Shown piece after piece: positions 1-64,000 of a DNA stretch of 64,000 nucleotides. The position numbers were made by a program, and so were the translations under genes. Each line of letters opens with the position of its first letter. Position 1 is the stretch's first letter. The stretch comes from an uncultured Bacteroidales bacterium (GTDB taxonomy: Bacteria; Bacteroidota; Bacteroidia; Bacteroidales; Paludibacteraceae). Below the pieces are notes generated by a model. It ran no database searches, was not told the DNA's origin, and was given only the letters and a program-made list of their open reading frames with translations. The stretch spans positions 36,160 through 100,159 of the forward strand of contig ONMU01000002.1 in the NCBI GenBank assembly GCA_900319035.1, read 5' to 3'.

Positions 1-1
1 G

Positions 2-2701
2 GACTACACCTCCGATGACCGCTTCCAGACTGTCACTACTCAGATCGAGAGCGTGAAGGCAGGTCATGAGTACCACTATACCTTGCATGTGGTAGCAGAG
101 GACGGTACCGCTTCCGATTACCTCGTAGAGATATACGTGGAGAATCAGTCGAACGATGCGCAGTTGGCGAACATCCTCCTCAATGGACGTTCAATGGATC
201 GTTTCGAACCGCTCTATAACAGCGACATCATCTTCGATGGTGGTAATAACAACTACGAGATCAAACTGCCGGCAACGACCAAGATGCCGGAAGTCAGCGC
301 TCAGCTCAAGATGGACGGTCAGCACGTCGAGATAGAGCATCGCCGCGATGAGCATATGAACATCGACTCGATCCTCCTCAACGTAACGGCAGTAGATAGT
401 GTGACCCATAATATCTACGTCCTCCGTTTCATCCGTCCGATGTCCACCAACTCGCAGTTGAGCCTCATCGAGATCAACAACGAGCCCATTGCGGACTTCG
501 AGCCGAACACCTATTTCTACTCGTACGATATGCAGTCGGGTGAGGAGATGCCGCGTATCACCGTAGAGACGGCGGACGAAGCTGCTACGTACGATGAGCC
601 GGACTACTCCCACGAGGGACGCATCACCATCACCGTCTATGCGCAGGATTATACGATGGATCCGAACCACAAATCCACGTACACCATCGCTATCAACGTC
701 AAGAAATCGGATGTCGCTACCCTCGATATGATCTATCAGGGTCGTGATTCCCTCCCGGGCTTCAAGCCGACCACGTTCTACTATGCGTACGAGTTAGGCG
801 CCGATGAGACCTTCCCGGATCTCAGTTGGCAGGATCCGGATAACTATCCGACCGTCTCGCCGATTGACACCGTTGAGTACGATCCGGTAGCCCAGAAACT
901 CGTTCGTCAGATCAAGGTAACGGCAGAGGACACCACCATCTCCAACACCTATACCGTCGCTTATACCATCCGTAAGTCCGATGTGGACACCCTCCAGATG
1001 ATCTTCATCGGTAGCAAACCGCTGCCGAACTTCAAGGCGAACATCATGGAGTATGAGTACAAACTGACGGCTGCTGAGGTAGTAGCGCTCGATGGTGAAC
1101 TGCCGGAGATTGACCCGATCCCGGGCGAGGAAGGCAAGCAGAAGATTGAGGTCCTCCAAGTACGTGATAACTACGGTGTGAAGACCATCGGCTACAAACA
1201 TGTAGTGACCGTAACCGCTGCGGCTGGTAACTCGCGTACCTATACCGTTCATTACCCGCGTGAGCTCTCCGATGACGCTACGCTCAAGATGATCTTCGTG
1301 GACGAGAACCCGCTGCCGAACTTCGATGCCGAGCGTAATAGCTATAAGATCGAACTCGACTACGGTGTGCCCGTACCGAACGTAACGGAGGCGGCTAAGG
1401 ACTTCCAGAAAGTGAAACATAACCAGCACGGCGATACGGTGGAGATCATCGTCACTGCCGAACTGGAGACTGTACAGAACGTCTATACCCTCGTCTTCGA
1501 GCGTCGTAAGTCGGATGTCACCATGTTGCGTAACATCATCCTCTTGGACGCAAAGGGCAAACAACTGCCGTACGACCTCTTTGCTTTCCAAAGCAAGTTG
1601 TACGACTACACCATCGAGATGCCGTACGTACCGGGTGACACGACCTATGCCCTGCCGGATATCACGGTAGAGAAAGCCGACTCACTCCAGACCGTCGTCA
1701 TCGAGACGGAGACCCTCAAGAAGACCGAGAAGATCGTTACCGTACGCGTCATCGCTCCGAACGGAGAGGACGAGGCGGAGTACAAACTGTTCTTCGACTT
1801 CCTGCGTAACGACGATGCGTTCCTGACCGAGATCAAGACGGCTGTCAACGACTCGACCTTCGCGCTCATCAAGGGCTTCAAGAGCACGAACTACAGCTAT
1901 ATCTACGAGCACCCCTATGGCTCTGACAGCTCGCAGTTCATCTCCTCAGCGAACGTGAAGGAGAAGATCGCGTACGTCAAGAGCGATCCGCTCGCTACCG
2001 ACTCGATCTATGTGGAGGCAAACGGTACAATCCGCATCGTAGTCACCGCACAGGATGAGAAGACGCAATCCATGTATTCGATCCAGCAGAAGATCGGTAA
2101 GGACACCGTGGACTTCATTAAGATGATCTACCTCGATGGTGTCGAGTTAGCAGGTTTCCGTCCCGATAGTATGAACTATGTCTATAAACTGCGTAACGGT
2201 TCCGGTTCGTGTCCCGAGATCACAGCAGTAGCTATGTCGGGCAATGCAGAGGTATCCATTACCCAGAAATCCGTGAACGAGACCTCCTTCGTCATCTGTC
2301 AGTCGGATCGCGATAAGAACACGGAGAACTACCGTACCTATCGTATCTACTTTGAGGAATCGACCGTCAACGATGGTCTCACGGCAACGGAGAGGGATGT
2401 CTTCATCCGCCGCGTTGCCGGAGCTTGCCAACTCTTCGTGGCAACGATCCGTAAGGACGTGACCTTCATCCTCTATGACCAGACCGGTCATATGGTCAAC
2501 AAAGTGATGATCCCGGATGCAGAGCCGAATGCCATCAAGGTAGAGCAAGACGGCTTCGATCAGGATGTGCTCCTCAACGTGGATGTAGACCCGAATGCAG
2601 GCGTCTTAGTGGACATCAATCCGAACCAGATTTACTTCTACTCCTTCGTCAAAGGAAGAGGCAAACTCATCAAGTCCGGTAAGATCATTGCACTCCCGTA
2701 A
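2..2701 (+). CDS. Large surface protein with tandem cadherin-like beta-sandwich repeats (5' truncated by window edge)
   Basis: The reading frame is open from base 2, so the true start lies outside the window; the GTG at 53 is only the first internal start codon. About eight units of 85-100 residues recur, each opening with a pattern like LxMIxxxxxPLPxFxPxxxxYxxxL and closing with a TYTVxY-like strand, which resembles the cadherin-like beta-sandwich family (PF12733). The last ~90 residues end in an IYFYSF...KSGKIIALP tail that resembles, but is not proven to be, a T9SS C-terminal sorting signal. With sprA and gldG in the same window, export by T9SS is a reasonable inference. Role unknown; adhesin-like or surface-layer functions are possible. 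Confidence 0.8.
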   Translation, partial: DYTSDDRFQTVTTQIESVKAGHEYHYTLHVVAEDGTASDYLVEIYVENQSNDAQLANILLNGRSMDRFEPLYNSDIIFDGGNNNYEIKLPATTKMPEVSAQLKMDGQHVEIEHRRDEHMNIDSILLNVTAVDSVTHNIYVLRFIRPMSTNSQLSLIEINNEPIADFEPNTYFYSYDMQSGEEMPRITVETADEAATYDEPDYSHEGRITITVYAQDYTMDPNHKSTYTIAINVKKSDVATLDMIYQGRDSLPGFKPTTFYYAYELGADETFPDLSWQDPDNYPTVSPIDTVEYDPVAQKLVRQIKVTAEDTTISNTYTVAYTIRKSDVDTLQMIFIGSKPLPNFKANIMEYEYKLTAAEVVALDGELPEIDPIPGEEGKQKIEVLQVRDNYGVKTIGYKHVVTVTAAAGNSRTYTVHYPRELSDDATLKMIFVDENPLPNFDAERNSYKIELDYGVPVPNVTEAAKDFQKVKHNQHGDTVEIIVTAELETVQNVYTLVFERRKSDVTMLRNIILLDAKGKQLPYDLFAFQSKLYDYTIEMPYVPGDTTYALPDITVEKADSLQTVVIETETLKKTEKIVTVRVIAPNGEDEAEYKLFFDFLRNDDAFLTEIKTAVNDSTFALIKGFKSTNYSYIYEHPYGSDSSQFISSANVKEKIAYVKSDPLATDSIYVEANGTIRIVVTAQDEKTQSMYSIQQKIGKDTVDFIKMIYLDGVELAGFRPDSMNYVYKLRNGSGSCPEITAVAMSGNAEVSITQKSVNETSFVICQSDRDKNTENYRTYRIYFEESTVNDGLTATERDVFIRRVAGACQLFVATIRKDVTFILYDQTGHMVNKVMIPDAEPNAIKVEQDGFDQDVLLNVDVDPNAGVLVDINPNQIYFYSFVKGRGKLIKSGKIIALP

Positions 2702-2723
2702 ACGGTCAATATCCGTTAAAAAC

Positions 2724-2766
2724 GAAAAAAATCCCACGTATATTTGTGTATGTGGGATTTTTTTTG
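2724..2766 (+). terminator. Intrinsic terminator after the repeat protein
   Basis: Inverted repeat AAAATCCCAC / GTGGGATTTT around a short AT-rich loop, followed by a T run, 25 bp after the stop codon. The loop contains the TTTG (-33) of the next promoter. Confidence 0.85.
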
Positions 2767-2775
2767 TAACTTTGC
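2743..2775 (+). promoter_or_regulatory. Bacteroidota-type promoter for the CDP-alcohol phosphatidyltransferase gene
   Basis: TTTG at 2743-2746, a 20-nt spacer, then TAACTTTGC at 2767-2775, matching the TTTG/TAnnTTTG consensus. It is nested inside the preceding terminator. Confidence 0.75.
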
Positions 2776-2806
2776 AGCCGATTTTGTAAATTCGAAGAGG
2801 TTTATT

Positions 2807-3520
2807 ATGACAGAAATGAAACAATCGACACGTATTCAGACATCTATCCTGAATGCGTCGGAAAAGAAAGTACTGGTTTGGCTCGGCAATCATCTGCCGA
2901 AATGGGTGACCAGTGATATGATGACCATCATCGGTATCGTAGGTGCCTTCATGTGCGGTTTGGGCTTTGCCCTCACGTGGTACGGTATCTATTGGCTTTG
3001 GCTCTCGGTAGCGGGTCTGTTTGTACACTGGTTTGGCGATTCGCTGGACGGTACCATCGCTCGTGTCCGTAACCAGCAGCGTCCGCTTTATGGTTATTAT
3101 ATTGACCATAACGTGGACACCATCACCGAGGCAATGATGTTCATCGGTGCCGGTCTCTCGCCGCTCATGCACATGAGTATCGCCTTGGCGATCTACTCCG
3201 CCTATCTGGCTATGACGGTCTATGTGAGCATCAATGCGCATATCAAGAGTGAGTTCAAGCTCACGTACGGTAAACTCGGTCCGACGGAGTTCCGCGTCAT
3301 CATCGCGATCGCGAACATCCTGCTGATGTACGTACCTTTCCTCACCTCCTATCATCTGACCGTGGAGACTGCCCATCGTACCTTTGTGCTCAGCACACTG
3401 GATATCACGGGTATCGTCATCTTAGTCATTCTGACGATTATCTATCTCAATAGTTTCTTCAGCGACGCTCGTTGGTTCGCTGAGAGAGATCCGTTGATCA
3501 AGAAGAACGATGACAAGTAA
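2807..3520 (+). CDS. CDP-alcohol phosphatidyltransferase family membrane protein
   Basis: Integral membrane enzyme that would move a phosphoalcohol from a CDP-alcohol to an acceptor alcohol in phospholipid or related synthesis. The family motif DG(x2)AR(x8)G(x3)D(x3)D is intact (DGTIARV...LYGYYIDHNVD), about residues 76-98. Several hydrophobic helices follow. The ATG at 2807 (MTEMKQ) is chosen over one at 2744 because the upstream start would lie within the promoter -7 element. It overlaps the GtrA-like gene by 11 bp, so the two are probably co-transcribed. The exact substrate cannot be read from the sequence; phosphatidylglycerol-type and inositol-type products are both possible. Confidence 0.88.
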   Translation: MTEMKQSTRIQTSILNASEKKVLVWLGNHLPKWVTSDMMTIIGIVGAFMCGLGFALTWYGIYWLWLSVAGLFVHWFGDSLDGTIARVRNQQRPLYGYYIDHNVDTITEAMMFIGAGLSPLMHMSIALAIYSAYLAMTVYVSINAHIKSEFKLTYGKLGPTEFRVIIAIANILLMYVPFLTSYHLTVETAHRTFVLSTLDITGIVILVILTIIYLNSFFSDARWFAERDPLIKKNDDK

Positions 3521-3968
3521 GGGCTTCTGGAATATGTGCCTCCGGTACGCCGAGTTCGCTGCTTCTACCCTCGCGGGCACGGCGGTGGATATGTTCGTCC
3601 TGTGGATATGCTCGCACTATCTGCTGGATGGAAGCTACTGGAGGGAATATATCCTGTCTCCTTTCATCGGTTTTGAGTTCGCCGTATTTACGAATTTCGT
3701 CATCGCCTATTTTGGCGTATGGCGGGATCGTATCTCGGCGCGCTCCACGAGGTCGTTCTTCCGTCATTATCTGGGGTACAACCTCTCCTGTACAGGCGCT
3801 TTCTTAATCCGTCTGTGCATCCTCCTTCTCTTAGAGCGGCTCTTTAGTTGGGACGTGTTGTGGTGTAACCTGACCGCCATGTGCTTCTCCGGTCTCCTCA
3901 ACTTCACCCTTAACGAAAAAGTGGTCTTCCGTCTCAAAAAAGACAAGAAAACCACCTCTAACCTCTAA
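3510..3968 (+). CDS. GtrA-like four-helix membrane protein
   Basis: 152 residues, mostly four hydrophobic helices with the polar FNFTLNEKVVFR-type end seen in the GtrA family (PF04138), whose members are thought to flip polyprenyl-linked sugars or otherwise aid cell-surface glycan assembly. It overlaps the upstream phosphatidyltransferase by 11 bp, suggesting translational coupling and a linked envelope role. The stop codon lies inside a CTCTAAC-type tandem repeat, so the last few residues (TTSNL) are repeat-encoded. Family assignment is by pattern recognition; the transported substrate is unknown. Confidence 0.8.
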   Translation: MTSKGFWNMCLRYAEFAASTLAGTAVDMFVLWICSHYLLDGSYWREYILSPFIGFEFAVFTNFVIAYFGVWRDRISARSTRSFFRHYLGYNLSCTGAFLIRLCILLLLERLFSWDVLWCNLTAMCFSGLLNFTLNEKVVFRLKKDKKTTSNL

Positions 3969-4056
3969 CCTCTAACCCTCTAATCCACTAACCCTCTAAC
4001 CCACTAACCTCTAATCCTCTAATCCTCTAATCCTCTAATCCTCTAATCCTCTAACC
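3955..4056. repeat. CTCTAAC / CTCTAATC tandem microsatellite
   Basis: About 13 head-to-tail units of 7-8 bp (CTCTAAC, CTCTAATC, CCACTAAC). It fills the whole gap between two convergent genes and includes the stop codon of the left one. Confidence 0.9.
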
Positions 4057-4059
4057 CTT

Positions 4060-4896
4060 TCACTTCCAATGATACCCCAACGTCAGTGAGAAGGTCTGCG
4101 GCAGGATCATCGCATTCGCGATGTCCTGACCTTTCATCTCGCTATAGAAGCCTGCTATATCCGACAGACTGACTTTGTAGTGGAAATTGATCTGCATACC
4201 GAACCAGAACTCGTATCCCACGAGCAAGCATAGACCGAAATGGTTATTGTGCAGCGTGTAGAGACGGCTGTAGTCGTATCGCTCCAACGGTTTTTCAGAA
4301 GCCTTGGCAGGACCAAAAGCCGGAGCTTTGGCTGCCGATGGCAGGGGATTATCCACAGGTTTGTACTTACCCGTATTGGAAGCAAACGTAAAGTGGGTGA
4401 ATATACCACCACCGAACTGTATGTAACCCTGTCTCATGTTACCGAAACGACCAAGGAAATAGATCGGTATATCGATACCGAACGACCATAGGTGGTTCGT
4501 CGTGTCCGAGGCGGAGATGTTCAGCGTGTCCTTGACGGAGAAATGGTTCTGCTGAGCCGTGAGCAGTACCTGCGGCTGTATCGTGAAATGCTTGGTGATC
4601 CTGAAATCCACAAACCCACCGAACTCCGCACCGATACGCATGTGGGAGTGCATCGTGTGGTGGTCACGCGTGATGAGGAAGTTATTGATGTTCGCTCCTG
4701 CCAATATACCGCAGGTCACTTTCTTGGGCAGTTTCTCCTGATCGAGGGAGTCTAACATCCGCTCTGTATTCCATTCCGTCAGAACCTGCGAAGCCGATTT
4801 GATACCTAACTTCGTACTATCATTGCTTACCGTCGTCTGTGCGTTCATCTCCAACGCCACAAGACCTATCATTACTATAATAAATATCTTTTTCAT
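4060..4896 (-). CDS. Outer-membrane beta-barrel protein (PorT/OMP_b-brl family-like)
   Basis: 278 residues beginning with a Sec signal peptide (MKKIFIIVMIGLVALEMNAQ). From about residue 60 there are alternating strands such as GILAGANINNF, GAEFGGFVDFRI and FTIQPQVLLTAQQ, ending in an aromatic strand (TFSLTLGYHWK), as expected for a small Bacteroidota barrel (PF13568-like). An insertion rich in Pro/Ala/Lys at about residues 180-205 probably forms an external loop. No enzyme motif is visible. It lies downstream of the DUF5686 gene on the same strand, separated by a repeat-filled gap. Confidence 0.75.
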   Translation of the reverse strand: MKKIFIIVMIGLVALEMNAQTTVSNDSTKLGIKSASQVLTEWNTERMLDSLDQEKLPKKVTCGILAGANINNFLITRDHHTMHSHMRIGAEFGGFVDFRITKHFTIQPQVLLTAQQNHFSVKDTLNISASDTTNHLWSFGIDIPIYFLGRFGNMRQGYIQFGGGIFTHFTFASNTGKYKPVDNPLPSAAKAPAFGPAKASEKPLERYDYSRLYTLHNNHFGLCLLVGYEFWFGMQINFHYKVSLSDIAGFYSEMKGQDIANAMILPQTFSLTLGYHWK

Positions 4897-4903
4897 AATC
4901 TTA

Positions 4904-4989
4904 TTCTCTAAACACTAAACACTAAACACTCAACACTAAACATTAAACTCTCAACTAAAAAATAATCATTATTAATTATTCATTATTAA
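4904..4989. repeat. AACACTA heptamer repeat plus ATTATTAATTATTC repeat
   Basis: About six AACACTA-like heptamers followed by two copies of an AATTATTCATTATT-type unit fill the gap between the barrel gene and the DUF5686 gene. Confidence 0.85.
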
Positions 4990-7803
4990 TTATAGTGCGA
5001 TTCGCACAGTTATCTTCACGCCGTTACGACCCCATGCGCCTATTTTCTTGCGTCCGTGAACCATGACCGGATTGCCGCTCTCGTCGAACATCGGTACGCC
5101 TGCTCCGTCTCGTTTCTGGATCATATAGGGCAGCTCGTAGTCGTTGTAGGTCAGACGACGGATGTAGTCAATGCGGATGAACTTAAGGATGTTCTCAAAT
5201 CCGGCGGTGAACTCCATATACGGCAGTTTGCCGAGGGGAGAAGTCGTGCGGTAACTATCGCGGATATAACCGCTGTTGTCAAACGCATTCTCGATATTTC
5301 CGTCTTTCCAAGGCGTATGCGGTAGATCGTATAGACCCGAACCGGTCTCCAGATAGGGGTTGTTCTTCTTGCTCAAACCGCCGTAGATACCCGAGAAACT
5401 GATTACTCCGCGCAGCTTCAGTTTGTTGATACCCGGAATACGGTTCATGATCCAGCCCTTGAAATAATACGTCAGCTGAATACCCACGTACTGATCCATG
5501 ATGAACTCCATCGGCTTCATCTGGTTGAAGCCGCGCAGGGAGAGGAAGATGCTCGTCGAGGTATTCGGGATATAGAGTTTGGTGAACGGCGCTTTCTGCC
5601 AAATCATACCACTATACACACGCGTGTCGAGGTGTCCGAACGCCGAGAACCAGAATCGTTTCTCAAAGAGGAACTCCGTCTTGTTATAGAAGAATCCGTT
5701 TCCGCCGTTATGACGGTCGTCCAAGTAGCCGATATAATGGGTCAGACGCAGGATAGGCGCATCTTTCTCCATACCGAACGAACTGGCTTTGCCCATACGG
5801 TCGAGGTACGGACGAACGCCCGGCGAGTATTGCAGTTCTACCATTCCTTCGTAGTTGCGGTACTGACCGATGTTCGAGAAACTCTTCGTCCATGTGGAGT
5901 CGGAGTTCATGGTGTACTGCACACGGTCGTAATGGAGCGAACCCGCCGCTTCGTTATTCGTGAAATCGAAGGACGTACGGAAATACAGGTTGTTCTCCCA
6001 TTCTTTCATATACTCCATCTTCGCGCGGAAGACATATTGGTAGAATCCCATAACGGGTTTGCTGGTCGGGATAGAGTTGAGTATATGATCCCGATCGATC
6101 ATGTCCAAGGACAGACCCGGCTCCTCTACATCGTATTTGGCTGTCCACCTTAGATGGTGACGCAGACCATCGTACGGATGTTTCTTATGCTTGTCGAAGG
6201 TATAGAAGAGCGTTGCCTCATATTTCGGACGCAGGTCTTTCGTTCCGAAAGCGAGATACGTTCGGAAATACACATTCGGATGCAAATCCGCTGTACTCAT
6301 TCCGCCAAAACGCAGACGTACACCCTCTAACATGTTCCAGCTCGCGAAGCTGAAGATAGGTCCGATGTCGAACTTACTATCGTGCATGTATTTCGCCTTC
6401 GTCGTCGGGATATACTCGGTCATGATCGCGTTAGCGGTCAGCGCCAGACTGTTGAACTTAGGCGTGTTGGTAAACTCATTCACCAGATCCACCACCGAAT
6501 TCTCGTACCAGCTCAGCGGCTCCGGACGGAGCGCATCCCATTTGCGCGAACCGACACGCACGGCGGAGGAGTCGTTGTTCTCGGTCGTGGTAAGAGCCGA
6601 GAAAGTCTCCTTGCTGATCGGCGTCTCTAAATCCCAGCCTGTGTAGATCTTCGTCTGACGGGCTAACATACCTCGTTTCTGGTTGATGAGGTAGAACTTG
6701 GCGTAGGTCGATATACGATCCGGTGCCCAAAGACCGTTCTCCAACTGCTTGTAGCTCGCCTCCAAGGAGTAGTTGCTCACGAAGTTGAGGTTGATCTCCG
6801 GCGGGATGTTTATGGCGTATTTCTTAAGACGATAGGTCGAGTCATTGACGACATAGAGGTGACCCGTGAAGCCGTAACTCTCCGAGTTCACCGGCACGAA
6901 CGCAAGGTCGATACACGGATAGCCGTCTACCATGATCGTGTCCATGATGTAGTATTGATAGAACGTCACCGCGATGGTCGAAGACAGCGGTGAAACGAAA
7001 CGGTTGAAGAGCAGGTTCATGCTGTTATCGTTGATCTCCACCTCTTTGAAGATAGCGTCCGTCGCTTGTTTGAACGTACCCGACGCAAGAATATCCTCAA
7101 TACCGAAGATACGTTTCTTTTGCAGCACTTTCTTCTCACGGTGTGGTTTGCGTTGGTAGTACTCCTCGCCGATATGTTCACGGATACTAACCGTCACGTT
7201 CGGGTACACACCCGTGGAGTCGATGTATTTCTCCACGAAGGCGAAGTTCTTCCAGAATCCCTTCTTGAAGTTCATCTTGATATTATCCAGCGCAAACGAC
7301 ATACGGCTGTACGTCTTCGCGGTGTACTGCTCGGAAGTGGTCACGCAGTGTTTGTCTTTGTTGGCAATGACGTTCTTGATCAGCTCCACAGCAGGGTTAC
7401 CTTTGCGTTTGTAATCCCGTTTGCTGTTCTTTGGCGTCACCACGATGTCCTGCAATCCATATACATCCGGATGCATCTTGATCTTCACGTCCTTACGGTT
7501 CTGACCGGGACGTAACGTCACCATCTCCGTCTTGTAACCCAACATCTGGAAGTTCAGACGGGTATAACCCGACGTGTTGCTCAGCGAGAAATTACCGTCT
7601 AAATCGGAGGAAGTACCGATGTCCGAAGGGATCATACCTCGGTTCTCTGTCGATTGCAGGAAGTAAATCTGCACGAACGGAAGAGTCTCTCCCGTGTCGC
7701 CGTCCACTACCGTTCCGGATATACCCGTCCGCGATGAGTTCTGTCCCATCGCCATCATCGCCATACTTATCAGGGCGAATAATATATATAGTTTTCTTTT
7801 CAC
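4990..7803 (-). CDS. DUF5686 outer-membrane protein with N-terminal carboxypeptidase-like regulatory domain
   Basis: 937 residues. A signal peptide (residues 1-20) is followed by a CarboxypepD_reg-like domain (about 25-110: GISGTVVDGDTGETLPFVQI...GNFSLSNT), then a long region with the KxNPAxELIxxVI motif and many aromatic beta strands typical of DUF5686 proteins, finishing with a barrel-like C terminus (KITVRIAL). Such proteins are predicted outer-membrane proteins of unknown function. The start overlaps the stop of the DAHP synthase gene by 4 bp (ATGA), so the two are translationally coupled even though their roles look unrelated. Confidence 0.85.
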   Translation of the reverse strand: MKRKLYILFALISMAMMAMGQNSSRTGISGTVVDGDTGETLPFVQIYFLQSTENRGMIPSDIGTSSDLDGNFSLSNTSGYTRLNFQMLGYKTEMVTLRPGQNRKDVKIKMHPDVYGLQDIVVTPKNSKRDYKRKGNPAVELIKNVIANKDKHCVTTSEQYTAKTYSRMSFALDNIKMNFKKGFWKNFAFVEKYIDSTGVYPNVTVSIREHIGEEYYQRKPHREKKVLQKKRIFGIEDILASGTFKQATDAIFKEVEINDNSMNLLFNRFVSPLSSTIAVTFYQYYIMDTIMVDGYPCIDLAFVPVNSESYGFTGHLYVVNDSTYRLKKYAINIPPEINLNFVSNYSLEASYKQLENGLWAPDRISTYAKFYLINQKRGMLARQTKIYTGWDLETPISKETFSALTTTENNDSSAVRVGSRKWDALRPEPLSWYENSVVDLVNEFTNTPKFNSLALTANAIMTEYIPTTKAKYMHDSKFDIGPIFSFASWNMLEGVRLRFGGMSTADLHPNVYFRTYLAFGTKDLRPKYEATLFYTFDKHKKHPYDGLRHHLRWTAKYDVEEPGLSLDMIDRDHILNSIPTSKPVMGFYQYVFRAKMEYMKEWENNLYFRTSFDFTNNEAAGSLHYDRVQYTMNSDSTWTKSFSNIGQYRNYEGMVELQYSPGVRPYLDRMGKASSFGMEKDAPILRLTHYIGYLDDRHNGGNGFFYNKTEFLFEKRFWFSAFGHLDTRVYSGMIWQKAPFTKLYIPNTSTSIFLSLRGFNQMKPMEFIMDQYVGIQLTYYFKGWIMNRIPGINKLKLRGVISFSGIYGGLSKKNNPYLETGSGLYDLPHTPWKDGNIENAFDNSGYIRDSYRTTSPLGKLPYMEFTAGFENILKFIRIDYIRRLTYNDYELPYMIQKRDGAGVPMFDESGNPVMVHGRKKIGAWGRNGVKITVRIAL

Positions 7804-8888
7804 CTTTGTTGTCTGAGACTCTCTTCGTGTATCATCTCCCAGATGTTGAGCATAAACTGCTCGCTGAGAGGGAGACCGTTCATTCTTAATTTTTCATTTT
7901 TAATCTTTAGTTCCTTCACAATCTCCTTATACCGTTCCGGCTGAAGAGGAGCTATGCCGTGTTCTTTTTTCCATTCTCCTATTCGCTTGCTCACGTCCAT
8001 ACGGGCTGCGATGGAGTCCCAAATCTGCTCGTCCAGCTCGTCTATCTCTGCCCGCAACCAGTTCAACTCTAACTCTGAATTCTGACCTCTGACCTCTGAA
8101 TTCTGAACTCTGAACTCTGAACTCTGAACTCTGAATTCTGAATTCTGACCTCTGAAATCTGAAATCTGAAATCTGAACTCTGAAATCTCCTCTGGCCTGA
8201 TCTGTTGCTTCCTATCGGAGAGTGCCTGTTCGGGACAGCAGTGTACCTCCACCATCGCGCCGTCCAGCGCCAAGGTCTCTATCTTCTCCATCAACTCCGG
8301 CACCTTGGCTGCCTTGCCGCTCATGTGACTCGGGTCTAAGAGCATCGGGATGTCCGGTCGTGCGTTGCGAACCGTGTGCGCCATAGACCAACAGGGACGG
8401 TGGTTGCATCCTCTGTGTACCGCTATCACCGGCACGCCGGTCTTCTCTAACCGCTCGATATTACCGATCCACAGCGCCGCATCCGCATTCACGGGATTCT
8501 TGATGAGGATGCCTTTCAAATCTGAAATCTGAAATCTGAAATCTGAAATCGCGGAGCAAATCGATTGTACAACAATCGGATTTGCGGAGCTTCTCGCTCC
8601 TATCCACAGGTAGTCGATCCCTGCCTGCAAAGCCGCTTCCACATGTTCCCGTGTCGCTACTTCCGTTGCTACCGGCACGCCGAACTGCGTCTTCACCTCT
8701 TGTAACCAACTCAACGCCGCTACTCCTGCGCCTTGAAACGTGTACGGACTCGTGCGCGGTTTCCACACGCCCGCGCGAAAAATAAAAGGCATCTCGCCGC
8801 ATGCCGCTTGTATCCGGCGTGCGGTCTCTAATACCTGTTCGCGACTCTCCGCCGCACAAGGACCTAATATGTATGTTAGTCCATGCAA
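7800..8888 (-). CDS. Bifunctional 3-deoxy-7-phosphoheptulonate synthase / chorismate mutase
   Basis: Residues about 1-215 are a class I-beta-type DAHP synthase (LGPCAAES, FRAGVWKPRTSP, IAVHRGC, LLDPSHMSGKA, MVEVHCCPEQALSD), which condenses PEP and erythrose-4-phosphate in the shikimate pathway. Residues about 275-350 are an AroQ-type chorismate mutase (LRAEIDELDEQIWDSIAARM, IGEWKKEHG). This fusion is common in Bacteroidota. The linker is odd: residues about 235-275 are a seven-residue repeat (FRVQNSE, VRGQNSE) encoded by TCTGAAT/TCTGAAC heptamers, and a second heptamer run inserts DFRFQISD near residue 118 inside the synthase domain. Confidence 0.93.
   Translation of the reverse strand: MHGLTYILGPCAAESREQVLETARRIQAACGEMPFIFRAGVWKPRTSPYTFQGAGVAALSWLQEVKTQFGVPVATEVATREHVEAALQAGIDYLWIGARSSANPIVVQSICSAISDFRFQISDLKGILIKNPVNADAALWIGNIERLEKTGVPVIAVHRGCNHRPCWSMAHTVRNARPDIPMLLDPSHMSGKAAKVPELMEKIETLALDGAMVEVHCCPEQALSDRKQQIRPEEISEFRFQISDFRGQNSEFRVQSSEFRVQNSEVRGQNSELELNWLRAEIDELDEQIWDSIAARMDVSKRIGEWKKEHGIAPLQPERYKEIVKELKIKNEKLRMNGLPLSEQFMLNIWEMIHEESLRQQR
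8062..8191. repeat. Intragenic heptamer repeat (CTCTGAA / AATCTGA) in the DAHP synthase-chorismate mutase linker
   Basis: About 16 heptamers (CTCTGAA, TTCTGAA, AATCTGA, CCTCTGA) in tandem. Three heptamers equal seven codons, so the encoded linker has a seven-residue period. Confidence 0.9.
8514..8552. repeat. Second intragenic AAATCTG heptamer run
   Basis: Four to five AATCTGA units encode RFQISDF-like residues inside the catalytic DAHP synthase domain. Confidence 0.85.
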
Positions 8889-8904
8889 GGGCTGTCGATA
8901 GTCG

Positions 8905-9381
8905 TTAGTCCATCATCTGCATCCGGAAGAACATATCTTCGGGAACGAAGTTATCTACGATTCGTTTGCCGGTCGCAGGATCAATCGGGTAAGGAAAATC
9001 CGAATCCGTCACCTGTACATCTACGTACCCGACGCCTACGCGGTAGTCGATATGACGCGTGAAGTAAACCACCTCTCCGGTTCGGAGGGTGTCATGACCG
9101 AAAGTGCTCATCGGCAGCGCTACCTGATAGGCATCGTTGTAACCTTTGTTGTACTCACGGGAAATGCTCCAACTGCCATAGTTATAGACATGTGCGTCCA
9201 AGGTGGGCACCTTAAAACGGTAGTAGAACTGCAAAGTCTCTTGGTCGAAATTCCAATCTTTTTGCAGCACCGTCAGATCCAGCGTCTGGATATTCAGTTT
9301 CTGCACCGGATCTTTGTCATTACATCCTGTCAGACATCCCGCGCACAGCGCAATCAGTCCTATAAATAGATACTTTTTCAT
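8905..9381 (-). CDS. Predicted lipoprotein of unknown function
   Basis: 158 residues from the ATG at 9381 (MKKYLFIGLIALCAGC); an ATG three codons upstream is possible. A lipobox (LTGC) directs lipidation of Cys20, followed by an acidic NDKD. The body contains WNFDQETLQFYYRFKVP and a YNDAYQVALP segment seen in uncharacterised Bacteroidales lipoproteins. No catalytic motif is visible. It has its own Bacteroidota-type promoter 44 bp upstream and precedes the DAHP synthase/DUF5686 pair on the same strand. Confidence 0.75.
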   Translation of the reverse strand: MKKYLFIGLIALCAGCLTGCNDKDPVQKLNIQTLDLTVLQKDWNFDQETLQFYYRFKVPTLDAHVYNYGSWSISREYNKGYNDAYQVALPMSTFGHDTLRTGEVVYFTRHIDYRVGVGYVDVQVTDSDFPYPIDPATGKRIVDNFVPEDMFFRMQMMD

Positions 9382-9424
9382 AATCGTCACAATTTACATA
9401 TTGTTTACATCACAAATCAGGGCA

Positions 9425-9456
9425 CAAAGGTACTACAAAAATTGCATATATGCAAA
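9425..9456 (-). promoter_or_regulatory. Promoter for the lipoprotein gene
   Basis: On the minus strand TTTG (9453-9456), 20 nt, TACCTTTG (9425-9432). It belongs to the extended TTTGCATAT...TTTTTGTAGTACC group. Confidence 0.8.
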
Positions 9457-9502
9457 TTTTCGGGTATTTTTCGTTCAATATAATGAAATTTTTAGTCTTA
9501 TT

Positions 9503-9535
9503 CTTGCATATGTGCGGAAAAAGTCGTACCTTTGC
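9503..9535 (+). promoter_or_regulatory. Promoter for the glucosaminidase gene
   Basis: CTTG (9503-9506) extended by CATATGTGC, a 20-nt spacer, then TACCTTTGC (9527-9535). Divergent from the lipoprotein promoter. Confidence 0.8.
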
Positions 9536-9562
9536 ACCATAATTCGTGAAATGAAGTAGATT

Positions 9563-10642
9563 ATGATTAAAAAATGTCTCTTTGCGCTGGTATTGGCGTT
9601 TAGTATGTCTGCCTTCGCGCAGGTACAAAAACAGGCTTATCTGGATTACATCGATCGATGGAAAGGTACTGCTATTCAGCAGCAGGCGGACTACGGTATC
9701 CCCGCTTCTATCACCATGGCTCAGGCGCTCTTGGAGTCCGCTGCCGGAAAGAGCGAGTTAGCAGTCAATGCCAAGAACCATTTCGGTATCAAGTGTACGA
9801 GCGAATGGTTTGGCGGCGTCTATTACTACGACGATGACAGCAAAGGGGAGTGTTTCCGTCAGTACTACGATGCAGCCGAGAGTTTCAAGGATCACTCGGA
9901 GTTCCTCAAACGTCCGCGATATACGACCTGTTTTGAGATTGCGATAGAGGACTATGAGGGCTGGGCTTACAGGTTGCGTCAGTGCGGCTATGCGACCGAC
10001 CCGCTGTATGCCTCTAAGCTCATCAAGCTCATCGAGGACTATCGTCTGGATACCTTAGCAGTCGGTGTGAAGCCGATCGTGCCCGCGGCTATGGTAGCCG
10101 GAGGTGCAGCCGAAGGGGCAGCAGAGGTCACCGAAGAGGCAGAGACACCGAAACCCGCTAAACGTCCGCTCAAAGCATCGGTGGTGCGCAAGTCGGAGCC
10201 GATCATGGTCATCAACAACGATCCCGAACCGCCGTATGTAGAGCCGCTGACGGCGAAGCAGGAGAGGGATAGTTTTCTGCTGATGCACCCCAAAAAGAAA
10301 TGCAACGGTGTGAGCTACGTCACCGCCAAAGAAGGCGATACGTATGCCAATGTGGCGTTCCGTCTGAACGTGCGTGAGCGCGATCTGCGTGAGTACAACG
10401 ACGCCCTCGGACGTGAGTTGCAGAAAGGTGACCGCATCTACCTCTCTGCCAAGAAAGCCACCGGCTCCGAGCCTTTCGTATGGTCGCATACCGGACAGTC
10501 CGTTTGGCAGTTGAGCCAAGAGAACGGCGTGCAGTTGGAGTCCATACAGAAACTCAACGGGCTGGATGTCAACATCCGAACTTTCCGTACACGGCAGAAG
10601 ATCTATCTGAAGAAAGTGAAGGAAGAGGCGGTGTATCATTAA
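9563..10642 (+). CDS. Secreted N-acetylglucosaminidase (GH73-like) with C-terminal LysM modules
   Basis: 359 residues: signal peptide (MIKKCLFALVLAFSMSAFAQ), then a glucosaminidase domain (about 25-160) with the hallmark ITMAQALLESAAGKSELA, AKNHFGIKC and a YATDPLYASKLIKLIEDY end, expected to cleave beta-1,4 bonds of peptidoglycan glycan strands. An Ala/Glu-rich linker follows (about 170-230), then two LysM-like modules (about 265-310, YVTAKEGDTYANVAF; about 310-355). It acts in the periplasm or at the cell surface in wall remodelling. Single gene with its own promoter. Confidence 0.9.
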   Translation: MIKKCLFALVLAFSMSAFAQVQKQAYLDYIDRWKGTAIQQQADYGIPASITMAQALLESAAGKSELAVNAKNHFGIKCTSEWFGGVYYYDDDSKGECFRQYYDAAESFKDHSEFLKRPRYTTCFEIAIEDYEGWAYRLRQCGYATDPLYASKLIKLIEDYRLDTLAVGVKPIVPAAMVAGGAAEGAAEVTEEAETPKPAKRPLKASVVRKSEPIMVINNDPEPPYVEPLTAKQERDSFLLMHPKKKCNGVSYVTAKEGDTYANVAFRLNVRERDLREYNDALGRELQKGDRIYLSAKKATGSEPFVWSHTGQSVWQLSQENGVQLESIQKLNGLDVNIRTFRTRQKIYLKKVKEEAVYH

Positions 10643-10701
10643 AAGTTGAGTGTTGAGAGTTGAGTGTTGAGTGTTGTTTAGTGTTGAGAGGTTAGAGTTT
10701 A
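10643..10701. repeat. TTGAGTG heptamer repeat
   Basis: About seven TTGAGTG/TTGAGAG-like units fill the gap before the DUF721 gene. Confidence 0.85.
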
Positions 10702-10716
10702 GTGAAAGGCGAGGCG

Positions 10717-10992
10717 ATGTCGATATCTCAGGCGCTGGTGGCGTACATCCGTGAGAGCGGTTTGGAGCAGTCGGTGCTGGATGTCCAGATAGAAGAGGTG
10801 TGGCCGAAGGTCATGGGCGAGACCGTCCGGAAACTCACGCGCAGCGTGGAGGTTCGGGACGGTGTCTTGTATGTCCGCGTCAACTCCGCCGCACTCAAGA
10901 CCCAGCTCTTCGAGAACCGCTTCGAGCTCATCCGCAAACTCAACGAAGCCGTCGGTGCGCCGGCACTCAAAGATTGTCGAATACTGGGTTAG
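10717..10992 (+). CDS. DUF721 / DciA-like protein
   Basis: About 91 residues (96 if the GTG at 10702 is used; the ATG at 10717 has AAGGCGAGG just upstream). The pattern VWPKVMGETVRKLTRSVEV and LYVRVNSAALKTQLFENRFELIRKLN matches the DUF721 family, whose studied members (DciA) help load the replicative helicase DnaB. The ending (CRILG) is typical. It precedes mutS2 across a repeat block, so the two could form a replication/recombination pair. The assignment to a helicase-loading role is by family only. Confidence 0.82.
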   Translation: MSISQALVAYIRESGLEQSVLDVQIEEVWPKVMGETVRKLTRSVEVRDGVLYVRVNSAALKTQLFENRFELIRKLNEAVGAPALKDCRILG

Positions 10993-11001
10993 TCGTTACA
11001 T

Positions 11002-11100
11002 CATACATCTTACATCTTACATTTTTAAATCATACATACATCTTACATCTTACATTTTTAAATCATACATACATCTTACATCTTACATTTTTAAATCATA
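11002..11100. repeat. Three exact tandem copies of a 33-bp unit
   Basis: The unit (CATACATCTTACATCTTACA + TTTTTAAATCATA) is repeated at 11002, 11035 and 11068. It contains ATCTTAC heptamers, also used at 38944, so larger repeats appear to grow from the heptamers. Confidence 0.95.
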
Positions 11101-11106
11101 CATCCT

Positions 11107-13437
11107 TTGTTTTATCCCTCTAACATAGAATCGAAGATTGACTTCACGGTGATACGTGAAGAGTTGGTGCGTCGGTGTGCGTCGTCCTTAGGCCGCGAGC
11201 GGGTAGAGGCGATGCAGATGGAGACCGAGTATGAGAAGGTGCAGCATATGTTGCTGCTCACCGATCAGATGCGTCAGGTGCAAGCCGACCCGATGCTGAG
11301 TTTCCCGCGCGGCGAGATACGCGACATGCGCGAGGCGGTGGCACGTATCCGCATCGAAGGGCTGTTCCTCGACGAGGCGGAGTTGGACGACCTGCGCAAG
11401 ACCCTCTCGTACGCCGTAGAGGTGGAGCAGTTCTTCGGTTCGCTTGATGAACTCAAGTACCCGCTATTAAAGGGATTAGGCGGCATAGGCGCTTTCGGAA
11501 ACCTCGGGAACATCGTTCGTGAGATAGACCGGATCTTGGATCGTTACGGCAAACTGGCAGATCATGCTTCGCCCGAGTTAGCGCGTATCCGTCGTGAGAT
11601 AAGCAACCTGCAGGGCAGCGTCGGACGCACGTTGGCGGCTATCCTCAGGCAAGCCAAGACCGACGGTTTGGTCGATTCGGACGCTACACCGACCCTCCGT
11701 GAGGGCAGGCTCGTGATACCCGTTCCGCCCGGCTACAAACGCAAGATAGGCGGTATCGTACACGATGAGTCGGCTACCGGCAAGACCGTCTATATCGAAC
11801 CGCAACAGGTGGTGGACGCCAATAATCATATCCGTGAGTTAGAGGGTGCAGAGCGTCGGGAGAGAGTGCGTATCCTGCAAGCTATCACCGCCCTTCTGCG
11901 ACCCGAGACGGAGTCAATCCTCGCCAGCCAGAAGATGCTTGCGGAGGTCGATTTCCTCAATGCCAAAGTGTCGCTGGCTCAGACCCTTCATGCGATCCGT
12001 CCGGAGCTGCTGAACGAGCCGTTGTTGGAGTGGTCGGAAGCCCGTCATCCGGTCTTGTGGCTCCATTATGCGCCGCAAGGCAAGACCGTCGTGCCGCTCT
12101 CGATCCGTCTGCAAGCCGACAAGAACCATGTGCTCGTCATCTCCGGTCCCAATGCGGGCGGTAAGTCCGTGTGCCTCAAGACCATTGCCTTGCTGCAATA
12201 CATGCTCCAATGCGGTCTGCTGGTTCCCGTAGCGGAGCAGAGCAGGGCAGGGCTCTTTGACCAACTGATGATCGACATCGGCGACGAGCAATCGATACAG
12301 GACGAGCTCTCTACCTACTCGTCTCACCTGCGTAACATGCGTGCTTTCCTGCGTCAGGCGGACGAACGCACGCTCATCCTCATCGATGAGATGGGAACGG
12401 GTACCGAACCGCTGATAGGCGGAGCGATAGCAGAGGCTATCCTGCGCGAGTTGGTGCAGCGCGGTGTCTTCGGTATCATCACAACGCACTATACGAACCT
12501 CAAGCATTTTGCGGAGCAGACCCCCGGTGTCATCAACGGCGCGATGCTCTATGACCGAGGGGCGATGCGTCCGCTCTTCCAGCTCTCCATCGGGCAAGCC
12601 GGTAGCTCGTTTGCTATCGAGATAGCGCGTCAGATAGGTCTGGGCGAAGAGATCATCCGGTATGCTACCGACCTCGTGGGCGAGGAGCATATCGACTACG
12701 ACAAACAGCTCCAAGACATCGCTCGGGACAAACGTTATTGGGAGAACAAACGGCAGGCTATCCGTCAGAAAGAGAAAGTCCTCGAAGAGCGTATCGCCCA
12801 ATACGAGGAACAGATGAGCGGCATCAAAGCCAAGAAGAAAGAGATCCTCGACGAAGCCAAACAGCAGGCAGCCGACCTCTTGCAGCAATCGAACGCCACC
12901 ATCGAGCGTACGATCCGTGAGATCAAAGAAGCGAAAGCTGAGAAGCTCAAGACCAAAGAGGCGCGTCAGAAAGTAGAAGCCCTCAAGGAGAAAGTGAACG
13001 GCACTCCCAAGAAAGACCGCCCTCAGGATAAGCCTAAGACCGATTCGCCGAAAGCGCCGAAGGTGCTGCGCGATTTCTCGGACTTGCGCAAACTCAGCAA
13101 GTCGATGTCTTCTGCACCGGAGAGTAAGAGCAACGTCTCTGTCCGCTCGACCGTTCGGCAACGCACCCTCTCTTTCGAACGCACGCTTGACCTGCGGGGT
13201 TACCGCGCAGACGAGGCCTTGGAGAAACTGATTGCGTACATGGACGATGCGCTGATGGTCGGAGCAGGCGAGGTCACTATCCTGCACGGTACCGGAACCG
13301 GTGCGCTCAAGCAACTGACGCGGGAGTACCTCAACGACCTCAACCGTCTTCGCCGTAAACGCGGACAGGTACCGCTCGACTTCGGGGACGGCGATGTCAA
13401 CCACGGCGGAGCAGGTCTCACCGTCGTGCAACTCTGA
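11107..13437 (+). CDS. mutS2: MutS2 family ATPase/endonuclease
   Basis: 776 residues. The order is: MutS-like clamp region, Walker A (SGPNAGGKS, about residue 348), Walker B (LILIDEMGTGTEP, about 422), TTHYTNLK switch, a long coiled coil (about 510-650, Lys/Glu-rich), and a C-terminal Smr domain with LDLRGYRADEALEKL and HGTGTGAL. MutS2 proteins act in suppression of recombination or in ribosome-collision rescue depending on the species. The TTG at 11107 is chosen as start because the in-frame stop lies just upstream and the family begins M-[IF]-YPxNxExK. The start sits immediately after the 33-bp repeats; no clear Shine-Dalgarno site is seen. Confidence 0.93.
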   Translation: MFYPSNIESKIDFTVIREELVRRCASSLGRERVEAMQMETEYEKVQHMLLLTDQMRQVQADPMLSFPRGEIRDMREAVARIRIEGLFLDEAELDDLRKTLSYAVEVEQFFGSLDELKYPLLKGLGGIGAFGNLGNIVREIDRILDRYGKLADHASPELARIRREISNLQGSVGRTLAAILRQAKTDGLVDSDATPTLREGRLVIPVPPGYKRKIGGIVHDESATGKTVYIEPQQVVDANNHIRELEGAERRERVRILQAITALLRPETESILASQKMLAEVDFLNAKVSLAQTLHAIRPELLNEPLLEWSEARHPVLWLHYAPQGKTVVPLSIRLQADKNHVLVISGPNAGGKSVCLKTIALLQYMLQCGLLVPVAEQSRAGLFDQLMIDIGDEQSIQDELSTYSSHLRNMRAFLRQADERTLILIDEMGTGTEPLIGGAIAEAILRELVQRGVFGIITTHYTNLKHFAEQTPGVINGAMLYDRGAMRPLFQLSIGQAGSSFAIEIARQIGLGEEIIRYATDLVGEEHIDYDKQLQDIARDKRYWENKRQAIRQKEKVLEERIAQYEEQMSGIKAKKKEILDEAKQQAADLLQQSNATIERTIREIKEAKAEKLKTKEARQKVEALKEKVNGTPKKDRPQDKPKTDSPKAPKVLRDFSDLRKLSKSMSSAPESKSNVSVRSTVRQRTLSFERTLDLRGYRADEALEKLIAYMDDALMVGAGEVTILHGTGTGALKQLTREYLNDLNRLRRKRGQVPLDFGDGDVNHGGAGLTVVQL

Positions 13438-13449
13438 TTCTTTTACTCG

Positions 13450-13965
13450 TCAGCAGTGTTTAATGATGTAATAGGGAATATCCAGCGCTTGGATCTCGGA
13501 TTCGTAGCGTTGGAAGAGCTCTTGGCGTATCTCGTCCGAACCATTGGAACGGGCAGGGTCGGGCACCCAAGGTAGATCAGGGTACGTCAGCAGATAGACG
13601 TCCATCGGGTATTGCCGGATCGCCTCTTCAAACCAAACCGGCACTTTCCCAAACGCATAATCGAACCACACTTTCGTTACGATCAGCTCGGTGTCGAAGA
13701 AGACCACTTCGCTGTTAGACCGCTGCGCTGACAGAGTACAGACCGGCTTCGCCTGACAGACCGCTTCGCTGTAAGACTTGATCTGCTCTATCTGGTAGCG
13801 GGCGATCTCGCAGAGCTCGTCGAAAGAGACCTCGGTCGTCCCTTTCTGCTCCACGTACGTACGCGCATACTCAGGCACGTACGTTCCTTTATATCTTTTC
13901 GCGAGATAGCGGGCTAATGAACTCTTACCCGTTGACTCCGGTCCTATGATACCGACTTTGTACAT
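13450..13965 (-). CDS. NadR-like P-loop kinase (ribosylnicotinamide kinase-type ATPase)
   Basis: 171 residues with a Walker A motif at the N terminus (GIIGPESTGKSSLARYLA), a VPEYARTYVE segment and FFDTELIVTKVW, closely resembling the C-terminal kinase domain of NadR, which phosphorylates nicotinamide riboside in NAD salvage. The adenylyltransferase half of NadR is absent, as in other stand-alone Bacteroidota proteins of this type. It is 6 bp downstream of sprA on the same strand and may be read from the same transcript. Confidence 0.8.
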   Translation of the reverse strand: MYKVGIIGPESTGKSSLARYLAKRYKGTYVPEYARTYVEQKGTTEVSFDELCEIARYQIEQIKSYSEAVCQAKPVCTLSAQRSNSEVVFFDTELIVTKVWFDYAFGKVPVWFEEAIRQYPMDVYLLTYPDLPWVPDPARSNGSDEIRQELFQRYESEIQALDIPYYIIKHC

Positions 13966-13971
13966 TGTGAA

Positions 13972-16900
13972 TTAACGTGTCAGCATCAGCTTGATGTTAA
14001 TACCCACATTATCCACCTTGACGGGGTACGAGGACGAGATAAGCGGTGTGGTACCTTGGTGGTCATAGAAGAGCTGGATGTTGATCTTCTGACTTAGGAC
14101 GTAGTCCGCTGAGATCTTCACAGCGAAGACGCGGTTTCCGGACGAAGCCTGCGTGATACCCTCTTCGATCTTACGGAGGAGCATCTTCACATCCTTATAG
14201 GAGAAGTCCACTTGGAGCTTGAGGTCATTGCTTACTTTCTTCTGCGCACCGTCTTTGCGTTTGGTGATGAAGCTGAGGTTCTTGATGGTATAACCACCAC
14301 CGATGACGAACTCGTTGGTATGACCTTCGGTCAGTTGGACAGAGGTCACGTTGAGCGTGAGGTTACGCTGCTTGCGGTACTCGGCTTTGAGATTGAGCGA
14401 GTTCTTCATCGTCAGGTTCAGACCGATGAGCGGCGAGAAAGCTTCCGTCAGCGACACATTGCTGATGTCGTACGCCGACGAAGGACGAGGCATGTCGGTC
14501 GTCACATCGCGTACGAAACCGACCTGTTTGTTCTTATCATCTACACCGACCCACGTAGAGTAGCTGCCGAACGAACCGATCGCGTACTTACAGGTATAAG
14601 CGTGCGTCAGGGTCACGGATTTGAAATGATCTTTCATCCACGGCAGACGACCCAAACCGTCAAAGGTCACCGACCAGTTCGGCAGGATATTAAGGATGCC
14701 GAGGAACGGATTGAGACCTATCTTGCTCGGACTTCTACCGGTATAAGCCGACAGGAACGCAGGTACGAGCACGTCGGCGGAGTTCTTATTGATACGTCCG
14801 TGTTTATTGGGGTCGTATTTCGTACCGGGCTGCACCGTTCCTTTGAGGAAGCCTGCATCGGGCAGAGTGACACCCGTGTATTGGTCTTGCACACGATCAG
14901 CAAGCACGTCACGGTTGTTCAGGAAGCGGTCAAAAGCTTTGTTGGCGAAGTTCTCATCCTGTTTGCCGACCTTCATAAACGCCGTTCCGATAGCACATTG
15001 GGTGATGTTAAACGAACCGGTCATGGTCTCCTGCGGATCGCCGTAACTCATGATGATCGAGGTCGAAGTCGCCATGTATCGCTTACCGCTGAGCTGGATC
15101 TTAAAGCCCGGTAGCGGTTCGAGCGTCAGTTTGATATCGAGATCGGAGGTGTGCGCACGGGTAGCAGGCTGAACGACGGTCGTATCGCCGCTGAGCCAGT
15201 TATGCTTCATCGCACGCTCCATCATGTTCTTGGGGATAAATCCGAAGGCGAAGTCAAAACCCGGCGCGTACGCGCCATCCACTCTGCGCTGTCCCATGAA
15301 ACCTGCCTCCGGCATGAAGCCCGAGATGGTCATGGAGTTCGTCTCGCGGTACGTGATCTGCAGACGGCGGATCATCGTTCCGAGGTAAGCGAACATGTCT
15401 CCGGCTATCTGTTTCGGCGTCCGCTCGTTCGGGTCTTTGGTAGTGACGGTGATGATTGCCTGTGCGCAATCCGCTTTCGGCGTGATCGCCACTTTCGTGT
15501 TACCCACAGGACGGAAGGATACCGGCACTGCTTTTCCGGCGGAGTCCGCAACCGACACATTGAGCATCTCGCTGTTCAGACGGTGGGTGATCTCCGTCGC
15601 CTCGCCTTTCTTCAAAGCCACGGTCTGCGTATAAGTCTTGGGCTTGAATGCACGCCGAGCGCCTCCTCTGCCCGAGTATCGTTGCGACATCTGTTTCCAG
15701 TACTTGGATTTGTTGTACCACGTCTCGAAATTAAGACCTCCGTCGATCTGCCACGTCTGCAAACTGCTGACGGTGTTACCGAGGTCTTGACCTTGGGTCG
15801 TAGATGCCGTACGGGTCCAGTTATAGTTCGCACTATAGGAAGCGTTAGCGGTCAACGCATCGAGATACGGGATGCGGTTGAACGGCACGTTCCAGCTCGC
15901 GGTGAAGATCTGTTGGTACGAATACGGCTTACCGAAACGGGAGAGCGAACGCTGGATCGTATCTTTCCAAGCCTCGTATTTATCGTGGTTGAACTCCGGA
16001 TCGAAGTACTTGTTCTTCAGGATCTCCGGCGTGTATTTACCTTCATCGATGATCGCGTTATAGGCGGATTGGAAGCTGAACTTCATGTTCTTGGTCAGGT
16101 CGTACTTGATATCGACATTACGATCCCATGTGAAGTCCTTGCTATACGTCAGATCGCGGTCCGGGTCAAACTCCAAGTTATTGGTCAGATCGCGCATCTT
16201 CATATGGCTGAAGGTACGGTGCATGTTCGTGTTGAACGACCATGATTGCGGCAGGTAGTAGAAGTTCAACTCCTTGAGTGCCTTTATTTTCTGCACTTTC
16301 TCCACCTTGCTGAACGGCTCCCACGGCTTCGGGTTGAAGTTATAAGCGTACTGGAAGCTTCCCTTATGGTCGGTCGTGTAGTTGGTCTCCAACTCCGGTG
16401 AGTGTTCGGACTGTTTGTTGTACGAAGCCGAGATACTGAAGTTAGCGGGATCCACGAACAAGTCGCGTTTCTTGGTGTAGTGGTGGTTCACCTTGAGGTT
16501 GCTTACCGAGAACGAGGTGGACTCATGGACCGTCTGCACGAGGTTCTTGATGGAGTCGCGTTCTGACTTCGTCTCGTATGTGCTGAGTGTCTCTTTGAGC
16601 TTGACATCGGTATCCAGCGGGTCGTACTCAGGGCTGATGACCTCTTTGCTGTACGCTACATAGAGCGGCATCTGAACCTTCGCTTTCTCCGGCAACAGAC
16701 GACCTGCCTCCAACGCCGCACTCACGGACAACTGATAGAAATTGTCCATGTTACGATCCATCACGTTCGCTTCTATCGAACCGTAACCGGCGGTCTCCAA
16801 CTGTCCGGCTACGTTCACCTGTGCGATGTCGCTGATCGCCAACGAAGCGTTGGCCATCGCTGCCACACCACCTTTCTCGTTGAACTGACTGAGCCGTAAC

Positions 16901-19900
16901 TCGTTCACCCAGACCTCACCGCTGGCATCATGCTGACCGTTGTTACGCACACCGATCATGATCGTCTCGATCTCCTCCAAGGTCGGGTTACCCAATACCG
17001 TGATCTTGTTCATCGGCTTGTCGTTATCCACGTCGTATGTCACGTACGGGATCGTGTTTCCGACACCTTGGTTACCCGCTCTCTTGGCTTTGTTACGCGC
17101 GGTCTTAGCGTCCGTGAAGACCTTCAGCGGGAAGTCGAACATGTTATCCTCGGGCCAAACGATCTTACGGTCGTTCTCCGAGTCGTTGTTATAAAGCCCC
17201 GGAGGCGTCAGATGCAGCGGGATCTCGTATTCGTAGTAGTTGTTCTTGAGGTCGGTACCCATACGGATGAAGCAGGTCAGATCGCCGTCACGGAGGTTCG
17301 GATCGAGCTCGCTAAGCCGCTCGGCGTGAACGAACATCTGCAACTTCTTGTATTGGCGCATATCGTACGCGGTATTCTTATAGATCGCGCGCGCGTCGTG
17401 CGGACTGAGGTTGTTCACCCGCATGACCATCGCTTGCTCGTTCTGAGCAATGAGCTGAGCCTGTCCCGGGTCGGTCTGACGACTCACACCCGGAGGCAGT
17501 ACGTAGTTGATCGGCTGACGAGTACTGTTCTCCTCGATATTCAGGGTCTGCACGTCAATCGAAGCACCCGGGTTCGTCGGAGTGCCGACCGGCGCTAAGT
17601 CACGCGTGTACTGTCTCCATTCGCCTCGTACGAGATCCATCGTAGCAAAACGCAGGAAGGTCTCATGCTCGAAGCCCGTCAGGTACAGACGCATGAAACG
17701 GATCGATTTCCAGTTACGGATACCGCCGCGTTTCTGAACCGTAGCGCTGTCACCACGAAGAGGTATCTTGAACTGATACCATGTCACATCGACCGTCTCG
17801 CCGTTACGAAGCGTCACTTGGCGCACTTTCTTCTCCGTGATATGCTGCCGTCCGACCTCCATCATGTCTTTGCGGAGGATGATTTTGTACTCGTAGTATT
17901 TCTCGTACTCGTTGAGTGTGTTATCGAGGTTGATGTCCTCTACATCCGGTGTCAGGGTCGATGCCGTTCCGTAGCTCTCGGTCTCCTGATCCGTGTCCGG
18001 CGAGTTGCCTTGCGTACCGTTATAGTGTTTGTAACGATCCAAGATCGACACCTGTTGGTCATCGAAATCCGAGCCTCGGTAGTAGTGGTAGTTATCACCG
18101 GCAGGGTCGTTGAGCGGAGAGAAACGGTCACGTGTCCAACGGCTGATCACATCCGGCGTGACGATCTTACGCAGCGAGTCCACGTAGCTCTTATAAGCAG
18201 GCCACTGACGCTCCTGATCATCGTTCAGACCGTTCAGACCGACATCCTGACGCTCACGCGAACCGGACTCGTTGCTGAAGGCAGTAACCGAACTGGTGGT
18301 TCGCGGTACACGTCCCCAGAAGGTGTTCTCTACTCGTCCTTCGTCCGCATCGGATACGGGCAGACCGTGCTCGAAGGATTTCTTGCCGTCTCGCAGAATA
18401 TCCTCGCTCACGTCACCTAAGTTGATGTACATCACACCATCGTAGTCATCCGGATGATCGGGGTTCGTATGTCTCGGATCCATGATCCAGAACTGCAGGT
18501 ACTCGATGTTCGCTCGCTCGAAGTCGGTGTTCTCTAACCGTCGCATCATACCGCCCCAACGGTTCTTCGGGTTCTTCAGCTTACCGTCCGGTCCGATCTC
18601 TCCGGCAGACACGTTGTACTGACCGCGCTCTTCAGGATAATAAGCGAGGTTCAGAACCGGCAACTTCGTATCTACGTTGCTGGCTTCCTGTTTGTTGGGG
18701 TAGATCTCTTCCTGATAGACGATACGCGTACGGTGGTCGCTGAGAGCTGCAAGGTCATTACGGATATGATCCGGCGTGTTCGTCTGCGGATAGCCGAAGA
18801 TAGGATCAACGGCGTACCAAGCTAACAGCGCGCGGTTCTTGTTATAAGCCGCGGTATCGTGCGTCAAGTGGATCTGCGCTTCCGGCATCACCGAAGGCGT
18901 AGAAGCCAAGAACCAGTAATTAGGATAGTGAACGTCTATGTTCGTGGTTGTACTCTCGAAATCATCAATATACGCAGTTCCTGTACTACCCACATCACGT
19001 GTGTGACCCGGGATGAGGTGTGCGAACTCAGCGTTGATAGAGAAGGTCGAAGGAGCCGTTGCGGTGATCCAAGGGATCTTATCAATCGCGTTGGTGAGCC
19101 ACTGCAGCTCGGTCTTCCAGCTCGCGTTCAGACCCCAGACGGTGTTCGCCAGCGGCTCCGAACCCATATTCACTTTCGTCGTCAACGGACGCTCACGAAG
19201 GTGCATGATCGTTCCGCCGATGACCAGATCCTTGCTGAACTCATATTCCAGATGCGCACCGAACAGCGACTTACGTTGCATCGAGAACGTGCTCTGGTTC
19301 TCCAACTTCACATCCACGTTCGTTCCCGACTCCAAGATCGAGGTGTTGAGGATCGTCACCGTTCCCATGGTGTAATCGACCGTATAATCGACGTTCTCAA
19401 TGAGGGTAGCACCTCCGGCGGTCACCGTCACGCTACCTCGCGGTACGTTCATTGCGTTCAGGCGGATCTCGCTGCTGTTGGTACCTTTGTACTTACCGGT
19501 CAAGCGGAACTTATTCTTCTCACTCATCTCTTGTGCTACCACCAAGGTCGAGTCGTACAACTCTTGGAAACAGTATTTGGAGGTCAGCGCAGGGTCGTTG
19601 CCTAAAGCGTTGGCTAAGTGGCTACCGAACGGCTCCAAGACAGGGAAGATGATCTTACCCGTGCTTGCCTGTATCGTGATGCCCTCCAAGAAGTCGAATC
19701 GTCCATCGGGACTCACGTTGTGCTTCTGATCCAAACGGTCGAGGTTCATCACACGGATGAGCTGCTTGCCGTTGATCGGTCCTTCGGCAAGGTATTGCAT
19801 GTCGGTGCCCACCGAGTCGTTACGATACGTCACATACAGCTCGAACTTATCGGCATTGATGCTCGTAGCGCCTAAGGCGTAGATATTCTTCAGCATCAGG

Positions 19901-21669
19901 TCCCATGTACCTTTGCCTTTGACGCTCGGCGCATTGGAGGTCGATTTCAGCATCTTCAAAGCCAGCGTGCTCGCTGCCTGCTGCGGGTCTTTGTTGAGCG
20001 TGTCGCGCACACCGTCGGTCGAGAACTCACCGACCTGATAGACCTGTCCGCCGTACGTATATTCGTACGCTACTGCCAAGACCTCATCTTGGTTCAATGC
20101 CGCTTTCAGAGAGATGAAACCCAAGGAACTATTGAGCGTATATTCACTGCTGTTGAGTAGTCGTGCGGACTCGATCTTGTCGTAATCGACACCGCCCTCC
20201 ATGCCCAGCGCACCCAAGGCAGCACCGGTCTGATCTATCTGACGGAAAGGTGTTGCCGTGACCGTGCTATACAGACCGTTGGTCTTGTTGTCCGGACAGG
20301 GTTTCTGATCGGGACCCCAGTTCATCTGTGAGTGTTGCTTCGACTCACCAAGGTCGGCGAAGGCGACGATGTTACGGGCTTGGTCATAGTTGCCTTTTTT
20401 GTTGGTCACCCACACCTCGATCTTATTGATCGTCACACCGCTCGATATATACGGCACCGACGACATCGCTTTCTCGTAGTTGTCGCGGAAGAAATAGTTC
20501 AGGAAGAAGTGGCGGTTCTCATCGTAGTTATCGCCGCTGATGTCGAATCGCGTCATCTGCGCACCGCCCTTACTGCTCACCGTCTGTGCCTCGCTGTTCT
20601 GCTGACTCACCAAGGCTTGGATCTTGAACTTACCGAACTTCAGATTCGTCTTGATACCGAACAACGCCTTGCTGCCTCGGATCAACGAACTCGGCAGATC
20701 AAGCGACACATTACCCGCCTCAATACTCTGGATAATATCGTCCTCCTCGCCTTTGTAGTTCAATTTGATGTTCTGTTGGTCAAACGAGAAAGAAGCCTCG
20801 GTGTTGTAACTCAAGTTGAAGTTCAACTTCGTACCCACTTTTCCTTGCACGCTGGCTTGGATCTTCTCGTCGAAGTCGAATATATTATTGTTTCGCGCGC
20901 GTCGGGTCAACGATGGATTCGATATATGCTGATGTTTGAATCCGAACAGCAACTCCGCGCTTCCTTGCATCTTCAACTGTACACCGCCCGGACCGAACAC
21001 CTTGTCCGCCGGACCGATGTTGAACTTCATGTCCGTGATGTCGAACTTACGCTCGTTGTTATGCTCTACTTCGCTGATTTTTTGCTGCCAATACTTATGC
21101 ATGATCTGTCGCTCGGCGTACTGGTTGTACTCCTCCTGCGTCAGCATGTACGGCGTAGCTACATCCAAATCGCCTATCTTCGTACGGATGACGTACTGTC
21201 CTGTCTCCGGCTGATACTCTACGGTCGTCGTCACGTTCTCAGGATCCTGCAAGTCCATGGAGCTTTTCGGACTCGTCAACTCGCCGTAGTTCTGTGCACC
21301 CAGTTGCTTGACGTTCGTCGGTGCCCAGATAGTGCTGTCTGTGTCGGTCACATAATCGGCTACATCTTCCGGTATCGGTTCTCCGGCTTCTATGGCAGCA
21401 TCGCGTTTGGCTTTCGCCTCTTCGCGTCTGGCTTTCGCTTCCTCCTGACGTTTCTTCTCCTCCTCTTGACGTTGTTTCTCTTCCTCTTTGGCTTTTTTCT
21501 CTGCGGCTTTCTGGGCTTTCTCTTCGGCTACCAGCTCTTTTAGCGTCTTCGGTTTAGTACGAACCGGTGCTACAGGCGTGTTCTCATCCTGCGCATACAC
21601 CCCTCCTGCCACCATCGGCAGCAGGAACATCAGACTAACCAATAATATGTATCCTATTTTCTTTTTCAA
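13972..21669 (-). CDS. sprA: SprA/Sov, type IX secretion outer-membrane translocon protein
   Basis: 2565 residues with a signal peptide (ending VYAQ). The giant size, the two SprA-type repeated motifs (NIGPADKVFGPGGVQLKMQG near residue 215 and AYIDDFESTTTNIDV near 945), the FRWGGMMRR-type region and the position next to ruvA identify SprA, the large barrel through which T9SS cargo crosses the outer membrane. Residues about 40-100 form an unusual Lys/Glu/Ala/Arg-rich helix (EEKQRQEEEKKRQEEAKARR), likely a periplasmic coiled coil that I do not recall as a general family feature. It is probably co-transcribed with ruvA upstream and the NadR-like gene downstream. Confidence 0.95.
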   Translation of the reverse strand: MKKKIGYILLVSLMFLLPMVAGGVYAQDENTPVAPVRTKPKTLKELVAEEKAQKAAEKKAKEEEKQRQEEEKKRQEEAKARREEAKAKRDAAIEAGEPIPEDVADYVTDTDSTIWAPTNVKQLGAQNYGELTSPKSSMDLQDPENVTTTVEYQPETGQYVIRTKIGDLDVATPYMLTQEEYNQYAERQIMHKYWQQKISEVEHNNERKFDITDMKFNIGPADKVFGPGGVQLKMQGSAELLFGFKHQHISNPSLTRRARNNNIFDFDEKIQASVQGKVGTKLNFNLSYNTEASFSFDQQNIKLNYKGEEDDIIQSIEAGNVSLDLPSSLIRGSKALFGIKTNLKFGKFKIQALVSQQNSEAQTVSSKGGAQMTRFDISGDNYDENRHFFLNYFFRDNYEKAMSSVPYISSGVTINKIEVWVTNKKGNYDQARNIVAFADLGESKQHSQMNWGPDQKPCPDNKTNGLYSTVTATPFRQIDQTGAALGALGMEGGVDYDKIESARLLNSSEYTLNSSLGFISLKAALNQDEVLAVAYEYTYGGQVYQVGEFSTDGVRDTLNKDPQQAASTLALKMLKSTSNAPSVKGKGTWDLMLKNIYALGATSINADKFELYVTYRNDSVGTDMQYLAEGPINGKQLIRVMNLDRLDQKHNVSPDGRFDFLEGITIQASTGKIIFPVLEPFGSHLANALGNDPALTSKYCFQELYDSTLVVAQEMSEKNKFRLTGKYKGTNSSEIRLNAMNVPRGSVTVTAGGATLIENVDYTVDYTMGTVTILNTSILESGTNVDVKLENQSTFSMQRKSLFGAHLEYEFSKDLVIGGTIMHLRERPLTTKVNMGSEPLANTVWGLNASWKTELQWLTNAIDKIPWITATAPSTFSINAEFAHLIPGHTRDVGSTGTAYIDDFESTTTNIDVHYPNYWFLASTPSVMPEAQIHLTHDTAAYNKNRALLAWYAVDPIFGYPQTNTPDHIRNDLAALSDHRTRIVYQEEIYPNKQEASNVDTKLPVLNLAYYPEERGQYNVSAGEIGPDGKLKNPKNRWGGMMRRLENTDFERANIEYLQFWIMDPRHTNPDHPDDYDGVMYINLGDVSEDILRDGKKSFEHGLPVSDADEGRVENTFWGRVPRTTSSVTAFSNESGSRERQDVGLNGLNDDQERQWPAYKSYVDSLRKIVTPDVISRWTRDRFSPLNDPAGDNYHYYRGSDFDDQQVSILDRYKHYNGTQGNSPDTDQETESYGTASTLTPDVEDINLDNTLNEYEKYYEYKIILRKDMMEVGRQHITEKKVRQVTLRNGETVDVTWYQFKIPLRGDSATVQKRGGIRNWKSIRFMRLYLTGFEHETFLRFATMDLVRGEWRQYTRDLAPVGTPTNPGASIDVQTLNIEENSTRQPINYVLPPGVSRQTDPGQAQLIAQNEQAMVMRVNNLSPHDARAIYKNTAYDMRQYKKLQMFVHAERLSELDPNLRDGDLTCFIRMGTDLKNNYYEYEIPLHLTPPGLYNNDSENDRKIVWPEDNMFDFPLKVFTDAKTARNKAKRAGNQGVGNTIPYVTYDVDNDKPMNKITVLGNPTLEEIETIMIGVRNNGQHDASGEVWVNELRLSQFNEKGGVAAMANASLAISDIAQVNVAGQLETAGYGSIEANVMDRNMDNFYQLSVSAALEAGRLLPEKAKVQMPLYVAYSKEVISPEYDPLDTDVKLKETLSTYETKSERDSIKNLVQTVHESTSFSVSNLKVNHHYTKKRDLFVDPANFSISASYNKQSEHSPELETNYTTDHKGSFQYAYNFNPKPWEPFSKVEKVQKIKALKELNFYYLPQSWSFNTNMHRTFSHMKMRDLTNNLEFDPDRDLTYSKDFTWDRNVDIKYDLTKNMKFSFQSAYNAIIDEGKYTPEILKNKYFDPEFNHDKYEAWKDTIQRSLSRFGKPYSYQQIFTASWNVPFNRIPYLDALTANASYSANYNWTRTASTTQGQDLGNTVSSLQTWQIDGGLNFETWYNKSKYWKQMSQRYSGRGGARRAFKPKTYTQTVALKKGEATEITHRLNSEMLNVSVADSAGKAVPVSFRPVGNTKVAITPKADCAQAIITVTTKDPNERTPKQIAGDMFAYLGTMIRRLQITYRETNSMTISGFMPEAGFMGQRRVDGAYAPGFDFAFGFIPKNMMERAMKHNWLSGDTTVVQPATRAHTSDLDIKLTLEPLPGFKIQLSGKRYMATSTSIIMSYGDPQETMTGSFNITQCAIGTAFMKVGKQDENFANKAFDRFLNNRDVLADRVQDQYTGVTLPDAGFLKGTVQPGTKYDPNKHGRINKNSADVLVPAFLSAYTGRSPSKIGLNPFLGILNILPNWSVTFDGLGRLPWMKDHFKSVTLTHAYTCKYAIGSFGSYSTWVGVDDKNKQVGFVRDVTTDMPRPSSAYDISNVSLTEAFSPLIGLNLTMKNSLNLKAEYRKQRNLTLNVTSVQLTEGHTNEFVIGGGYTIKNLSFITKRKDGAQKKVSNDLKLQVDFSYKDVKMLLRKIEEGITQASSGNRVFAVKISADYVLSQKINIQLFYDHQGTTPLISSSYPVKVDNVGINIKLMLTR

Positions 21670-21716
21670 TTTCTTTCAGTAATTCAGTCTGTACTCTGTC
21701 AGCCCGAAGGGCGGTC

Positions 21717-22355
21717 TTACAGCATCTTTAGCGCTTCCCGTATCACCGCTTCCACTTTCATATCCGGCTGAGCTTTGAGGATCTTATCCACGGCTTTACC
21801 GCTGGCTGCGGAAGCAAAGCCAAGCATCGTCAGCGCGCTGATAGCTTCAGCCTTCACGCCGCTGTCGGCCTCTACATCTAACATCGGGATCTCCGTCGGG
21901 TCGCCGCCTAAGTCGATCTTCAGCGCTTTGTCTTTCAGATCCACGATGATACGTTGTGCGGTCTTGGGACCAAGTCCTTTCACTTTCGCCATACCTTTCG
22001 CGTTGCCGGTAGCAATCAGCATCCGCAGTTCCTCGGCGCTAAACGCACTCATGATCATCCGTGCGGTCGATGCGCCCACACCGCTCACCGTCAGCAGCAG
22101 TTCGAACAGCTCTCTCTCTGCTTTGGTCACAAACCCATATACCTCATGCGTATCTTCGCGAATGATCTCAGAGATGAATAACTTCACCGGTTCACCATTT
22201 GCACCATTTAGCGCAGCGTCACCATTAGCCTCTTTCCCCACCAATGCACTATACGTCGGCAGTGTGATAGCTATTCCGTATCCGACCCCTGCAGCCTCTA
22301 TGACTGCCTCCGTCGGGTTCAATTCCGTCAATATTCCTTTTATGTATTCTATCAT
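21717..22355 (-). CDS. ruvA: Holliday junction branch-migration protein RuvA
   Basis: 212 residues. The N-terminal OB domain (MIEYIKGILTELNPTEAVIE, GVGYGIAITLPT) is followed by two helix-hairpin-helix motifs (LLTVSGVGASTARMIMSAF, AKVKGLGPKTAQRIIVDLK) and a C-terminal domain III (AISALTMLGFASAASGKAV). It binds four-way junctions and recruits RuvB in recombinational repair. A short Asn/Gly-Ala insertion (GDAALNGANGE) lies in the OB domain. The adjacency to sprA is conserved in Bacteroidota. Its promoter is the extended TTTGCATATGTG type at 22397-22428. Confidence 0.96.
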   Translation of the reverse strand: MIEYIKGILTELNPTEAVIEAAGVGYGIAITLPTYSALVGKEANGDAALNGANGEPVKLFISEIIREDTHEVYGFVTKAERELFELLLTVSGVGASTARMIMSAFSAEELRMLIATGNAKGMAKVKGLGPKTAQRIIVDLKDKALKIDLGGDPTEIPMLDVEADSGVKAEAISALTMLGFASAASGKAVDKILKAQPDMKVEAVIREALKML

Positions 22356-22396
22356 TGTTTTCTATTTATGTGCGCGTATATACACGAAAAAGCGTG

Positions 22397-22428
22397 CAAA
22401 GGTACTACAAAAATTTCACATATGCAAA
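22397..22428 (-). promoter_or_regulatory. Promoter for ruvA-sprA
   Basis: Minus strand TTTG (22425-22428), 20 nt, TACCTTTG (22397-22404), within the extended consensus. A decayed second copy lies at 22654-22681. Confidence 0.82.
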
Positions 22429-22569
22429 TAAAAATGGATTTTTTTGTAAAAAATAGAATAAATTCTATTATTTTAAGCGATATGAGTATGTGGGAGCTTG
22501 CTCACGGACATACTCGTAGTGATTAAAATAGAGGGCTTGCCCTTTTTACAAAAAAATCCTTTTATTTGC
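22424..22569. repeat. 146-bp nested inverted repeat (long hairpin or MITE-like element)
   Basis: Outer arms GCAAATAAAA(AT)GGATTTTTTTG / CAAAAAAATCCTTTTATTTGC, a middle pair TATTTTAA/TTAAAATA and an inner stem GAGTATGT/ACATACTC around GAGCTTGCTC. AGGGCTTGCCCT followed by T5 near 22532-22547 could act as a plus-strand terminator. No coding frame fits. Confidence 0.7.
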
Positions 22570-22857
22570 TTATGCACCGCAAGACGCGAACGTACGTTCG
22601 GAGGGAACCCGCCCTAAATTATATAAATAAATTTAGGGAAGGGGCGTGCCGAAGTACTACAAAAATTTCACATATGCAAACTTTTATTAAACTAATAAAA
22701 AAAACGTCCCCGAAAGGACGTTTGTGACCATTTCTGATTATTTGTCATGGTAGAGTGTGCTATTTCGCTTTGCGAATCTCAATGACCTCTCGGATGACAA
22801 CCATCTGTTCGTCAGCGGTCTGAGCTTTGGTGAGCCATAATCAGTAGGGAAGTAGGA
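22570..22857. other. Palindrome-rich intergenic region with a duplicated promoter copy and a short coding-like tail
   Basis: The region holds CGAACGTACGTTCG (about 22587-22600), CCCTAAATT/AAATTTAGGG (about 22611-22638) and, at 22654-22681, a copy of the ruvA promoter block whose -7 has changed from TACCTTTGC to TACTTCGGC. A minus-strand open stretch at 22840-22760 would encode 26 codons ending VVIREVIEIRKAK before TAG; it has no plausible start and may be the tail of a lost gene. Confidence 0.5.
22696..22723 (-). terminator. Intrinsic terminator, minus strand
   Basis: AAACGTCC-ctttcg-GGACGTTT read leftward, followed by eight T residues. It lies downstream of the lipoprotein gene and the coding-like tail. 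Confidence 0.8.
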
Positions 22858-23631
22858 CTACTGTACTAAACGAACGCTGAAGCGATAATACCATGGTCCG
22901 CTCGCCATCGGCCACAAATAGTGTCCGTAAAAATCTAAGATATAACTATCTGTCGGTCCCGATGTAAAATCTCTACTTGCAGACCAATAACTGACACAAT
23001 CATCTACAACAGGAAGGAAAACTGCTCCTTTTAGTTCCATTTCATGCCACTTTTTCCCTTTGAAAGTGTTATGAGAATATTTATCATCTTTTGTTGTATA
23101 ATAATAGTATCTCCGATGAACTACGCTGTCTCTATCTATCCATTCGTTATATTTCCATTCAAACCCTTTGTTAAGCGCAGAGTGAAAATCTGATGCTCCA
23201 TTCCCATTATCGGGTAGAATGATTATGCCTTTCACTCCATTTACCTTTCCGAAGCCGAATAAATATCCAGCATTGGCTCTTCCGTGGAAAAGGTACATCC
23301 ATTCATTCATGGTTAGTGTACGCCACTGATTATGTTGGTCTCCACCATTGGTAATGGGATGATAACCCCAGTCTATGAAAGAGCAATCCTCCGCGTGACT
23401 CCATTCGAAAAGATCGCCATTTTCCCATTGGTTTGTGGCAAAACTCCAAGTATGGTTGTCTGGATGTTTCAGATTTCCTTGCGAAAAATGCACCTTTTGG
23501 GTTTTGCTTACCGAAAACTCTCCGCTTAGAGCACCATTGACAGCGACAGTATCAATGGGCGATTCCTTTTTGCACGCAAAGAGAACCGCTAAAGTGAACA
23601 ATAGGAAGGATATTTTCTTAACAATGTTCAT
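22858..23631 (-). CDS. Lipoprotein resembling the Fibrobacter major paralogous (FISUMP-like) domain
   Basis: 257 residues. The signal peptide MNIVKKISFLLFTLAVLFAC with lipobox LFAC makes Cys20 the lipidated residue. The body has a recurrent Bacteroidota pattern: KVHFSQGNLKHP, WSFATNQWENGDLFEWS, WRTLTMNEWMYLFHGRANA, VNGVKGIIILPDNG, and a C-terminal YWSASRDFTSGP...YYRFSVRLVQ. This resembles the FISUMP/TIGR02145-type family of surface proteins of unknown function. Codon use is AT-richer than that of ruvA or sprA, and the gene sits between two large hairpin elements, so acquisition is likely. Confidence 0.7.
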   Translation of the reverse strand: MNIVKKISFLLFTLAVLFACKKESPIDTVAVNGALSGEFSVSKTQKVHFSQGNLKHPDNHTWSFATNQWENGDLFEWSHAEDCSFIDWGYHPITNGGDQHNQWRTLTMNEWMYLFHGRANAGYLFGFGKVNGVKGIIILPDNGNGASDFHSALNKGFEWKYNEWIDRDSVVHRRYYYYTTKDDKYSHNTFKGKKWHEMELKGAVFLPVVDDCVSYWSASRDFTSGPTDSYILDFYGHYLWPMASGPWYYRFSVRLVQ

Positions 23632-23705
23632 ATTTTTCAGATGTTTTTGTTTTGTTTTTATTAATGTATCGTTATAAAAAAGCGTGCGTTTTCGTTTGCT
23701 TCATT

Positions 23706-23841
23706 TGATCTTTTGAGGTCTTCGACTACCTTAACAATTCAAATTTACGCACAGAAAACTCACGCATTTACGTGAGCGTGCATAAACCAAGACTTGAATT
23801 GCTAATAGATTTTTTGAAGTTGTCGAAGTTTCAAAAGATCA
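23706..23841. repeat. 136-bp imperfect hairpin element
   Basis: Matching arms from outside in: TGATCTTTTGA/TCAAAAGATCA, CTTCGAC/GTCGAAG, CAATTCAA/TTGAATTG, GCAC/GTGC and CTCACG/CGTGAG. The right side has about 12 extra unpaired bases. It fills most of the 306-bp gap between the lipoprotein and DUF2442 genes; nothing coding is seen in the rest of the gap. Confidence 0.8.
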
Positions 23842-23937
23842 AGTTGGGCTTATTACGCTTTTAGGGACGCACGTTTGCGTCATATGTTATTTTTGTTCTC
23901 CTTTTTACGCTGTGGAGTTCAGCGGATTTTATTTTTT

Positions 23938-24186
23938 TTACAACGCAACACCATACTCATAAATGGCATCGCTTGGTAAATCGATTTGGTCATTCCAATA
24001 GATACAGGTACGACTTGCATCTAATTGGGCATTTTCAAATAAGCCATGTTCCGTCTTGAGGTCATGAAAAGCAGGTAGCGTTTTGATGTCATCAGCTACA
24101 TCATAACGAACCCTCCGCCCATCATCAAACGATACGAGCAGTTGAAAATCCGCAAGGGGTTGATATGACTTAATTCGTGGTATCAT
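23938..24186 (-). CDS. DUF2442 family small protein
   Basis: 82 residues: IPRIKSYQPLADFQLLVSFD (strand pair), DGRRVRYDV, and WNDQIDLPSDAIYEYG, the typical C-terminal [DE]LPxDxLYE pattern of DUF2442. The function is unproven. DUF2442 genes are often paired with DUF4160 genes, exactly as here (1-bp spacing), and the pair has been proposed as toxin-antitoxin-like. No DNA-binding domain is visible. Confidence 0.85.
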   Translation of the reverse strand: MIPRIKSYQPLADFQLLVSFDDGRRVRYDVADDIKTLPAFHDLKTEHGLFENAQLDASRTCIYWNDQIDLPSDAIYEYGVAL

Positions 24187-24187
24187 A

Positions 24188-24445
24188 TTAGTCTCTCAAA
24201 GGTGGAAGTTTATATATTTTCTGCGTTTTCCACATTTCCTGTAGTTCATCTTTATGTTCGTTTAGCCATTCTTGAACCATCTTTTGAGCACGGTTAGGAA
24301 GATCTCCCTCTGTCATCTCAAAATTATTGATGTCGAACACGCCCATATATTCTTCATAAAGGGCATGGATATGTGCTGGTTCATGCTCTTTTGGCTTAAA
24401 GAACATCTTAATGATGATTCCATAAAAACGACTAACTTCTGGCAT
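24188..24445 (-). CDS. DUF4160 family small protein
   Basis: 85 residues with the family signature: PEVSRFYGIIIKMFFKPKEH, then EPAHIHALYEEYMGVFDI (the xPHIHxxY motif), followed by WLNEHKDELQEMW. First gene of a two-gene operon with DUF2442. A promoter with TTTG-20 nt-TAATTTTG lies at 24474-24505. Possible toxin or metal-binding role through the His pair, but this is inference only. Confidence 0.87.
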   Translation of the reverse strand: MPEVSRFYGIIIKMFFKPKEHEPAHIHALYEEYMGVFDINNFEMTEGDLPNRAQKMVQEWLNEHKDELQEMWKTQKIYKLPPLRD

Positions 24446-24473
24446 AATTGCTATTCCCTTTCATTTTGCGCTG

Positions 24474-24505
24474 CAAAATTACAAATAATTTTTGATATAT
24501 GCAAA
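24474..24505 (-). promoter_or_regulatory. Promoter for the DUF4160-DUF2442 pair
   Basis: Minus strand TTTG (24502-24505) extended by CATATAT, 20 nt, TAATTTTG (24474-24481). Confidence 0.75.
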
Positions 24506-24861
24506 TCTTAGGTCAAAATTTTATAAAATTCCTCTCTTTCCTCTCCCTTCTCCCCTCCTCCTTCAAGGGAAAGTCGGAGAAATCTCATATCAATCTCGAA
24601 CCCGCGCCAAATGATACCCCAAACATACCCATAGGATACCCCAAGGATAGAAACCTATTTTTGTACAAAATCTCAAAAAAAGGCGCTTATACTATATAAT
24701 ACTATAGTATTATATACTTTTTGTTTCATTTTACTCAAAAATAACTCCAAACACCTTCCTTTTAAGCGTCGTTCATTTTGTCGGATACTATCCGGCGTTT
24801 CTCCTCTTCAAACCCCCAATGGCTGTTAAAATTCATTTTTTTTAATTTTTAATTCTTTTTT
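24506..24861. other. Intergenic region with a 24-bp palindrome and fragments shared with the primase gene
   Basis: No gene is supported. It holds a polypyrimidine stretch (24534-24560), a perfect 24-bp AT palindrome centred on CTATAG at 24693-24716, and a segment near 24768-24800 (GTTCATTTTG-TCGGATACTATCCGGC) nearly identical to one inside the primase gene near 53641-53672. Confidence 0.6.
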
Positions 24862-24894
24862 CTTGCATATATGCAAAAAAAAGTGTACCTTTGC
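24862..24894 (+). promoter_or_regulatory. Promoter for the thiL operon
   Basis: CTTG (24862-24865) extended by CATATATGC, 20 nt, TACCTTTGC (24886-24894). The leader to the ATG at 24913 would be about 15 nt. Confidence 0.8.
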
Positions 24895-24912
24895 ACGCTA
24901 ATTTGTTTTTAT

Positions 24913-25989
24913 ATGTCAAGAACAGAGATTTCAACGATGGGTGAGTTCGGGTTGATCAAACGGCTCACCAAAGATATAAAACCCGTTCAGCCCAGTACAC
25001 AAAAGGCTGCAGGAGATGATTGCGCGGTCATGAACTTTGGGAAAACTAAAAATCTCAAATCCCCTCGTGTGCTGATGACGACCGATATGTTGCTGGAGGG
25101 CGTGCATTTCAATTTGGAGTACGTGCCCCTCAAGCACCTTGGTTACAAGGCAGCGGTGGTTAATTTCTCGGATATATACGCCATGAACGGTACGCCGACC
25201 CAGATCACGGTCGGTCTGGGTATCAGCAAACGGTTCTCGGTTGAGGAGATAGAGGAACTCTATTCCGGTATTCGCCTTGCGTGCGAGCGGTATGGGGTGG
25301 ATCTTGTGGGCGGAGACACCTGTGCTTCCATGACCGGTCTGACGATCTCGATCACCTGTCTGGGCGTAGCGGACGAGAAGGATATCGTCTATCGTAACGG
25401 CGCCAAACTTAATGATCTCATCTGCGTCTCCGGCAACCTCGGAACGGCGTATATGGGGCTTCAACTGCTTGAAAGAGAACTGATGGTTCAGCGTTCCACT
25501 AACTATGGAAACAATCCCTCTACGGGAGAGACGGAGGGGACGTCTGCCTTTGAAGGCAAAGAGTACCTCTTGGAACGTCAGCTCAAACCCGAAGCAAGAC
25601 GGGATATTTTGGAGGCCTTGCGCAAAGCAGGGGTCAAACCGACGGCGATGATGGACATCTCGGACGGCCTCTCGTCGGAGTTGATGCATATATGTTCGCA
25701 GTCGAATGTGGGTTGCTGCATCTACGAGGACAAGCTGCCGATCGATTATCAGGCGGCAGCTTTGGCGGAAGAGATGAACCTCAATATCGTCACTTGCGCT
25801 CTCAACGGCGGCGAGGACTACGAGCTGCTCTTTACCTGTTCGTTGGACGACTACGAGAAACTGATTCCGGTGGAGGATCTGTATATCATCGGGCATATTA
25901 CAAAACCCGAATACGGCTGTAACCTCATCGGTCGTAACGGCGAAGAACTTGCCCTCAAGGCACAAGGATGGAACGCTTTTGAGAATTAA
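24913..25989 (+). CDS. thiL: Thiamine-monophosphate kinase
   Basis: 358 residues from the ATG at 24913, chosen because an ATG at 24871 lies upstream of the promoter -7 box. It shows the ThiL pattern: GEFGLIKRLT, GDDCAV, MTTDMLLEGVHF, YKAAVVNFSDIYAMNG, GGDTCAS, MMDISDGLSSEL and NGGEDYELLFT. It phosphorylates thiamine monophosphate to the pyrophosphate cofactor. A glycine/threonine-rich insertion (NNPSTGETEGTSAFEG) lies at about residue 205. First gene of an operon running to the Kdo-pathway genes. Confidence 0.95.
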   Translation: MSRTEISTMGEFGLIKRLTKDIKPVQPSTQKAAGDDCAVMNFGKTKNLKSPRVLMTTDMLLEGVHFNLEYVPLKHLGYKAAVVNFSDIYAMNGTPTQITVGLGISKRFSVEEIEELYSGIRLACERYGVDLVGGDTCASMTGLTISITCLGVADEKDIVYRNGAKLNDLICVSGNLGTAYMGLQLLERELMVQRSTNYGNNPSTGETEGTSAFEGKEYLLERQLKPEARRDILEALRKAGVKPTAMMDISDGLSSELMHICSQSNVGCCIYEDKLPIDYQAAALAEEMNLNIVTCALNGGEDYELLFTCSLDDYEKLIPVEDLYIIGHITKPEYGCNLIGRNGEELALKAQGWNAFEN

Positions 25990-26005
25990 AAATTAAAAAT
26001 TAAGA

Positions 26006-26536
26006 ATGGAAAATCTCAAATCTCAATTCTCAAATCTCAAATTGTCGGTCAAGCTGTTCTTGACCGACGTGGATGGTTGCCTGACGGAGGGCGGAATGTA
26101 TTACACCGCAGAAGGCGAGGTGATGAAGCGTTTCTGTGTCTATGACGGTATGGGCATGGTGTGTCTGCAGCAGGCAGGCATCCCTTGCGGCATCTTGACA
26201 TCCGAGAACTCGATGGTCGTCAAAGCGCGTGCTGAGAAACTCCAACTGCGTTACCTCTATCTGGGCGTCGGCAGCAAGGTCAACCCCAAAGCCCAAAGCA
26301 AATTAGAGGCAGCGAAGGAGATCTGTGCGGAGTTAGGCATCGGGCTTGAGAGTGTGTGCTTCGTGGGCGATGACATCAACGATGTAGAGCTTCTTTCGGC
26401 AGTCGGTTATCCTTGTTGTCCGCCTAACGCACGTCCGGAAGTACTTGCTGTTCCGGGTATTCGGGTGCTTCAGACACCCGGAGGACAGGGTGCAATACGC
26501 GAGATCGCTGATGCGATACTCAACAATAACGACTAA
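26006..26536 (+). CDS. kdsC: KdsC-like 3-deoxy-D-manno-octulosonate-8-phosphate phosphatase (HAD, YrbI family)
   Basis: 176 residues. HAD motif I (LFLTDVDGCLTEGG), motif II (LTSEN) and the conserved GDDINDVELL motif define the YrbI/KdsC group, which removes phosphate from Kdo-8-P in lipopolysaccharide core synthesis. The kpsF/kdsD-like gene two genes downstream supports this role. The first about 13 residues (MENLKSQFSNLKL) are encoded by AATCTCA heptamers continuous with the intergenic repeat, so the natural start may be variable. Part of the thiL operon. Confidence 0.88.
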   Translation: MENLKSQFSNLKLSVKLFLTDVDGCLTEGGMYYTAEGEVMKRFCVYDGMGMVCLQQAGIPCGILTSENSMVVKARAEKLQLRYLYLGVGSKVNPKAQSKLEAAKEICAELGIGLESVCFVGDDINDVELLSAVGYPCCPPNARPEVLAVPGIRVLQTPGGQGAIREIADAILNNND

Positions 26537-26542
26537 CGACCA

Positions 26543-27229
26543 ATGACCAACGTAGCAGTCATATTAGCAGGCGGTATGGGGACACGTGTTGGAGGCAACA
26601 CGCCGAAACAACTCTTGCCTCTCTCGGACGGGCGTTCGGTCTTGGAACACTCGGTCGATGCCTTTGAAGCGGCTTCGTGTATTGACGAGATCGTCATCGT
26701 CATGCACCCCGAATGGATGAAAGAGGCAGAAGAGCTTTGCCGCCGGAACACATGGCGTAAGGTGCGTCAGATCATCGCCGGAGGCTCCGAACGATGGGAG
26801 AGCTCGTGGCACGCCATACAAGCTTTCAGTGGTCAGTTATCAGATATCAGCCTTTGGCTGCACGATGCGGCACGACCGTTCGTCTCTCAGCGTATCTTGG
26901 CGGATGTAGCTAAGGCTCTGGAGACTCATGCGGCGGTGACGGTTGGCGTTCCTGTGACGGACACCTTATACAAAGTACGAAGGGACGATGTACGAGGCAC
27001 CAAGGAGGTGGAGACGATTCCTTCAAGGGCGGATTTCATGCGTGCTCAGACGCCGCAGGCTTTTCATCTGGATGTGCTCAAAGAGGCGTTTGAACGAGCT
27101 TTAGCCCAAGGGCAAGTAGCTGTGACTGATGATGTGGGTATCGTACAAGCGTACATGCCCGAACAATCAATATTCATCGTTTCCGGAGAGGAAGCGAACC
27201 GCAAAATAACTTACGCAGAAGACTTATGA
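26543..27229 (+). CDS. ispD: IspD/TarI family cytidylyltransferase
   Basis: 228 residues with the nucleotidyltransferase signature AVILAGGMGTRVGGNTPKQ, LHDAARPFVS and PQAFHLDVL, ending NRKITYAEDL. This matches 2-C-methyl-D-erythritol 4-phosphate cytidylyltransferase (IspD, MEP isoprenoid pathway), but the sister family TarI (ribitol-5-phosphate cytidylyltransferase) is hard to exclude by eye. An IspD role would supply isoprenoid carriers; a TarI role would give a CDP-alditol for surface glycans. It follows kdsC by 6 bp and overlaps the GT4 gene by 4 bp. Confidence 0.82.
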   Translation: MTNVAVILAGGMGTRVGGNTPKQLLPLSDGRSVLEHSVDAFEAASCIDEIVIVMHPEWMKEAEELCRRNTWRKVRQIIAGGSERWESSWHAIQAFSGQLSDISLWLHDAARPFVSQRILADVAKALETHAAVTVGVPVTDTLYKVRRDDVRGTKEVETIPSRADFMRAQTPQAFHLDVLKEAFERALAQGQVAVTDDVGIVQAYMPEQSIFIVSGEEANRKITYAEDL

Positions 27230-28371
27230 AAATCATCCTTTTAGGTACTACATATCCATACCGAGGCGGACTTGCAACGTTTAACGAGCGACTCGCACGG
27301 CAGTTCCAAGAAGAAGGACACGAGGTCGAACTTTGGACGTTCACGCTCCAGTATCCCTCTTTCCTCTTCCCGGGCAAGACGCAGTATTCGGCAGAGCAAC
27401 CCCCTGTCGGACTTGCTATCCGTCGGGAACTGAACTCCTGCAATCCGTTTAACTGGATCCGTGTCGGTCATCAGATCCGCAAAGCGGCTCCGGACATGCT
27501 CATCTGCTGTTATTGGATGTCGTTCTTTGCTCCTTCGTACGGGCTGATCTCGCGCATCGCCAAACGAAACGGCAAGACGCGTTGCATAGCCCTTGTGCAT
27601 AACATGATCCCGCATGAGCCTTCGATCCTTGACAAGCTCTTTGCACCTTATTTCGTGAAGTCGCAAGACGGTTTTGTGGCGCTCTCTGAGAGTGTGGTGA
27701 AAGACATAGAAAAAGTTGAAAGTTTAAAGTTGAAAGTTGAAAGAAGACCGAAGGTATCGTCCCCTCATCCTATCTATGACCATTACGGAGAGCGGATGTC
27801 CAAAGCTGCGGCTTGTCAGGCGCTAAATATCCCTGCCGACAAGCAATATATGCTTTTCTTCGGTTTGGTAAGAGCGTACAAAGGTTTGGATCTGTTGCTG
27901 GATGCGTTTGTACGTGTCAAAGACCAACTGCCTCATTTGCAGCTGATTATAGCCGGAGAGTTTTACGAAGATGAAGACAAATATCGCTCTCAGATAGCGG
28001 CGAACAAGCTCGAAGAGAGGGTGATCCTTAGGAATGAGTTTATCCCCGATGCTGATCTTCGTAAGTATTTCGGAGCAGCGGATCTCATCGTTCAGCCGTA
28101 TAAATCGGCTACGCAGTCGGGTGTGACTCAGGTGGCTTTCCATTTCGAGAAACCGATGCTCGTGACGAACGTGGGAGGTCTGGGAGAGATCGTGCATGAC
28201 CATCAGATGGGGTATGCCTGCGAACCGACTGCCGAATCCATCGCCGTAGACCTGCTCGATTATTTCACGAACGATAGGCAAGCGGCTTATACCGAGTATC
28301 TCCAAAAAGAAAAAACCAAGTACGCGTGGACGAATATCACCCGCGCGTTCACCAAAATAGTAAAACAATGA
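27226..28371 (+). CDS. Glycosyltransferase family 4 (GT-B fold)
   Basis: 381 residues. The N terminus (KIILLGTTYPYRGGLATFNE) is the donor/acceptor groove of a GT4-like enzyme. The C-terminal half carries the nucleotide-sugar region (MLFFGLVRAYKGLDLLLDAF, IVQPYKSATQSGVTQVAFHF). It probably adds a sugar during LPS or other glycan assembly, given kdsC upstream and the kpsF-like gene overlapping its stop (ATGA). An internal GTTGAAA heptamer run encodes EKVESLKLKVERR at about residues 163-175. Confidence 0.88.
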   Translation: MKIILLGTTYPYRGGLATFNERLARQFQEEGHEVELWTFTLQYPSFLFPGKTQYSAEQPPVGLAIRRELNSCNPFNWIRVGHQIRKAAPDMLICCYWMSFFAPSYGLISRIAKRNGKTRCIALVHNMIPHEPSILDKLFAPYFVKSQDGFVALSESVVKDIEKVESLKLKVERRPKVSSPHPIYDHYGERMSKAAACQALNIPADKQYMLFFGLVRAYKGLDLLLDAFVRVKDQLPHLQLIIAGEFYEDEDKYRSQIAANKLEERVILRNEFIPDADLRKYFGAADLIVQPYKSATQSGVTQVAFHFEKPMLVTNVGGLGEIVHDHQMGYACEPTAESIAVDLLDYFTNDRQAAYTEYLQKEKTKYAWTNITRAFTKIVKQ

Positions 28372-29369
28372 TTGAACAATCTGTCATTACAAAAGCAAAA
28401 GAATGTCTCGAACAAGAGGCGAACGCTATCATGGCACTTATCCCGCGTCTGAACGCCGATTTCATCCGTGCTGTGCAACTCATCCATGACTGCAAAGGAA
28501 AAGTGGTGGTTACCGGTGTCGGCAAGTCGGGACATATAGGCTCGAAGATTGCAGCTACCCTTGCGAGTACAGGCACGCCCTCTTTCTTCCTTAATCCGCT
28601 GGACGCGTATCATGGCGATCTCGGTATGGTGGGCAACGACGACCTGCTGCTCGCTATCTCCTATTCGGGCGCTACCGAAGAGTTGCTGCGTTTCCTGCCG
28701 CTTATTCAAGATCGTCATATACCTATCATCGGTATGTCCGGCAACCCTAATTCGCTCTTGGCAAAAGGCTCGGATGTCCATCTGAGCATAGCGGTAGAGC
28801 GTGAGGCAGACCCCTTGAACCTCGTTCCGACCTCTTCGACGACGGTCACTTTGGCTCTCGGCGATGCGTTAGCTTGTGCCCTTATCGAGGCGGCACATTT
28901 TCAACCCACCGACTTCGCGATGCTGCATCCGGGAGGAGACCTCGGACGCAAACTCTTAGCGAAAGTGGAAGACTTTATGGTGTCGGAGAACTTACCTCTC
29001 CTCACGCCCGAAATGCTTATGAAAGAGGCGATTGAGATTGTCACCAACGGCAAGTTAGGTGTCGGCATCGTGGTGGAAAAAATGTCAAATGTCCAAGGTC
29101 AATTGTCAAATAAGCTTGTCGGTATCGTGACCGATGGAGACATTCGTCGTGCGATGTTGCGCCTCGGGCAGTCGTTCTTCGCTACGCCTGTATCGGAGAT
29201 CATGTCCCGCAATCCTAAGACCATCAACCGCAATGCCAAGATCGTGGAGGCGGGTGAGACGATGAATCACTATTCGATTCACTCCCTTGTTGTCCTTGAT
29301 ACCGACTCCAAAGTCTGTGGCGTCATCGACTCCTTCTCCTGCCTCCCCGGCACACGCTTTTATCATTGA
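28368..29369 (+). CDS. kdsD: KpsF/GutQ/KdsD family arabinose-5-phosphate isomerase
   Basis: 333 residues from the ATG at 28368, which overlaps the GT4 stop. The SIS domain (about 30-170: GKVVVTGVGKSGHIGSKIAA, ISYSGATEELLRFLP) is followed by two CBS domains (about 200-330). The enzyme converts ribulose-5-P to arabinose-5-P, the first step of Kdo synthesis, consistent with kdsC in the same operon. A GTCAAAT-type heptamer run inserts SNVQGQLSNK in the first CBS region at about residue 245. Last gene of the thiL operon. Confidence 0.92.
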   Translation: MIEQSVITKAKECLEQEANAIMALIPRLNADFIRAVQLIHDCKGKVVVTGVGKSGHIGSKIAATLASTGTPSFFLNPLDAYHGDLGMVGNDDLLLAISYSGATEELLRFLPLIQDRHIPIIGMSGNPNSLLAKGSDVHLSIAVEREADPLNLVPTSSTTVTLALGDALACALIEAAHFQPTDFAMLHPGGDLGRKLLAKVEDFMVSENLPLLTPEMLMKEAIEIVTNGKLGVGIVVEKMSNVQGQLSNKLVGIVTDGDIRRAMLRLGQSFFATPVSEIMSRNPKTINRNAKIVEAGETMNHYSIHSLVVLDTDSKVCGVIDSFSCLPGTRFYH

Positions 29370-29382
29370 ACGATAAGCTAAT

Positions 29383-30492
29383 ATGAGTACATTGATTCAC
29401 ATAGACTCCGAGTACAAACAGTGGATTCAGACCCTGAGTAAGCGTTACCGCCAAAGTCAGATTAAGGCAGCGGTGCATGTTAATCATGAGATGTTGGCTT
29501 ATTATTGGGAATTAGGGCGCGATATTGTTCAGTTGCAAGCAGAGCAACGTTGGGGCAGCGGATTTATGCGCTCTTTGGCTCAAGATTTGCAGCAAGAATT
29601 GCCTGATGCAACGGGACTTACTCGTACAAATTTGTATTATTGTAAAAAGTTCTATTTGCTTTATAATGAGGATGTTATAAAATTCCCCCAAGTTGGGGGA
29701 AAATTAGAAAACCCAATTTTGCCCCAAGTTGTGGCACAAATTCAAAGCCACTTATTCGCTGTGCCTTGGGGACACCATAAATATATAATGGACAAGTGTG
29801 AGGGGAATACAGATAAGGCACTATTTTATGTGCGTCAGACCGTAGAAAACGGTTGGAGTCGTGCGACCTTGCTCAATTGGATAGACAGCAATTTGTATGA
29901 ACGTCAAGGTAAGGCATTGACGAATTTTTCTGTAACTTTACCGGAAGAGACAAGCGATTTAGCGCGTGAGATAACCAAAGATCCGTATGATTTTGCATTC
30001 GCGGGAATCACTGGTCGGTATAATGAAAAGACGATGAAAGAGGCTCTGCTGAAAAACATGACAGATTTCTTGGTGGAGTTAGGAACCGGATTTGCTTACG
30101 TGGGAAAAGAATATCGCTTGCAGATCGGGGAGACGGAGAACTTTATTGATCTGCTTTTCTATAACCTCCAACTCCGTTGTTATGTGGCGATAGAGGTGAA
30201 GATTGATAAATTTGATGCGCGTGATATAGGGCAATTAGGAACGTATGTAACGGCGGTAAATCATATCCTGCGTGATCCGGAGAAAGATAATCCGACCATC
30301 GGACTATTGGTTTGTAAGAGTAGAGATAATACCTTGGCTCAATACGCTTTGGAATCCAGCAGTCAGCCTATTGGAATCTCAGAATACGAGCTGCAAAAAC
30401 TCTATCCGACAAAGGTTGAAGGTACTATCCCAACGATTGCAGAGATCGAAAGTGTGCTGAGTGATACAAAGATAGCGGAAAGTGAGGAATAA
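29383..30492 (+). CDS. DUF1016/YhcG family PDDEXK nuclease-like protein
   Basis: 369 residues. The N-terminal DUF1016_N region (about 10-150) includes VHVNHEMLAYYWELGRDIV and a WGHHKYIMDKC segment. The C-terminal PDDEXK domain (about 195-345) has GxxFAYVGKEYRLQIG, FIDLLFYN (catalytic Asp) and AIEVKID (ExK). The family is linked to nuclease or mobile-DNA defence functions, but roles are largely unproven. The gene is AT-richer than kpsF and is followed by a RhuM remnant, so this is the left edge of an acquired block inserted behind the LPS operon. Confidence 0.9.
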   Translation: MSTLIHIDSEYKQWIQTLSKRYRQSQIKAAVHVNHEMLAYYWELGRDIVQLQAEQRWGSGFMRSLAQDLQQELPDATGLTRTNLYYCKKFYLLYNEDVIKFPQVGGKLENPILPQVVAQIQSHLFAVPWGHHKYIMDKCEGNTDKALFYVRQTVENGWSRATLLNWIDSNLYERQGKALTNFSVTLPEETSDLAREITKDPYDFAFAGITGRYNEKTMKEALLKNMTDFLVELGTGFAYVGKEYRLQIGETENFIDLLFYNLQLRCYVAIEVKIDKFDARDIGQLGTYVTAVNHILRDPEKDNPTIGLLVCKSRDNTLAQYALESSSQPIGISEYELQKLYPTKVEGTIPTIAEIESVLSDTKIAESEE

Positions 30493-30495
30493 GTT

Positions 30496-30627
30496 ATGAC
30501 CGCATGTCGGAAATTCCGACACATGGGGTCCACAGGGCAAGAATATGAGACAAAATATTACAACCTTGATGCTATCATCTCGGTCGGTTATCGTGTTAAT
30601 TCGGTTCGTGCAACGCAGTTCTACTAA
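30496..30627 (+). pseudogene. RhuM-family remnant
   Basis: A 43-codon frame encodes EYETKYYNLDAIISVGYRV followed by NSVRATQFY and a stop. This is the characteristic YNLDAIISVGYRVNSxRxTQFRxWAT core of the virulence RhuM family, cut just before the RIWAT helix and lacking most of the N-terminal domain. It begins 4 bp after the DUF1016 gene. The upstream part also forms a TGTCGGAAATTCCGACA palindrome. Confidence 0.75.
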
Positions 30628-30828
30628 TCCAGAACCGATAGTTTGAGTCTGATTTTGACCGTTTTGCGTTACCGACCTTGCCGTTTGAGGGAGAGGATAA
30701 GGAATAAATAGGTAATGGATAGGGAATGCGTAGCAGATACCCACGGTAATGATTAAGAATGACTAAGAATATACAAGAATAACTAACGACTTATCAGCTA
30801 CACTTGGGTGATGCATGAAAAAATGACA
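30628..30828. other. Intergenic stretch without recognisable content
   Basis: 200 bp after the RhuM remnant. A run of AAGAATGACTAAGAATATAC-like near-repeats is present, but no gene, promoter or hairpin that I can support. Confidence 0.5.
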
Positions 30829-31029
30829 TTGCACTATTTGCACTATTTGCACTATCAAGCATAATCGACTAAAAACAAGCATAATACGAAATAATGAGAC
30901 ATCCTGAAAGTGCAAAAAGTGCAGAAAGTGCAAAGCAAAAAAATATAAGCAATGTCGAAAAAATGACATGACCATATTGACCATATTGACCGTTTGCATG
31001 AAATGGTCAAAACGGTCAAAACGGTCAGA
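30829..31029. repeat. Four arrays of three 9-bp repeats arranged as two inverted pairs
   Basis: TTGCACTAT x3 (30829-30855) faces [AG]AAAGTGCA x3 (30906-30932); TGACCATAT-type x3 (30969-30995) faces A[TC]GGTCAAA x3 (31003-31029). TGCACT/AGTGCA and TGACC/GGTCA are complementary, so two hairpins or protein-binding arrays are possible. Confidence 0.9.
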
Positions 31030-31089
31030 GCAAATTTTTATAAGCCGGCAAAGAATGCCGGGGCAAAGGAAAAAGAAGAGAAATTTTAA
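31003..31089 (+). CDS. Candidate 28-codon small or leader ORF before the polysaccharide operon
   Basis: ATG at 31003 opens MVKTVKTVRANFYKPAKNAG and ends EKEEKF-stop, 12 bp before the next gene. The 9-bp array encodes the VKT repeats; a CCGGCA-aagaa-TGCCGG hairpin (31045-31061) lies inside. A second frame from 30998 is also open. Translation is not proven. Confidence 0.3.
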   Translation: MVKTVKTVRANFYKPAKNAGAKEKEEKF

Positions 31090-31100
31090 ATCACATTCAT

Positions 31101-32561
31101 ATGATTGACAAACAATTTTGCATGAGTTCATATCTTGCTTTTCGTTATATTGAGAAAGCAGATGTAGAATTCTATGAAGGAGTAAAACATAGAACAAATG
31201 TGTATATAAATCCGGCCGAGAAAGTACTAGTAAAGGATGCACAAGAAACGGATGTTGCTATTCAGAAAGTTTTTGATTCACTTAAGGGAGAACGGCTTGG
31301 ATTACTGCTTTCAGGTGGAATGGACTCGGCTATTCTTGCTTCATATATGCATGGATGTGATGCTTATACGTTCCGTTTTCTCGGTGGAGAATTCCAAAAA
31401 GAAGAATTGAATCGGGCAGAGAAATTTGCCGCTTACTATGGTTTAACGCTTCATTATGTAGATATCAATTGGGATTCCGTATTAGAGGCATTGCCGCATG
31501 TGATAGCATCTAAGGGTGCACCTGTTCATAGCATTGAGCCACAATTATATGTAGCTGCTCAGCAAGCCAAACGCGATGGAGTGAGTCGTTTAATAATAGG
31601 AGATGGTAGCGATTATGTATTTGGTGGAATGGACAAATTAATGTCTCGCGATTGGAATTATTCTGATTGGAAAGAGCGTTTTACGTACCTAAATCCGGCT
31701 TTAGTTTTGAAAGAACCCGTTGATATGGATTATTTGTTCCAACGATATAAGACGGATGAAAATGATATAGATTGGTTGAAAATGATGGATGAAGTAGCCA
31801 CTGAGGAAAGTTATAGTTCTTATGAGAATGCTTTCTATGCTGCACAAATCCCTTATACTGATCCATATGATCATTTGCAATTAGCGGAGCCCTTAAATTT
31901 AAAGCGTATTCGAAACGGAGAGTCCAAATATGTAATACGTGCATTATTTAAGATGAAATACCCGGATTTACCTCTCCCCGAAAAGAATCCGATGCCTCGT
32001 CCGGTGGATGAGTATTTTAAGGATTGGCAAGGTCCGACGCGTCCGGAGTTCCGTAGAGATATAGATATGTCTGCGCTTACCGGAAACCAGAAATGGCAGT
32101 TGTATTGTTTGGAGCAGTTCCTCAATATGTATGAGCCACTTAAAATTGGTTATACAACGGGCGTTTATGACCTATTCCATATAGGACACCTCAATCTTCT
32201 CCGCAAAGCGAAAGCGCAATGCGACTACCTAATTGTGGGTGTCTCTACTGATGATTTAGTGGAATATAAAGGCAAACGTTCTGTCATTCCGTTCGAGGAA
32301 CGCAAAGAGATAGTGGGTGCTATCAAGTATGTGGACGAGGTAGTGACGCAAGAGAATATGGATAAACTCGGTGCGTGGAAGAAATATCATTTTGATGTGA
32401 TGTTCGTTGGGGATGATTGGAAAGGCACCGACAAATGGAATAAGATAGAAGCAGACCTCGCTCAAGTGGGTGCAAAAGTGGTCTATTTCCCATATACAAA
32501 AGGAACAAGCAGCACATTGATTAATGAGACGCTTATCCGTCTAAGAGAAGAAAATAAATAA
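31101..32561 (+). CDS. Fusion of asparagine-synthase-like (PP-loop) domain and TagD-like cytidylyltransferase
   Basis: 486 residues. Domain 1 (about 1-335) has the PP-loop LGLLLSGGMDSAILASY and the IIGDGSDYVFGG segment of the synthetase domain of AsnB-type enzymes, but no N-terminal Cys2 glutaminase domain. Domain 2 (about 345-480) is a glycerol-3-phosphate-cytidylyltransferase-like unit: YTTGVYDLFHIGHLNLL (HxGH), VGVSTDDLV, GDDWKGTDKW and TKGTSST (the RTEGISTT position). The fusion suggests an ATP-dependent amidation or amine transfer coupled to formation of a CDP-activated group. It overlaps licD by 1 bp, and the block is AT-rich relative to flanking genes. Confidence 0.85.
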   Translation: MIDKQFCMSSYLAFRYIEKADVEFYEGVKHRTNVYINPAEKVLVKDAQETDVAIQKVFDSLKGERLGLLLSGGMDSAILASYMHGCDAYTFRFLGGEFQKEELNRAEKFAAYYGLTLHYVDINWDSVLEALPHVIASKGAPVHSIEPQLYVAAQQAKRDGVSRLIIGDGSDYVFGGMDKLMSRDWNYSDWKERFTYLNPALVLKEPVDMDYLFQRYKTDENDIDWLKMMDEVATEESYSSYENAFYAAQIPYTDPYDHLQLAEPLNLKRIRNGESKYVIRALFKMKYPDLPLPEKNPMPRPVDEYFKDWQGPTRPEFRRDIDMSALTGNQKWQLYCLEQFLNMYEPLKIGYTTGVYDLFHIGHLNLLRKAKAQCDYLIVGVSTDDLVEYKGKRSVIPFEERKEIVGAIKYVDEVVTQENMDKLGAWKKYHFDVMFVGDDWKGTDKWNKIEADLAQVGAKVVYFPYTKGTSSTLINETLIRLREENK

Positions 32562-33343
32562 TGGAAGATTTGCGAAAATATAATCCGGAGGGATCAACAC
32601 TCCGTAAGGCTCAAATGAAAATGTTGGAGATTTTGAAAGTAGTAGATGCTATTTGTCAAAAACACAACATTGCCTATACGCTTGACGGAGGCTCTTTACT
32701 TGGAGCTGTTCGTCATGGAGGATTCATTCCATGGGATGATGATTTGGATATTGCAGTAATGCGAGATGATTTCTTTAAACTGCGTAAAGTACTCCAACAG
32801 GAACTACCCGATTATTTGGTTTATCAGGATTATACAACCGAACATGATTATCCCTTGCTCATTGGAAAAGTAAGAGATATGCACTCTTATTTTGAAGAAG
32901 AATTTACCCATAAGTTGCATCATCAGGGCATATATATAGATATTATACCGATGGAAAAGGTGCCTTCCATGCGTTGGAAAGCTAAATTAGATTATTGGTA
33001 TGGTCATTGTTTCAGAGCATGGCATAATTATACAAATAAGAAAGACAAATTACTATCTGCCTTCGTAATGCCCCTTGTGAGTGCCTTGGTACAGGTGACG
33101 CGTCTCTTTAACAGATGTAGTGCGAGCAAGCAGATAGCACATGTATATGGATGGAAAGCGTATAATGGTTTTTCCTCGGAAGACGTATTCCCCGTCCGTA
33201 GGATGCAGTTTGAGGATATTGAGGTGTCTGTTCCTAAGAATCCCGATGCGGTACTCAAGGCACTTTTTGGCGATTACATGCAGATTCCGCCGAAGGAAAA
33301 ACGCATGACCCATACAGGACGTATTGAATTTTACGACGAATGA
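32561..33343 (+). CDS. LicD family phosphotransferase
   Basis: 260 residues. The nucleotidyltransferase-fold signature is LDGGSLLGAVRHGGFIPWDD followed by DDLDIAVMRDDF (about residues 40-70), and YIDIIPMEKVP lies further in. LicD enzymes move phosphocholine or another phosphoalkyl group from a CDP donor to a sugar. The preceding gene encodes the matching CDP-forming domain, so the two plausibly form a decoration pair; no choline uptake or kinase gene is in view, so the group need not be choline. It overlaps the next GT2 gene by 4 bp. Confidence 0.92.
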   Translation: MEDLRKYNPEGSTLRKAQMKMLEILKVVDAICQKHNIAYTLDGGSLLGAVRHGGFIPWDDDLDIAVMRDDFFKLRKVLQQELPDYLVYQDYTTEHDYPLLIGKVRDMHSYFEEEFTHKLHHQGIYIDIIPMEKVPSMRWKAKLDYWYGHCFRAWHNYTNKKDKLLSAFVMPLVSALVQVTRLFNRCSASKQIAHVYGWKAYNGFSSEDVFPVRRMQFEDIEVSVPKNPDAVLKALFGDYMQIPPKEKRMTHTGRIEFYDE

Positions 33344-34317
33344 ATCCCATCGTATCAATCATAGTGCCAGTTTATGGCGTAGAGCGGTATATCGAGCGCT
33401 GCGCGATTAGTTTGTTTGAACAAACCTATCCAAACATCGAATATATGTTTGTGAATGATGCTACTCCCGATAAATCCATCGATGTGTTACAATCGGTCAT
33501 GGAGCGTTATCCCAAACGGAAGTCATCTGTGCATATTGTAAATCATCCTCACAACAAAGGTCTGTCTGCCGCTCGGAACACCGGAATTGCTGCCTCAACA
33601 GGCGAATATATACTTCATGTAGATTCAGATGATTATTTAGATATTGTTGCAATCGAACATTTAGTCATAGAGGCATTGAAAACAAACTCCGATATCCTAC
33701 TTTTTGATACAAATGTAGTCACTAAAAACGGCGTGAGAGCCGAGCGGGTCACATATACGAATAAAATAAAATATATACGTCAACTGATACAACATACTGC
33801 CAAATGTGCGCATTGGAATAAATTCTATAGAGCTGATTTTGTTCGACAATCGGAAATCCGCAGCGATGAAAAAATCCGTATGGCAGAAGATTATGCTGTA
33901 ACTCCCCGTTTAGTGCATCAGGCAGAGAAAATATCTGTACTACATGAACCTCTATATTTTTATGAAACGACGAATCAGTCTTCCTATGTTCATAATTTGA
34001 CCAGAACTGCTATAGAGAGTCAACGACGTGCGGACTTAATCTTAATGAGGTATTTTAAACAAGTATCTGATGCCTATAATTATGCAGACGTCGTCAGCGC
34101 TATACCGCAACGTAGTATGACATCATTAATTAAGAATACGGATATAGAAACATGGCCTGAAATATTAGATGTATATCAACAATGCCTATCTCTGCCATTA
34201 GAAAAGGGTATGAGTCTCGTAAATCGCATAATCTTTTCTCTCGCCAAGAGTAGACGTTTGAAAACATTACAGGTATTTATGTGTTTTTATCACTTAGTAA
34301 TGCGTAATGACAGATGA
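33340..34317 (+). CDS. Glycosyltransferase family 2
   Basis: 325 residues. Typical GT-A start PIVSIIVPVYGVERYIERC, SLFEQTYPNIEYMFVNDATPD, GLSAARNTGI and the DxD motif HVDSDDYLD at about residue 95. The C-terminal half has EDYAVTPRLVHQA. It adds one sugar to a lipid-linked glycan in the cytoplasm. Start and stop overlap licD and the GT11 gene by 4 bp each, giving a tightly coupled operon. Confidence 0.92.
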   Translation: MNPIVSIIVPVYGVERYIERCAISLFEQTYPNIEYMFVNDATPDKSIDVLQSVMERYPKRKSSVHIVNHPHNKGLSAARNTGIAASTGEYILHVDSDDYLDIVAIEHLVIEALKTNSDILLFDTNVVTKNGVRAERVTYTNKIKYIRQLIQHTAKCAHWNKFYRADFVRQSEIRSDEKIRMAEDYAVTPRLVHQAEKISVLHEPLYFYETTNQSSYVHNLTRTAIESQRRADLILMRYFKQVSDAYNYADVVSAIPQRSMTSLIKNTDIETWPEILDVYQQCLSLPLEKGMSLVNRIIFSLAKSRRLKTLQVFMCFYHLVMRNDR

Positions 34318-35186
34318 TTCATCTTATTTTACAAGGAGGACTCGGTAACCAGATGTTCGAGTATGCGACTGCTTATGCATTGGCTCGCCACAAGAATACT
34401 TCTCTCGTTTTGGATATGTCATTCTTTGATGCTTATGGGCACAAGGAATGGTGTCGTCCCTATGAGTTGTCGGTGTTTAATCTCCACGAGAATGCGCAGT
34501 TCGAACATAATCATTCATTATCTGTACGAATCCTGCCTAAGATAGCTCGTATTTGCCGTCAGCATGAATGGAAACGATTTGGTTCTCTTGTCTTTACAAT
34601 GCGCGATTTGGGCGATGCAGGTACGTCGTCTTCCAATTTGCTATATGGGTATTTCGCTAATTATCATACATTCTCTCCTTACCGAGACGATCTACTTAAG
34701 CAGTTTACTTTTGCAAAGCCTCTTGAAGAAAACAATAAACAGATATTCCTACAAATGCAATCGACTAACTCGGTAGCCGTTCATATACGCCGTGGGGATT
34801 ATTTGAATAGCGTGAATAGAAACACATTCTATATACCTTCTGTTGATTGGTATAAGAGTGCTATAATGAAAATAAAGGAACATGTGCCTTCCCCAGTATT
34901 TTATTTCTTCTCTGATGATTTACAATGGGTGCAAGAGCAATTTTCAGACATGAGAGATGTGGTCTTTGTAGAAGGCAACAAAGGCAGCAACTCATATCGT
35001 GACATGCAACTGATGGCGGCGTGCAAGCATGCCATTATTGCTAATAGTACGTTTAGTTGGTGGGGCGCATGGCTGAACTCAAATAAACAGAAGGTGATTA
35101 TTGCTCCCTCCAAGTACTATTTGGATGAGCAAGCTAATAGCCGTTACCGCCAATCGATGTTGCTACCCGAATGGATTCAATTATAG
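34314..35186 (+). CDS. Glycosyltransferase family 11 (alpha-1,2-fucosyltransferase-like)
   Basis: 290 residues. MIHLILQGGLGNQMFEYATA at the N terminus (GGLGNQMF), the VHIRRGDYL motif near residue 160 and NSTFSWWGAWLN near 240 are the three signature blocks of GT11. Members transfer L-fucose to galactose or related sugars in the alpha-1,2 linkage. It suggests that the product of this locus carries terminal fucose, possibly host-like. Confidence 0.93.
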   Translation: MIHLILQGGLGNQMFEYATAYALARHKNTSLVLDMSFFDAYGHKEWCRPYELSVFNLHENAQFEHNHSLSVRILPKIARICRQHEWKRFGSLVFTMRDLGDAGTSSSNLLYGYFANYHTFSPYRDDLLKQFTFAKPLEENNKQIFLQMQSTNSVAVHIRRGDYLNSVNRNTFYIPSVDWYKSAIMKIKEHVPSPVFYFFSDDLQWVQEQFSDMRDVVFVEGNKGSNSYRDMQLMAACKHAIIANSTFSWWGAWLNSNKQKVIIAPSKYYLDEQANSRYRQSMLLPEWIQL

Positions 35187-35269
35187 ATGTATCATTTCCT
35201 CTGATCTATGTCCAGTTTTTTACGTAAAAAAACCGAACAATAAATGAAATTTTAAAGACGATATAAGCT

Positions 35270-36184
35270 ATGCTAACAGCTATTATTTGTACATATAATC
35301 GGGCAAAGTATATCGGACCGCTATTGGAGAGTATTGCGGCGAATGATTTGCCAAAAGAGGAGTATGAAATACTACTCGTGGATAATAACTGCACGGATAA
35401 TACCCGCGAGGTATGCGATGCATTTATGGTGAAACACCCGGATGTGAACTTTAGATATACAGTAGAGCCGGAACAGGGTTTGTCGGCAGCCAAGAACCGC
35501 GGTATAAAGGAGGCGAAAGGGGAGATAATCGTCTATATAGATGATGACACGTTGGTGGATCCGTGGTATTTGCGAACCTATTCCGAGTGGCTGGCAGCAC
35601 ACCCCGAAACAATGGCTTGCGGAGGACCGATCGAACCGCTCTACGAGACATCTGAACCCGAATGGATGACTCCTTATACGAAAGCCCTTTTGACCGCATG
35701 GATGAACTACGGTGACCATGTGCGTGAGTATCCGAGAGGACGATACCCCGGTGGCGGCAATGCGGCATATAGAAAGTCGGTTTTCGAGCAGGTCGGGCTC
35801 TTTAATACAGCGCTCGGACGCAAAGGAGGTAATCTTATGGGGTCTGAGGAAAAGGATATATTCGATAAGATGCATGCTTTGAAAATGCAGGTACTCTATC
35901 TGCCGTCTCCGATATTACATCATATCATACCGCAAGCAAAGTTAGAGCCTGATTATTTCAACCGACTAACCATCCAGATGGGTATTAGTGAACGTCAGCG
36001 AACTCTTGATATCAGTACGTTGAAATACCTTAAACGCCTTTTCTCGGAATGTGTCAAATGGGGTGGAACAATAGTATTGCTGTGTCTATATACAATCAGT
36101 TTCCACCCCGCTAAAGGATGGAAACTGATACAATTCCGCGCAAATGTAACCAAAGGGTTATTGGGCGTTGTTTCTGCGGCATAA
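35270..36184 (+). CDS. Glycosyltransferase family 2 (WcaA-like)
   Basis: 304 residues. LTAIICTYNRAKYIGPLLES, LLVDNNCTDNTREVC, GLSAAKNRGIKEAKGEIIVY and IDDDTLVDPWYL (DxD) define a GT2 fold; PGGGNAAYRKSVFEQVG is the acceptor-side motif. A hydrophobic segment near residues 260-275 (GTIVLLCLYTISF) may anchor it to the membrane. The 83-bp gap before it holds no promoter I can support. Its 3' end overlaps the convergent YfhO gene by 27 bp. Confidence 0.9.
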   Translation: MLTAIICTYNRAKYIGPLLESIAANDLPKEEYEILLVDNNCTDNTREVCDAFMVKHPDVNFRYTVEPEQGLSAAKNRGIKEAKGEIIVYIDDDTLVDPWYLRTYSEWLAAHPETMACGGPIEPLYETSEPEWMTPYTKALLTAWMNYGDHVREYPRGRYPGGGNAAYRKSVFEQVGLFNTALGRKGGNLMGSEEKDIFDKMHALKMQVLYLPSPILHHIIPQAKLEPDYFNRLTIQMGISERQRTLDISTLKYLKRLFSECVKWGGTIVLLCLYTISFHPAKGWKLIQFRANVTKGLLGVVSAA

Positions 36185-38617
36185 GCAGTTCTGCCACAGA
36201 GGGTTGGTTATACATCCCAAAGCGATAAGCAATAGGAAGATTGTACATGCGTAGCTCCATTTATCTAATTTCAGCGCACTCGGAACAAACTCCATGTTTA
36301 TACGATGTTCGCCAGCCGGAATAACCGCTGAGCGCAAGATATAGTTCACTCTACCGAGTGTTATCTCTTTACCGTCTATATAGATATGCCATCCTTCCGG
36401 ATAATAGATCTCAGAGAATACGGCTACACGGTCGTTCGTAGTTTTGGTATGATACTCTAATTTATTCGGAGCATAGGATGTCATTACAATCTCGTCCTCA
36501 TCACTGGGTGTACCTCTGCATGTCAATATCTCACGGAATTTCTCGTCCGCAACAGCGGTGGTGTGCAAATCCAATGTGTTGAGCGCTGCGCTCTCATCGT
36601 CCGGCGTAGGTACAAACTGGATATCGTTGACAAACCATGCATTACCCATAGCCTCGGGATTCGGCATTACTCCCTGACGGGTGACAATATACTTGGTGTT
36701 AAGCATATTGATCACATTCCAGTTCATTTTGCTGATATGTTCGTCTATCAGGTCTTGATAGCGACGCAGTTTTACAGCAGAATAACCTCCAATAGATTTC
36801 AGACGATAACTTGTGCGCGCGTCATTGAAGGTGTTGGTGTTCAGATTGAGCACGCGGTAGTCGAGGCTCTTGTCTTTCAAAATCTGTTCTTCCCAAGGCT
36901 GCATCTTGAAAAATGCCTCTGCATCTTTGGGCTTCACAAAGTTATTGTTGTTAAAGAAACGCTTGTTAACAGGAACCATGTCTAATAATATAAACATCGC
37001 TAAACCGCAATAAAATAGCAGATGTTTGATGTTTGATGTTTGATTTGTATTCTGTTTCCAAGCGTACCAGAACGTCAGTGAGCATCCCAAAACCACAAAC
37101 AGCAGGCTTCTCCATGCGTCACTCTTGACCATCGATACACGCTGATCAAGGATCGCATCGTAGAGCCATTGGGGCACTTGTCCTTTCCATTGTGCATCGT
37201 ATGAACTCGTCATGTCAAATCCACCGGCAAAGAGGGCTACAAAGAGACAGATACCGGCTGTTACGCCTCCTGCGACCATGATACTTCGACGGAGTTTAGA
37301 CCATTCCACCTTGCCTTCTACGATCTGCTGTACGCCCAAGAAACCTAAGAGCGGCATGGTGATTTCGGCTACCACGAGGATAGATTCCACCGCGCGGAAC
37401 TTATTGTACATCGGGAAATAGTTGAAGAAGAGCTCCGTGAGCCACATCATGTTCTTACCCCAAGCAAGGAAAATGGACATGAGTGTAGCGAAGAGCAATG
37501 CCCATTTATAGGGACCGGGCACAATGAGCAGGCCTAACAGGAACAGGAAGCATACTACTGCGCCCACGTAAACGGCTCCGCTGGTGAACATTTTCTCACC
37601 ATGGTAAGTGGGGGCGTGAGAACAGAAGTTCTCCGCGTCACGTTTAGATATGCCTTGTTTGCGCATAGCCTGACTGAGTTGGCTGTCTTTGCCTAAGTCA
37701 TATCCGCTTGCACCGCCTTCCCAGTTAGGAATAAGGAGCGTCATGGTTTCACCAATGCCGTAACTCCAATCGGTCGCATATTTGAGATCGAGTCCCTCAG
37801 CAGGTTTGTCTTGCGCTTGTTTGGTGAGTTCGCTATGTCCGCCGCGCATGGTTTGCTTGAGATACGATTGATTCATTTCCATCCAACTCAATTTCGAGCC
37901 ATATATCAGCGAAGCGCAGATAATTAATATGCCTATATTGATGCCCAAGTATTTAAACTCTTTATCTCGAATATAGGTATAACATTCTGCAATCAGCAAC
38001 GTACCTATCAGGAGCGCAACATAATAGGTCATTTGCGGATGTACTGAAATACTAATAAAGCCATAGATAAGGGTAATGGGAATTCCTAAAAAGTATTTCT
38101 TCCTGAAAATGGCATATATGCCTCCCACGAACGGTGCCAGGGCTCCTATCGCCAGGGCTTTTGTAACATGTCCCGCAGGAAGAATCAACATGTAATATGT
38201 GGATAATGTAAGCGCAAATGATCCTACGATAGAAAGCCACGGATTGATACCAAAGCAAATCAGCATAAGAAAGAACCCTATTAGGTATCCGCAGATAATT
38301 CCTATTGTGTTCCAATTGCCCGTGAAACCAAGATGAGTAATATTCTCAAGAGTCACTCGAATATCATTTGAAGGTAGTTTTCCTGTTATTTGATATGTAG
38401 GCATACCTCCAAACATAGAGTTAGTCCACCAACTTGTTTCCCCAGTTGTTTGATAATAAGCACGAGCCTCTTGTGCTGCACCTAACCAGTTGTTCGTGTC
38501 GCCTGCGTATAGCACTTTGCCGTCCAAGATAGGGCTGCAGTATAGCACCGCAAAGCCGATAAAGACTACTACTGCCACCAGATACGGGGCAATCTTTTTC
38601 CAATCGATATGTTTCAT
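36158..38617 (-). CDS. YfhO family polytopic membrane protein
   Basis: 819 residues with about a dozen hydrophobic helices: PYLVAVVVFIGFAVLYCSPI at the start, then ILDGKVLYAGDT, and a periplasmic C-terminal part (PEGWHIYIDGKEI, GEHRINMEFVPSALKLD) followed by a final helix. This is the YfhO layout (PF09586), a GT-C-like group implicated in adding sugars to envelope polymers. A CAAACAT heptamer run encodes TNQTSNIKH at about residue 527. Its start touches the stop of the merR-like gene, so they are coupled. Confidence 0.9.
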   Translation of the reverse strand: MKHIDWKKIAPYLVAVVVFIGFAVLYCSPILDGKVLYAGDTNNWLGAAQEARAYYQTTGETSWWTNSMFGGMPTYQITGKLPSNDIRVTLENITHLGFTGNWNTIGIICGYLIGFFLMLICFGINPWLSIVGSFALTLSTYYMLILPAGHVTKALAIGALAPFVGGIYAIFRKKYFLGIPITLIYGFISISVHPQMTYYVALLIGTLLIAECYTYIRDKEFKYLGINIGILIICASLIYGSKLSWMEMNQSYLKQTMRGGHSELTKQAQDKPAEGLDLKYATDWSYGIGETMTLLIPNWEGGASGYDLGKDSQLSQAMRKQGISKRDAENFCSHAPTYHGEKMFTSGAVYVGAVVCFLFLLGLLIVPGPYKWALLFATLMSIFLAWGKNMMWLTELFFNYFPMYNKFRAVESILVVAEITMPLLGFLGVQQIVEGKVEWSKLRRSIMVAGGVTAGICLFVALFAGGFDMTSSYDAQWKGQVPQWLYDAILDQRVSMVKSDAWRSLLFVVLGCSLTFWYAWKQNTNQTSNIKHLLFYCGLAMFILLDMVPVNKRFFNNNNFVKPKDAEAFFKMQPWEEQILKDKSLDYRVLNLNTNTFNDARTSYRLKSIGGYSAVKLRRYQDLIDEHISKMNWNVINMLNTKYIVTRQGVMPNPEAMGNAWFVNDIQFVPTPDDESAALNTLDLHTTAVADEKFREILTCRGTPSDEDEIVMTSYAPNKLEYHTKTTNDRVAVFSEIYYPEGWHIYIDGKEITLGRVNYILRSAVIPAGEHRINMEFVPSALKLDKWSYACTIFLLLIALGCITNPLWQNCLCRRNNAQ

Positions 38618-38946
38618 TATTTAATCATTTTACGTATTTCACATAACTCATCGCGTACCCTCAGCAGGATGTCGAGAGCGGCTTGACGTTCGTCGGAACG
38701 CTTGGTGTTGGAGGATAACTCCTTGCGGATAGCTTCGATGCGGGTGATCTTCAGCTCGTCACGTATGAAACGAATCCGTTTGATCAGTTCTTGATCCTCA
38801 CGCGTGTAGTAACGGTTTCCATGACCGTCCTTACGAGGGGCGAGTTGCTCAAACTGCTTCTCCCAATACCGAAGCGTCGAAGCAGGAACACCTGTCTCGA
38901 TCTCCGTCTCGCGTAACGAGTAATATTTTTTTTCACCGTCCATCAT
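38617..38946 (-). CDS. MerR family transcriptional regulator
   Basis: 109 residues. A winged helix-turn-helix at the N terminus (YYSLRETEIETGVPASTLRY, WEKQFEQLAPRKDGHGNRYY) followed by a helix with RFIRDELKITRIEAIRKEL. There is no C-terminal ligand-binding domain, only a short amphipathic tail. It is a common single-copy Bacteroidota regulator found next to the LysM transglycosylase; its targets are unknown. Translation is coupled to YfhO by a stop/start overlap. Confidence 0.9.
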   Translation of the reverse strand: MMDGEKKYYSLRETEIETGVPASTLRYWEKQFEQLAPRKDGHGNRYYTREDQELIKRIRFIRDELKITRIEAIRKELSSNTKRSDERQAALDILLRVRDELCEIRKMIK

Positions 38947-38994
38947 ACATCTTACATCTTACATCTTACATCTTACATCTTACATCTTACATCT
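38944..38994. repeat. ATCTTAC heptamer array
   Basis: Seven ACATCTT units in tandem between merR-like and mltD-like genes. The same heptamer occurs in the 33-bp repeats at 11002. Confidence 0.95.
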
Positions 38995-40339
38995 ACTTAC
39001 ATATCTTCAGCTTCTTTCCCTCGCGTATATTATCGTTTTTCAGACCGTTCCATTGTCGGAGTTGTTTCACGGAGCAATGGAATTTCTTGGCAATACCGCC
39101 TAAGGTATCTCCTCGTTTGATGGTGTAATACGTGACACCGTTCACGCGGTAAGCACCCGTGATCGAGGTCACTTTCGCCATATCGATCTCCGCACGGCGG
39201 TTATTAATAAGACTGTCTGCTTTGTACGTCAGGATCGTGTCCTGCAGGTCGATGTACATACCCACTTTCTCGCTCGGCAGACAGAGCGCATAGACGCTCC
39301 CTCCGGGCAGAATATCACGCGAATACTGCGGGTTAAGACGACGCAGTTCGTTGATGTCTATTCCCAAGTTCTCACTCACCTGCTGTAAATGCAGTCGTTT
39401 GGTGGTACGAATGGTATCGGTCATCATCGCTTTCTCCACCGGTGCTTTGCAAATACCGTGTTCTTGACCGTAGTTCATCGCATAGTTGGCAGCAATGAAG
39501 ATAGGCACGTAGTTACGCGTCTCGCGCGGCAGGTAAGGATAGATAGACCAGAAATCGCGTTTGCCTCCTGCTCTTCGGATTGCTTTATTCACATTGCCGC
39601 TTCCGCAGTTATAAGCAGCGATGACCAAGTTCCAATCATGATAGATCGTGTACATGCTACTGAGGAACCGGCAAGCTGCATCGGTTGCTTTGATCACATC
39701 CATACGTTCGTCCACCAGCGAGTTCACCTCCAGACCGAACAGTTTGCCGGTAGCAGGCATGAACTGCCAAAGACCTGCCGCTCCCGCATGAGAACGAGCC
39801 ATAGGATTGAGAGCGGACTCAATGATCGGCAGACAGCAAAGCTCGTACGGCAGTTTATAACGGCAAAGGGCTTCCTCGAAGATCGGGAAGTAATAGTCGC
39901 TCATGCGCATCATACGCGCCACTTGTTTCGGGTTTCGCTTGACGTACCTTAATATAAACGCGCGCACGCGCTCGTTATAGGGCAACTCAATGACGCACGG
40001 CAGAGCCTGCAGACGTGCCTTATAAACGGAGTCGGGCAGGGTAGTGGTGTCATGCGTGAGCACGCAGCCGGTGGTGTCTAACCATTGTAGTGACAGATCG
40101 AGCGCACGCATCTCTATGTCGGTCAGTTCGCTGTCGTTCCATTGCGTGTAATACGGGATAAATGCCGGAACAGGCGCCATACTGTCCGTCACCAGACTGT
40201 CTGCCACTTGTAGCGGCACTAATTCCAGCGACTCTACGTCGGTGGAGTCGGTCGTGAGACTGTCGGGTTGATTGATTTCTTGTGCATAGGCAGTTCCAAA
40301 CGCTGCCAGCACGCATAATAAAATAAGTATCTTTTTCAA
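38993..40339 (-). CDS. MltD-like lytic transglycosylase with LysM domains
   Basis: 448 residues with a signal peptide (ending AYAQ). The SLT domain (about 150-290) contains IIESALNPMARSHAGAAGLW with the catalytic Glu, QFMPATG and IAAYNCGSGNVNKAI. A degenerate LysM (about 310-350) and a clear C-terminal LysM (TYYTIKRGDTLGGIAKKFHC) follow. It cleaves peptidoglycan with formation of 1,6-anhydro ends. It overlaps the DUF5683 gene upstream by 4 bp and belongs to the parA-parB operon. Confidence 0.93.
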   Translation of the reverse strand: MKKILILLCVLAAFGTAYAQEINQPDSLTTDSTDVESLELVPLQVADSLVTDSMAPVPAFIPYYTQWNDSELTDIEMRALDLSLQWLDTTGCVLTHDTTTLPDSVYKARLQALPCVIELPYNERVRAFILRYVKRNPKQVARMMRMSDYYFPIFEEALCRYKLPYELCCLPIIESALNPMARSHAGAAGLWQFMPATGKLFGLEVNSLVDERMDVIKATDAACRFLSSMYTIYHDWNLVIAAYNCGSGNVNKAIRRAGGKRDFWSIYPYLPRETRNYVPIFIAANYAMNYGQEHGICKAPVEKAMMTDTIRTTKRLHLQQVSENLGIDINELRRLNPQYSRDILPGGSVYALCLPSEKVGMYIDLQDTILTYKADSLINNRRAEIDMAKVTSITGAYRVNGVTYYTIKRGDTLGGIAKKFHCSVKQLRQWNGLKNDNIREGKKLKICK

Positions 40340-40974
40340 AATCGTATAGCTAATTTGAGTTCTGTACTTTGACGGCGTTGTTCGTCAAAATTAATCTGCG
40401 GTTCTATATTCACGGACAAATCCGGAGAGATGTCATAATCGAAGAGCTGTGCATCCACGTACGCATCAATCAGCGAAAGGGTATAGACAATCACTGTAGC
40501 CAAGATCGAGTAATCCCTATAACGCCGATACATATCCTGATTGCTCTTGAGCGTCTTGAGCCATGTATCTTTACCTCCCACACGCGCTAGATCGTAGCCG
40601 TCGGGCAGGATCGCGATATAGCTCTTGCTCGCATCTTCAGTCACCGTCCCGGCTTCGTTGTCTTTGTAGAGATCCAGATAGGCATTCCGGTAACTCTGGT
40701 AGCGGTTTTGGTTAAAACTGATAGCATAGCCGCATCCCATGAAGGCGCCATAGACGATCGGGAGTTTCCAGTACGACTTATTGTATATCTGTCCCGCTCC
40801 GGGCAGGATAGCAGCTAACCAAGTTGCCTTGATAGCGTCGGGTTTCTTGGTCAGATCGATATAGTACTGGTACTCGTCCACCTTTGTGGTGTCCGTGTGA
40901 TGATAAATGGTGTCCTGATTGGCATGTAGCGCAAGAGGAAGCCATAGTAATATGATCAATAGCAGTTTTTTCAA
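40336..40974 (-). CDS. DUF5683 family membrane/envelope protein
   Basis: 212 residues. A signal peptide (LLLIILLWLPLALHAN) precedes the DUF5683 core: KPDAIKATWLAAILPGAGQI, YNKSYWKLPIVYGAFMGCGY, DYSILATVIVYTLSLIDAYV with two or three transmembrane helices, and a barrel-like C terminus (KLAIRF). Function unknown; the gene is regularly found between parB and mltD in Bacteroidales. 4-bp overlaps on both sides show a coupled operon. Confidence 0.88.
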   Translation of the reverse strand: MKKLLLIILLWLPLALHANQDTIYHHTDTTKVDEYQYYIDLTKKPDAIKATWLAAILPGAGQIYNKSYWKLPIVYGAFMGCGYAISFNQNRYQSYRNAYLDLYKDNEAGTVTEDASKSYIAILPDGYDLARVGGKDTWLKTLKSNQDMYRRYRDYSILATVIVYTLSLIDAYVDAQLFDYDISPDLSVNIEPQINFDEQRRQSTELKLAIRF

Positions 40975-41801
40975 CGTAGTTTGGCAGCTATTTGGTTCAA
41001 TTCATTCTCGTTGGTATAAGCGATGATGACCTTACCGTCTTGTATCTTCACTTTCAGTCCGGTTGCCTCGCTTAGCTCTTGTTGCAAAGCCTCATAAGGA
41101 TTCGTTCCTTTTTCTTTGGTCTTCTTCACTTCGCTCTTGTCTTCTTGCGCCAACTGCTCCACTTTGCGAACGGATAATCCTTCGCGCAGTATCCGCTGGT
41201 ACAACGCCAACTGCCTTTCGGCAGAAGGAGTAGCAAGAATCGCACGGGCATGTCCCATATCGATCTTCTTCTCTTTGATGCCCACTTGAATCTCTGCGGG
41301 CAGTTTGAGCAAACGAAGATAGTTGGCTACCGTCGCGCGTTTCTTACCCACGCGCTCAGACATCCTTTCCTGCGTCAGGTTGTAGTCATCCATCAGACGC
41401 TGATAAGCCAGTGCTATCTCAATGGCATCGAGGTCTTCACGCTGAATATTCTCGATGAGGGCCCATTCCATCACTTGCTCGTCTTTGGCAGTACGGATAT
41501 ACGCAGGGATACGCTCCAGACCGGCTATCTTGCTAGCTCTGAAACGCCGTTCACCGGCGATGATCATATACGTACCGTCTCCATTGTCACGCAAGGTGAT
41601 CGGAGAGATGACCCCATGTTCGCGGATAGAGTCTGCCAATTCCTGCAAAGCTTCTTCGTCAAACGTACGACGCGGCTGATCGGGATTAGCGACGATCTTC
41701 TCCAGCTCGATCTCCGAGATCGAACTACCGCCGTTCGTATCTACATGCGAGGTGTCGATGAGTGCATCGAGTCCTCGTCCAAGTCCTGTAAACTTTTTCA
41801 T
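40971..41801 (-). CDS. parB: ParB chromosome-partitioning protein
   Basis: 276 residues. N-terminal KFTGLGRGLDALI, then the ParB nuclease-like/CTPase domain (IVANPDQPRRTFDEEALQEL, IIAGERRFRAS), the helix-turn-helix (NLTQERMSERVGKKRATVAN) and a C-terminal dimerisation region. It binds parS sites and loads SMC. No parS copy (TGTTNCACGTGAAACA type) was noticed in this window. Confidence 0.95.
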   Translation of the reverse strand: MKKFTGLGRGLDALIDTSHVDTNGGSSISEIELEKIVANPDQPRRTFDEEALQELADSIREHGVISPITLRDNGDGTYMIIAGERRFRASKIAGLERIPAYIRTAKDEQVMEWALIENIQREDLDAIEIALAYQRLMDDYNLTQERMSERVGKKRATVANYLRLLKLPAEIQVGIKEKKIDMGHARAILATPSAERQLALYQRILREGLSVRKVEQLAQEDKSEVKKTKEKGTNPYEALQQELSEATGLKVKIQDGKVIIAYTNENELNQIAAKLR

Positions 41802-42562
41802 TTATTTCGTGTAATCAATTCTTTGGCTAATGCTATATAATTCTGTGCTCCCTTGGAAGAAGGATCGTACTCCAATACGGAAACGCCGTGGGAAGGAGCC
41901 TCGCTCAGACGTACGTTACGGGCAATGACGGTGTTGAAAACAAGGTCGCCGAAGTGACGTTTCACCTCTTCGTACACCTGATTGCTCAACCTCAGACGGT
42001 TGTCGAACATCGTCAGCAGGAATCCCTCTACCTTGAGACTCGGGTTCAGTTTCGATTTGATGATCTTGATCGTATTGAGCAGTTTGGCGATACCTTCGAG
42101 AGCGAAGAACTCGCATTGCACCGGGATGATCACACTGTCGCTGGCTGTCAGCGCATTGACGGTGATCAGTCCCAACGACGGACTGCAGTCAATCAGTATA
42201 TAGTCGTATTCGTCACGTACTTGTGCAAGCACGTTCTTGAGTAGCTGTTCGCGGTGCTCCATATTGAGCATCTCTATCTCTGCTCCCACGAGGTCGATAT
42301 GACTCGGAATAAGGTACAAGTTCTTGGTATTGGTCTCCACCACAGCCGAATGCGGATCTACACCGTTCACCAGACACTCATAGATGGTGTTGTCCAACTC
42401 TTGTATCTCTACGCCCAAACCCGACGAGGTGTTCGCCTGCGGGTCTGCGTCAATGAGCAGCACACGCTTACCTTGGGTTGCCAAAGCTGCGGCTAAGTTG
42501 ATAGAGGTGGTGGTTTTACCAACGCCTCCTTTTTGGTTCGCTAATGAAATAACTTTACTCAT
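41798..42562 (-). CDS. parA: ParA/Soj partition ATPase
   Basis: 254 residues. Deviant Walker A KGGVGKTTTSINLA at the N terminus, LLIDADPQANTSSGLG, DYILIDCSPSLGLITVNAL and RNVRLSEAPSHG are the standard ParA blocks. It drives segregation of ParB-parS complexes. It overlaps parB and the GT9 gene by 4 bp each. Confidence 0.96.
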   Translation of the reverse strand: MSKVISLANQKGGVGKTTTSINLAAALATQGKRVLLIDADPQANTSSGLGVEIQELDNTIYECLVNGVDPHSAVVETNTKNLYLIPSHIDLVGAEIEMLNMEHREQLLKNVLAQVRDEYDYILIDCSPSLGLITVNALTASDSVIIPVQCEFFALEGIAKLLNTIKIIKSKLNPSLKVEGFLLTMFDNRLRLSNQVYEEVKRHFGDLVFNTVIARNVRLSEAPSHGVSVLEYDPSSKGAQNYIALAKELITRNK

Positions 42563-43548
42563 ATCTGTTGTATTATTGTTTCTGCTTGTATTTCGCGGCA
42601 GGCATAATTACCATACCGGCAATGATTCGTACCATGACAGGTGCATGGTCGGCAACGCAGGTCGTTGCGTTGAATGATGTCTTCTGCCTTCTGTTTCCAG
42701 CCCGCAAAGCCGATGATAGGATGTGTGGCGCACCATACACTGATGGCTCGTAGTCCGACCAGACTTGACAAATGCTGGTTTGCGCTATGCATACAGATCA
42801 TCACATCCAATGACCGCATCAGTTCCAGTTCTTGCTCCAACGGCAGTTGTCCGGCTACGCTGATGGTTCTGGGATAAACACTTGCCCATTGCCGTAACAT
42901 CTCACATTCGATTGCTCCTGCTCCGAAGAGAAAAACGTGCGTCTGTTCGTCTGCTGTCAGTCTGGCAAGCACCTCTTTGGAGATGCGGTAAGGCAGCATG
43001 TTCGATTTCGATTTGGCGAAAGGTGCGATACCTATCCATCGTCCTTCTTTGGTACCGAAGAGTTTCTGCACGGCGTTCGCAGCACGTTTGTTAACCGGCA
43101 GTGCAGTAAAGTCCGTGTCGGTCTCTAATCCTGCACGACGGAAGGTGTCGCGGTAACGCTCAAACTCACTCGGCAGGCTTTTCTTTCCGATGCCCCAAAC
43201 GGTAATCAGGTGTTTGCGAATCCGTCCGTAACGAACACGTGTCACCTTTTTGCCGCTCAGCCACATCAGTACTCCCAACACGCGCGTACGCGGTATGTTC
43301 TGTAGATCAATGACTGCATCGACCTGACCTCGCAACTCTTTCCATAAGGCAAACACCCCTTTCCAATTCAGACGATTATCCACCTCATGGTACGTCACGT
43401 TGGGGAACGAGGCGAACATCGCGCTCAGCTCTTTCTTACCTGCTATGATGAACCGGTCATTCGGATACCGACGGCTCAGCGATGCAATCACCGGAACGGT
43501 CATTGCCACATTACCCAATGTCGCCAAACGAATTACCAAGTACGTCAT
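42559..43548 (-). CDS. Glycosyltransferase family 9 (heptosyltransferase-like)
   Basis: 329 residues. VIRLATLGNVAMTVPVIASL at the N terminus and VDAVIDLQN, IGIAPFAKSK, FLFGAGAIECEML and VMICMHSANQHLSSL match GT9. A Cys-rich end (CRPCTCHGTNHC) is usual in Bacteroidota members. It probably transfers heptose or a related sugar in LPS core synthesis. First gene of the parA-parB-DUF5683-mltD operon. Confidence 0.9.
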   Translation of the reverse strand: MTYLVIRLATLGNVAMTVPVIASLSRRYPNDRFIIAGKKELSAMFASFPNVTYHEVDNRLNWKGVFALWKELRGQVDAVIDLQNIPRTRVLGVLMWLSGKKVTRVRYGRIRKHLITVWGIGKKSLPSEFERYRDTFRRAGLETDTDFTALPVNKRAANAVQKLFGTKEGRWIGIAPFAKSKSNMLPYRISKEVLARLTADEQTHVFLFGAGAIECEMLRQWASVYPRTISVAGQLPLEQELELMRSLDVMICMHSANQHLSSLVGLRAISVWCATHPIIGFAGWKQKAEDIIQRNDLRCRPCTCHGTNHCRYGNYACREIQAETIIQQI

Positions 43549-43577
43549 ATAAGCATTCAGTTTTCAGAATTCAGCAT

Positions 43578-44432
43578 TCAGTTTTTAGGTCCGTTCCATT
43601 CGCTCCATGTGGCACCGAAATAATAGGTCAGCGTGTCGCCAAGTACATACGGACGAACGGCAACGAGGTTGCCATCCACCGTGTCCGTCAGAGTAGCATC
43701 CGGTGTGCGGACAGTAAGGCGGATTCGACCTTGCGAAGTAGAACCGTTGTAGTCATAGTTCATCTGTGCAGCCGTCTTGTCGCTCAGTGCATCTTCCGTA
43801 TATTGTACGGTGAACAGGTCATAGGACACTTGGTCGATCGTATCGTGCATGTAGATACCGCCTCCGGCAAGAAGTTGCAGGTTCGCTGCCTGCGGATCAT
43901 CGCTTGTCAGTACTACATCCGCTTGATTAAGAGGCTCGTTTGCCTTGGCGGTGATGGTGATTGACTCTTGCAAAATATGTCCTGCTACCAGCAGACTGTC
44001 GTACTCCAAACGGAAAACGAACTTGTCCGGTGTTTGCTCCAGTATCTCCCAACGGTCATACGCGCCGCCGATCCAAGTCTTGCCTTCAGCGATAACCACC
44101 AGACCACCGGCTCCGCAGGTATGTCCCACTTTATAGCAGTCCAGACCCTTACCGTAGTTAATATGGTAAGGCAGACCTAACACATGCTCGCGGTAGTAGA
44201 AACTATCTACCACCAACTCGGGACTTGCCTTTAGCCACAGATCCACGCCGTTACTCGGGTTCTCCGGTCTCAATGCCGGTCCGTACATGCGGAATGCAGC
44301 ATACTCGTTTTCCCACGCAAAGTCATCCTTGCGTTCCGGAACAAAACGTCCGTACACTTTCGGCTGTACTGCCTCTTTCTGACATGCACTCAGCGTGAGC
44401 ACCATCAATGCAAAAAATACTATCTTTTTCAT
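43578..44432 (-). CDS. DUF4861 family lipoprotein
   Basis: 284 residues. The lipoprotein signal MKKIVFFALMVLTLSAC gives Cys17 as anchor. The DUF4861 pattern includes FAWENEYAAFRMYGPALRPE, SNGVDLWLKASPELVVDSFY and GKGLDCYKVGHTCGAGGLVV. It follows kduD with a 4-bp overlap and is third in a kduI-kduD-DUF4861 set, pointing to a role in handling pectin- or glycosaminoglycan-derived uronic acids. Whether it is an enzyme or a binding protein is unknown. Confidence 0.87.
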   Translation of the reverse strand: MKKIVFFALMVLTLSACQKEAVQPKVYGRFVPERKDDFAWENEYAAFRMYGPALRPENPSNGVDLWLKASPELVVDSFYYREHVLGLPYHINYGKGLDCYKVGHTCGAGGLVVIAEGKTWIGGAYDRWEILEQTPDKFVFRLEYDSLLVAGHILQESITITAKANEPLNQADVVLTSDDPQAANLQLLAGGGIYMHDTIDQVSYDLFTVQYTEDALSDKTAAQMNYDYNGSTSQGRIRLTVRTPDATLTDTVDGNLVAVRPYVLGDTLTYYFGATWSEWNGPKN

Positions 44433-45232
44433 TTCGGTTGTCTGCCAATATACGCGAGAATTCCGCCATCGACATAAATAATCTGACCGTTCACAGCGTC
44501 CGAAGCGTGTGAAGCGAGGAACACAGCTGTGCCGCCTAACTCATCTGCCTCTAACCAACGACCCGCAGGAGTCTTCGCGCAGATGAACGCATCGAACGGA
44601 TGCTTGCTGCCGTCCGGCTGCGGCTCACGAAGCGGAGCTGTCTGCGGTGTAGCGATATAACCCGGGCCAAGACCGTTGCACTGGATATTGTACTCGCCGT
44701 ACTCCGAGCAGATATTACGGGTTAACATCTTCAATCCGCCCTTAGCAGCGGCATACGCGCTGACAGTCTCACGACCAAGTTCCGACATCATCGAGCAGAT
44801 ATTGATGATCTTTCCTTCGCGTCTCTCCATCATCTCCGGCAGAACCGCTGCTGCTACGATATATGGAGCCACGAGGTCGATGTCAATCACTTGTTGGAAC
44901 TCCTCACGCTTCATCTCGTGCATCGGGATGCGTTTGATGATACCGGCGTTGTTCACAAGGATATCTATCTGTCCCACTTCGGTGTGGATCTGCTCCACGA
45001 GAGCCTTAACGGCTTTCTCGTCCGTCACGTCACACACATAACCATGTACGTTCGTGATACCTTCTGCGCGGTATAGCTCGTACGCTTTCTCAATCGCCTC
45101 CTGACTGCGGGCATTGAAGATGATGTGACTTGCTCCTGCTTGTGCAAAAGCTTTCGCAATCGCGAATCCTATTCCGTAGCAACCGCCTGTAACCCAAGCG
45201 TTCTTGCCTTCCAAAGAAAATAAATTTTTCAT
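44429..45232 (-). CDS. kduD: KduD-like 2-dehydro-3-deoxy-D-gluconate 5-dehydrogenase (SDR)
   Basis: 267 residues from the ATG at 45232 (MKNLFSLEGKNAWVTGGCYG). The SDR signature TGGCYGIGFAIAKAFAQAG, NNAGIIKR, SMMSEL and the catalytic YAAAKGG are intact. It reduces 2,5-diketo-3-deoxygluconate to 2-keto-3-deoxygluconate in uronate breakdown. kduI directly upstream makes its substrate. The gene at 43578 overlaps its stop. Confidence 0.92.
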   Translation of the reverse strand: MKNLFSLEGKNAWVTGGCYGIGFAIAKAFAQAGASHIIFNARSQEAIEKAYELYRAEGITNVHGYVCDVTDEKAVKALVEQIHTEVGQIDILVNNAGIIKRIPMHEMKREEFQQVIDIDLVAPYIVAAAVLPEMMERREGKIINICSMMSELGRETVSAYAAAKGGLKMLTRNICSEYGEYNIQCNGLGPGYIATPQTAPLREPQPDGSKHPFDAFICAKTPAGRWLEADELGGTAVFLASHASDAVNGQIIYVDGGILAYIGRQPK

Positions 45233-45292
45233 AAATCGTCCATTTAAATCAATCGTCAATCAATCGTACCTCGTCAATTGTTCAATCGTCAA

Positions 45293-46135
45293 TTACTTGA
45301 GGTCCGTGATTTTTGAGAAGTCCTGATCTCCGTAATCGAGGTTCTCTCCTCCCATACCCCAGATGAAGGTGTAGTTATGGGTAGCAGCGGCGGAGTGAAT
45401 AGACCATTCCGGCGAAAGAACCGCCTGATTGCCTTTCATCCAGATGTGACGAGTCTCTTCTACCTCGCCCATGAAGTGACAAACGGCTTGCTCTTCGGGT
45501 ACCTCGAAATAGAAATACGCCTCCATACGACGGCTGTGAACGTGTGCCGGCATGGTGTTCCAAACGCTACCCGGAGCCAGTTCGGTCATACCCATTTGCA
45601 GTTGGCAGGTCGGCAGCACTTGGTTAACCAACATCTTATTGATGTTACGCTCGTTCGACATCTCCAAGCTGCCCATATGAGCTACTACCGCATCGGCTTT
45701 GGTCACTTTCTTGTCGGGATACGTGCAATGAGCGGTAGTGGAGTTGAAATAGAAGAGTGCCGGTTTGTTGGCATCTACGCTCTCGAACTTCACCTCACGG
45801 TCACCACGACCGAGGTACAATGCCTCTTTGTAATCGAGTTCAAACACTTGGTCTCCTGCGATCACACGACCTTTGCCTCCGACGTTGAAGATACCCATCT
45901 CGCGGCGGGTGAGGAAGAAAGGAGCCTTGAGCGGATCAATCGCTTCAAGCAGCAAACTCTCACCAACAGGCATAGCGCCACCGACAATCATGCGGTCGTA
46001 CATGGAGTATACCATGTTCACTTCGTTCTTCACAAACACGTTCTCGATCAGGAAATCCTTACGCAGACGAGTAGTGTCATAACTCTTGGCGTCAATAGGG
46101 TTTGACGCGTACCGTACTTCATAATTTGTTTTCAT
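45293..46135 (-). CDS. kduI: 5-dehydro-4-deoxy-D-glucuronate isomerase (4-deoxy-L-threo-5-hexosulose-uronate ketol-isomerase)
   Basis: 280 residues. YEVRYASNPIDAKSYDTTRL, LLEAIDPLKAPFFLTRREMG, YLGRGDREVKF, MPAHVHSRRMEAYFYFEVP (metal-binding His pair) and ILSPEWSIHSAAATHNYTFI-like HS..GT region identify KduI, a Zn-dependent cupin. It isomerises the unsaturated-uronate product of polysaccharide lyases. First gene of the catabolic trio. Confidence 0.95.
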   Translation of the reverse strand: MKTNYEVRYASNPIDAKSYDTTRLRKDFLIENVFVKNEVNMVYSMYDRMIVGGAMPVGESLLLEAIDPLKAPFFLTRREMGIFNVGGKGRVIAGDQVFELDYKEALYLGRGDREVKFESVDANKPALFYFNSTTAHCTYPDKKVTKADAVVAHMGSLEMSNERNINKMLVNQVLPTCQLQMGMTELAPGSVWNTMPAHVHSRRMEAYFYFEVPEEQAVCHFMGEVEETRHIWMKGNQAVLSPEWSIHSAAATHNYTFIWGMGGENLDYGDQDFSKITDLK

Positions 46136-46167
46136 ATCGCTTTAAACTATTAACTTTCATCTAACGA

Positions 46168-46857
46168 CTAACGACCAACGACCTTTCCCTTAATCGGCAT
46201 CAGCCAAGCAAGGTTGATACTCAGATCAATAGGACTTGCCATGTCGAAATGGTCGGTGGCGTTCGTGCTGAAGATACCGCCGAACGAGTAGTCGAAACGG
46301 ATCTCCAATTGGTATAAACCGGCGTTCTTGGACTGAATATAAAATCCTGTACCAACGAGCAAACCCCAGTCAAACCTGCTTTTGAGCGGACCGTATTGTT
46401 CAGCAGCTTCTCCGTTTACCAAATCGCCGTGATTGCCTTCATCTTTGATGCAATAACCGATTTGCGGACCGAGGTTGAAGATCCAACGCGCTTTCTCGCT
46501 ACCGAAGTTCAGATGCATCAACAGCGGAATCTCAATATAGTGCAGGCTGCGGCTGTATTTGCCGATGGAGTCGTTCTTCTCCGCCCAGCCTCGATGAACA
46601 TAGTTCAGCTCGGTCTGCAAAGCGCAGTACTTATGTCCGGCGTAACGGAAGACGAGTCCGCCGTTTCCGCCTAAGACGCAGGCTTTGGTTATAGGCGACA
46701 TGTTATTCACTCTCGGAGTGAAGATCACGCTGCTGGCACTCACACCGCCATGAAAACCGATGTAGTACTCCGGTCTCCGCAAACGAGGTTGAGCCTGTAT
46801 TGCACCCACTACGCCGCATAACAGACATAGGGCTAATATGTATCTTCTAACTTTCAA
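46168..46857 (-). CDS. PorT/SprT-like outer-membrane beta-barrel protein
   Basis: About 229 residues from the TTG at 46857 (MKVRRYILAL); a TTG at 46875 is possible. Both starts lie within a GTTGAAA repeat, so the start is uncertain. A signal peptide ends at GAIQAQ. YYIGFHGGVSASSVIFTPRV, GGNGGLVFRYAGHKYCALQT, LHYIEIPLLMHLNFG and RWIFNLGPQIGYCI resemble PorT, a T9SS barrel. It lies 3 bp from the LysM gene and near gldG, so a T9SS role is a fair inference. Confidence 0.75.
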   Translation of the reverse strand: MKVRRYILALCLLCGVVGAIQAQPRLRRPEYYIGFHGGVSASSVIFTPRVNNMSPITKACVLGGNGGLVFRYAGHKYCALQTELNYVHRGWAEKNDSIGKYSRSLHYIEIPLLMHLNFGSEKARWIFNLGPQIGYCIKDEGNHGDLVNGEAAEQYGPLKSRFDWGLLVGTGFYIQSKNAGLYQLEIRFDYSFGGIFSTNATDHFDMASPIDLSINLAWLMPIKGKVVGR

Positions 46858-46878
46858 CTTTAAAACTTCTTTCAACTA

Positions 46879-48318
46879 TCAACTTTCAACTATTTTCACA
46901 GTGCTGTTCTGCCAACCGCTCTTCTCGCCGATTTGTATCCAGCGGATGTCTGATTGCAGTCCTTCGATCTCTTTCTGACCATTGAGCCAAGCGATGAGTG
47001 CCTGCATCAGGTCGTAACCCAACAAATCATACCGCGGCACTTCGCTCACGTGCGTAGCATTGAAATAGGTGTTCCAAAGCGCATCGTATTCCTCACGCTG
47101 CATCGGATCGTCGAACATCGACAGATAAACCTGCGGCAGATGGATATCCTCTTTCTGCCAGCTGTACTGACTGACGATACGAACGGAGTAACCTTCTTCT
47201 TGCAGTTTCTGCAGATGTGGCAGAAGGATACGCACATGCTGGTATTTATCGCTATGCAGGATGATGAGGTTCTCCTTGGCACTGTCCATCGCATAAGCGG
47301 CGGAGTCGTTAATCAGATCGCGCAGCGGAAGGGTAGTGCAGGAGATCTCCTGTTTCTGCATCCGTTGACGCAGCGTACGAACCGAACCTGCCAAATCTGC
47401 CTCACGCACATCGATTGCTACGCAATGGGCGTCATGACTCTTGATCCATGCGCAGAGACTGTCCGCTTCCTGCTCGTCAGTGGAGTTGAACTGCAGCACG
47501 TTCGGACGGTTAGCAAGGTTGATGTCATCGCTGAAAGGCAACATCAGCGGCACGTTATGTTCTTCACACCATTGTGCCATCCGCTCTATCTGAATCGGAT
47601 AGACGAGACCGAGGATCGCTTGTACATGATCCAGCTCATGCGTCTCGCAAAGGGCGTTCACACGTCTCTCGCTACGTTCGGTGTCGTACACACGGAGACG
47701 ATACCGCACGCTATCGTTCTGCAGACGATACATAGCCAACAAAGCGCCCTGATAGAACTCCAACAGACGGTCAGCATTCGTACTGCGTTTGGTCTGCTTG
47801 CTCTCAAACGGTAACATCAGCGCAATCTCAACCACCTTTCCGCTGTCCGCAGCAGGGCTTGCGGCTTCTTCGATAACCGGCACAACCGGCAGATCCTCGC
47901 GAACGAAGAACTCTCTCTGCGGCTGCTCTTTAACAGTCATCTCTTTGACTTCGGTCTTCACCACCGTAGCCTGTGTCTCTTTGACCTGCGGCTCTCCTTT
48001 CACCTTTACCTTTTCGCCTTTCACCTTTACGATCTTGCGTCCTGTCGGAATAAGCAGCGTGTCGCCGTAACGCACACCATGTTCGTTCAGCTGTGGGTTG
48101 AGACGAACGATCTCGGACTGCGACACATGGAAATTGACGCCAATACGATACAGACCTATACTCTTCTCCACATCGTATCGGTACACCTCTTCGCCGTTCA
48201 CGGTGTCCAAGGGGTAATTGAGCAGCTCTTGAGCTGTCGCAATTGAAAATTGAAAATTGAAAATTGAAAGGACAATCAGTCCTAACCATCTTCCGCAAAT
48301 ATTCCTTTTACCTTTCAT
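46879..48318 (-). CDS. LysM plus periplasmic-binding-protein-like domain protein
   Basis: 479 residues. The signal peptide (LIVLSIFNFQFSIATAQ) is partly encoded by AATTTTC heptamers. One LysM (about 45-95: VEKSIGLYRIGVNFHVSQSE), then a Lys/Val/Glu linker containing the repeat-encoded KVKGEKVKVKGE, then a type I periplasmic-binding fold (about 160-470: IALMLPFESK, LLEFYQGALLAMY, HVQAILGLVY). Related Bacteroidota proteins have no assigned role; binding of a peptidoglycan-related ligand is plausible. It lies between gldG and the PorT-like gene, same strand. Confidence 0.8.
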   Translation of the reverse strand: MKGKRNICGRWLGLIVLSIFNFQFSIATAQELLNYPLDTVNGEEVYRYDVEKSIGLYRIGVNFHVSQSEIVRLNPQLNEHGVRYGDTLLIPTGRKIVKVKGEKVKVKGEPQVKETQATVVKTEVKEMTVKEQPQREFFVREDLPVVPVIEEAASPAADSGKVVEIALMLPFESKQTKRSTNADRLLEFYQGALLAMYRLQNDSVRYRLRVYDTERSERRVNALCETHELDHVQAILGLVYPIQIERMAQWCEEHNVPLMLPFSDDINLANRPNVLQFNSTDEQEADSLCAWIKSHDAHCVAIDVREADLAGSVRTLRQRMQKQEISCTTLPLRDLINDSAAYAMDSAKENLIILHSDKYQHVRILLPHLQKLQEEGYSVRIVSQYSWQKEDIHLPQVYLSMFDDPMQREEYDALWNTYFNATHVSEVPRYDLLGYDLMQALIAWLNGQKEIEGLQSDIRWIQIGEKSGWQNSTVKIVES

Positions 48319-48321
48319 CTT

Positions 48322-49986
48322 TCAGTTTATTTCGTATTTTCTTTTTCTCACTATCCAAACGATGCCTCCGATGAGTGCTAAGATAGCTATCGGACTGATG
48401 GTACTCACTAATTGTACCTGCATCCGGTTCTCGTGTGCGCGTCGGTCGTTGAGCAAACGCAGCGCTACGCTCTTCTCACGCAGACCGATGAGGCCTTCTT
48501 CGTCGGTGAGCCACAGAACGGCGTTCACCGCAAAATCTCTGTTGGAGAACTGCATCTGGCTGTATCGGTCATACCCCATCGGCAGCGGTTGTCCTTTCTG
48601 CACTTCGTTCAGCAGGATACTACCGCTGGCTATCACGATCTGCCGGGTGCGTCGGCTCTGTTTGATAATCGGCTCGTGGGTCTCTATCCCTTCGGGTGCT
48701 ATACGATGCGCATACACACTCGGAAACACCCCTTCAAGCGACACCGCAACCGGTATATACTGATACCGGAACGTGTTCATGTCGGGATTGAGGTCACTCA
48801 GATCCACTTCTGCCGGAGCAGCTGTCACACGGCTGGCTGTGCTGGTAGCGAGCAGAATACGTTTCTCAATACCATCTTCTCCGCCCACCGCATCTATCGG
48901 ACTGACAAACGTGCTCATGATCTGTCCTAAGCTCTTGGTCACCGGCGATCCTTCGCTCGTCAGCAGCAGCGGAGCATACGTCCACGGCATCGGCTGTAAG
49001 TTCGGCTGCGAAGGGTCATTGCTCACGTTCACCGGAATAGGCAGACACTGGATATCCTGCACAAGGGCAGGGTTGATACGTATGCCGTACCGGAAAAGCA
49101 TCTCCGTCAGTCCTAACTCACGTGCTACCACAGGCGTGAAGCCGTCGGACTGCAACACCTGTTCGCTGAACTGCACGCCGTCCATGGCCCATAAAACCGT
49201 TCCGCCTCGCATGAGGTATTGGTCAATGATGAACCGCTCTACGTCGCTGAAAGCACTCTGCGGACTGATCACCAACACCGCCTTGTATCCGTCCAGCATA
49301 TGCGTCTGAATGCTACCTTCTGAATTCTGAATTCTGACATCTGAATTCTCAATGCTTCCTCTATCCACTTGGAAGTACTTACTCAGCGCGGTCATCAGAT
49401 CGTACGTGTGTGCCTCGTCGGGTTCACCGTGTCCCTCTAAGATAGCTATTCGCGGTGTCTCCCGTTGGGTCAGCAGATGAAGGGCTTCCATGAAAGCAAA
49501 CTCCAACTGCTCGATGCTGGCATTCAGGTTCTCTTCTCCGCTCAGTCCACGGGTGTTCTTGAGCAGCGTCACCACTGCTTTGCGACCTTTGTAACGCATC
49601 AGTGCGTACGGATAAACGGTCGTCTGTGCAGTCTTGCCGTTCTGTTCCCGCTCATGTATGACGATCGGTCTTAGACCCAACGAATCAGCTTCTTTGGTAC
49701 TTTGTACATTGTTCCTTCGTACATCGCCGAAAACATCCATTTCGTCCAATGTCTCTTCCGTGGCTTTCTTGAGTCGTCGGAATCCGGCATTGAGGTCGCC
49801 GTCCAAGAGCAGCGTCACCTCGATCGGTTCATCCGTCTGACGAAGCAAGCTCTTCGATGCCTCGCTGAGGCTGTAGTGCTTATCGTCCGTCATGTCCCAC
49901 CGAACAGGCACAAAGTATATAGCGGCGTTTATCGCCACCAACACAATCAGCACTATGTACGTTTTAACGTTCACGGAGTGAACCAT
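48322..49986 (-). CDS. gldG: GldG, gliding-motility/T9SS-associated ABC transporter substrate-binding-like protein
   Basis: 554 residues. An N-terminal membrane anchor (VKTYIVLIVLVAINAAIYFV), the extracytoplasmic GldG region (DDKHYSLSEASKSLLRQTDE, IAILEGHGEPDEAHTYDL, GGTVLWAMDGV, FRYGIRINPALVQD) and a final helix (ISPIAILALIGGIVWIVRKR). It is the partner of GldF/GldA in flavobacteria. No gldF flanks it here, which is unusual. A heptamer run encodes IENSDVRIQNSEGSIQTH (about 215-232) in a loop. Confidence 0.9.
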   Translation of the reverse strand: MVHSVNVKTYIVLIVLVAINAAIYFVPVRWDMTDDKHYSLSEASKSLLRQTDEPIEVTLLLDGDLNAGFRRLKKATEETLDEMDVFGDVRRNNVQSTKEADSLGLRPIVIHEREQNGKTAQTTVYPYALMRYKGRKAVVTLLKNTRGLSGEENLNASIEQLEFAFMEALHLLTQRETPRIAILEGHGEPDEAHTYDLMTALSKYFQVDRGSIENSDVRIQNSEGSIQTHMLDGYKAVLVISPQSAFSDVERFIIDQYLMRGGTVLWAMDGVQFSEQVLQSDGFTPVVARELGLTEMLFRYGIRINPALVQDIQCLPIPVNVSNDPSQPNLQPMPWTYAPLLLTSEGSPVTKSLGQIMSTFVSPIDAVGGEDGIEKRILLATSTASRVTAAPAEVDLSDLNPDMNTFRYQYIPVAVSLEGVFPSVYAHRIAPEGIETHEPIIKQSRRTRQIVIASGSILLNEVQKGQPLPMGYDRYSQMQFSNRDFAVNAVLWLTDEEGLIGLREKSVALRLLNDRRAHENRMQVQLVSTISPIAILALIGGIVWIVRKRKYEIN

Positions 49987-50021
49987 TTTAACTATTTAAC
50001 GTTTTTCGCAGAAAAACCATT

Positions 50022-51797
50022 TTAACGTTTAATTCTCTCCCAAACCTCTTGGTTGATCACAACCGGGTATTTCTCACGCAGTTTCTTGATCCACGCTGCC
50101 TCGAGGAAATCCTGATAATCGGTTGTCACTTTGCCTTTCTCGTCGTCCCAAGAAGCAGGAGCTTTGAGTTTCTTACCCACACAAACGACTACCGGCAGCT
50201 GCTCGTTCGGAGTGAACTCAGCGCCTTTGATCTTCAGACCAAACTTATCCACCGCTGCGTTCTTGCCTTGCTCCCACAGACCGTACTGCATCTTCACGCA
50301 GTTCAGGCTGTCTTGGTTCACACGATGCGCAATATAACTCTTAATGGAATCGGGATGCGCATTCTTAATGATAGCTTGTGCTGCCTTGGCGCTCTGTGCG
50401 TCTTTGCATTGCAGCAGATAGCCTTTCCAATGCGGTTTCTCCCAAACGTATTTCTTCTTGTTGGCTTTGAAGAACGCCTCAAGACCGGCAGTGTCTTTCG
50501 CTGCTTTGTCCCACACCTCGCGGAGCGAAACCTCAAACAACAGAATACCATCATGGTACTCCTGAACGAGGTTCTTGAGATCCACATACTTATCCTCCAA
50601 GTGCTCGTCTGCGTATGCTTTCACCTCTGCATCGCTCATTGAAGCAGGCAGCTTGTACTCGGCGCGCGTCTTGCGAATGAAACTCTTGTCTGCCTCTTTC
50701 GCACGCTCGTCACGTTGCACTTGACGGCTGATCTGAGTACGCATCGAGTCAAGCGGCTGAATACCACGTTCATCCTCTTTGTAGAGAATATGCCATCCGT
50801 ATTGGGTACGCAGCGGAGCACTGATCTCTCCGGCTTTCATGCTGAATGCGGCATCCTCGAACGGCTTCACCATCATTCCCTTACCAAACCAACCTAACTC
50901 ACCGCCACGCATACTGCTGCCACGGTCATCCGATTCAGCACGGGCTACCTCGGCGAAGTTCTCCGGCGTCACGATCTTGGCAATACTGTCAATCAGCACT
51001 TTCTGCGATGCCTCAAGGCTGTCAGCAGGTACCATCTTCATAATATGACTTGCCTTCACCTCCATGTGGTCACGCTCCTCTTCCACCTTCACGATATGAA
51101 AACCGTACTGTGTACGGAAGACCGGACTGATACCGCCCACCGGTGTGTTATATACTGCCTCTTCGAGCGGATAGACGTAACGGAACGGAGTGATCCATCC
51201 CAACTCACCGCCGGTCTGTTGTACCTGCGGGTCGGTGCTCAACTCACGCGCTACCACATCAAACGGCTCTACCGGTTGACGTTTCTCTATCTCACGCCAT
51301 TTGCCTTTCACCTTCTTCTTCTCAATTTTCATCTTGCCGATCGTCACGCGCTCATAGGCCTCGTTGATCTTCGCCAATGCCTCTGCCTCGGCAGTACTGT
51401 CTGCCGTTCCCGGACACTGGATAGCGATATGCGCTGCACGACGGTCTTTGGACATATGCCGCCAACTCATCTCGATGAGGCTGTCCATCGCTGCCTCGTC
51501 CTGCAGGTACTTCGGCGTAGCCTGTGCACGATAACCCTTCAGCTCTTTCTTGAACGCCTCGGTGGTGTCAATACCTTGTGCCTCGGCTTCCGCTACTTTG
51601 AGTTTGAAATTGATGAACATGTCGAGGTACTCAGTCATGGTCTTGGGATCGAGAGCACCTGCTTGGTTGTTTTTCTCATAGATGTACAGAAACTCCTCAG
51701 CCGTCACGGGTTTGCCGTTGATGGTCATCAGTTCCTCTGCTGCAAAAGCGGTCACACTCATCGCCGCCAATGCACAAATAAGAAAGCTTTTTTTCAT
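50022..51797 (-). CDS. Periplasmic peptidyl-prolyl isomerase with two PpiC domains (SurA-like)
   Basis: About 591 residues from the ATG at 51797 (MKKSFLICALAAMSVTAFAA); ATGs at 51809 and 51833 are also in frame. After a SurA-type N-terminal chaperone helix bundle come two parvulin domains (about 150-235: TGGELGWITPFRYVYPLEEA; 250-345: RGGELGWFGKGMMVKPFEDA), then a long C-terminal helical region. It should help fold outer-membrane barrels such as SprA. It has its own promoter at 51864-51895. Confidence 0.92.
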   Translation of the reverse strand: MKKSFLICALAAMSVTAFAAEELMTINGKPVTAEEFLYIYEKNNQAGALDPKTMTEYLDMFINFKLKVAEAEAQGIDTTEAFKKELKGYRAQATPKYLQDEAAMDSLIEMSWRHMSKDRRAAHIAIQCPGTADSTAEAEALAKINEAYERVTIGKMKIEKKKVKGKWREIEKRQPVEPFDVVARELSTDPQVQQTGGELGWITPFRYVYPLEEAVYNTPVGGISPVFRTQYGFHIVKVEEERDHMEVKASHIMKMVPADSLEASQKVLIDSIAKIVTPENFAEVARAESDDRGSSMRGGELGWFGKGMMVKPFEDAAFSMKAGEISAPLRTQYGWHILYKEDERGIQPLDSMRTQISRQVQRDERAKEADKSFIRKTRAEYKLPASMSDAEVKAYADEHLEDKYVDLKNLVQEYHDGILLFEVSLREVWDKAAKDTAGLEAFFKANKKKYVWEKPHWKGYLLQCKDAQSAKAAQAIIKNAHPDSIKSYIAHRVNQDSLNCVKMQYGLWEQGKNAAVDKFGLKIKGAEFTPNEQLPVVVCVGKKLKAPASWDDEKGKVTTDYQDFLEAAWIKKLREKYPVVINQEVWERIKR

Positions 51798-51863
51798 TAT
51801 ATTTTTCATTATATTAATTGTTAATTTTTTCAATCATTCTGCCCTTTGCCCACAAAAAGCGTG

Positions 51864-51895
51864 CAAAGGTACAAAAAAAATCGGACATATACAAA
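51864..51895 (-). promoter_or_regulatory. Promoter for the PpiC-domain gene
   Basis: Minus strand TTTG (51892-51895) extended by TATATGTCC, 20 nt, TACCTTTG (51864-51871). Confidence 0.82.
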
Positions 51896-51934
51896 TAAAT
51901 TTGGCTTTTTTGCAAAAAAATACATGAAATTATG

Positions 51935-51976
51935 AATGAACAGACATTTTTGTGTGAATCTGTGATTCATGTGAAA
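51935..51976 (-). repeat. Left copy of a 42-bp repeat delimiting the 51.9-61.5 kb island
   Basis: Read on the minus strand it matches 61450-61491 at 37 of 42 positions without gaps (TTTCACA..AATCACA.ATTCACA.AAAA.TGTCTGTTCATT), giving an inverted orientation relative to the right copy. Shorter copies lie at 56099-56121 and 57747-57769. Confidence 0.85.
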
Positions 51977-51977
51977 G

Positions 51978-52007
51978 TAAAACCCACCCGGATTGCCGAG
52001 TGGGTTT
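51978..52007 (-). terminator. Intrinsic terminator of the primase operon
   Basis: Minus strand AACCCAC / GTGGGTT stem followed by TTACTTTC, immediately after the primase stop codon. Confidence 0.7.
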
Positions 52008-52011
52008 CTTC

Positions 52012-54324
52012 TTACAGTTTTCTCCATGTAGTTTCGGAGATCTTCTCTATTCGGTGGTTGTTGCGCCATCGGTTGAGAACCATGCTGATGGATGAACCTT
52101 TGACGGACTGCCCTTTGCGCGCACGGAGTTTGATGAGGTCTGCGGCGGTGAACTCCGATGGAAGCGAATCCAACAGGGAGCGAACACTACCTCTGTCGCT
52201 GGCGATTACTTCCAAAGCACCGGATAACTCTTGCTCCATCTGTTCGCCCCAGAGTTCCATCTGGTTACGGAACACATATTCCGCTACCCATTCCGCAAAC
52301 TCGCCCACAACATCGGTATATTTGTGATCTTCCAAGAGATAGCACAACATGCCTGCACGGAAGCCGATTACGGCAGAACGTCTGCGGAGAATATCCATTG
52401 CGTGACTGTCTGCATCAATCGCTTGTTGGCGTTTCTTCTCCAGCCAACCCGCAATGACTTTTCCGACTTCGGGACATACGATAGTGCCTTTCTCTGCATC
52501 CAAACGACGCGCCCAACGGATGATTTCCTCTTTCTCCTCGTCCGTGTAAGGAGCGAAAACAGGGATTTCAGTAAAGCTTGTGTCCGGCAGTTGAGCAAAG
52601 CAAACACGTGTTGCAAGACCATTCTCCAAGTCCTTAAAGAACCGCTTCATAGAGTTGGGTGTGCCGGTCAGAAGCAAGTTGTAGTACACATGGATATGTG
52701 CGTTGAAACTTGAATCAGACATGTATGCTTGACCATACTCAGCATTGTCGAACGCGAGACGATAAATATCGCTCTTTTGGCTCCAAACACCGGCGCGCTC
52801 CGATTTCACCAACGTATCCATTTCTTCACCGATGCCGATGAGGTGCTTGCCTTCTGCATAGGTCAGCAGTTGCAGCAGCTTGGCGATACTAATGGCGATA
52901 CCATTATTACGCGGACATGCGTGCGGGTCTTCGGGTTGGTTCTTGCTGTTCTTGCTGGCACGGAGTTTTTCCTTGTAGGCTTGTTCTTTCTCGCGCTCAA
53001 TCGCATCTTGCTCATTGATGGGTGTGAGCAGCAGATCAATCGGTTTGCGGATGAACGATTTACCTGATGCAGCCGGAGCCGTTATACACGAGAAGAACGA
53101 AAGCGACTGCACTTGACGATCCAGATACTCGAATCGGATGTCGGTTGCAAGCGTACCGAGTACAGGTAGCGAAGCAACGACCATAGCGGGACGATAATCA
53201 GCAGGCAGTCTGCGGCACACCAACTTCAACAGTCTCGGCAACTCCGGGAGGGGCAGTGCGGTGGATTTAGCTCCCTTCCCTTCAGGGGAGGGTTGGGAAG
53301 AGGCTTCTATCTCTCTCTCGCACATGGCGATTACTCCCTCCAAAATCATCGGTGTTTGGCTCTTACGCGGACGACCGATAGCGGAACTGATCACGCCTTT
53401 GCGCTCACTCTCTGACAGCCCGAAATCAGGCAGCACTCTCAGCAGCAAATCGGCATTAAAATCGCAGATATAGCGCATGTAGTTCGCCATCGTGAAATAC
53501 ACCGTATTCCTTTCACCCTGCACTGCTCCGCCACCATTTCCCGTCGCGATCATCAACTGCTCCACGATCTCTTTATATGGTATCCCTCTGTAGGTCAGAC
53601 TTTCCTCGTCTTCCGTATGCGGCGGCAGTGCCAATAGACTGCGTTCATTTTGCCGGATAGTATCCGGCTTCTCTCCGTCCGTTAGCCCGGCATCGAATGC
53701 CGGTGTCTCTTCTTTGTCAGGTGCTCCGAACGTCAGGTCGGAGAACAATCCCTCCCTGTCTTCGTAGAGTATATACTCCCTCGGCACCACATAGCTTGCC
53801 CGTGCCAAATCTTTCGTCACCGCGTCGTACTCCTTTATCCCGAGCACCTGCGCCATCCGCATCTGTGCCGCCTCAATGCTCTCTCCCTGCTCTCTCTTTC
53901 CAATCACTCGCAACCCATGTCCGCTCGCCGTGATAGCCACCAGCACAATCCCGTTCTCTTCAAAAAAGTCTTTCAGTCCGTAGGACGGTCTTTCAGCGTA
54001 AGCGGTCTTTACTCTTTCAGCGCAGCGGTCAAACCAGTCTTTAGGCTGGTTTATGTGATCCACATCTAACATCGCCAATCCGCTCGGCACAGCATCCGCG
54101 CTCACGCGCTTCCCGTTCTTGAAAGAGGCGGCGTGCGGGATGATGATAGGCAACCGCTTCTTCAATGCCTGTTTGCGTTCCGCGTAGTCCGCTGCTTTCT
54201 CATCCAGCCCTGCGATACGCTTACAGATGTTCGTCACTGCGGGCGAGTCAATCAGCTCGTCCCATTTCTCTTTAGTACATAATTGCGGTACTCCCGCATT
54301 CACTTTTTCTTGATATTGAAACAT
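52012..54324 (-). CDS. VirE_N (BT4734-like primase) - DUF3987 helicase-like protein
   Basis: 770 residues. The N-terminal part (about 50-220: VPSGLAMLDVDHINQPKDWF, IVLVAITASGHGLRVIGKR) is the VirE_N/PrimPol-like domain; the C-terminal part (about 340-700: LPVLGTLATDIRFEYLDRQV, Walker A ITAPAASGKSF, Walker B LIGIGEEMDTLVK) matches DUF3987. Such proteins are found in Bacteroidota mobile elements, probably as replication primase-helicases. Two dispersed repeats are embedded in frame: SSQPSPEGKGA near residue 356 and the PDTIRQNER segment near residue 223. Last gene of a five-gene leftward operon. Confidence 0.87.
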   Translation of the reverse strand: MFQYQEKVNAGVPQLCTKEKWDELIDSPAVTNICKRIAGLDEKAADYAERKQALKKRLPIIIPHAASFKNGKRVSADAVPSGLAMLDVDHINQPKDWFDRCAERVKTAYAERPSYGLKDFFEENGIVLVAITASGHGLRVIGKREQGESIEAAQMRMAQVLGIKEYDAVTKDLARASYVVPREYILYEDREGLFSDLTFGAPDKEETPAFDAGLTDGEKPDTIRQNERSLLALPPHTEDEESLTYRGIPYKEIVEQLMIATGNGGGAVQGERNTVYFTMANYMRYICDFNADLLLRVLPDFGLSESERKGVISSAIGRPRKSQTPMILEGVIAMCEREIEASSQPSPEGKGAKSTALPLPELPRLLKLVCRRLPADYRPAMVVASLPVLGTLATDIRFEYLDRQVQSLSFFSCITAPAASGKSFIRKPIDLLLTPINEQDAIEREKEQAYKEKLRASKNSKNQPEDPHACPRNNGIAISIAKLLQLLTYAEGKHLIGIGEEMDTLVKSERAGVWSQKSDIYRLAFDNAEYGQAYMSDSSFNAHIHVYYNLLLTGTPNSMKRFFKDLENGLATRVCFAQLPDTSFTEIPVFAPYTDEEKEEIIRWARRLDAEKGTIVCPEVGKVIAGWLEKKRQQAIDADSHAMDILRRRSAVIGFRAGMLCYLLEDHKYTDVVGEFAEWVAEYVFRNQMELWGEQMEQELSGALEVIASDRGSVRSLLDSLPSEFTAADLIKLRARKGQSVKGSSISMVLNRWRNNHRIEKISETTWRKL

Positions 54325-54336
54325 AATTCGTAATTT

Positions 54337-54720
54337 TTAATTTTTAATTCCACTTGATTTGGTGGCGTTCCATCTACCCTTGTCGCCGCATGGCTGGCTT
54401 GCTCCGGTTCTAAACCGGCGAGTCCATTCACATCCGACGGCGTGTATCTCCTCGTGCTCCTCGGGATAGAGTTTCCGTTGCCGGATAGCCTTTTTGCGTA
54501 CAGCTCTCTGCATCGCTTTCCACTCTTCCTCGCTCACTTCCATCTTGTCGATGCACCGGACGTTATAGACATCACAATCTGCCATCCATGGGTTCATCGT
54601 CATGCGGCAATGGGTCTTGAGTGGCACACCTCGTACACCGGTCACTTTGCCTGTCTCGGTGTAGAAGGGGCAGTCCGTGCTACACGGACTACCACCTTCC
54701 CGCAAAGCTACGATCACCAT
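54337..54720 (-). CDS. Cys-rich hypothetical protein
   Basis: 127 residues with eight Cys in short groups (SPCSTDCPFY, THCRMT, ADCDVYNVRC, VGCEWTRRF, QPCGDK) and a basic middle helix (RAVRKKAIRQRKL). The spacing suggests a metal- or disulfide-stabilised fold; no family is recognised. It overlaps the upstream gene by 7 bp and precedes the primase gene by 12 bp, so a DNA-replication or regulatory role for the island is possible. Confidence 0.7.
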   Translation of the reverse strand: MVIVALREGGSPCSTDCPFYTETGKVTGVRGVPLKTHCRMTMNPWMADCDVYNVRCIDKMEVSEEEWKAMQRAVRKKAIRQRKLYPEEHEEIHAVGCEWTRRFRTGASQPCGDKGRWNATKSSGIKN

Positions 54721-55100
54721 ACTTCCTCCTCCTTCTTGAGCGCACGGATACTTCGTACCACTTGCTCCATATCCATCTCACCGAGGTTGTCGCCCATCTG
54801 CTCCACTTGCTGTGCAAGGATATCCGCCAGATCACGACCATTCTCGTAATCCCCATGCGGGATATACAACTCCAACTTGACATGTGCATTGTTGGCACTC
54901 ACCTTGCCATAGCGGCATTTGTCCAACACTCGCCAGTGCAGTTCCGGATGTACCTCGCGCGGCAACGCGCCTTTTTCGGTAAAAGTGAACTTGTCATCCT
55001 CGTTACGGAAGAGTGTTCCTTTACGGCTGTCCAACACTTGGAGATCTCCTTTTTTCATTCGCGTGATCAGATCCACGCATAAGATAATTTGCTTTTTCAT
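54714..55100 (-). CDS. Hypothetical protein of the primase operon
   Basis: 128 residues: KKGDLQVLDSRKGTLFRNED, DKFTFTEKGALPREVHPELH, VLDKCRYGKVSANNAHVKLE. No family is recognised; the length and strand-rich pattern suggest a small beta-fold. An acidic helix (DILAQQVEQMGDNLGEMDME) lies near the end. The 158-bp region upstream holds a stem-loop followed by a T run, so transcription may be attenuated. Confidence 0.65.
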   Translation of the reverse strand: MKKQIILCVDLITRMKKGDLQVLDSRKGTLFRNEDDKFTFTEKGALPREVHPELHWRVLDKCRYGKVSANNAHVKLELYIPHGDYENGRDLADILAQQVEQMGDNLGEMDMEQVVRSIRALKKEEEVW

Positions 55101-55170
55101 TTTGCGAAATGTTTGTGCTCAGTTGGTGAAGCGCTTCTCGGGTACCCAAGCCCAAACTTCGCGGTTAATA

Positions 55171-55217
55171 AAAAAATCACAGCGCCAAACCTTTTTTCGT
55201 TTGACGCTGCAAAAGTA
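55171..55217 (-). promoter_or_regulatory. Candidate promoter plus attenuator before the 54714 gene
   Basis: A minus-strand TACTTTTGC (-7 like) at 55209-55217 lacks a clear TTTG 20 nt upstream. Just downstream is CAGCG(T)CAAAC...GTTTGGCGCTG followed by ATTTTTTTATT, which would terminate a short leader RNA. Confidence 0.45.
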
Positions 55218-55258
55218 CTGCTTTTTCTTCGGATACGTTCGGAAATTTTTCCGAATCG

Positions 55259-55549
55259 TTATTTTTCTGCTTTTCTTAGACCACTTTCATCCACTTCCCA
55301 TCCAAAGATCTTACTTAATTTCCTGCATAACTCGCTGCGGTTGTAACCGCAACCTGCATATAAATCTTCGCCTTTCTGCTTCTTTTTCTCCAGCCATTCC
55401 ACTACCTCTTGGTATTTTCCCTTGCGCGGATATATGGAATTCACGTGCTCGCGCGAGCCCTCCTGACCATAGATGATGTTCTGGGTCTCGATCTTCTGTT
55501 CGGCTATGTAATTGCCGCTGATGTAAAAATTATTCGTCACCTCGCTCAT
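55259..55549 (-). CDS. Hypothetical protein with NFYISGNYIAEQ motif
   Basis: 96 residues. The N terminus (EVTNNFYISGNYIAEQKIET) resembles short beta-hairpin tags seen in several Bacteroidota hypothetical proteins and in the neighbouring 55530 product (YTYNIEGDYINQQQI). A basic, Tyr/Lys-rich helix (VVEWLEKKKQKGEDLY, GYNRSELCRKLSKIFGW) follows, suggesting nucleic-acid binding. It overlaps the 55530 gene by 20 bp. A TTCGGAAA/TTTCCGAA hairpin follows its stop. Confidence 0.65.
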   Translation of the reverse strand: MSEVTNNFYISGNYIAEQKIETQNIIYGQEGSREHVNSIYPRKGKYQEVVEWLEKKKQKGEDLYAGCGYNRSELCRKLSKIFGWEVDESGLRKAEK

Positions 55550-55781
55550 TGTTCAATGGAATTATTTGTTGTTGGTTTATATAATCGCCTTCTATGTTAT
55601 ACGTGTATTCCACTTTCTGATTCGCGCGCAAATCTTCATTCTCACGTTGCATCTCCTCCATCGCATCCAATAGCAAACGCTTCTCGGCTGCATTTGCCAA
55701 GATTAGCTTGCCCATCGCCTCGTCATGTTCGATACTGGTGCGGACTTGAGACATTATATGTTGTAGTTGGCTCGAACTCAT
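55530..55781 (-). CDS. Hypothetical coiled-coil protein
   Basis: 83 residues from the ATG at 55781 (MSSSQLQHIMSQVRT). A longer frame reaches a TTG at 55892, but this TTG is part of the promoter -7 element, so it cannot be translated from that transcript. A heptad-like helix (AEKRLLLDAMEEMQRENEDL) is followed by a beta tag YNIEGDYINQQQIIP. First gene of the primase operon, with a leader of about 100 nt. Confidence 0.6.
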   Translation of the reverse strand: MSSSQLQHIMSQVRTSIEHDEAMGKLILANAAEKRLLLDAMEEMQRENEDLRANQKVEYTYNIEGDYINQQQIIPLNNERGDE

Positions 55782-55889
55782 AGGGGTGATAATCCCATCA
55801 TCAACAGATTGTAGTGACTGCTGATGTTGTTCAAAAAGTGGTTTCCTTTGTATATCAATCAGTTGGATTTTTTCCTCTCTTTTCGACTG

Positions 55890-55921
55890 CAAAGATACTA
55901 CAAATATTTCATATCTCCAAA
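55890..55921 (-). promoter_or_regulatory. Promoter of the primase operon
   Basis: Minus strand TTTG (55918-55921), 20 nt, TATCTTTG (55890-55897), with the shared TTTGTAGTATC spacer. Confidence 0.8.
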
Positions 55922-56299
55922 TCTTTTTGAATAAAAATCTTTTTTGCTAAACCCGACTTTACAATCAGCCTAAAACCATCGTTCACACTTCACACTTTCA
56001 CACATCCCATGTACCCCATCAAAACGGTCATAATATAAATATATAATATATATATTATTATATTATATTATGGCATATTTCAGAACCCACACTGCGTATG
56101 TGAATCTGTGATTTGTGAATTTATCGTGCCCTTGCGGCTAAGAAAATGCCTGCATAATCGTGCCCATTGTGGGCTAAGAACCCCCTTTGTCCCTTGCGTC
56201 CGGATCTGATCCGGACATCTTATCTTTCTTCTTTTGCAGGGCAATTTGATTGCCCGCTCCCTCACTTTGCATTTTTTTTGAATTTTTTTGCGCAAAAAA
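55922..56299. other. AT-rich, hairpin-rich region between divergent island operons (origin-like)
   Basis: A long AT-only tract (about 56028-56071), a copy of the dispersed CACA-type repeat (56099-56121), then three consecutive hairpins: GCCCA/TGGGC (about 56161), GTCCGGAT/ATCCGGAC (about 56200) and GGGCAA/TTGCCC (about 56240). No gene is supported. The layout, next to a primase-helicase, resembles a replication origin. Confidence 0.5.
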
Positions 56300-56333
56300 T
56301 TTGCAAAACCCAATTTGTTCATCGTACCTTTGC
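56300..56333 (+). promoter_or_regulatory. Promoter of the unknown - TM - DUF5675 - lipoprotein cassette
   Basis: TTTG (56300-56303), 21 nt, TACCTTTGC (56325-56333). Confidence 0.8.
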
Positions 56334-56335
56334 AT

Positions 56336-56631
56336 CGGATTTCGGAAACACCCCGTTCCCTCCTCCCAACCCCTGTAAAATTAGCGCGCATTTTTAACAA
56401 GGTTTTAACAAGGTTTTAACGAGGTTTTCAAAATCCCTTTTGCTTTCCGCATCTGTCCACTTTTCGGGGCTGTCTCCCCGAACCGACACCCTGCCGAAAG
56501 TAGCTGTGCATTTTGCATCTTTCGCGCATAATTGCGCGAACAACACCCGCCGCATAATCTCTACGGCGTTAAAGAAAAGAGATATTCATTATTAATTATT
56601 AATTATTCATTATTCATTAAACCTAAACATT
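56336..56631 (+). ncRNA. Long structured leader or RNA candidate upstream of the 56632 gene
   Basis: About 290 nt between the promoter and the first ATG. It contains three AACAAGGTTTT direct repeats (56396-56430), TTCGGGG/CCCCGAA (about 56464-56484) and TTCGCGC/GCGCGAA (about 56521-56541). It could be a 5' regulatory RNA or part of the adjoining origin-like DNA. Confidence 0.4.
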
Positions 56632-57021
56632 ATGGGAAAAGTAACCTATGCTCCGGGTATCGAGTATGTGCAAGGCGCACTCGCTAAACCCAAAAAGAAA
56701 GACGGACACAAGTGTGGTGATTACCTCATCGGTACCCACCGAACCGCCGCAACCACCAACCCCAATTGCACTCGCATCTATCTCCGCAAGGCGGATTCGT
56801 ACGAGCGCTCGACTCCGGTAACCACCAACGAGGTAAGACAGCGTAACCGCTTCTCGGCGGTGGCAGCAGCAGTAGCCGCTCGTGCCAAGGACCTCTCGAA
56901 GATTTCTGCCGACCAGATGGCGTTCGCTGCTCAGAAGGATCAGCCGGATGGTGTAAAAACCATGAAAGCCTTCCTCTGGAAGCTGGAGAAAGAGGCGTAC
57001 GATACCGAGCACAACGGCTAA
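56632..57021 (+). CDS. Hypothetical island protein (YAPGIEYVQGxLAKPKxK family-like)
   Basis: 129 residues. GKVTYAPGIEYVQGALAKPK, GDYLIGTHRTAATTNPNCTR, RQRNRFSAVAAAVAARAKDL. I recall similar uncharacterised proteins in Bacteroidales islands, but no domain name. It is basic and Ala-rich in the C-terminal half; DNA binding or a phage-structural role are both possible. First gene of a four-gene plus-strand cassette. Confidence 0.75.
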   Translation: MGKVTYAPGIEYVQGALAKPKKKDGHKCGDYLIGTHRTAATTNPNCTRIYLRKADSYERSTPVTTNEVRQRNRFSAVAAAVAARAKDLSKISADQMAFAAQKDQPDGVKTMKAFLWKLEKEAYDTEHNG

Positions 57022-57032
57022 GGAGGTGAGCC

Positions 57033-57164
57033 ATGAAACTTAGTATCCAACTCATCACAGCAGCGATACTGGCGATTGGCGGATTAGTGCTCTTGTTCTG
57101 CGGAGTGTACATCGCTCCGCAGGGCGAGATCCACGAGAGCCTCTTAGTCGGCTTTTGGAATTGA
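57033..57164 (+). CDS. Small membrane protein, apparently truncated by a frame change
   Basis: 43 codons: MKLSIQLITAAILAIGGLVL then LFCGVYIAP, one strong transmembrane helix, ending VGFWN-stop. The start has a perfect AAGGAGGTGAG site, unusual in this phylum. From 57157 another frame reads GIDYTYKFKQYGNHPPNENQ to a TAA at 57226-57228, a composition fitting the C-terminal half of the same protein, so an out-of-frame deletion has probably broken it. Size and topology are holin-like. Confidence 0.65.
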   Translation: MKLSIQLITAAILAIGGLVLLFCGVYIAPQGEIHESLLVGFWN

Positions 57165-57187
57165 TTACACGTATAAATTCAAGCAGT

Positions 57188-57538
57188 ATGGCAACCATCC
57201 ACCTAACGAGAATCAGCCGAAAGAATAATGCGGTACGTGGAACGATGCGAGTGGGAGAACGAGACATCGCAACGCTCGAAAATGCGGACTACATCATACC
57301 GGTAGGAACTTATCCGGTCTCGATCACATTCTCACCGCGGTTCAAGAAGATGATGCCGCTTATCGGCAACGTGCCCGGACGGAGCGGGATTAGGATTCAT
57401 GGAGGAACCAAGCCCGAACATTCGAAAGGGTGCGTGCTCGTAAGCAATCCGAAAGACCGCGAGAAAATCACGGAATTTATTAACCAAAACAAAAAGAAAG
57501 ATGAAAAAACTTTTATTCATATCGGTAGTTGCGATTAG
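57188..57538 (+). CDS. DUF5675 family protein
   Basis: 116 residues from the ATG at 57188. LENADYIIPVGTYPVSITFS, LIGNVPGRSGIRIHGGTKPE and HSKGCVLVSNP match DUF5675, which has an L,D-transpeptidase-like IHxG...GC arrangement (His and Cys present). A role in wall modification or lysis is plausible. It overlaps the displaced frame of the small membrane protein and the lipoprotein gene. Confidence 0.85.
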   Translation: MATIHLTRISRKNNAVRGTMRVGERDIATLENADYIIPVGTYPVSITFSPRFKKMMPLIGNVPGRSGIRIHGGTKPEHSKGCVLVSNPKDREKITEFINQNKKKDEKTFIHIGSCD

Positions 57539-57683
57539 CCTCGCCTTTGGCATGACCTCGTGCAAAGCATGGCGAACGATCTCTACTACGGCGACGTACA
57601 CGCAGGTATCGGATAGCACCAAGAACGCAACGACCATCACCACCAAGACCGTCGAGGAGTACCAAAGCGTGAAGAAACAATGA
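57501..57683 (+). CDS. Small lipoprotein
   Basis: 60 residues. MKKLLFISVVAISLAFGMTS with lipobox MTSC (Cys21), then Thr/Ser-rich TISTTATYTQVSDSTKNATT and a short VEEYQSVKKQ tail. In an endolysin-type cassette it would sit where an o-spanin is expected, but no such homology is proven. It overlaps the DUF5675 gene by 38 bp; a strong terminator follows. Confidence 0.75.
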   Translation: MKKLLFISVVAISLAFGMTSCKAWRTISTTATYTQVSDSTKNATTITTKTVEEYQSVKKQ

Positions 57684-57688
57684 AAAAA

Positions 57689-57714
57689 GGAGCGAGTTTT
57701 TCGCTCCTTTTTTT
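57689..57714 (+). terminator. Strong intrinsic terminator of the cassette
   Basis: GGAGCGA-gtttt-TCGCTCC followed by seven T. Confidence 0.92.
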
Positions 57715-57746
57715 ATTACATACCACATAGATAGAGTATTCACTCT

Positions 57747-57811
57747 ATCACAAATTCACACAAAAATGTGGGTTGATTGTAAGATTTATCAAATAAAATT
57801 TGCATATGTCA
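57747..57811 (+). repeat. Internal copy of the island repeat with attached promoter block
   Basis: ATCACAAATTCACACAAAAA-TGT followed by GATTTATCAAA and TTTGCATATGTC matches 61458-61523 over about 65 bp (roughly three quarters identical). Confidence 0.7.
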
Positions 57812-57830
57812 AAAAAAAGTTGTACCTTTG
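57799..57830 (+). promoter_or_regulatory. Promoter of an orphan small RNA
   Basis: TTTG (57799-57802) extended by CATATGTC, 20 nt, TACCTTTG (57823-57830). Confidence 0.8.
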
Positions 57831-57836
57831 CGCAAC

Positions 57837-57943
57837 TTTTACGCAGTCTTTGCGTAAAATTGTGACATAATACATAAATTTTACACTTTAAGTTTGTAAA
57901 GTTTCCCACATCCCTCTGTGAAGACCGATGTGGGTTTTCTTTT
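57837..57943 (+). ncRNA. Candidate ~107-nt small RNA
   Basis: A consensus promoter leads into three hairpins and an intrinsic terminator, with no ORF: TTTTACGCA/TGCGTAAAA (about 57837-57857), TTTACA/TGTAAA (about 57884-57900) and CCCACAT/ATGTGGG + TTTTCTTTT (57905-57943). No plus-strand gene follows, since the methyltransferase genes run the other way. Start by promoter position only. Confidence 0.6.
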
Positions 57944-57964
57944 ACTATATTCTATTCTAATTGT

Positions 57965-58948
57965 TTATTTTAACGTATTCTTAATCCACAATGCAATCTG
58001 TTCTGCCAATCGTGGTGGGACAGCATTTCCTACCATCTTATAGCCATCCAGTATGTTTGAATACACAAAGCGGAAACTATCCGGAAATGTTTGTATTCTC
58101 GCACACTCTCTGACACTTAACCGTCTATACAGATGCTCTGAACCTTTTGCAAATATGCGTTTATCGGCAGACACAAACTGCATCTTCGGCGCTTGTGGAT
58201 GCAGTGGCTCATTCTTTGCTTGTGCTTGTATGGTAAACGAAACTTCATCCCAACTACGCACACGATTACGCGCCATGAAACGAGCATCGTATGTGCCATT
58301 ATAGACATCGTGATTTAGAACACTTGTGTACTGCTGATTTACTACATCTTTCTCAGAATAGAATTGAGGTTGTTCTTTTATATCTCCAATCGCTTGTCGA
58401 AGCGTAATGGGATGATCTGTAGTAGGATTCGGCAGCAAACATGCCTTATTGAGTTCTTGACGAATACCGACCACAAACACTCGTTTCCGGTCTTGTGGTA
58501 TTTTGTAATCCTTGGCATCAAGTAGTGCATAAGTCACAACATATCCGGCTGAATATAATGAGGTAATAAATGAATTGAAAGCAGCTATGTGCGTATCTGA
58601 CAAAATGCCCTCTACATTCTCAATTACAAAGAATTTGGGTTTCTTTGCTTGGATGATGCGTATATATTCCAGGAACACGCGACCACGCTCGTCTTTCAAT
58701 CCTAAATTACGACCGCCTTCACTCCATGCTTGGCAGGGAGGACCACCGATAAAACCGTCACACTCTGGAATATCATCTGCTGATAGTTTGCATATATCTT
58801 CTAACACAAATTGCGTCTTCGGATGGTTCAGTTTGTACGTCTCGGCAACACTTAGTTCAAAATCATTTGCCCAAACAACATTAAAACCAACTTTTTCGAA
58901 ACCTAAATCCAGTCCGCCACAACCTGCGAAAAAAGATACTACATTCAT
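57965..58948 (-). CDS. DNA (cytosine-5) methyltransferase 1 of the GGCC-type system
   Basis: 327 residues. C5 motifs I ([16 protein letters not shown]), IV ([12 protein letters not shown]), VI (FFVIENVEG), VIII ([11 protein letters not shown]), TRD ([20 protein letters not shown]) and X ([14 protein letters not shown]) are intact. Its TRD starts like that of M.HaeIII-type enzymes but diverges after the QA. It overlaps the second methyltransferase gene by 4 bp. AT-rich codons compared with the backbone indicate transfer. Confidence 0.92.
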
Positions 58949-59946
58949 AGTGCGTGATGTTGTTGCAATGCGGTTTTTACTGATGTGGCTACATGATATG
59001 CCAACTCTACAGGCACGGCATTACCAATCATCTTGTAACCATAATCTACTTCGTCATAGATGAATACAAAGTCATCCGGGAAACTCTGCACACGAGCCAC
59101 TTCACGTACAGACATACGACGATACAAATCTTCTTTACCGGGAACAAAAATCTGCTTGTTCGTTTCCACCTTAATCATCTTCGGTGCCTGTGGATGCAAC
59201 TGACATTGTCGGCCACTCGCTTGCACCGTAAAGCCCGGTTCATCCCAACTGCGAACACGATTACGCGACATGAAGATGGGTGAATATGCTCCTGTAAAAT
59301 ACTCGTGATTAGGAACTGCACACGCGCTTCCATTGGTCTTATTGTGTGGCAAAGCAGGTATTGCGTTATCTTTCAAATCCCATATTGCTTCACGCAATGT
59401 CGGTTTATGTTCCAATGGAGTTGGGTACTTAAAATCATGTATCTCAAGATCCTTCCTAAAACCAATATAGAAAACTCTATCACGGTCTTCCGGCACACCA
59501 AAATCATTTGCGTTCAGCATTTTGAGATTAACATCATATCCCGCTTCATCGAACAACTGCATAAAACCGCTAACGGCAGCAGAATGCCGTGAAGCTAACA
59601 TACCAGATACGTTCTCTGCTACGAAAAATAGTGGTTGCGTTGCTTTTAAGATTCGGATGTATTCAAAGAATAACTGTCCGCGTGCATCCTCAATGCCACG
59701 CAGAGTACCGGCTTCACTCCATGATTGACACGGAGGACCACCGATGATACCTGTTACATGTTTAGGGAATACGCTCTCATCTACTTTACGTATATCGCCC
59801 TCTATTAAATGTGTCTCAGGGAAATTTGCTTTGAATGTAGGGCAAATCTTCGCATCGTATTCATTGGCAACAACAGTGCGAAATCCTGCTTTATGGAAAC
59901 CGAGATCGAGACCACCGGCTCCACTAAATAGACTAATTAGAGTCAT
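58945..59946 (-). CDS. DNA (cytosine-5) methyltransferase 2, M.HaeIII/M.NgoPII-like
   Basis: 333 residues. [49 protein letters not shown] and the [23 protein letters not shown] followed by [10 protein letters not shown] are, from memory, very close to M.HaeIII (GGCC), which supports GGCC as target. It protects host DNA from the NgoPII-like nuclease whose gene overlaps its start by 4 bp. Confidence 0.93.
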
Positions 59947-60788
59947 AGAACGTACGTTATCAATTTTACGTTAATCAATTCTGCCGTGTTGTTAGGATTT
60001 TTCACCTGTTTATCCTCAATTTTTAATGCAGCTATTTGTTGCGCTTCTTGTTCAAAGGAATGCAAATTTGCGAAGCTATTATATTTGTCTGCTGGTATAA
60101 TAGCCACCAACTCAAAATGATTTTGTGTATTGTGTTGGAATAAATATTTAAAGACTTTAAGAGGATGTTCTATACCCCACATGCCTCGTGCTCGAAAATA
60201 AGTAATTCCAAGAGGATCAACAGCATTTATATGTGCTAATTCATTTGTGGATTCCAGTTCCAAATCTACACTCTTTAATATGCCTTCCTTTATTGCATTA
60301 AATGTCTTCTCATAACATTCTTTACTTGCGCAATATATATTGCCATATACGAATGTAATTGCATTGATATTTGCTCCATTTACATTGCCTACGGCATAGA
60401 TAATATCTCGTTCAGACCAAGTACCTCCTTCTATATTCCTACAGTCAGAGGAAATGCGTGGATCGTCGTGGTATAGTTTTGCTTTAGGATAACTGCTATT
60501 AAGTGGTATTCCGCCGATAGATTCTACCTTCTTAACCTCGATAGCATCTCCGTTTCTAATAATGGCATCAGGTGGATTATTCTTTCCACCACCGTAAGAA
60601 AACACTTGAGATTGTTTAGAATTTTTTGTGGTGGTATCAAGATTAAATGTACCTGCAAACGCATCTTTGATATAGTCCTCCAATGGTTCACCTGCTGCAT
60701 GTAAACGATTATGCGTATTCGTAGATGCACTTAACTTTTGACTACTGTCTTTTGCAATATTGAGAATCGCGTCTAAAATATTTGCCAT
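59943..60788 (-). CDS. NgoPII-type restriction endonuclease (GGCC)
   Basis: 281 residues. [61 protein letters not shown] (ExK of a PD-D/ExK core) and [19 protein letters not shown] closely follow the NgoPII family (PF09521), a type II enzyme cutting GGCC. First gene of a three-gene R-M operon with two C5 methyltransferases. Confidence 0.92.
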
Positions 60789-60791
60789 AGC

Positions 60792-60965
60792 TTACTTATT
60801 TAATTTCTTCTTAAAAGGCAACACCCGGCAGATGCCACAGGCCGACCAAAGCCACCACCTGCTGGGATTCTCGTTGCCATAGTTCTGTTGTTTACGCTCA
60901 TTGTTGGTCGTTTGTGGTTGAGCGGTTTGGTTAATCGAGGAATATCCAACTATTTGCAATGTCAC
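60792..60965 (-). CDS. Candidate 57-codon small protein overlapping the 60931 gene
   Basis: From a GTG at 60965 the frame reads MTLQIVGYSSINQTAQPQTT and ends RWWLWSACGICRVLPFKKKL-NK. The Trp/Cys-rich hydrophobic patch followed by Lys is protein-like, but the start is weak and the frame overlaps the upstream gene. Low confidence. Confidence 0.25.
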   Translation of the reverse strand: MTLQIVGYSSINQTAQPQTTNNERKQQNYGNENPSRWWLWSACGICRVLPFKKKLNK

Positions 60966-61209
60966 TTGCGCGATCGTTATCCGGCTCTAAGCCATCATCG
61001 CCCTCGCGCACGAGTGTTTCAATAGAATAGATGCCATCATCTTCAGATCCTTGCAGATTGTCTTCCATTTCTGCTTGATACTCCATTTTATCGCGGTCTA
61101 AATAGACGTGCAATGTCGCATGTTCATACCCATTCGGGTTGTCGATGTACTCCTGTACTGCGTCATAGATCTTCTCCTCTAACGCATGGATGTCTTGAAT
61201 ACTTGCCAT
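60931..61209 (-). CDS. Small acidic hypothetical protein
   Basis: 92 residues, strongly acidic (DNLQGSEDDGIYSIETLVRE, GDDGLEPDNDRASDI). No family is recognised. The acidity and location directly upstream of the R-M operon are compatible with a DNA-mimic or a control protein, but neither is shown. It has its own promoter at 61275-61306. Confidence 0.7.
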   Translation of the reverse strand: MASIQDIHALEEKIYDAVQEYIDNPNGYEHATLHVYLDRDKMEYQAEMEDNLQGSEDDGIYSIETLVREGDDGLEPDNDRASDIANSWIFLD

Positions 61210-61274
61210 ATTTTTTGGTCATTTGTGGTTAATACTATTGGGTCTTGCACTGGCTATGCACCCAAAAACGGGTG

Positions 61275-61306
61275 CAAAGATACTAAAAAAAATCGAGTTG
61301 TGCAAG
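61275..61306 (-). promoter_or_regulatory. Promoter for the 60931 gene (and perhaps the R-M operon)
   Basis: Minus strand CTTG (61303-61306), 20 nt, TATCTTTG (61275-61282). Confidence 0.75.
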
Positions 61307-61449
61307 TTTTTCTTCATTATTCACTTTTCTTTTCTATTTTTTCCATAAAAAACCGCCGATTCTCTAATAAAAATGCATTTTTCTCCTCTTTTCTCTTTTT
61401 TATCTTTTTTAGGGGAACAAATTCTTATCTCGCTTCGCTCGAATGATTG

Positions 61450-61491
61450 TTTCACACAAATCACAAATTCACATAAAATTGTCTGTTCATT
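61450..61491 (+). repeat. Right copy of the 42-bp island repeat
   Basis: TTTCACACAAATCACAAATT-CACATAAAATTGTCTGTTCATT; inverted relative to 51935-51976, 37/42 identical. Confidence 0.85.
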
Positions 61492-61512
61492 GCACGATTT
61501 ATCAAAAATAAA

Positions 61513-61545
61513 TTTGCATATGTCCCATTTTTGTAGTACCTTTGC
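61513..61545 (+). promoter_or_regulatory. Promoter, 35-bp block identical to the xerC promoter
   Basis: TTTG (61513-61516), 20 nt, TACCTTTGC (61537-61545); the block 61512-61546 is repeated exactly at 62007-62041. Confidence 0.82.
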
Positions 61546-61561
61546 AAAGATTTTCTAAAGT

Positions 61562-61687
61562 ATGAAAACAAGTAGTAAACAATTACCCAAACGCTCTAAC
61601 GCGAGTAGCGGAAAGAAAGCACATAACGAAAGCCAATTCATTGCAGTGTGCAGTTGTGGAACTGAAAATAGAGTGGATGGGGCGTAA
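61562..61687 (+). CDS. Candidate 41-residue small protein
   Basis: MKTSSKQLPKRSNASSGKKA followed by a CSC pair and VDGA-stop. A consensus promoter lies 17 bp upstream. Basic N-terminal half, no family recognised. The 3' end is convergent with the 6S-like RNA. Confidence 0.45.
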   Translation: MKTSSKQLPKRSNASSGKKAHNESQFIAVCSCGTENRVDGA

Positions 61688-61701
61688 GAGAGTCTATGTA
61701 A

Positions 61702-61736
61702 TAAAATCAGCCCGCCCGATGAATTGGGGCAGGCTG
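61702..61736 (-). terminator. Terminator of the 6S-like RNA
   Basis: Minus strand CAGCC(T)GCCC...GGGC(G)GGCTG then ATTTTATT. Confidence 0.8.
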
Positions 61737-61884
61737 CGTAAAATTGAGTTGGTGTGTGTTAAACCCCGCTCTTAACATAAGACTTCCGTTCAGCCTTACC
61801 TCTGTGCCGCTGAATTGCAACGAGTAAAAACGGAATGCAACCAGACGCAGGTAGTGAGCCACACGCGCTCAATAAGCTTTTGCG
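61703..61884 (-). ncRNA. ssrS: Candidate 6S-like RNA (~180 nt rod)
   Basis: An orphan unit with consensus promoter and terminator and no ORF. It can fold as one long interrupted hairpin: TTGAG/CTCAA, GTGTG/CACAC, CCTGC/GCGGG, then a bulge, TTCCGT/ACGGAA and TTCAGC/GCTGAA at the tip. Length and the closing-stem/central-bubble/terminal-stem layout resemble 6S RNA, which binds RNA polymerase. The name is inference; no family score is available. Confidence 0.5.
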
Positions 61885-61888
61885 ACTG

Positions 61889-61920
61889 CAAAAGTACAAC
61901 ATTTTTTTGAATTGACCAAA
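61889..61920 (-). promoter_or_regulatory. Promoter of the 6S-like RNA
   Basis: Minus strand TTTG (61917-61920), 20 nt, TACTTTTG (61889-61896). Confidence 0.8.
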
Positions 61921-62007
61921 TTTTTTTTAAAAAAAGCGCATTTTTCTTTATTTTTCTCTATTTTTTATCTTTTGGGGGACGGATAAATCATAATTTTTCT
62001 ATTTTTA

Positions 62008-62040
62008 TTTGCATATGTCCCATTTTTGTAGTACCTTTGC
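62008..62040 (+). promoter_or_regulatory. Promoter of xerC (probably leaderless)
   Basis: TTTG (62008-62011), 20 nt, TACCTTTGC (62032-62040), then AGC-ATG: the ATG at 62044 falls at or within 2-3 nt of the expected transcription start. Confidence 0.85.
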
Positions 62041-62043
62041 AGC

Positions 62044-63006
62044 ATGATTCAGCATTTTTTGGATTATATTGCTATCGAGCGGAAGTACTCGCCACGGACG
62101 GTGGAAGCCTACAGGGATGACCTGCGGGATTTCTGCACGTTCTTGGGTTTGGAGCCGGATGAGTTCCAGACCGATTTAGCCGGAGAGGACGATATCAAAG
62201 CATGGATGCTCTATCTCATCGAGGAACAGAAACAGTCGCCCAGATCCGTCAAACGCAAGCTTTCCGCCTTGCATAGCTTCTATAAATGGCTGTTGCGGCA
62301 GGGCTTGGTCAACAAAGATATCACCCGTCGTATAACGCCTCCGAAAGTGGACAAACCGCTGCCTGTTTTCTTCCGCGAGGAAGAGGTGAACCGTGCGCTC
62401 AATAGCACTCCGCAGGGTGTTCCGACCACCGAAACAGGTCGTTCTGCCAAGCACACGGATAGCACCAACGTTCTGCGGGATGAGCTGATCATCTCTCTGT
62501 TGTACCAAACAGGAATGCGTCAGGCGGAGTTGCTTGGTCTGACCGATGCGGACATCGACCTTGCGCAAGGACAGATCCGTATCTTCGGTAAACGCCGCAA
62601 AGAGCGCATCGTGCCCATCGGTCCATCTCTCGTGGAGCAGATCCAAACGTATATCCAATGGCGAGATGAGCAAACGGTAAATGAACAAATGGTAAATGAC
62701 CAAATGATAAAATCCAAAACCGGCGCTTTCTTTCCCGGACTGACGAAATACACATTATATAATATCGTGCGCACGCGTATGGGAGAGGTCAGCACGCTCA
62801 AGAAACACTCACCGCATGTGCTTCGTCACACTTTCGCTACGACGATGTTGGATCATGGAGCGGATATCCGTACGATCCAGACGCTTCTCGGACATGCCTC
62901 TTTGAGCACGACGCAGGTCTATACGCATACCACTTTCGAACAGATAAAAAGGGTCTATATGGCGACACATCCCCGTGCAAAAGGGCAAAATGACGACCAA
63001 AAATGA
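62044..63006 (+). CDS. xerC: Tyrosine recombinase XerC
   Basis: 320 residues. An N-terminal SAM-like domain (IERKYSPRTVEAYRDDLRDF, RSVKRKLSALHSFYKWLLRQ) and a catalytic domain with TGMRQAELLGL (Arg I), HVLRHTFATTMLDHGADI (HxxR) and LGHASLSTTQVYTHT (His and nucleophile Tyr). It resolves chromosome dimers at dif. It is about 20 residues longer than usual, with an insertion near residue 120-140 (TPQGVPTTETGRSAKHTDST) and a repeat-encoded VNEQMVNDQMIKS. Housekeeping context (next to tRNAs and tuf) makes it XerC rather than the island integrase. Confidence 0.9.
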   Translation: MIQHFLDYIAIERKYSPRTVEAYRDDLRDFCTFLGLEPDEFQTDLAGEDDIKAWMLYLIEEQKQSPRSVKRKLSALHSFYKWLLRQGLVNKDITRRITPPKVDKPLPVFFREEEVNRALNSTPQGVPTTETGRSAKHTDSTNVLRDELIISLLYQTGMRQAELLGLTDADIDLAQGQIRIFGKRRKERIVPIGPSLVEQIQTYIQWRDEQTVNEQMVNDQMIKSKTGAFFPGLTKYTLYNIVRTRMGEVSTLKKHSPHVLRHTFATTMLDHGADIRTIQTLLGHASLSTTQVYTHTTFEQIKRVYMATHPRAKGQNDDQK

Positions 63007-63044
63007 CAAAAATGACGTTTTTTTGCATTTTTTTTCAAAAATAT

Positions 63045-63075
63045 TTTGCTATATCAAAAAAAAGCAGTACCTTTG
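63045..63075 (+). promoter_or_regulatory. Promoter of the tRNA cluster
   Basis: TTTG (63045-63048), 19 nt, TACCTTTG (63068-63075). Confidence 0.8.
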
Positions 63076-63124
63076 CACCCGCTTTCGATCGAACGAATTA
63101 CTTAGATGGTGCTCAGCGGAGTCA

Positions 63125-63158
63125 AAATCGTAAATCGTAAATCGTCAAATCGTAAATG
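63125..63158. repeat. CGTAAAT heptamer repeat
   Basis: Four to five AATCGTA / CGTCAAAT units directly before tRNA-Thr. Confidence 0.85.
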
Positions 63159-63163
63159 CTTTT

Positions 63164-63236
63164 GCCTCTATAGCTCAGTTGGTAGAGCACTAGATTTGTA
63201 ATCCAGCGGTCGTTGGTTCGAGTCCGACTAGAGGCT
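63164..63236 (+). tRNA. tRNA-Thr (anticodon TGT)
   Basis: 73 nt. Acceptor GCCTCTA/TAGAGGC, D arm AGCTCAGTTGGTAGAGC, anticodon loop with TGT, T arm GGTTCGAGTCC; no encoded CCA. Confidence 0.95.
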
Positions 63237-63249
63237 CTCGATTCAGAGA

Positions 63250-63299
63250 ATCGAAATAGTTTGAAAGTTTGAAAGTTTGAGGGTTTGAAACAGTTGATA
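63250..63299. repeat. AGTTTGAA repeat between tRNA-Thr and tRNA-Tyr
   Basis: Four AGTTTGAA-type octamers and decayed copies. Confidence 0.75.
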
Positions 63300-63348
63300 A
63301 ACAAACGAAGTCAAACGCGAAGCGTCAAACAAGGTGAACATTGAAAAT

Positions 63349-63430
63349 GGGTGTGTTCCAGAGTGGCCAAATGGGGCAGACTGTAAATCTGCTGTCTTCG
63401 ACTTCGGTGGTTCGAATCCATCCGCACCCA
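63349..63430 (+). tRNA. tRNA-Tyr (anticodon GTA)
   Basis: 82 nt with a long variable arm. Acceptor GGGTGTG/CGCACCC, anticodon arm GCAGACTGTAAATCTGC with GTA. Confidence 0.95.
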
Positions 63431-63459
63431 CACAACAACGCGGCAGTGCTGCTCGCGAC

Positions 63460-63588
<129 letters not shown>

Positions 63589-63614
63589 CTCTCGCGTTCA
63601 CGCGATTAAATAAT

Positions 63615-63652
63615 AAGGTTGGTCAACGGTCAAACTTGACCGACCTTTTTTA
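63615..63652 (+). terminator. Terminator of the tRNA cluster
   Basis: AAGGT(T)GGTCAA / TTGACC(G)ACCTT followed by T run. Confidence 0.8.
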
Positions 63653-63713
63653 AGTAAAACGACAATATTAAACAATTTTTGTTTATTAACGTTAATAAAA
63701 ATTAAGAATTACT

Positions 63714-64000
63714 ATGGCAAAAGAAAAATTTGACCGTTCGAAACCGCACGTTAACATCGGTACCATCGGTCACGTAGACCACGGAAAAACGACTCTGACC
63801 GCAGCTATTACTACTGTATTGGCAAAGAAGGGTCTGTCTGAGCAGCGTTCGTTCGATTCTATCGATAACGCTCCTGAGGAGAAAGAGCGTGGTATTACTA
63901 TCAACACCGCTCACGTAGAGTATCAAACTGCTAACCGTCACTACGCACACGTAGACTGCCCGGGCCACGCTGACTATGTAAAGAACATGGTTACCGGTGC
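63714..64000 (+). CDS. tuf: Elongation factor Tu (3' end beyond the window)
   Basis: The first 95 codons are present: [21 protein letters not shown]1 GHVDHGKT, G2 [14 protein letters not shown]3 [14 protein letters not shown]-Tu carries aminoacyl-tRNA to the ribosome. The gene follows the tRNA cluster, as in other Bacteroidota. Confidence 0.97.

Follow-up and report, generated by a model that had tools for sequence, protein, structure and literature searches.

A fused AsnB-like and TagD-like protein from a Paludibacteraceae glycan locus as a candidate two-step enzyme for an amide-bearing CDP-linked donor

Phosphodiester-linked glyceric acid and glyceramide are already known in bacterial surface glycans (PMC2943079, PMC6222762). 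The S-layer glycan of Paenibacillus alvei bears glyceric acid 2-phosphate, reported in its free-acid form (PMC2943079). According to a 2010 review, the S-layer glycosylation locus of this organism contains tagD, wsfA (an asparagine synthase homologue) and wsfC, and the glycerophosphotransferase domain of WsfC is proposed to add the glyceric acid 2-phosphate (PMC2943079). In the available passages of that review, wsfA is found only in a figure legend and is assigned no role (PMC2943079). In the O-polysaccharide of Providencia alcalifaciens O22, a sugar bears D-glyceramide 2-phosphate (PMC6222762), and a 2023 NMR review includes glyceric acid among the phosphodiester-linked alditols of numbered O-antigen serogroups (PMC9912281). 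CpgD of Caulobacter converts 2- or 3-phosphoglycerate and CTP to CDP-glycerate for a sphingolipid; it is of the COG1213 type and has no homology to TagD, and Cj1416 of the Campylobacter phosphoramidate pathway (Cj1416-1418) is also named as COG1213 (PMC12275187). In Neisseria, one capsule region is described as having an asparagine synthase and a different one as having a glycerol-3-phosphate cytidylyltransferase (PMC6202450). In the literature searched, which was available as passages, we found no enzyme that makes the amide of glyceramide phosphate. A preliminary description of the DNA analysed here had known of no described pathway with its set of domains; the tagD/wsfA/wsfC locus, as listed in the passages of the 2010 review, corrects that statement (PMC2943079).

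The window is a stretch of 64,000 nucleotides from an uncultured Bacteroidales bacterium of the Paludibacteraceae, and all features given below are on its + strand. An open reading frame at 31101..32561 encodes a fused AsnB-like/TagD-like protein of 486 residues, as judged from the reading frame, Pfam and the predicted structure. Its residues 1-346 (31101..32138) form an AsnB-like PP-loop domain without a glutaminase domain, assigned by PF00733 and fold match, and residues 347-486 (32139..32558) form a TagD-type cytidylyltransferase domain, assigned by PF01467 and by sequence matches to 1coz, 2b7l and 3elb in the PDB. The Asn_synthase match (PF00733) covers residues 65-204 with an E-value of 5.7e-19 and 69 bits (cut-off 21), while the CTP_transf_like match (PF01467) covers residues 351-474 with an E-value of 2e-18 and 67 bits (cut-off 21); no glutaminase family was matched by Pfam in the fusion protein at E <= 0.1. 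The AlphaFold model, made with 63 aligned sequences, has a pLDDT of 91.3 and a pTM of 0.88. Its top Foldseek matches are TagD structures (2b7l, 1coz) and asparagine synthetases (9b6c, 1ct9), and carbapenam synthetase (1q15) is also among the fold matches. Together with the motif alignments given below, these results confirm the earlier claim that one reading frame joins a PP-loop AsnB-like domain without glutaminase to an HxGH TagD-type cytidylyltransferase.

It had also been claimed that the next gene encodes LicD and overlaps the fusion gene, and this is borne out. A LicD family phosphotransferase of 260 residues is encoded at 32561..33343 (PF04991, 136.3 bits against a gathering cut-off of 22.6), and its start codon begins with the last base of the fusion's stop codon (TAATG), a one-base overlap. 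Further downstream lie genes for a GT2 glycosyltransferase (33340..34317, PF00535) that overlaps licD by 4 bases, a GT11 glycosyltransferase (34314..35186, PF01531) that overlaps the GT2 gene by 4 bases, and a second GT2 glycosyltransferase (35270..36184, PF00535). The G+C content is 0.38-0.41 over 31-35 kb, lower than at 25-29 kb (0.49-0.54) and at 39-44 kb (about 0.50); given that the region at 22-25 kb is also low (0.37-0.43), the dip at 31-35 kb is suggestive only.

The AsnB-like half contains the PP-loop motif SGGMDS at residues 71-76 (31311..31328; position checked), and an alignment of 30 AsnB-like sequences shows no variation at S71, G72, G73, D75, S76, D171, K276 and R280. With asparagine synthetase B it has in common the SGGxDS PP-loop, the GxGSDxVFGG region and the fold, and GEGSDEVFGG of E. 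coli AsnB is kept in kind as GDGSDYVFGG in the window protein. However, the glutaminase domain of asparagine synthetase B is absent from the fusion, which scores 55.2 bits against the curated cut-off of 267.1 for asparagine synthase (TIGR01536), and the alignment has SIEPQ, two residues fewer, in the fusion's AsnB-like family where E. coli AsnB has TIRAS-TP-M. Given the missed curated cut-offs and the replacement of TIRAS-TP-M by SIEPQ with its two-residue gap, the AsnB-like half is consistent with a substrate other than aspartate.

By sequence, the best solved relatives of the TagD-like half are ethanolamine-phosphate and glycerol-3-phosphate cytidylyltransferases. Its HIGH motif lies at residues 360-363 (32178..32189; position checked), and in an alignment of 24 TagD-like sequences H14, G16 and H17 of this motif (domain numbering) are invariant, as are K44 and K46; H14, H17, K44 and K46 all line up with 1coz. 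Lysines 44 and 46 have a role in glycerol-3-phosphate cytidylyltransferase. The fold, the HxGH motif and the two lysines are thus common to TagD and the window domain, whereas TagD has no fused AsnB-like half and has the RTxG arginine where the window domain has a tyrosine: PYTKGTSST at residues 464-472 (32490..32516) aligns with, and replaces, RTxGxSTT of TagD and ethanolamine-phosphate cytidylyltransferase. The same arginine is absent from 62 of 62 AsnB-partnered TagD domains (Tyr in 59, His in 3), a set that includes near-copies such as those of three L. plantarum plasmids and of two loci in one genome. Since the phosphonate cytidylyltransferase Fom1 (5x3d) likewise has PYTPGISST at this position, the replacement of the arginine alone does not abolish activity. 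A plain TagD was rejected as a reading in view of the absent RTxG motif and the fusion's score of 101.4 bits, which is below the curated equivalog cut-off of 165.4 for glycerol-3-phosphate cytidylyltransferase (TIGR01518).

In a tree of 93 TagD-type domains, which has few columns and many long branches and excludes domains of less than 75 bits or 330 bases, the 62 AsnB-partnered domains form a group (SH-aLRT 98) with six domains that have no adjoining AsnB-like gene, and the remaining 25 TagD-type domains, which come from the window's order, lie outside it. Absence near these six is to be read in light of the flanks of only about 1.5 kb at many loci; for three of them (G027, G255, G018) a search of the whole genome gave no match to the AsnB region. 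In Parabacteroides, a TagD-like domain of the AsnB-partnered clade adjoins LicD with no AsnB-like gene beside it. Hence, with 6 of 68 domains of the clade lacking an adjoining AsnB-like gene, this TagD type does not always need the amide, and in some organisms it may activate an acid that is left unamidated. A route in which CDP-glycerate is formed first and amidated later would fit the TagD tree.

When genome contigs were scanned for the fusion, 57 related loci were recovered, and with this choice of query the counts lean towards linkage. The AsnB-like domain is present in 54 of them (it is missing in L086-L088), and in 52 of these 54 a TagD-like partner is fused to it or lies within 2.5 kb; the two loci without such a partner are L062 and L079, the latter being at a contig end. 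Fusions in the order AsnB-TagD were found in 29 Bacteroidales loci, most of them titled Paludibacteraceae, in addition to the window, and a fusion in the order TagD-AsnB was found in one Selenomonadaceae locus (L066); the TagD part of L067 is in broken pieces. Carriers of separate genes, mostly with TagD first, are for the most part Bacillota, together with a Synergistaceae bin and an archaeal Methanomethylophilaceae bin, both of which are metagenome bins and possibly mixed. The search across genomes for the same two-domain architecture and its neighbours, as the preliminary description had suggested, thus finds the pair again, fused or adjoining, in distant microbes. Given the linkage in 52 of 54 loci and the fusions in both orders, the genome evidence supports the view that the two domains belong to one pathway and did not come together in a chance fusion.

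Evenly drawn samples, each of which counts its own centre genome, gave a similar pairing at low frequency. An AsnB-like match is present in 6 of 61 genomes of the window's own family, all six with the partner fused or close by; they include two further AsnB-TagD fusions (G335, G303), two genomes with an adjoining TagD-like match (G347, G308) and one case fragmented over two contigs (G296). In another order, 9 of 344 genomes have the match, seven of them with the partner within the 4-kb locus, and in the two without it (G554, G532) the gene looks truncated. In another class, that of G355, the match is present in 6 of 395 genomes, all six with the partner, and four of these are diverged AsnB-TagD fusions. 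Samples drawn from the class and from the phylum of G355 in search of Paenibacillus returned the same carriers, with an SLH match in 2 of 296 genomes of one sample. Among 295 genomes of the window's order, a match to the AsnB region at E <= 1e-10 was found only in the window genome and in G227 (34% identity). The module is patchy in distribution. No phage match to the L. plantarum AsnB-like protein was found at E <= 1e-10.

The LicD and Glyphos_transf families use CDP-alcohol donors. One or the other lies within 2 kb in 44 of the 54 loci (LicD in 32, Glyphos_transf PF04464 in 12) and neither does in 10; with LicD taken at 60 bits or more, the count is 42 (LicD 30, Glyphos_transf 12), with neither in 12. 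For five examples, Pfam bore out the Glyphos_transf assignment. Hits to these families occur at 0.226 per kb near the module versus 0.007 per kb farther off in the same loci, a contrast that leans towards linkage, some of the queries having been taken from beside the module in these loci. The earlier proposal that the pathway is tied to LicD therefore holds insofar as a CDP-alcohol phosphotransferase is close by in those 44 loci, but LicD itself is one option, with a transferase of the CDP-glycerol glycerophosphotransferase type (PF04464) in its place in 12.

The AsnB-like gene was also found on 6 of 72,556 plasmid records in PLSDB, all from L. plantarum. Three of these six plasmids carry an exopolysaccharide cluster with genes for a Wzz-type protein, a kinase, a priming transferase, glycosyltransferases, an EpsG-type protein, a glycerophosphotransferase, the TagD-like and AsnB-like proteins and a flippase, and two of the three also list a 201-base CDS named amidohydrolase. 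As no acid-making gene is listed for these three clusters in the PLSDB gene tables, which are incomplete, the acid is probably a central or core metabolite.

We propose that the fusion catalyses two steps in the synthesis of a CDP-linked donor that bears an amide and serves to decorate a surface glycan, with phosphoglycerate as the most likely starting compound, and we put the probability of this reading at roughly 0.55. The AsnB-like half would adenylate a carboxylate with ATP and, having no glutaminase domain, would take free ammonia as the nitrogen donor to give a primary amide; free ammonia is plentiful in the gut and rumen. The TagD-like half would activate the same compound by joining its phosphate to CTP, and LicD in the window, or a TagB/F-type glycerophosphotransferase in the relatives, would then move the phosphoryl group onto a sugar of the glycan. 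If the acid is 2- or 3-phosphoglycerate, as is most likely, CDP-glyceramide would be the donor, and the glycan would be decorated with glyceramide phosphate. The sequences establish the domain content, the conservation of the signature motifs and the fact that the two halves are genetically linked with one another and with CDP-alcohol phosphotransferases; from this linkage, the motifs and two published glycans we infer the amidation, ammonia as donor, phosphoglycerate as substrate, the order of the steps and the product. Phosphoglycerate is most likely the acid by analogy, given the decorations of P. alvei and P. alcalifaciens O22, the glyceric acid of the numbered O-antigen serogroups (presumably those of E. 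coli) and the CDP-glycerate made by CpgD, all taken together. The free-acid report for P. alvei counts against the simple amide reading; either the amide was missed or lost in that case, or the AsnB homologue there acts otherwise.

The same two steps could instead act on a different core phospho-acid, such as phosphoserine, phosphoglycolate, 4-phosphoerythronate or 6-phosphogluconate. The sequence fixes no particular acid, and the two parts of the fusions are unevenly conserved: of 21 fusions compared with the window, 18 have 50-63% identity over residues 1-280 and the other three (L032, L034, L056) have 73-85%, whereas residues 295-486 show 82-98% in all 21. The identities of the two parts correlate at r = 0.19 over 231 pairs. 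An AsnB half as variable as this would allow different acids. In the fusions of L050-L055 and L082, the AsnB domain groups with L079 and L085 of Clostridia in the AsnB-like comparison, while the TagD domains are found among the other Bacteroidales fusions in the TagD tree. Recent recombination was rejected as the cause of the uneven halves, since fourfold-degenerate sites are near saturation in both (identity to the window of 0.24-0.48 and 0.20-0.48, respectively); the pattern would be accounted for by an AsnB half exchanged long ago, by strong constraint on the 3' part, or by the two combined. What speaks against another acid is that, among phosphodiester-linked acids and carboxamides, only glyceric acid and glyceramide came to light in the literature searched, a weak point given that those two were sought by name. 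We consider a different acid unlikely.

It is less probable that the two halves serve separate ends, the TagD-like half making CDP-glycerol or CDP-ethanolamine for LicD and the AsnB-like half amidating a uronic acid of the glycan. AsnB homologues in some O-antigen loci have been proposed to amidate a uronic acid sugar, both enzyme types occur in surface glycan loci, and TagD-like relatives without an AsnB-like gene exist. Against separate roles stand the linkage of the two domains in 52 of 54 loci, the existence of fusions in either order, an RTxG arginine in 0 of 62 AsnB-partnered domains and the window domain's score under the glycerol-3-phosphate cut-off; a nucleotide-sugar 6-dehydrogenase was noticed by eye, without a tally, in one neighbourhood (L072). 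Slightly more doubtful again is the possibility that the nitrogen donor of the AsnB-like half is not ammonia but another amine, whose coupling to the phospho-acid would give a substituted amide. AsnB-fold enzymes can take amine nucleophiles, as in beta-lactam synthetase, and such a role would agree with the lack of a glutaminase domain in the fusion, with 1q15 among the fold matches and with the aminotransferase gene (PF00155) between the AsnB-like and TagD-like genes of L085; however, no amine-making gene was seen by eye to recur in 27 neighbourhoods. Finally, it is highly improbable that the gene is the cell's own asparagine synthetase fused to a cytidylyltransferase by chance, as the lack of AsnA, GatB or any other PF00733 match in the window genome (91% complete) might suggest, because G245 of the same genus (100% complete) has no AsnA, GatB, PF00733 or fusion match either, so that the genus seems to live without an asparagine synthetase, while in G341 AsnA is missing and the PF00733 matches are weak. 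The gene itself has glycosyltransferase genes for neighbours and a patchy distribution (6 of 61 family genomes), and its product scores 55 bits where the asparagine synthase cut-off is 267.

The preferred reading in its most specific form, a bifunctional CDP-glyceramide synthase that amidates phosphoglycerate or CDP-glycerate with free ammonia and combines an exchanged AsnB half with a near-constant TagD half, is offered tentatively, as something short of an even chance. If the fusion is indeed a CDP-glyceramide synthase, a glyceramide-phosphate route would occur in Bacteroidota and Bacillota as well as in a Synergistaceae bin and an archaeal bin. The fused or two-gene module would then serve as a marker in genomes from which such decorations can be predicted, including those of microbes represented by metagenome bins alone, and its presence on plasmids of the food bacterium L. 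plantarum makes the proposal directly testable.

Among known systems, CpgD is of the COG1213 type and amidation is absent from its description in the passages available, whereas the window's TagD-like half has the CTP_transf_like/TagD fold and is not CpgD-type. The Campylobacter phosphoramidate pathway (Cj1416-1418) features a glutamine kinase. P. alcalifaciens O22 bears a decoration of the predicted kind, a likeness of chemical structure alone and not of genes, as far as the available passages go. The P. alvei locus, likened here by its description alone in the passages of the review, resembles the module in combining homologues of TagD and of asparagine synthase with a CDP-glycerol glycerophosphotransferase domain, although there the genes are separate and the product is reported as the free acid, while the window has a single fused gene.

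Across the fused AsnB-like/TagD-like proteins of the window (window:31101-32561) and of the related fetched loci L032-L056, L082 and L083 (each locus numbered in its own coordinates), residues 1-280 are highly variable, while the AsnB tail and the TagD half are almost invariant. The two parts also have different relatives. Given that the variable first 280 residues and the near-constant remainder point to such discordant relatives, the AsnB half of the fusions looks, judging by sequence, as if it had been exchanged.

In Parabacteroides distasonis, a close TagD-like relative adjoins LicD (L102:8010-9269), and no AsnB-like gene is present within the fetched stretch around this pair. Two AsnB-like genes lie in tandem at L062:10001-12103, with no TagD-like match within about 10 kb on either side.

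Several other genes were observed in the vicinity of the module. An Amidohydro_3 protein is encoded directly upstream of the fusion gene in seven loci (L050-L055 and L082), that of L055 being a PF07969 match; downstream of the module on two L. plantarum plasmids, a short CDS is annotated as amidohydrolase (L100:15130-15330 and L101:15130-15330). In the window, a YhcG/DUF1016 PDDEXK nuclease gene (window:29383-30492) lies immediately upstream of the glycan genes, and in both L049 and L082 its cluster-mates were found close to the fusion. In L068, where the TagD-like and AsnB-like genes are separate, a phosphonate-type gene set (L068:882-5123) lies upstream of them; by eye it comprises a PEP mutase with nucleotidyltransferase domains, an iron alcohol dehydrogenase and a decarboxylase.

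Finally, a DUF362 protein comes after a divergent AsnB-like paralogue at L057:14054-16329 (PF04015 match), L073:7659-9949 and L081:11103-13365 (both assigned by clustering), and L096:1456-3526 (recognised by eye). This pairing suggests a further, related pathway.
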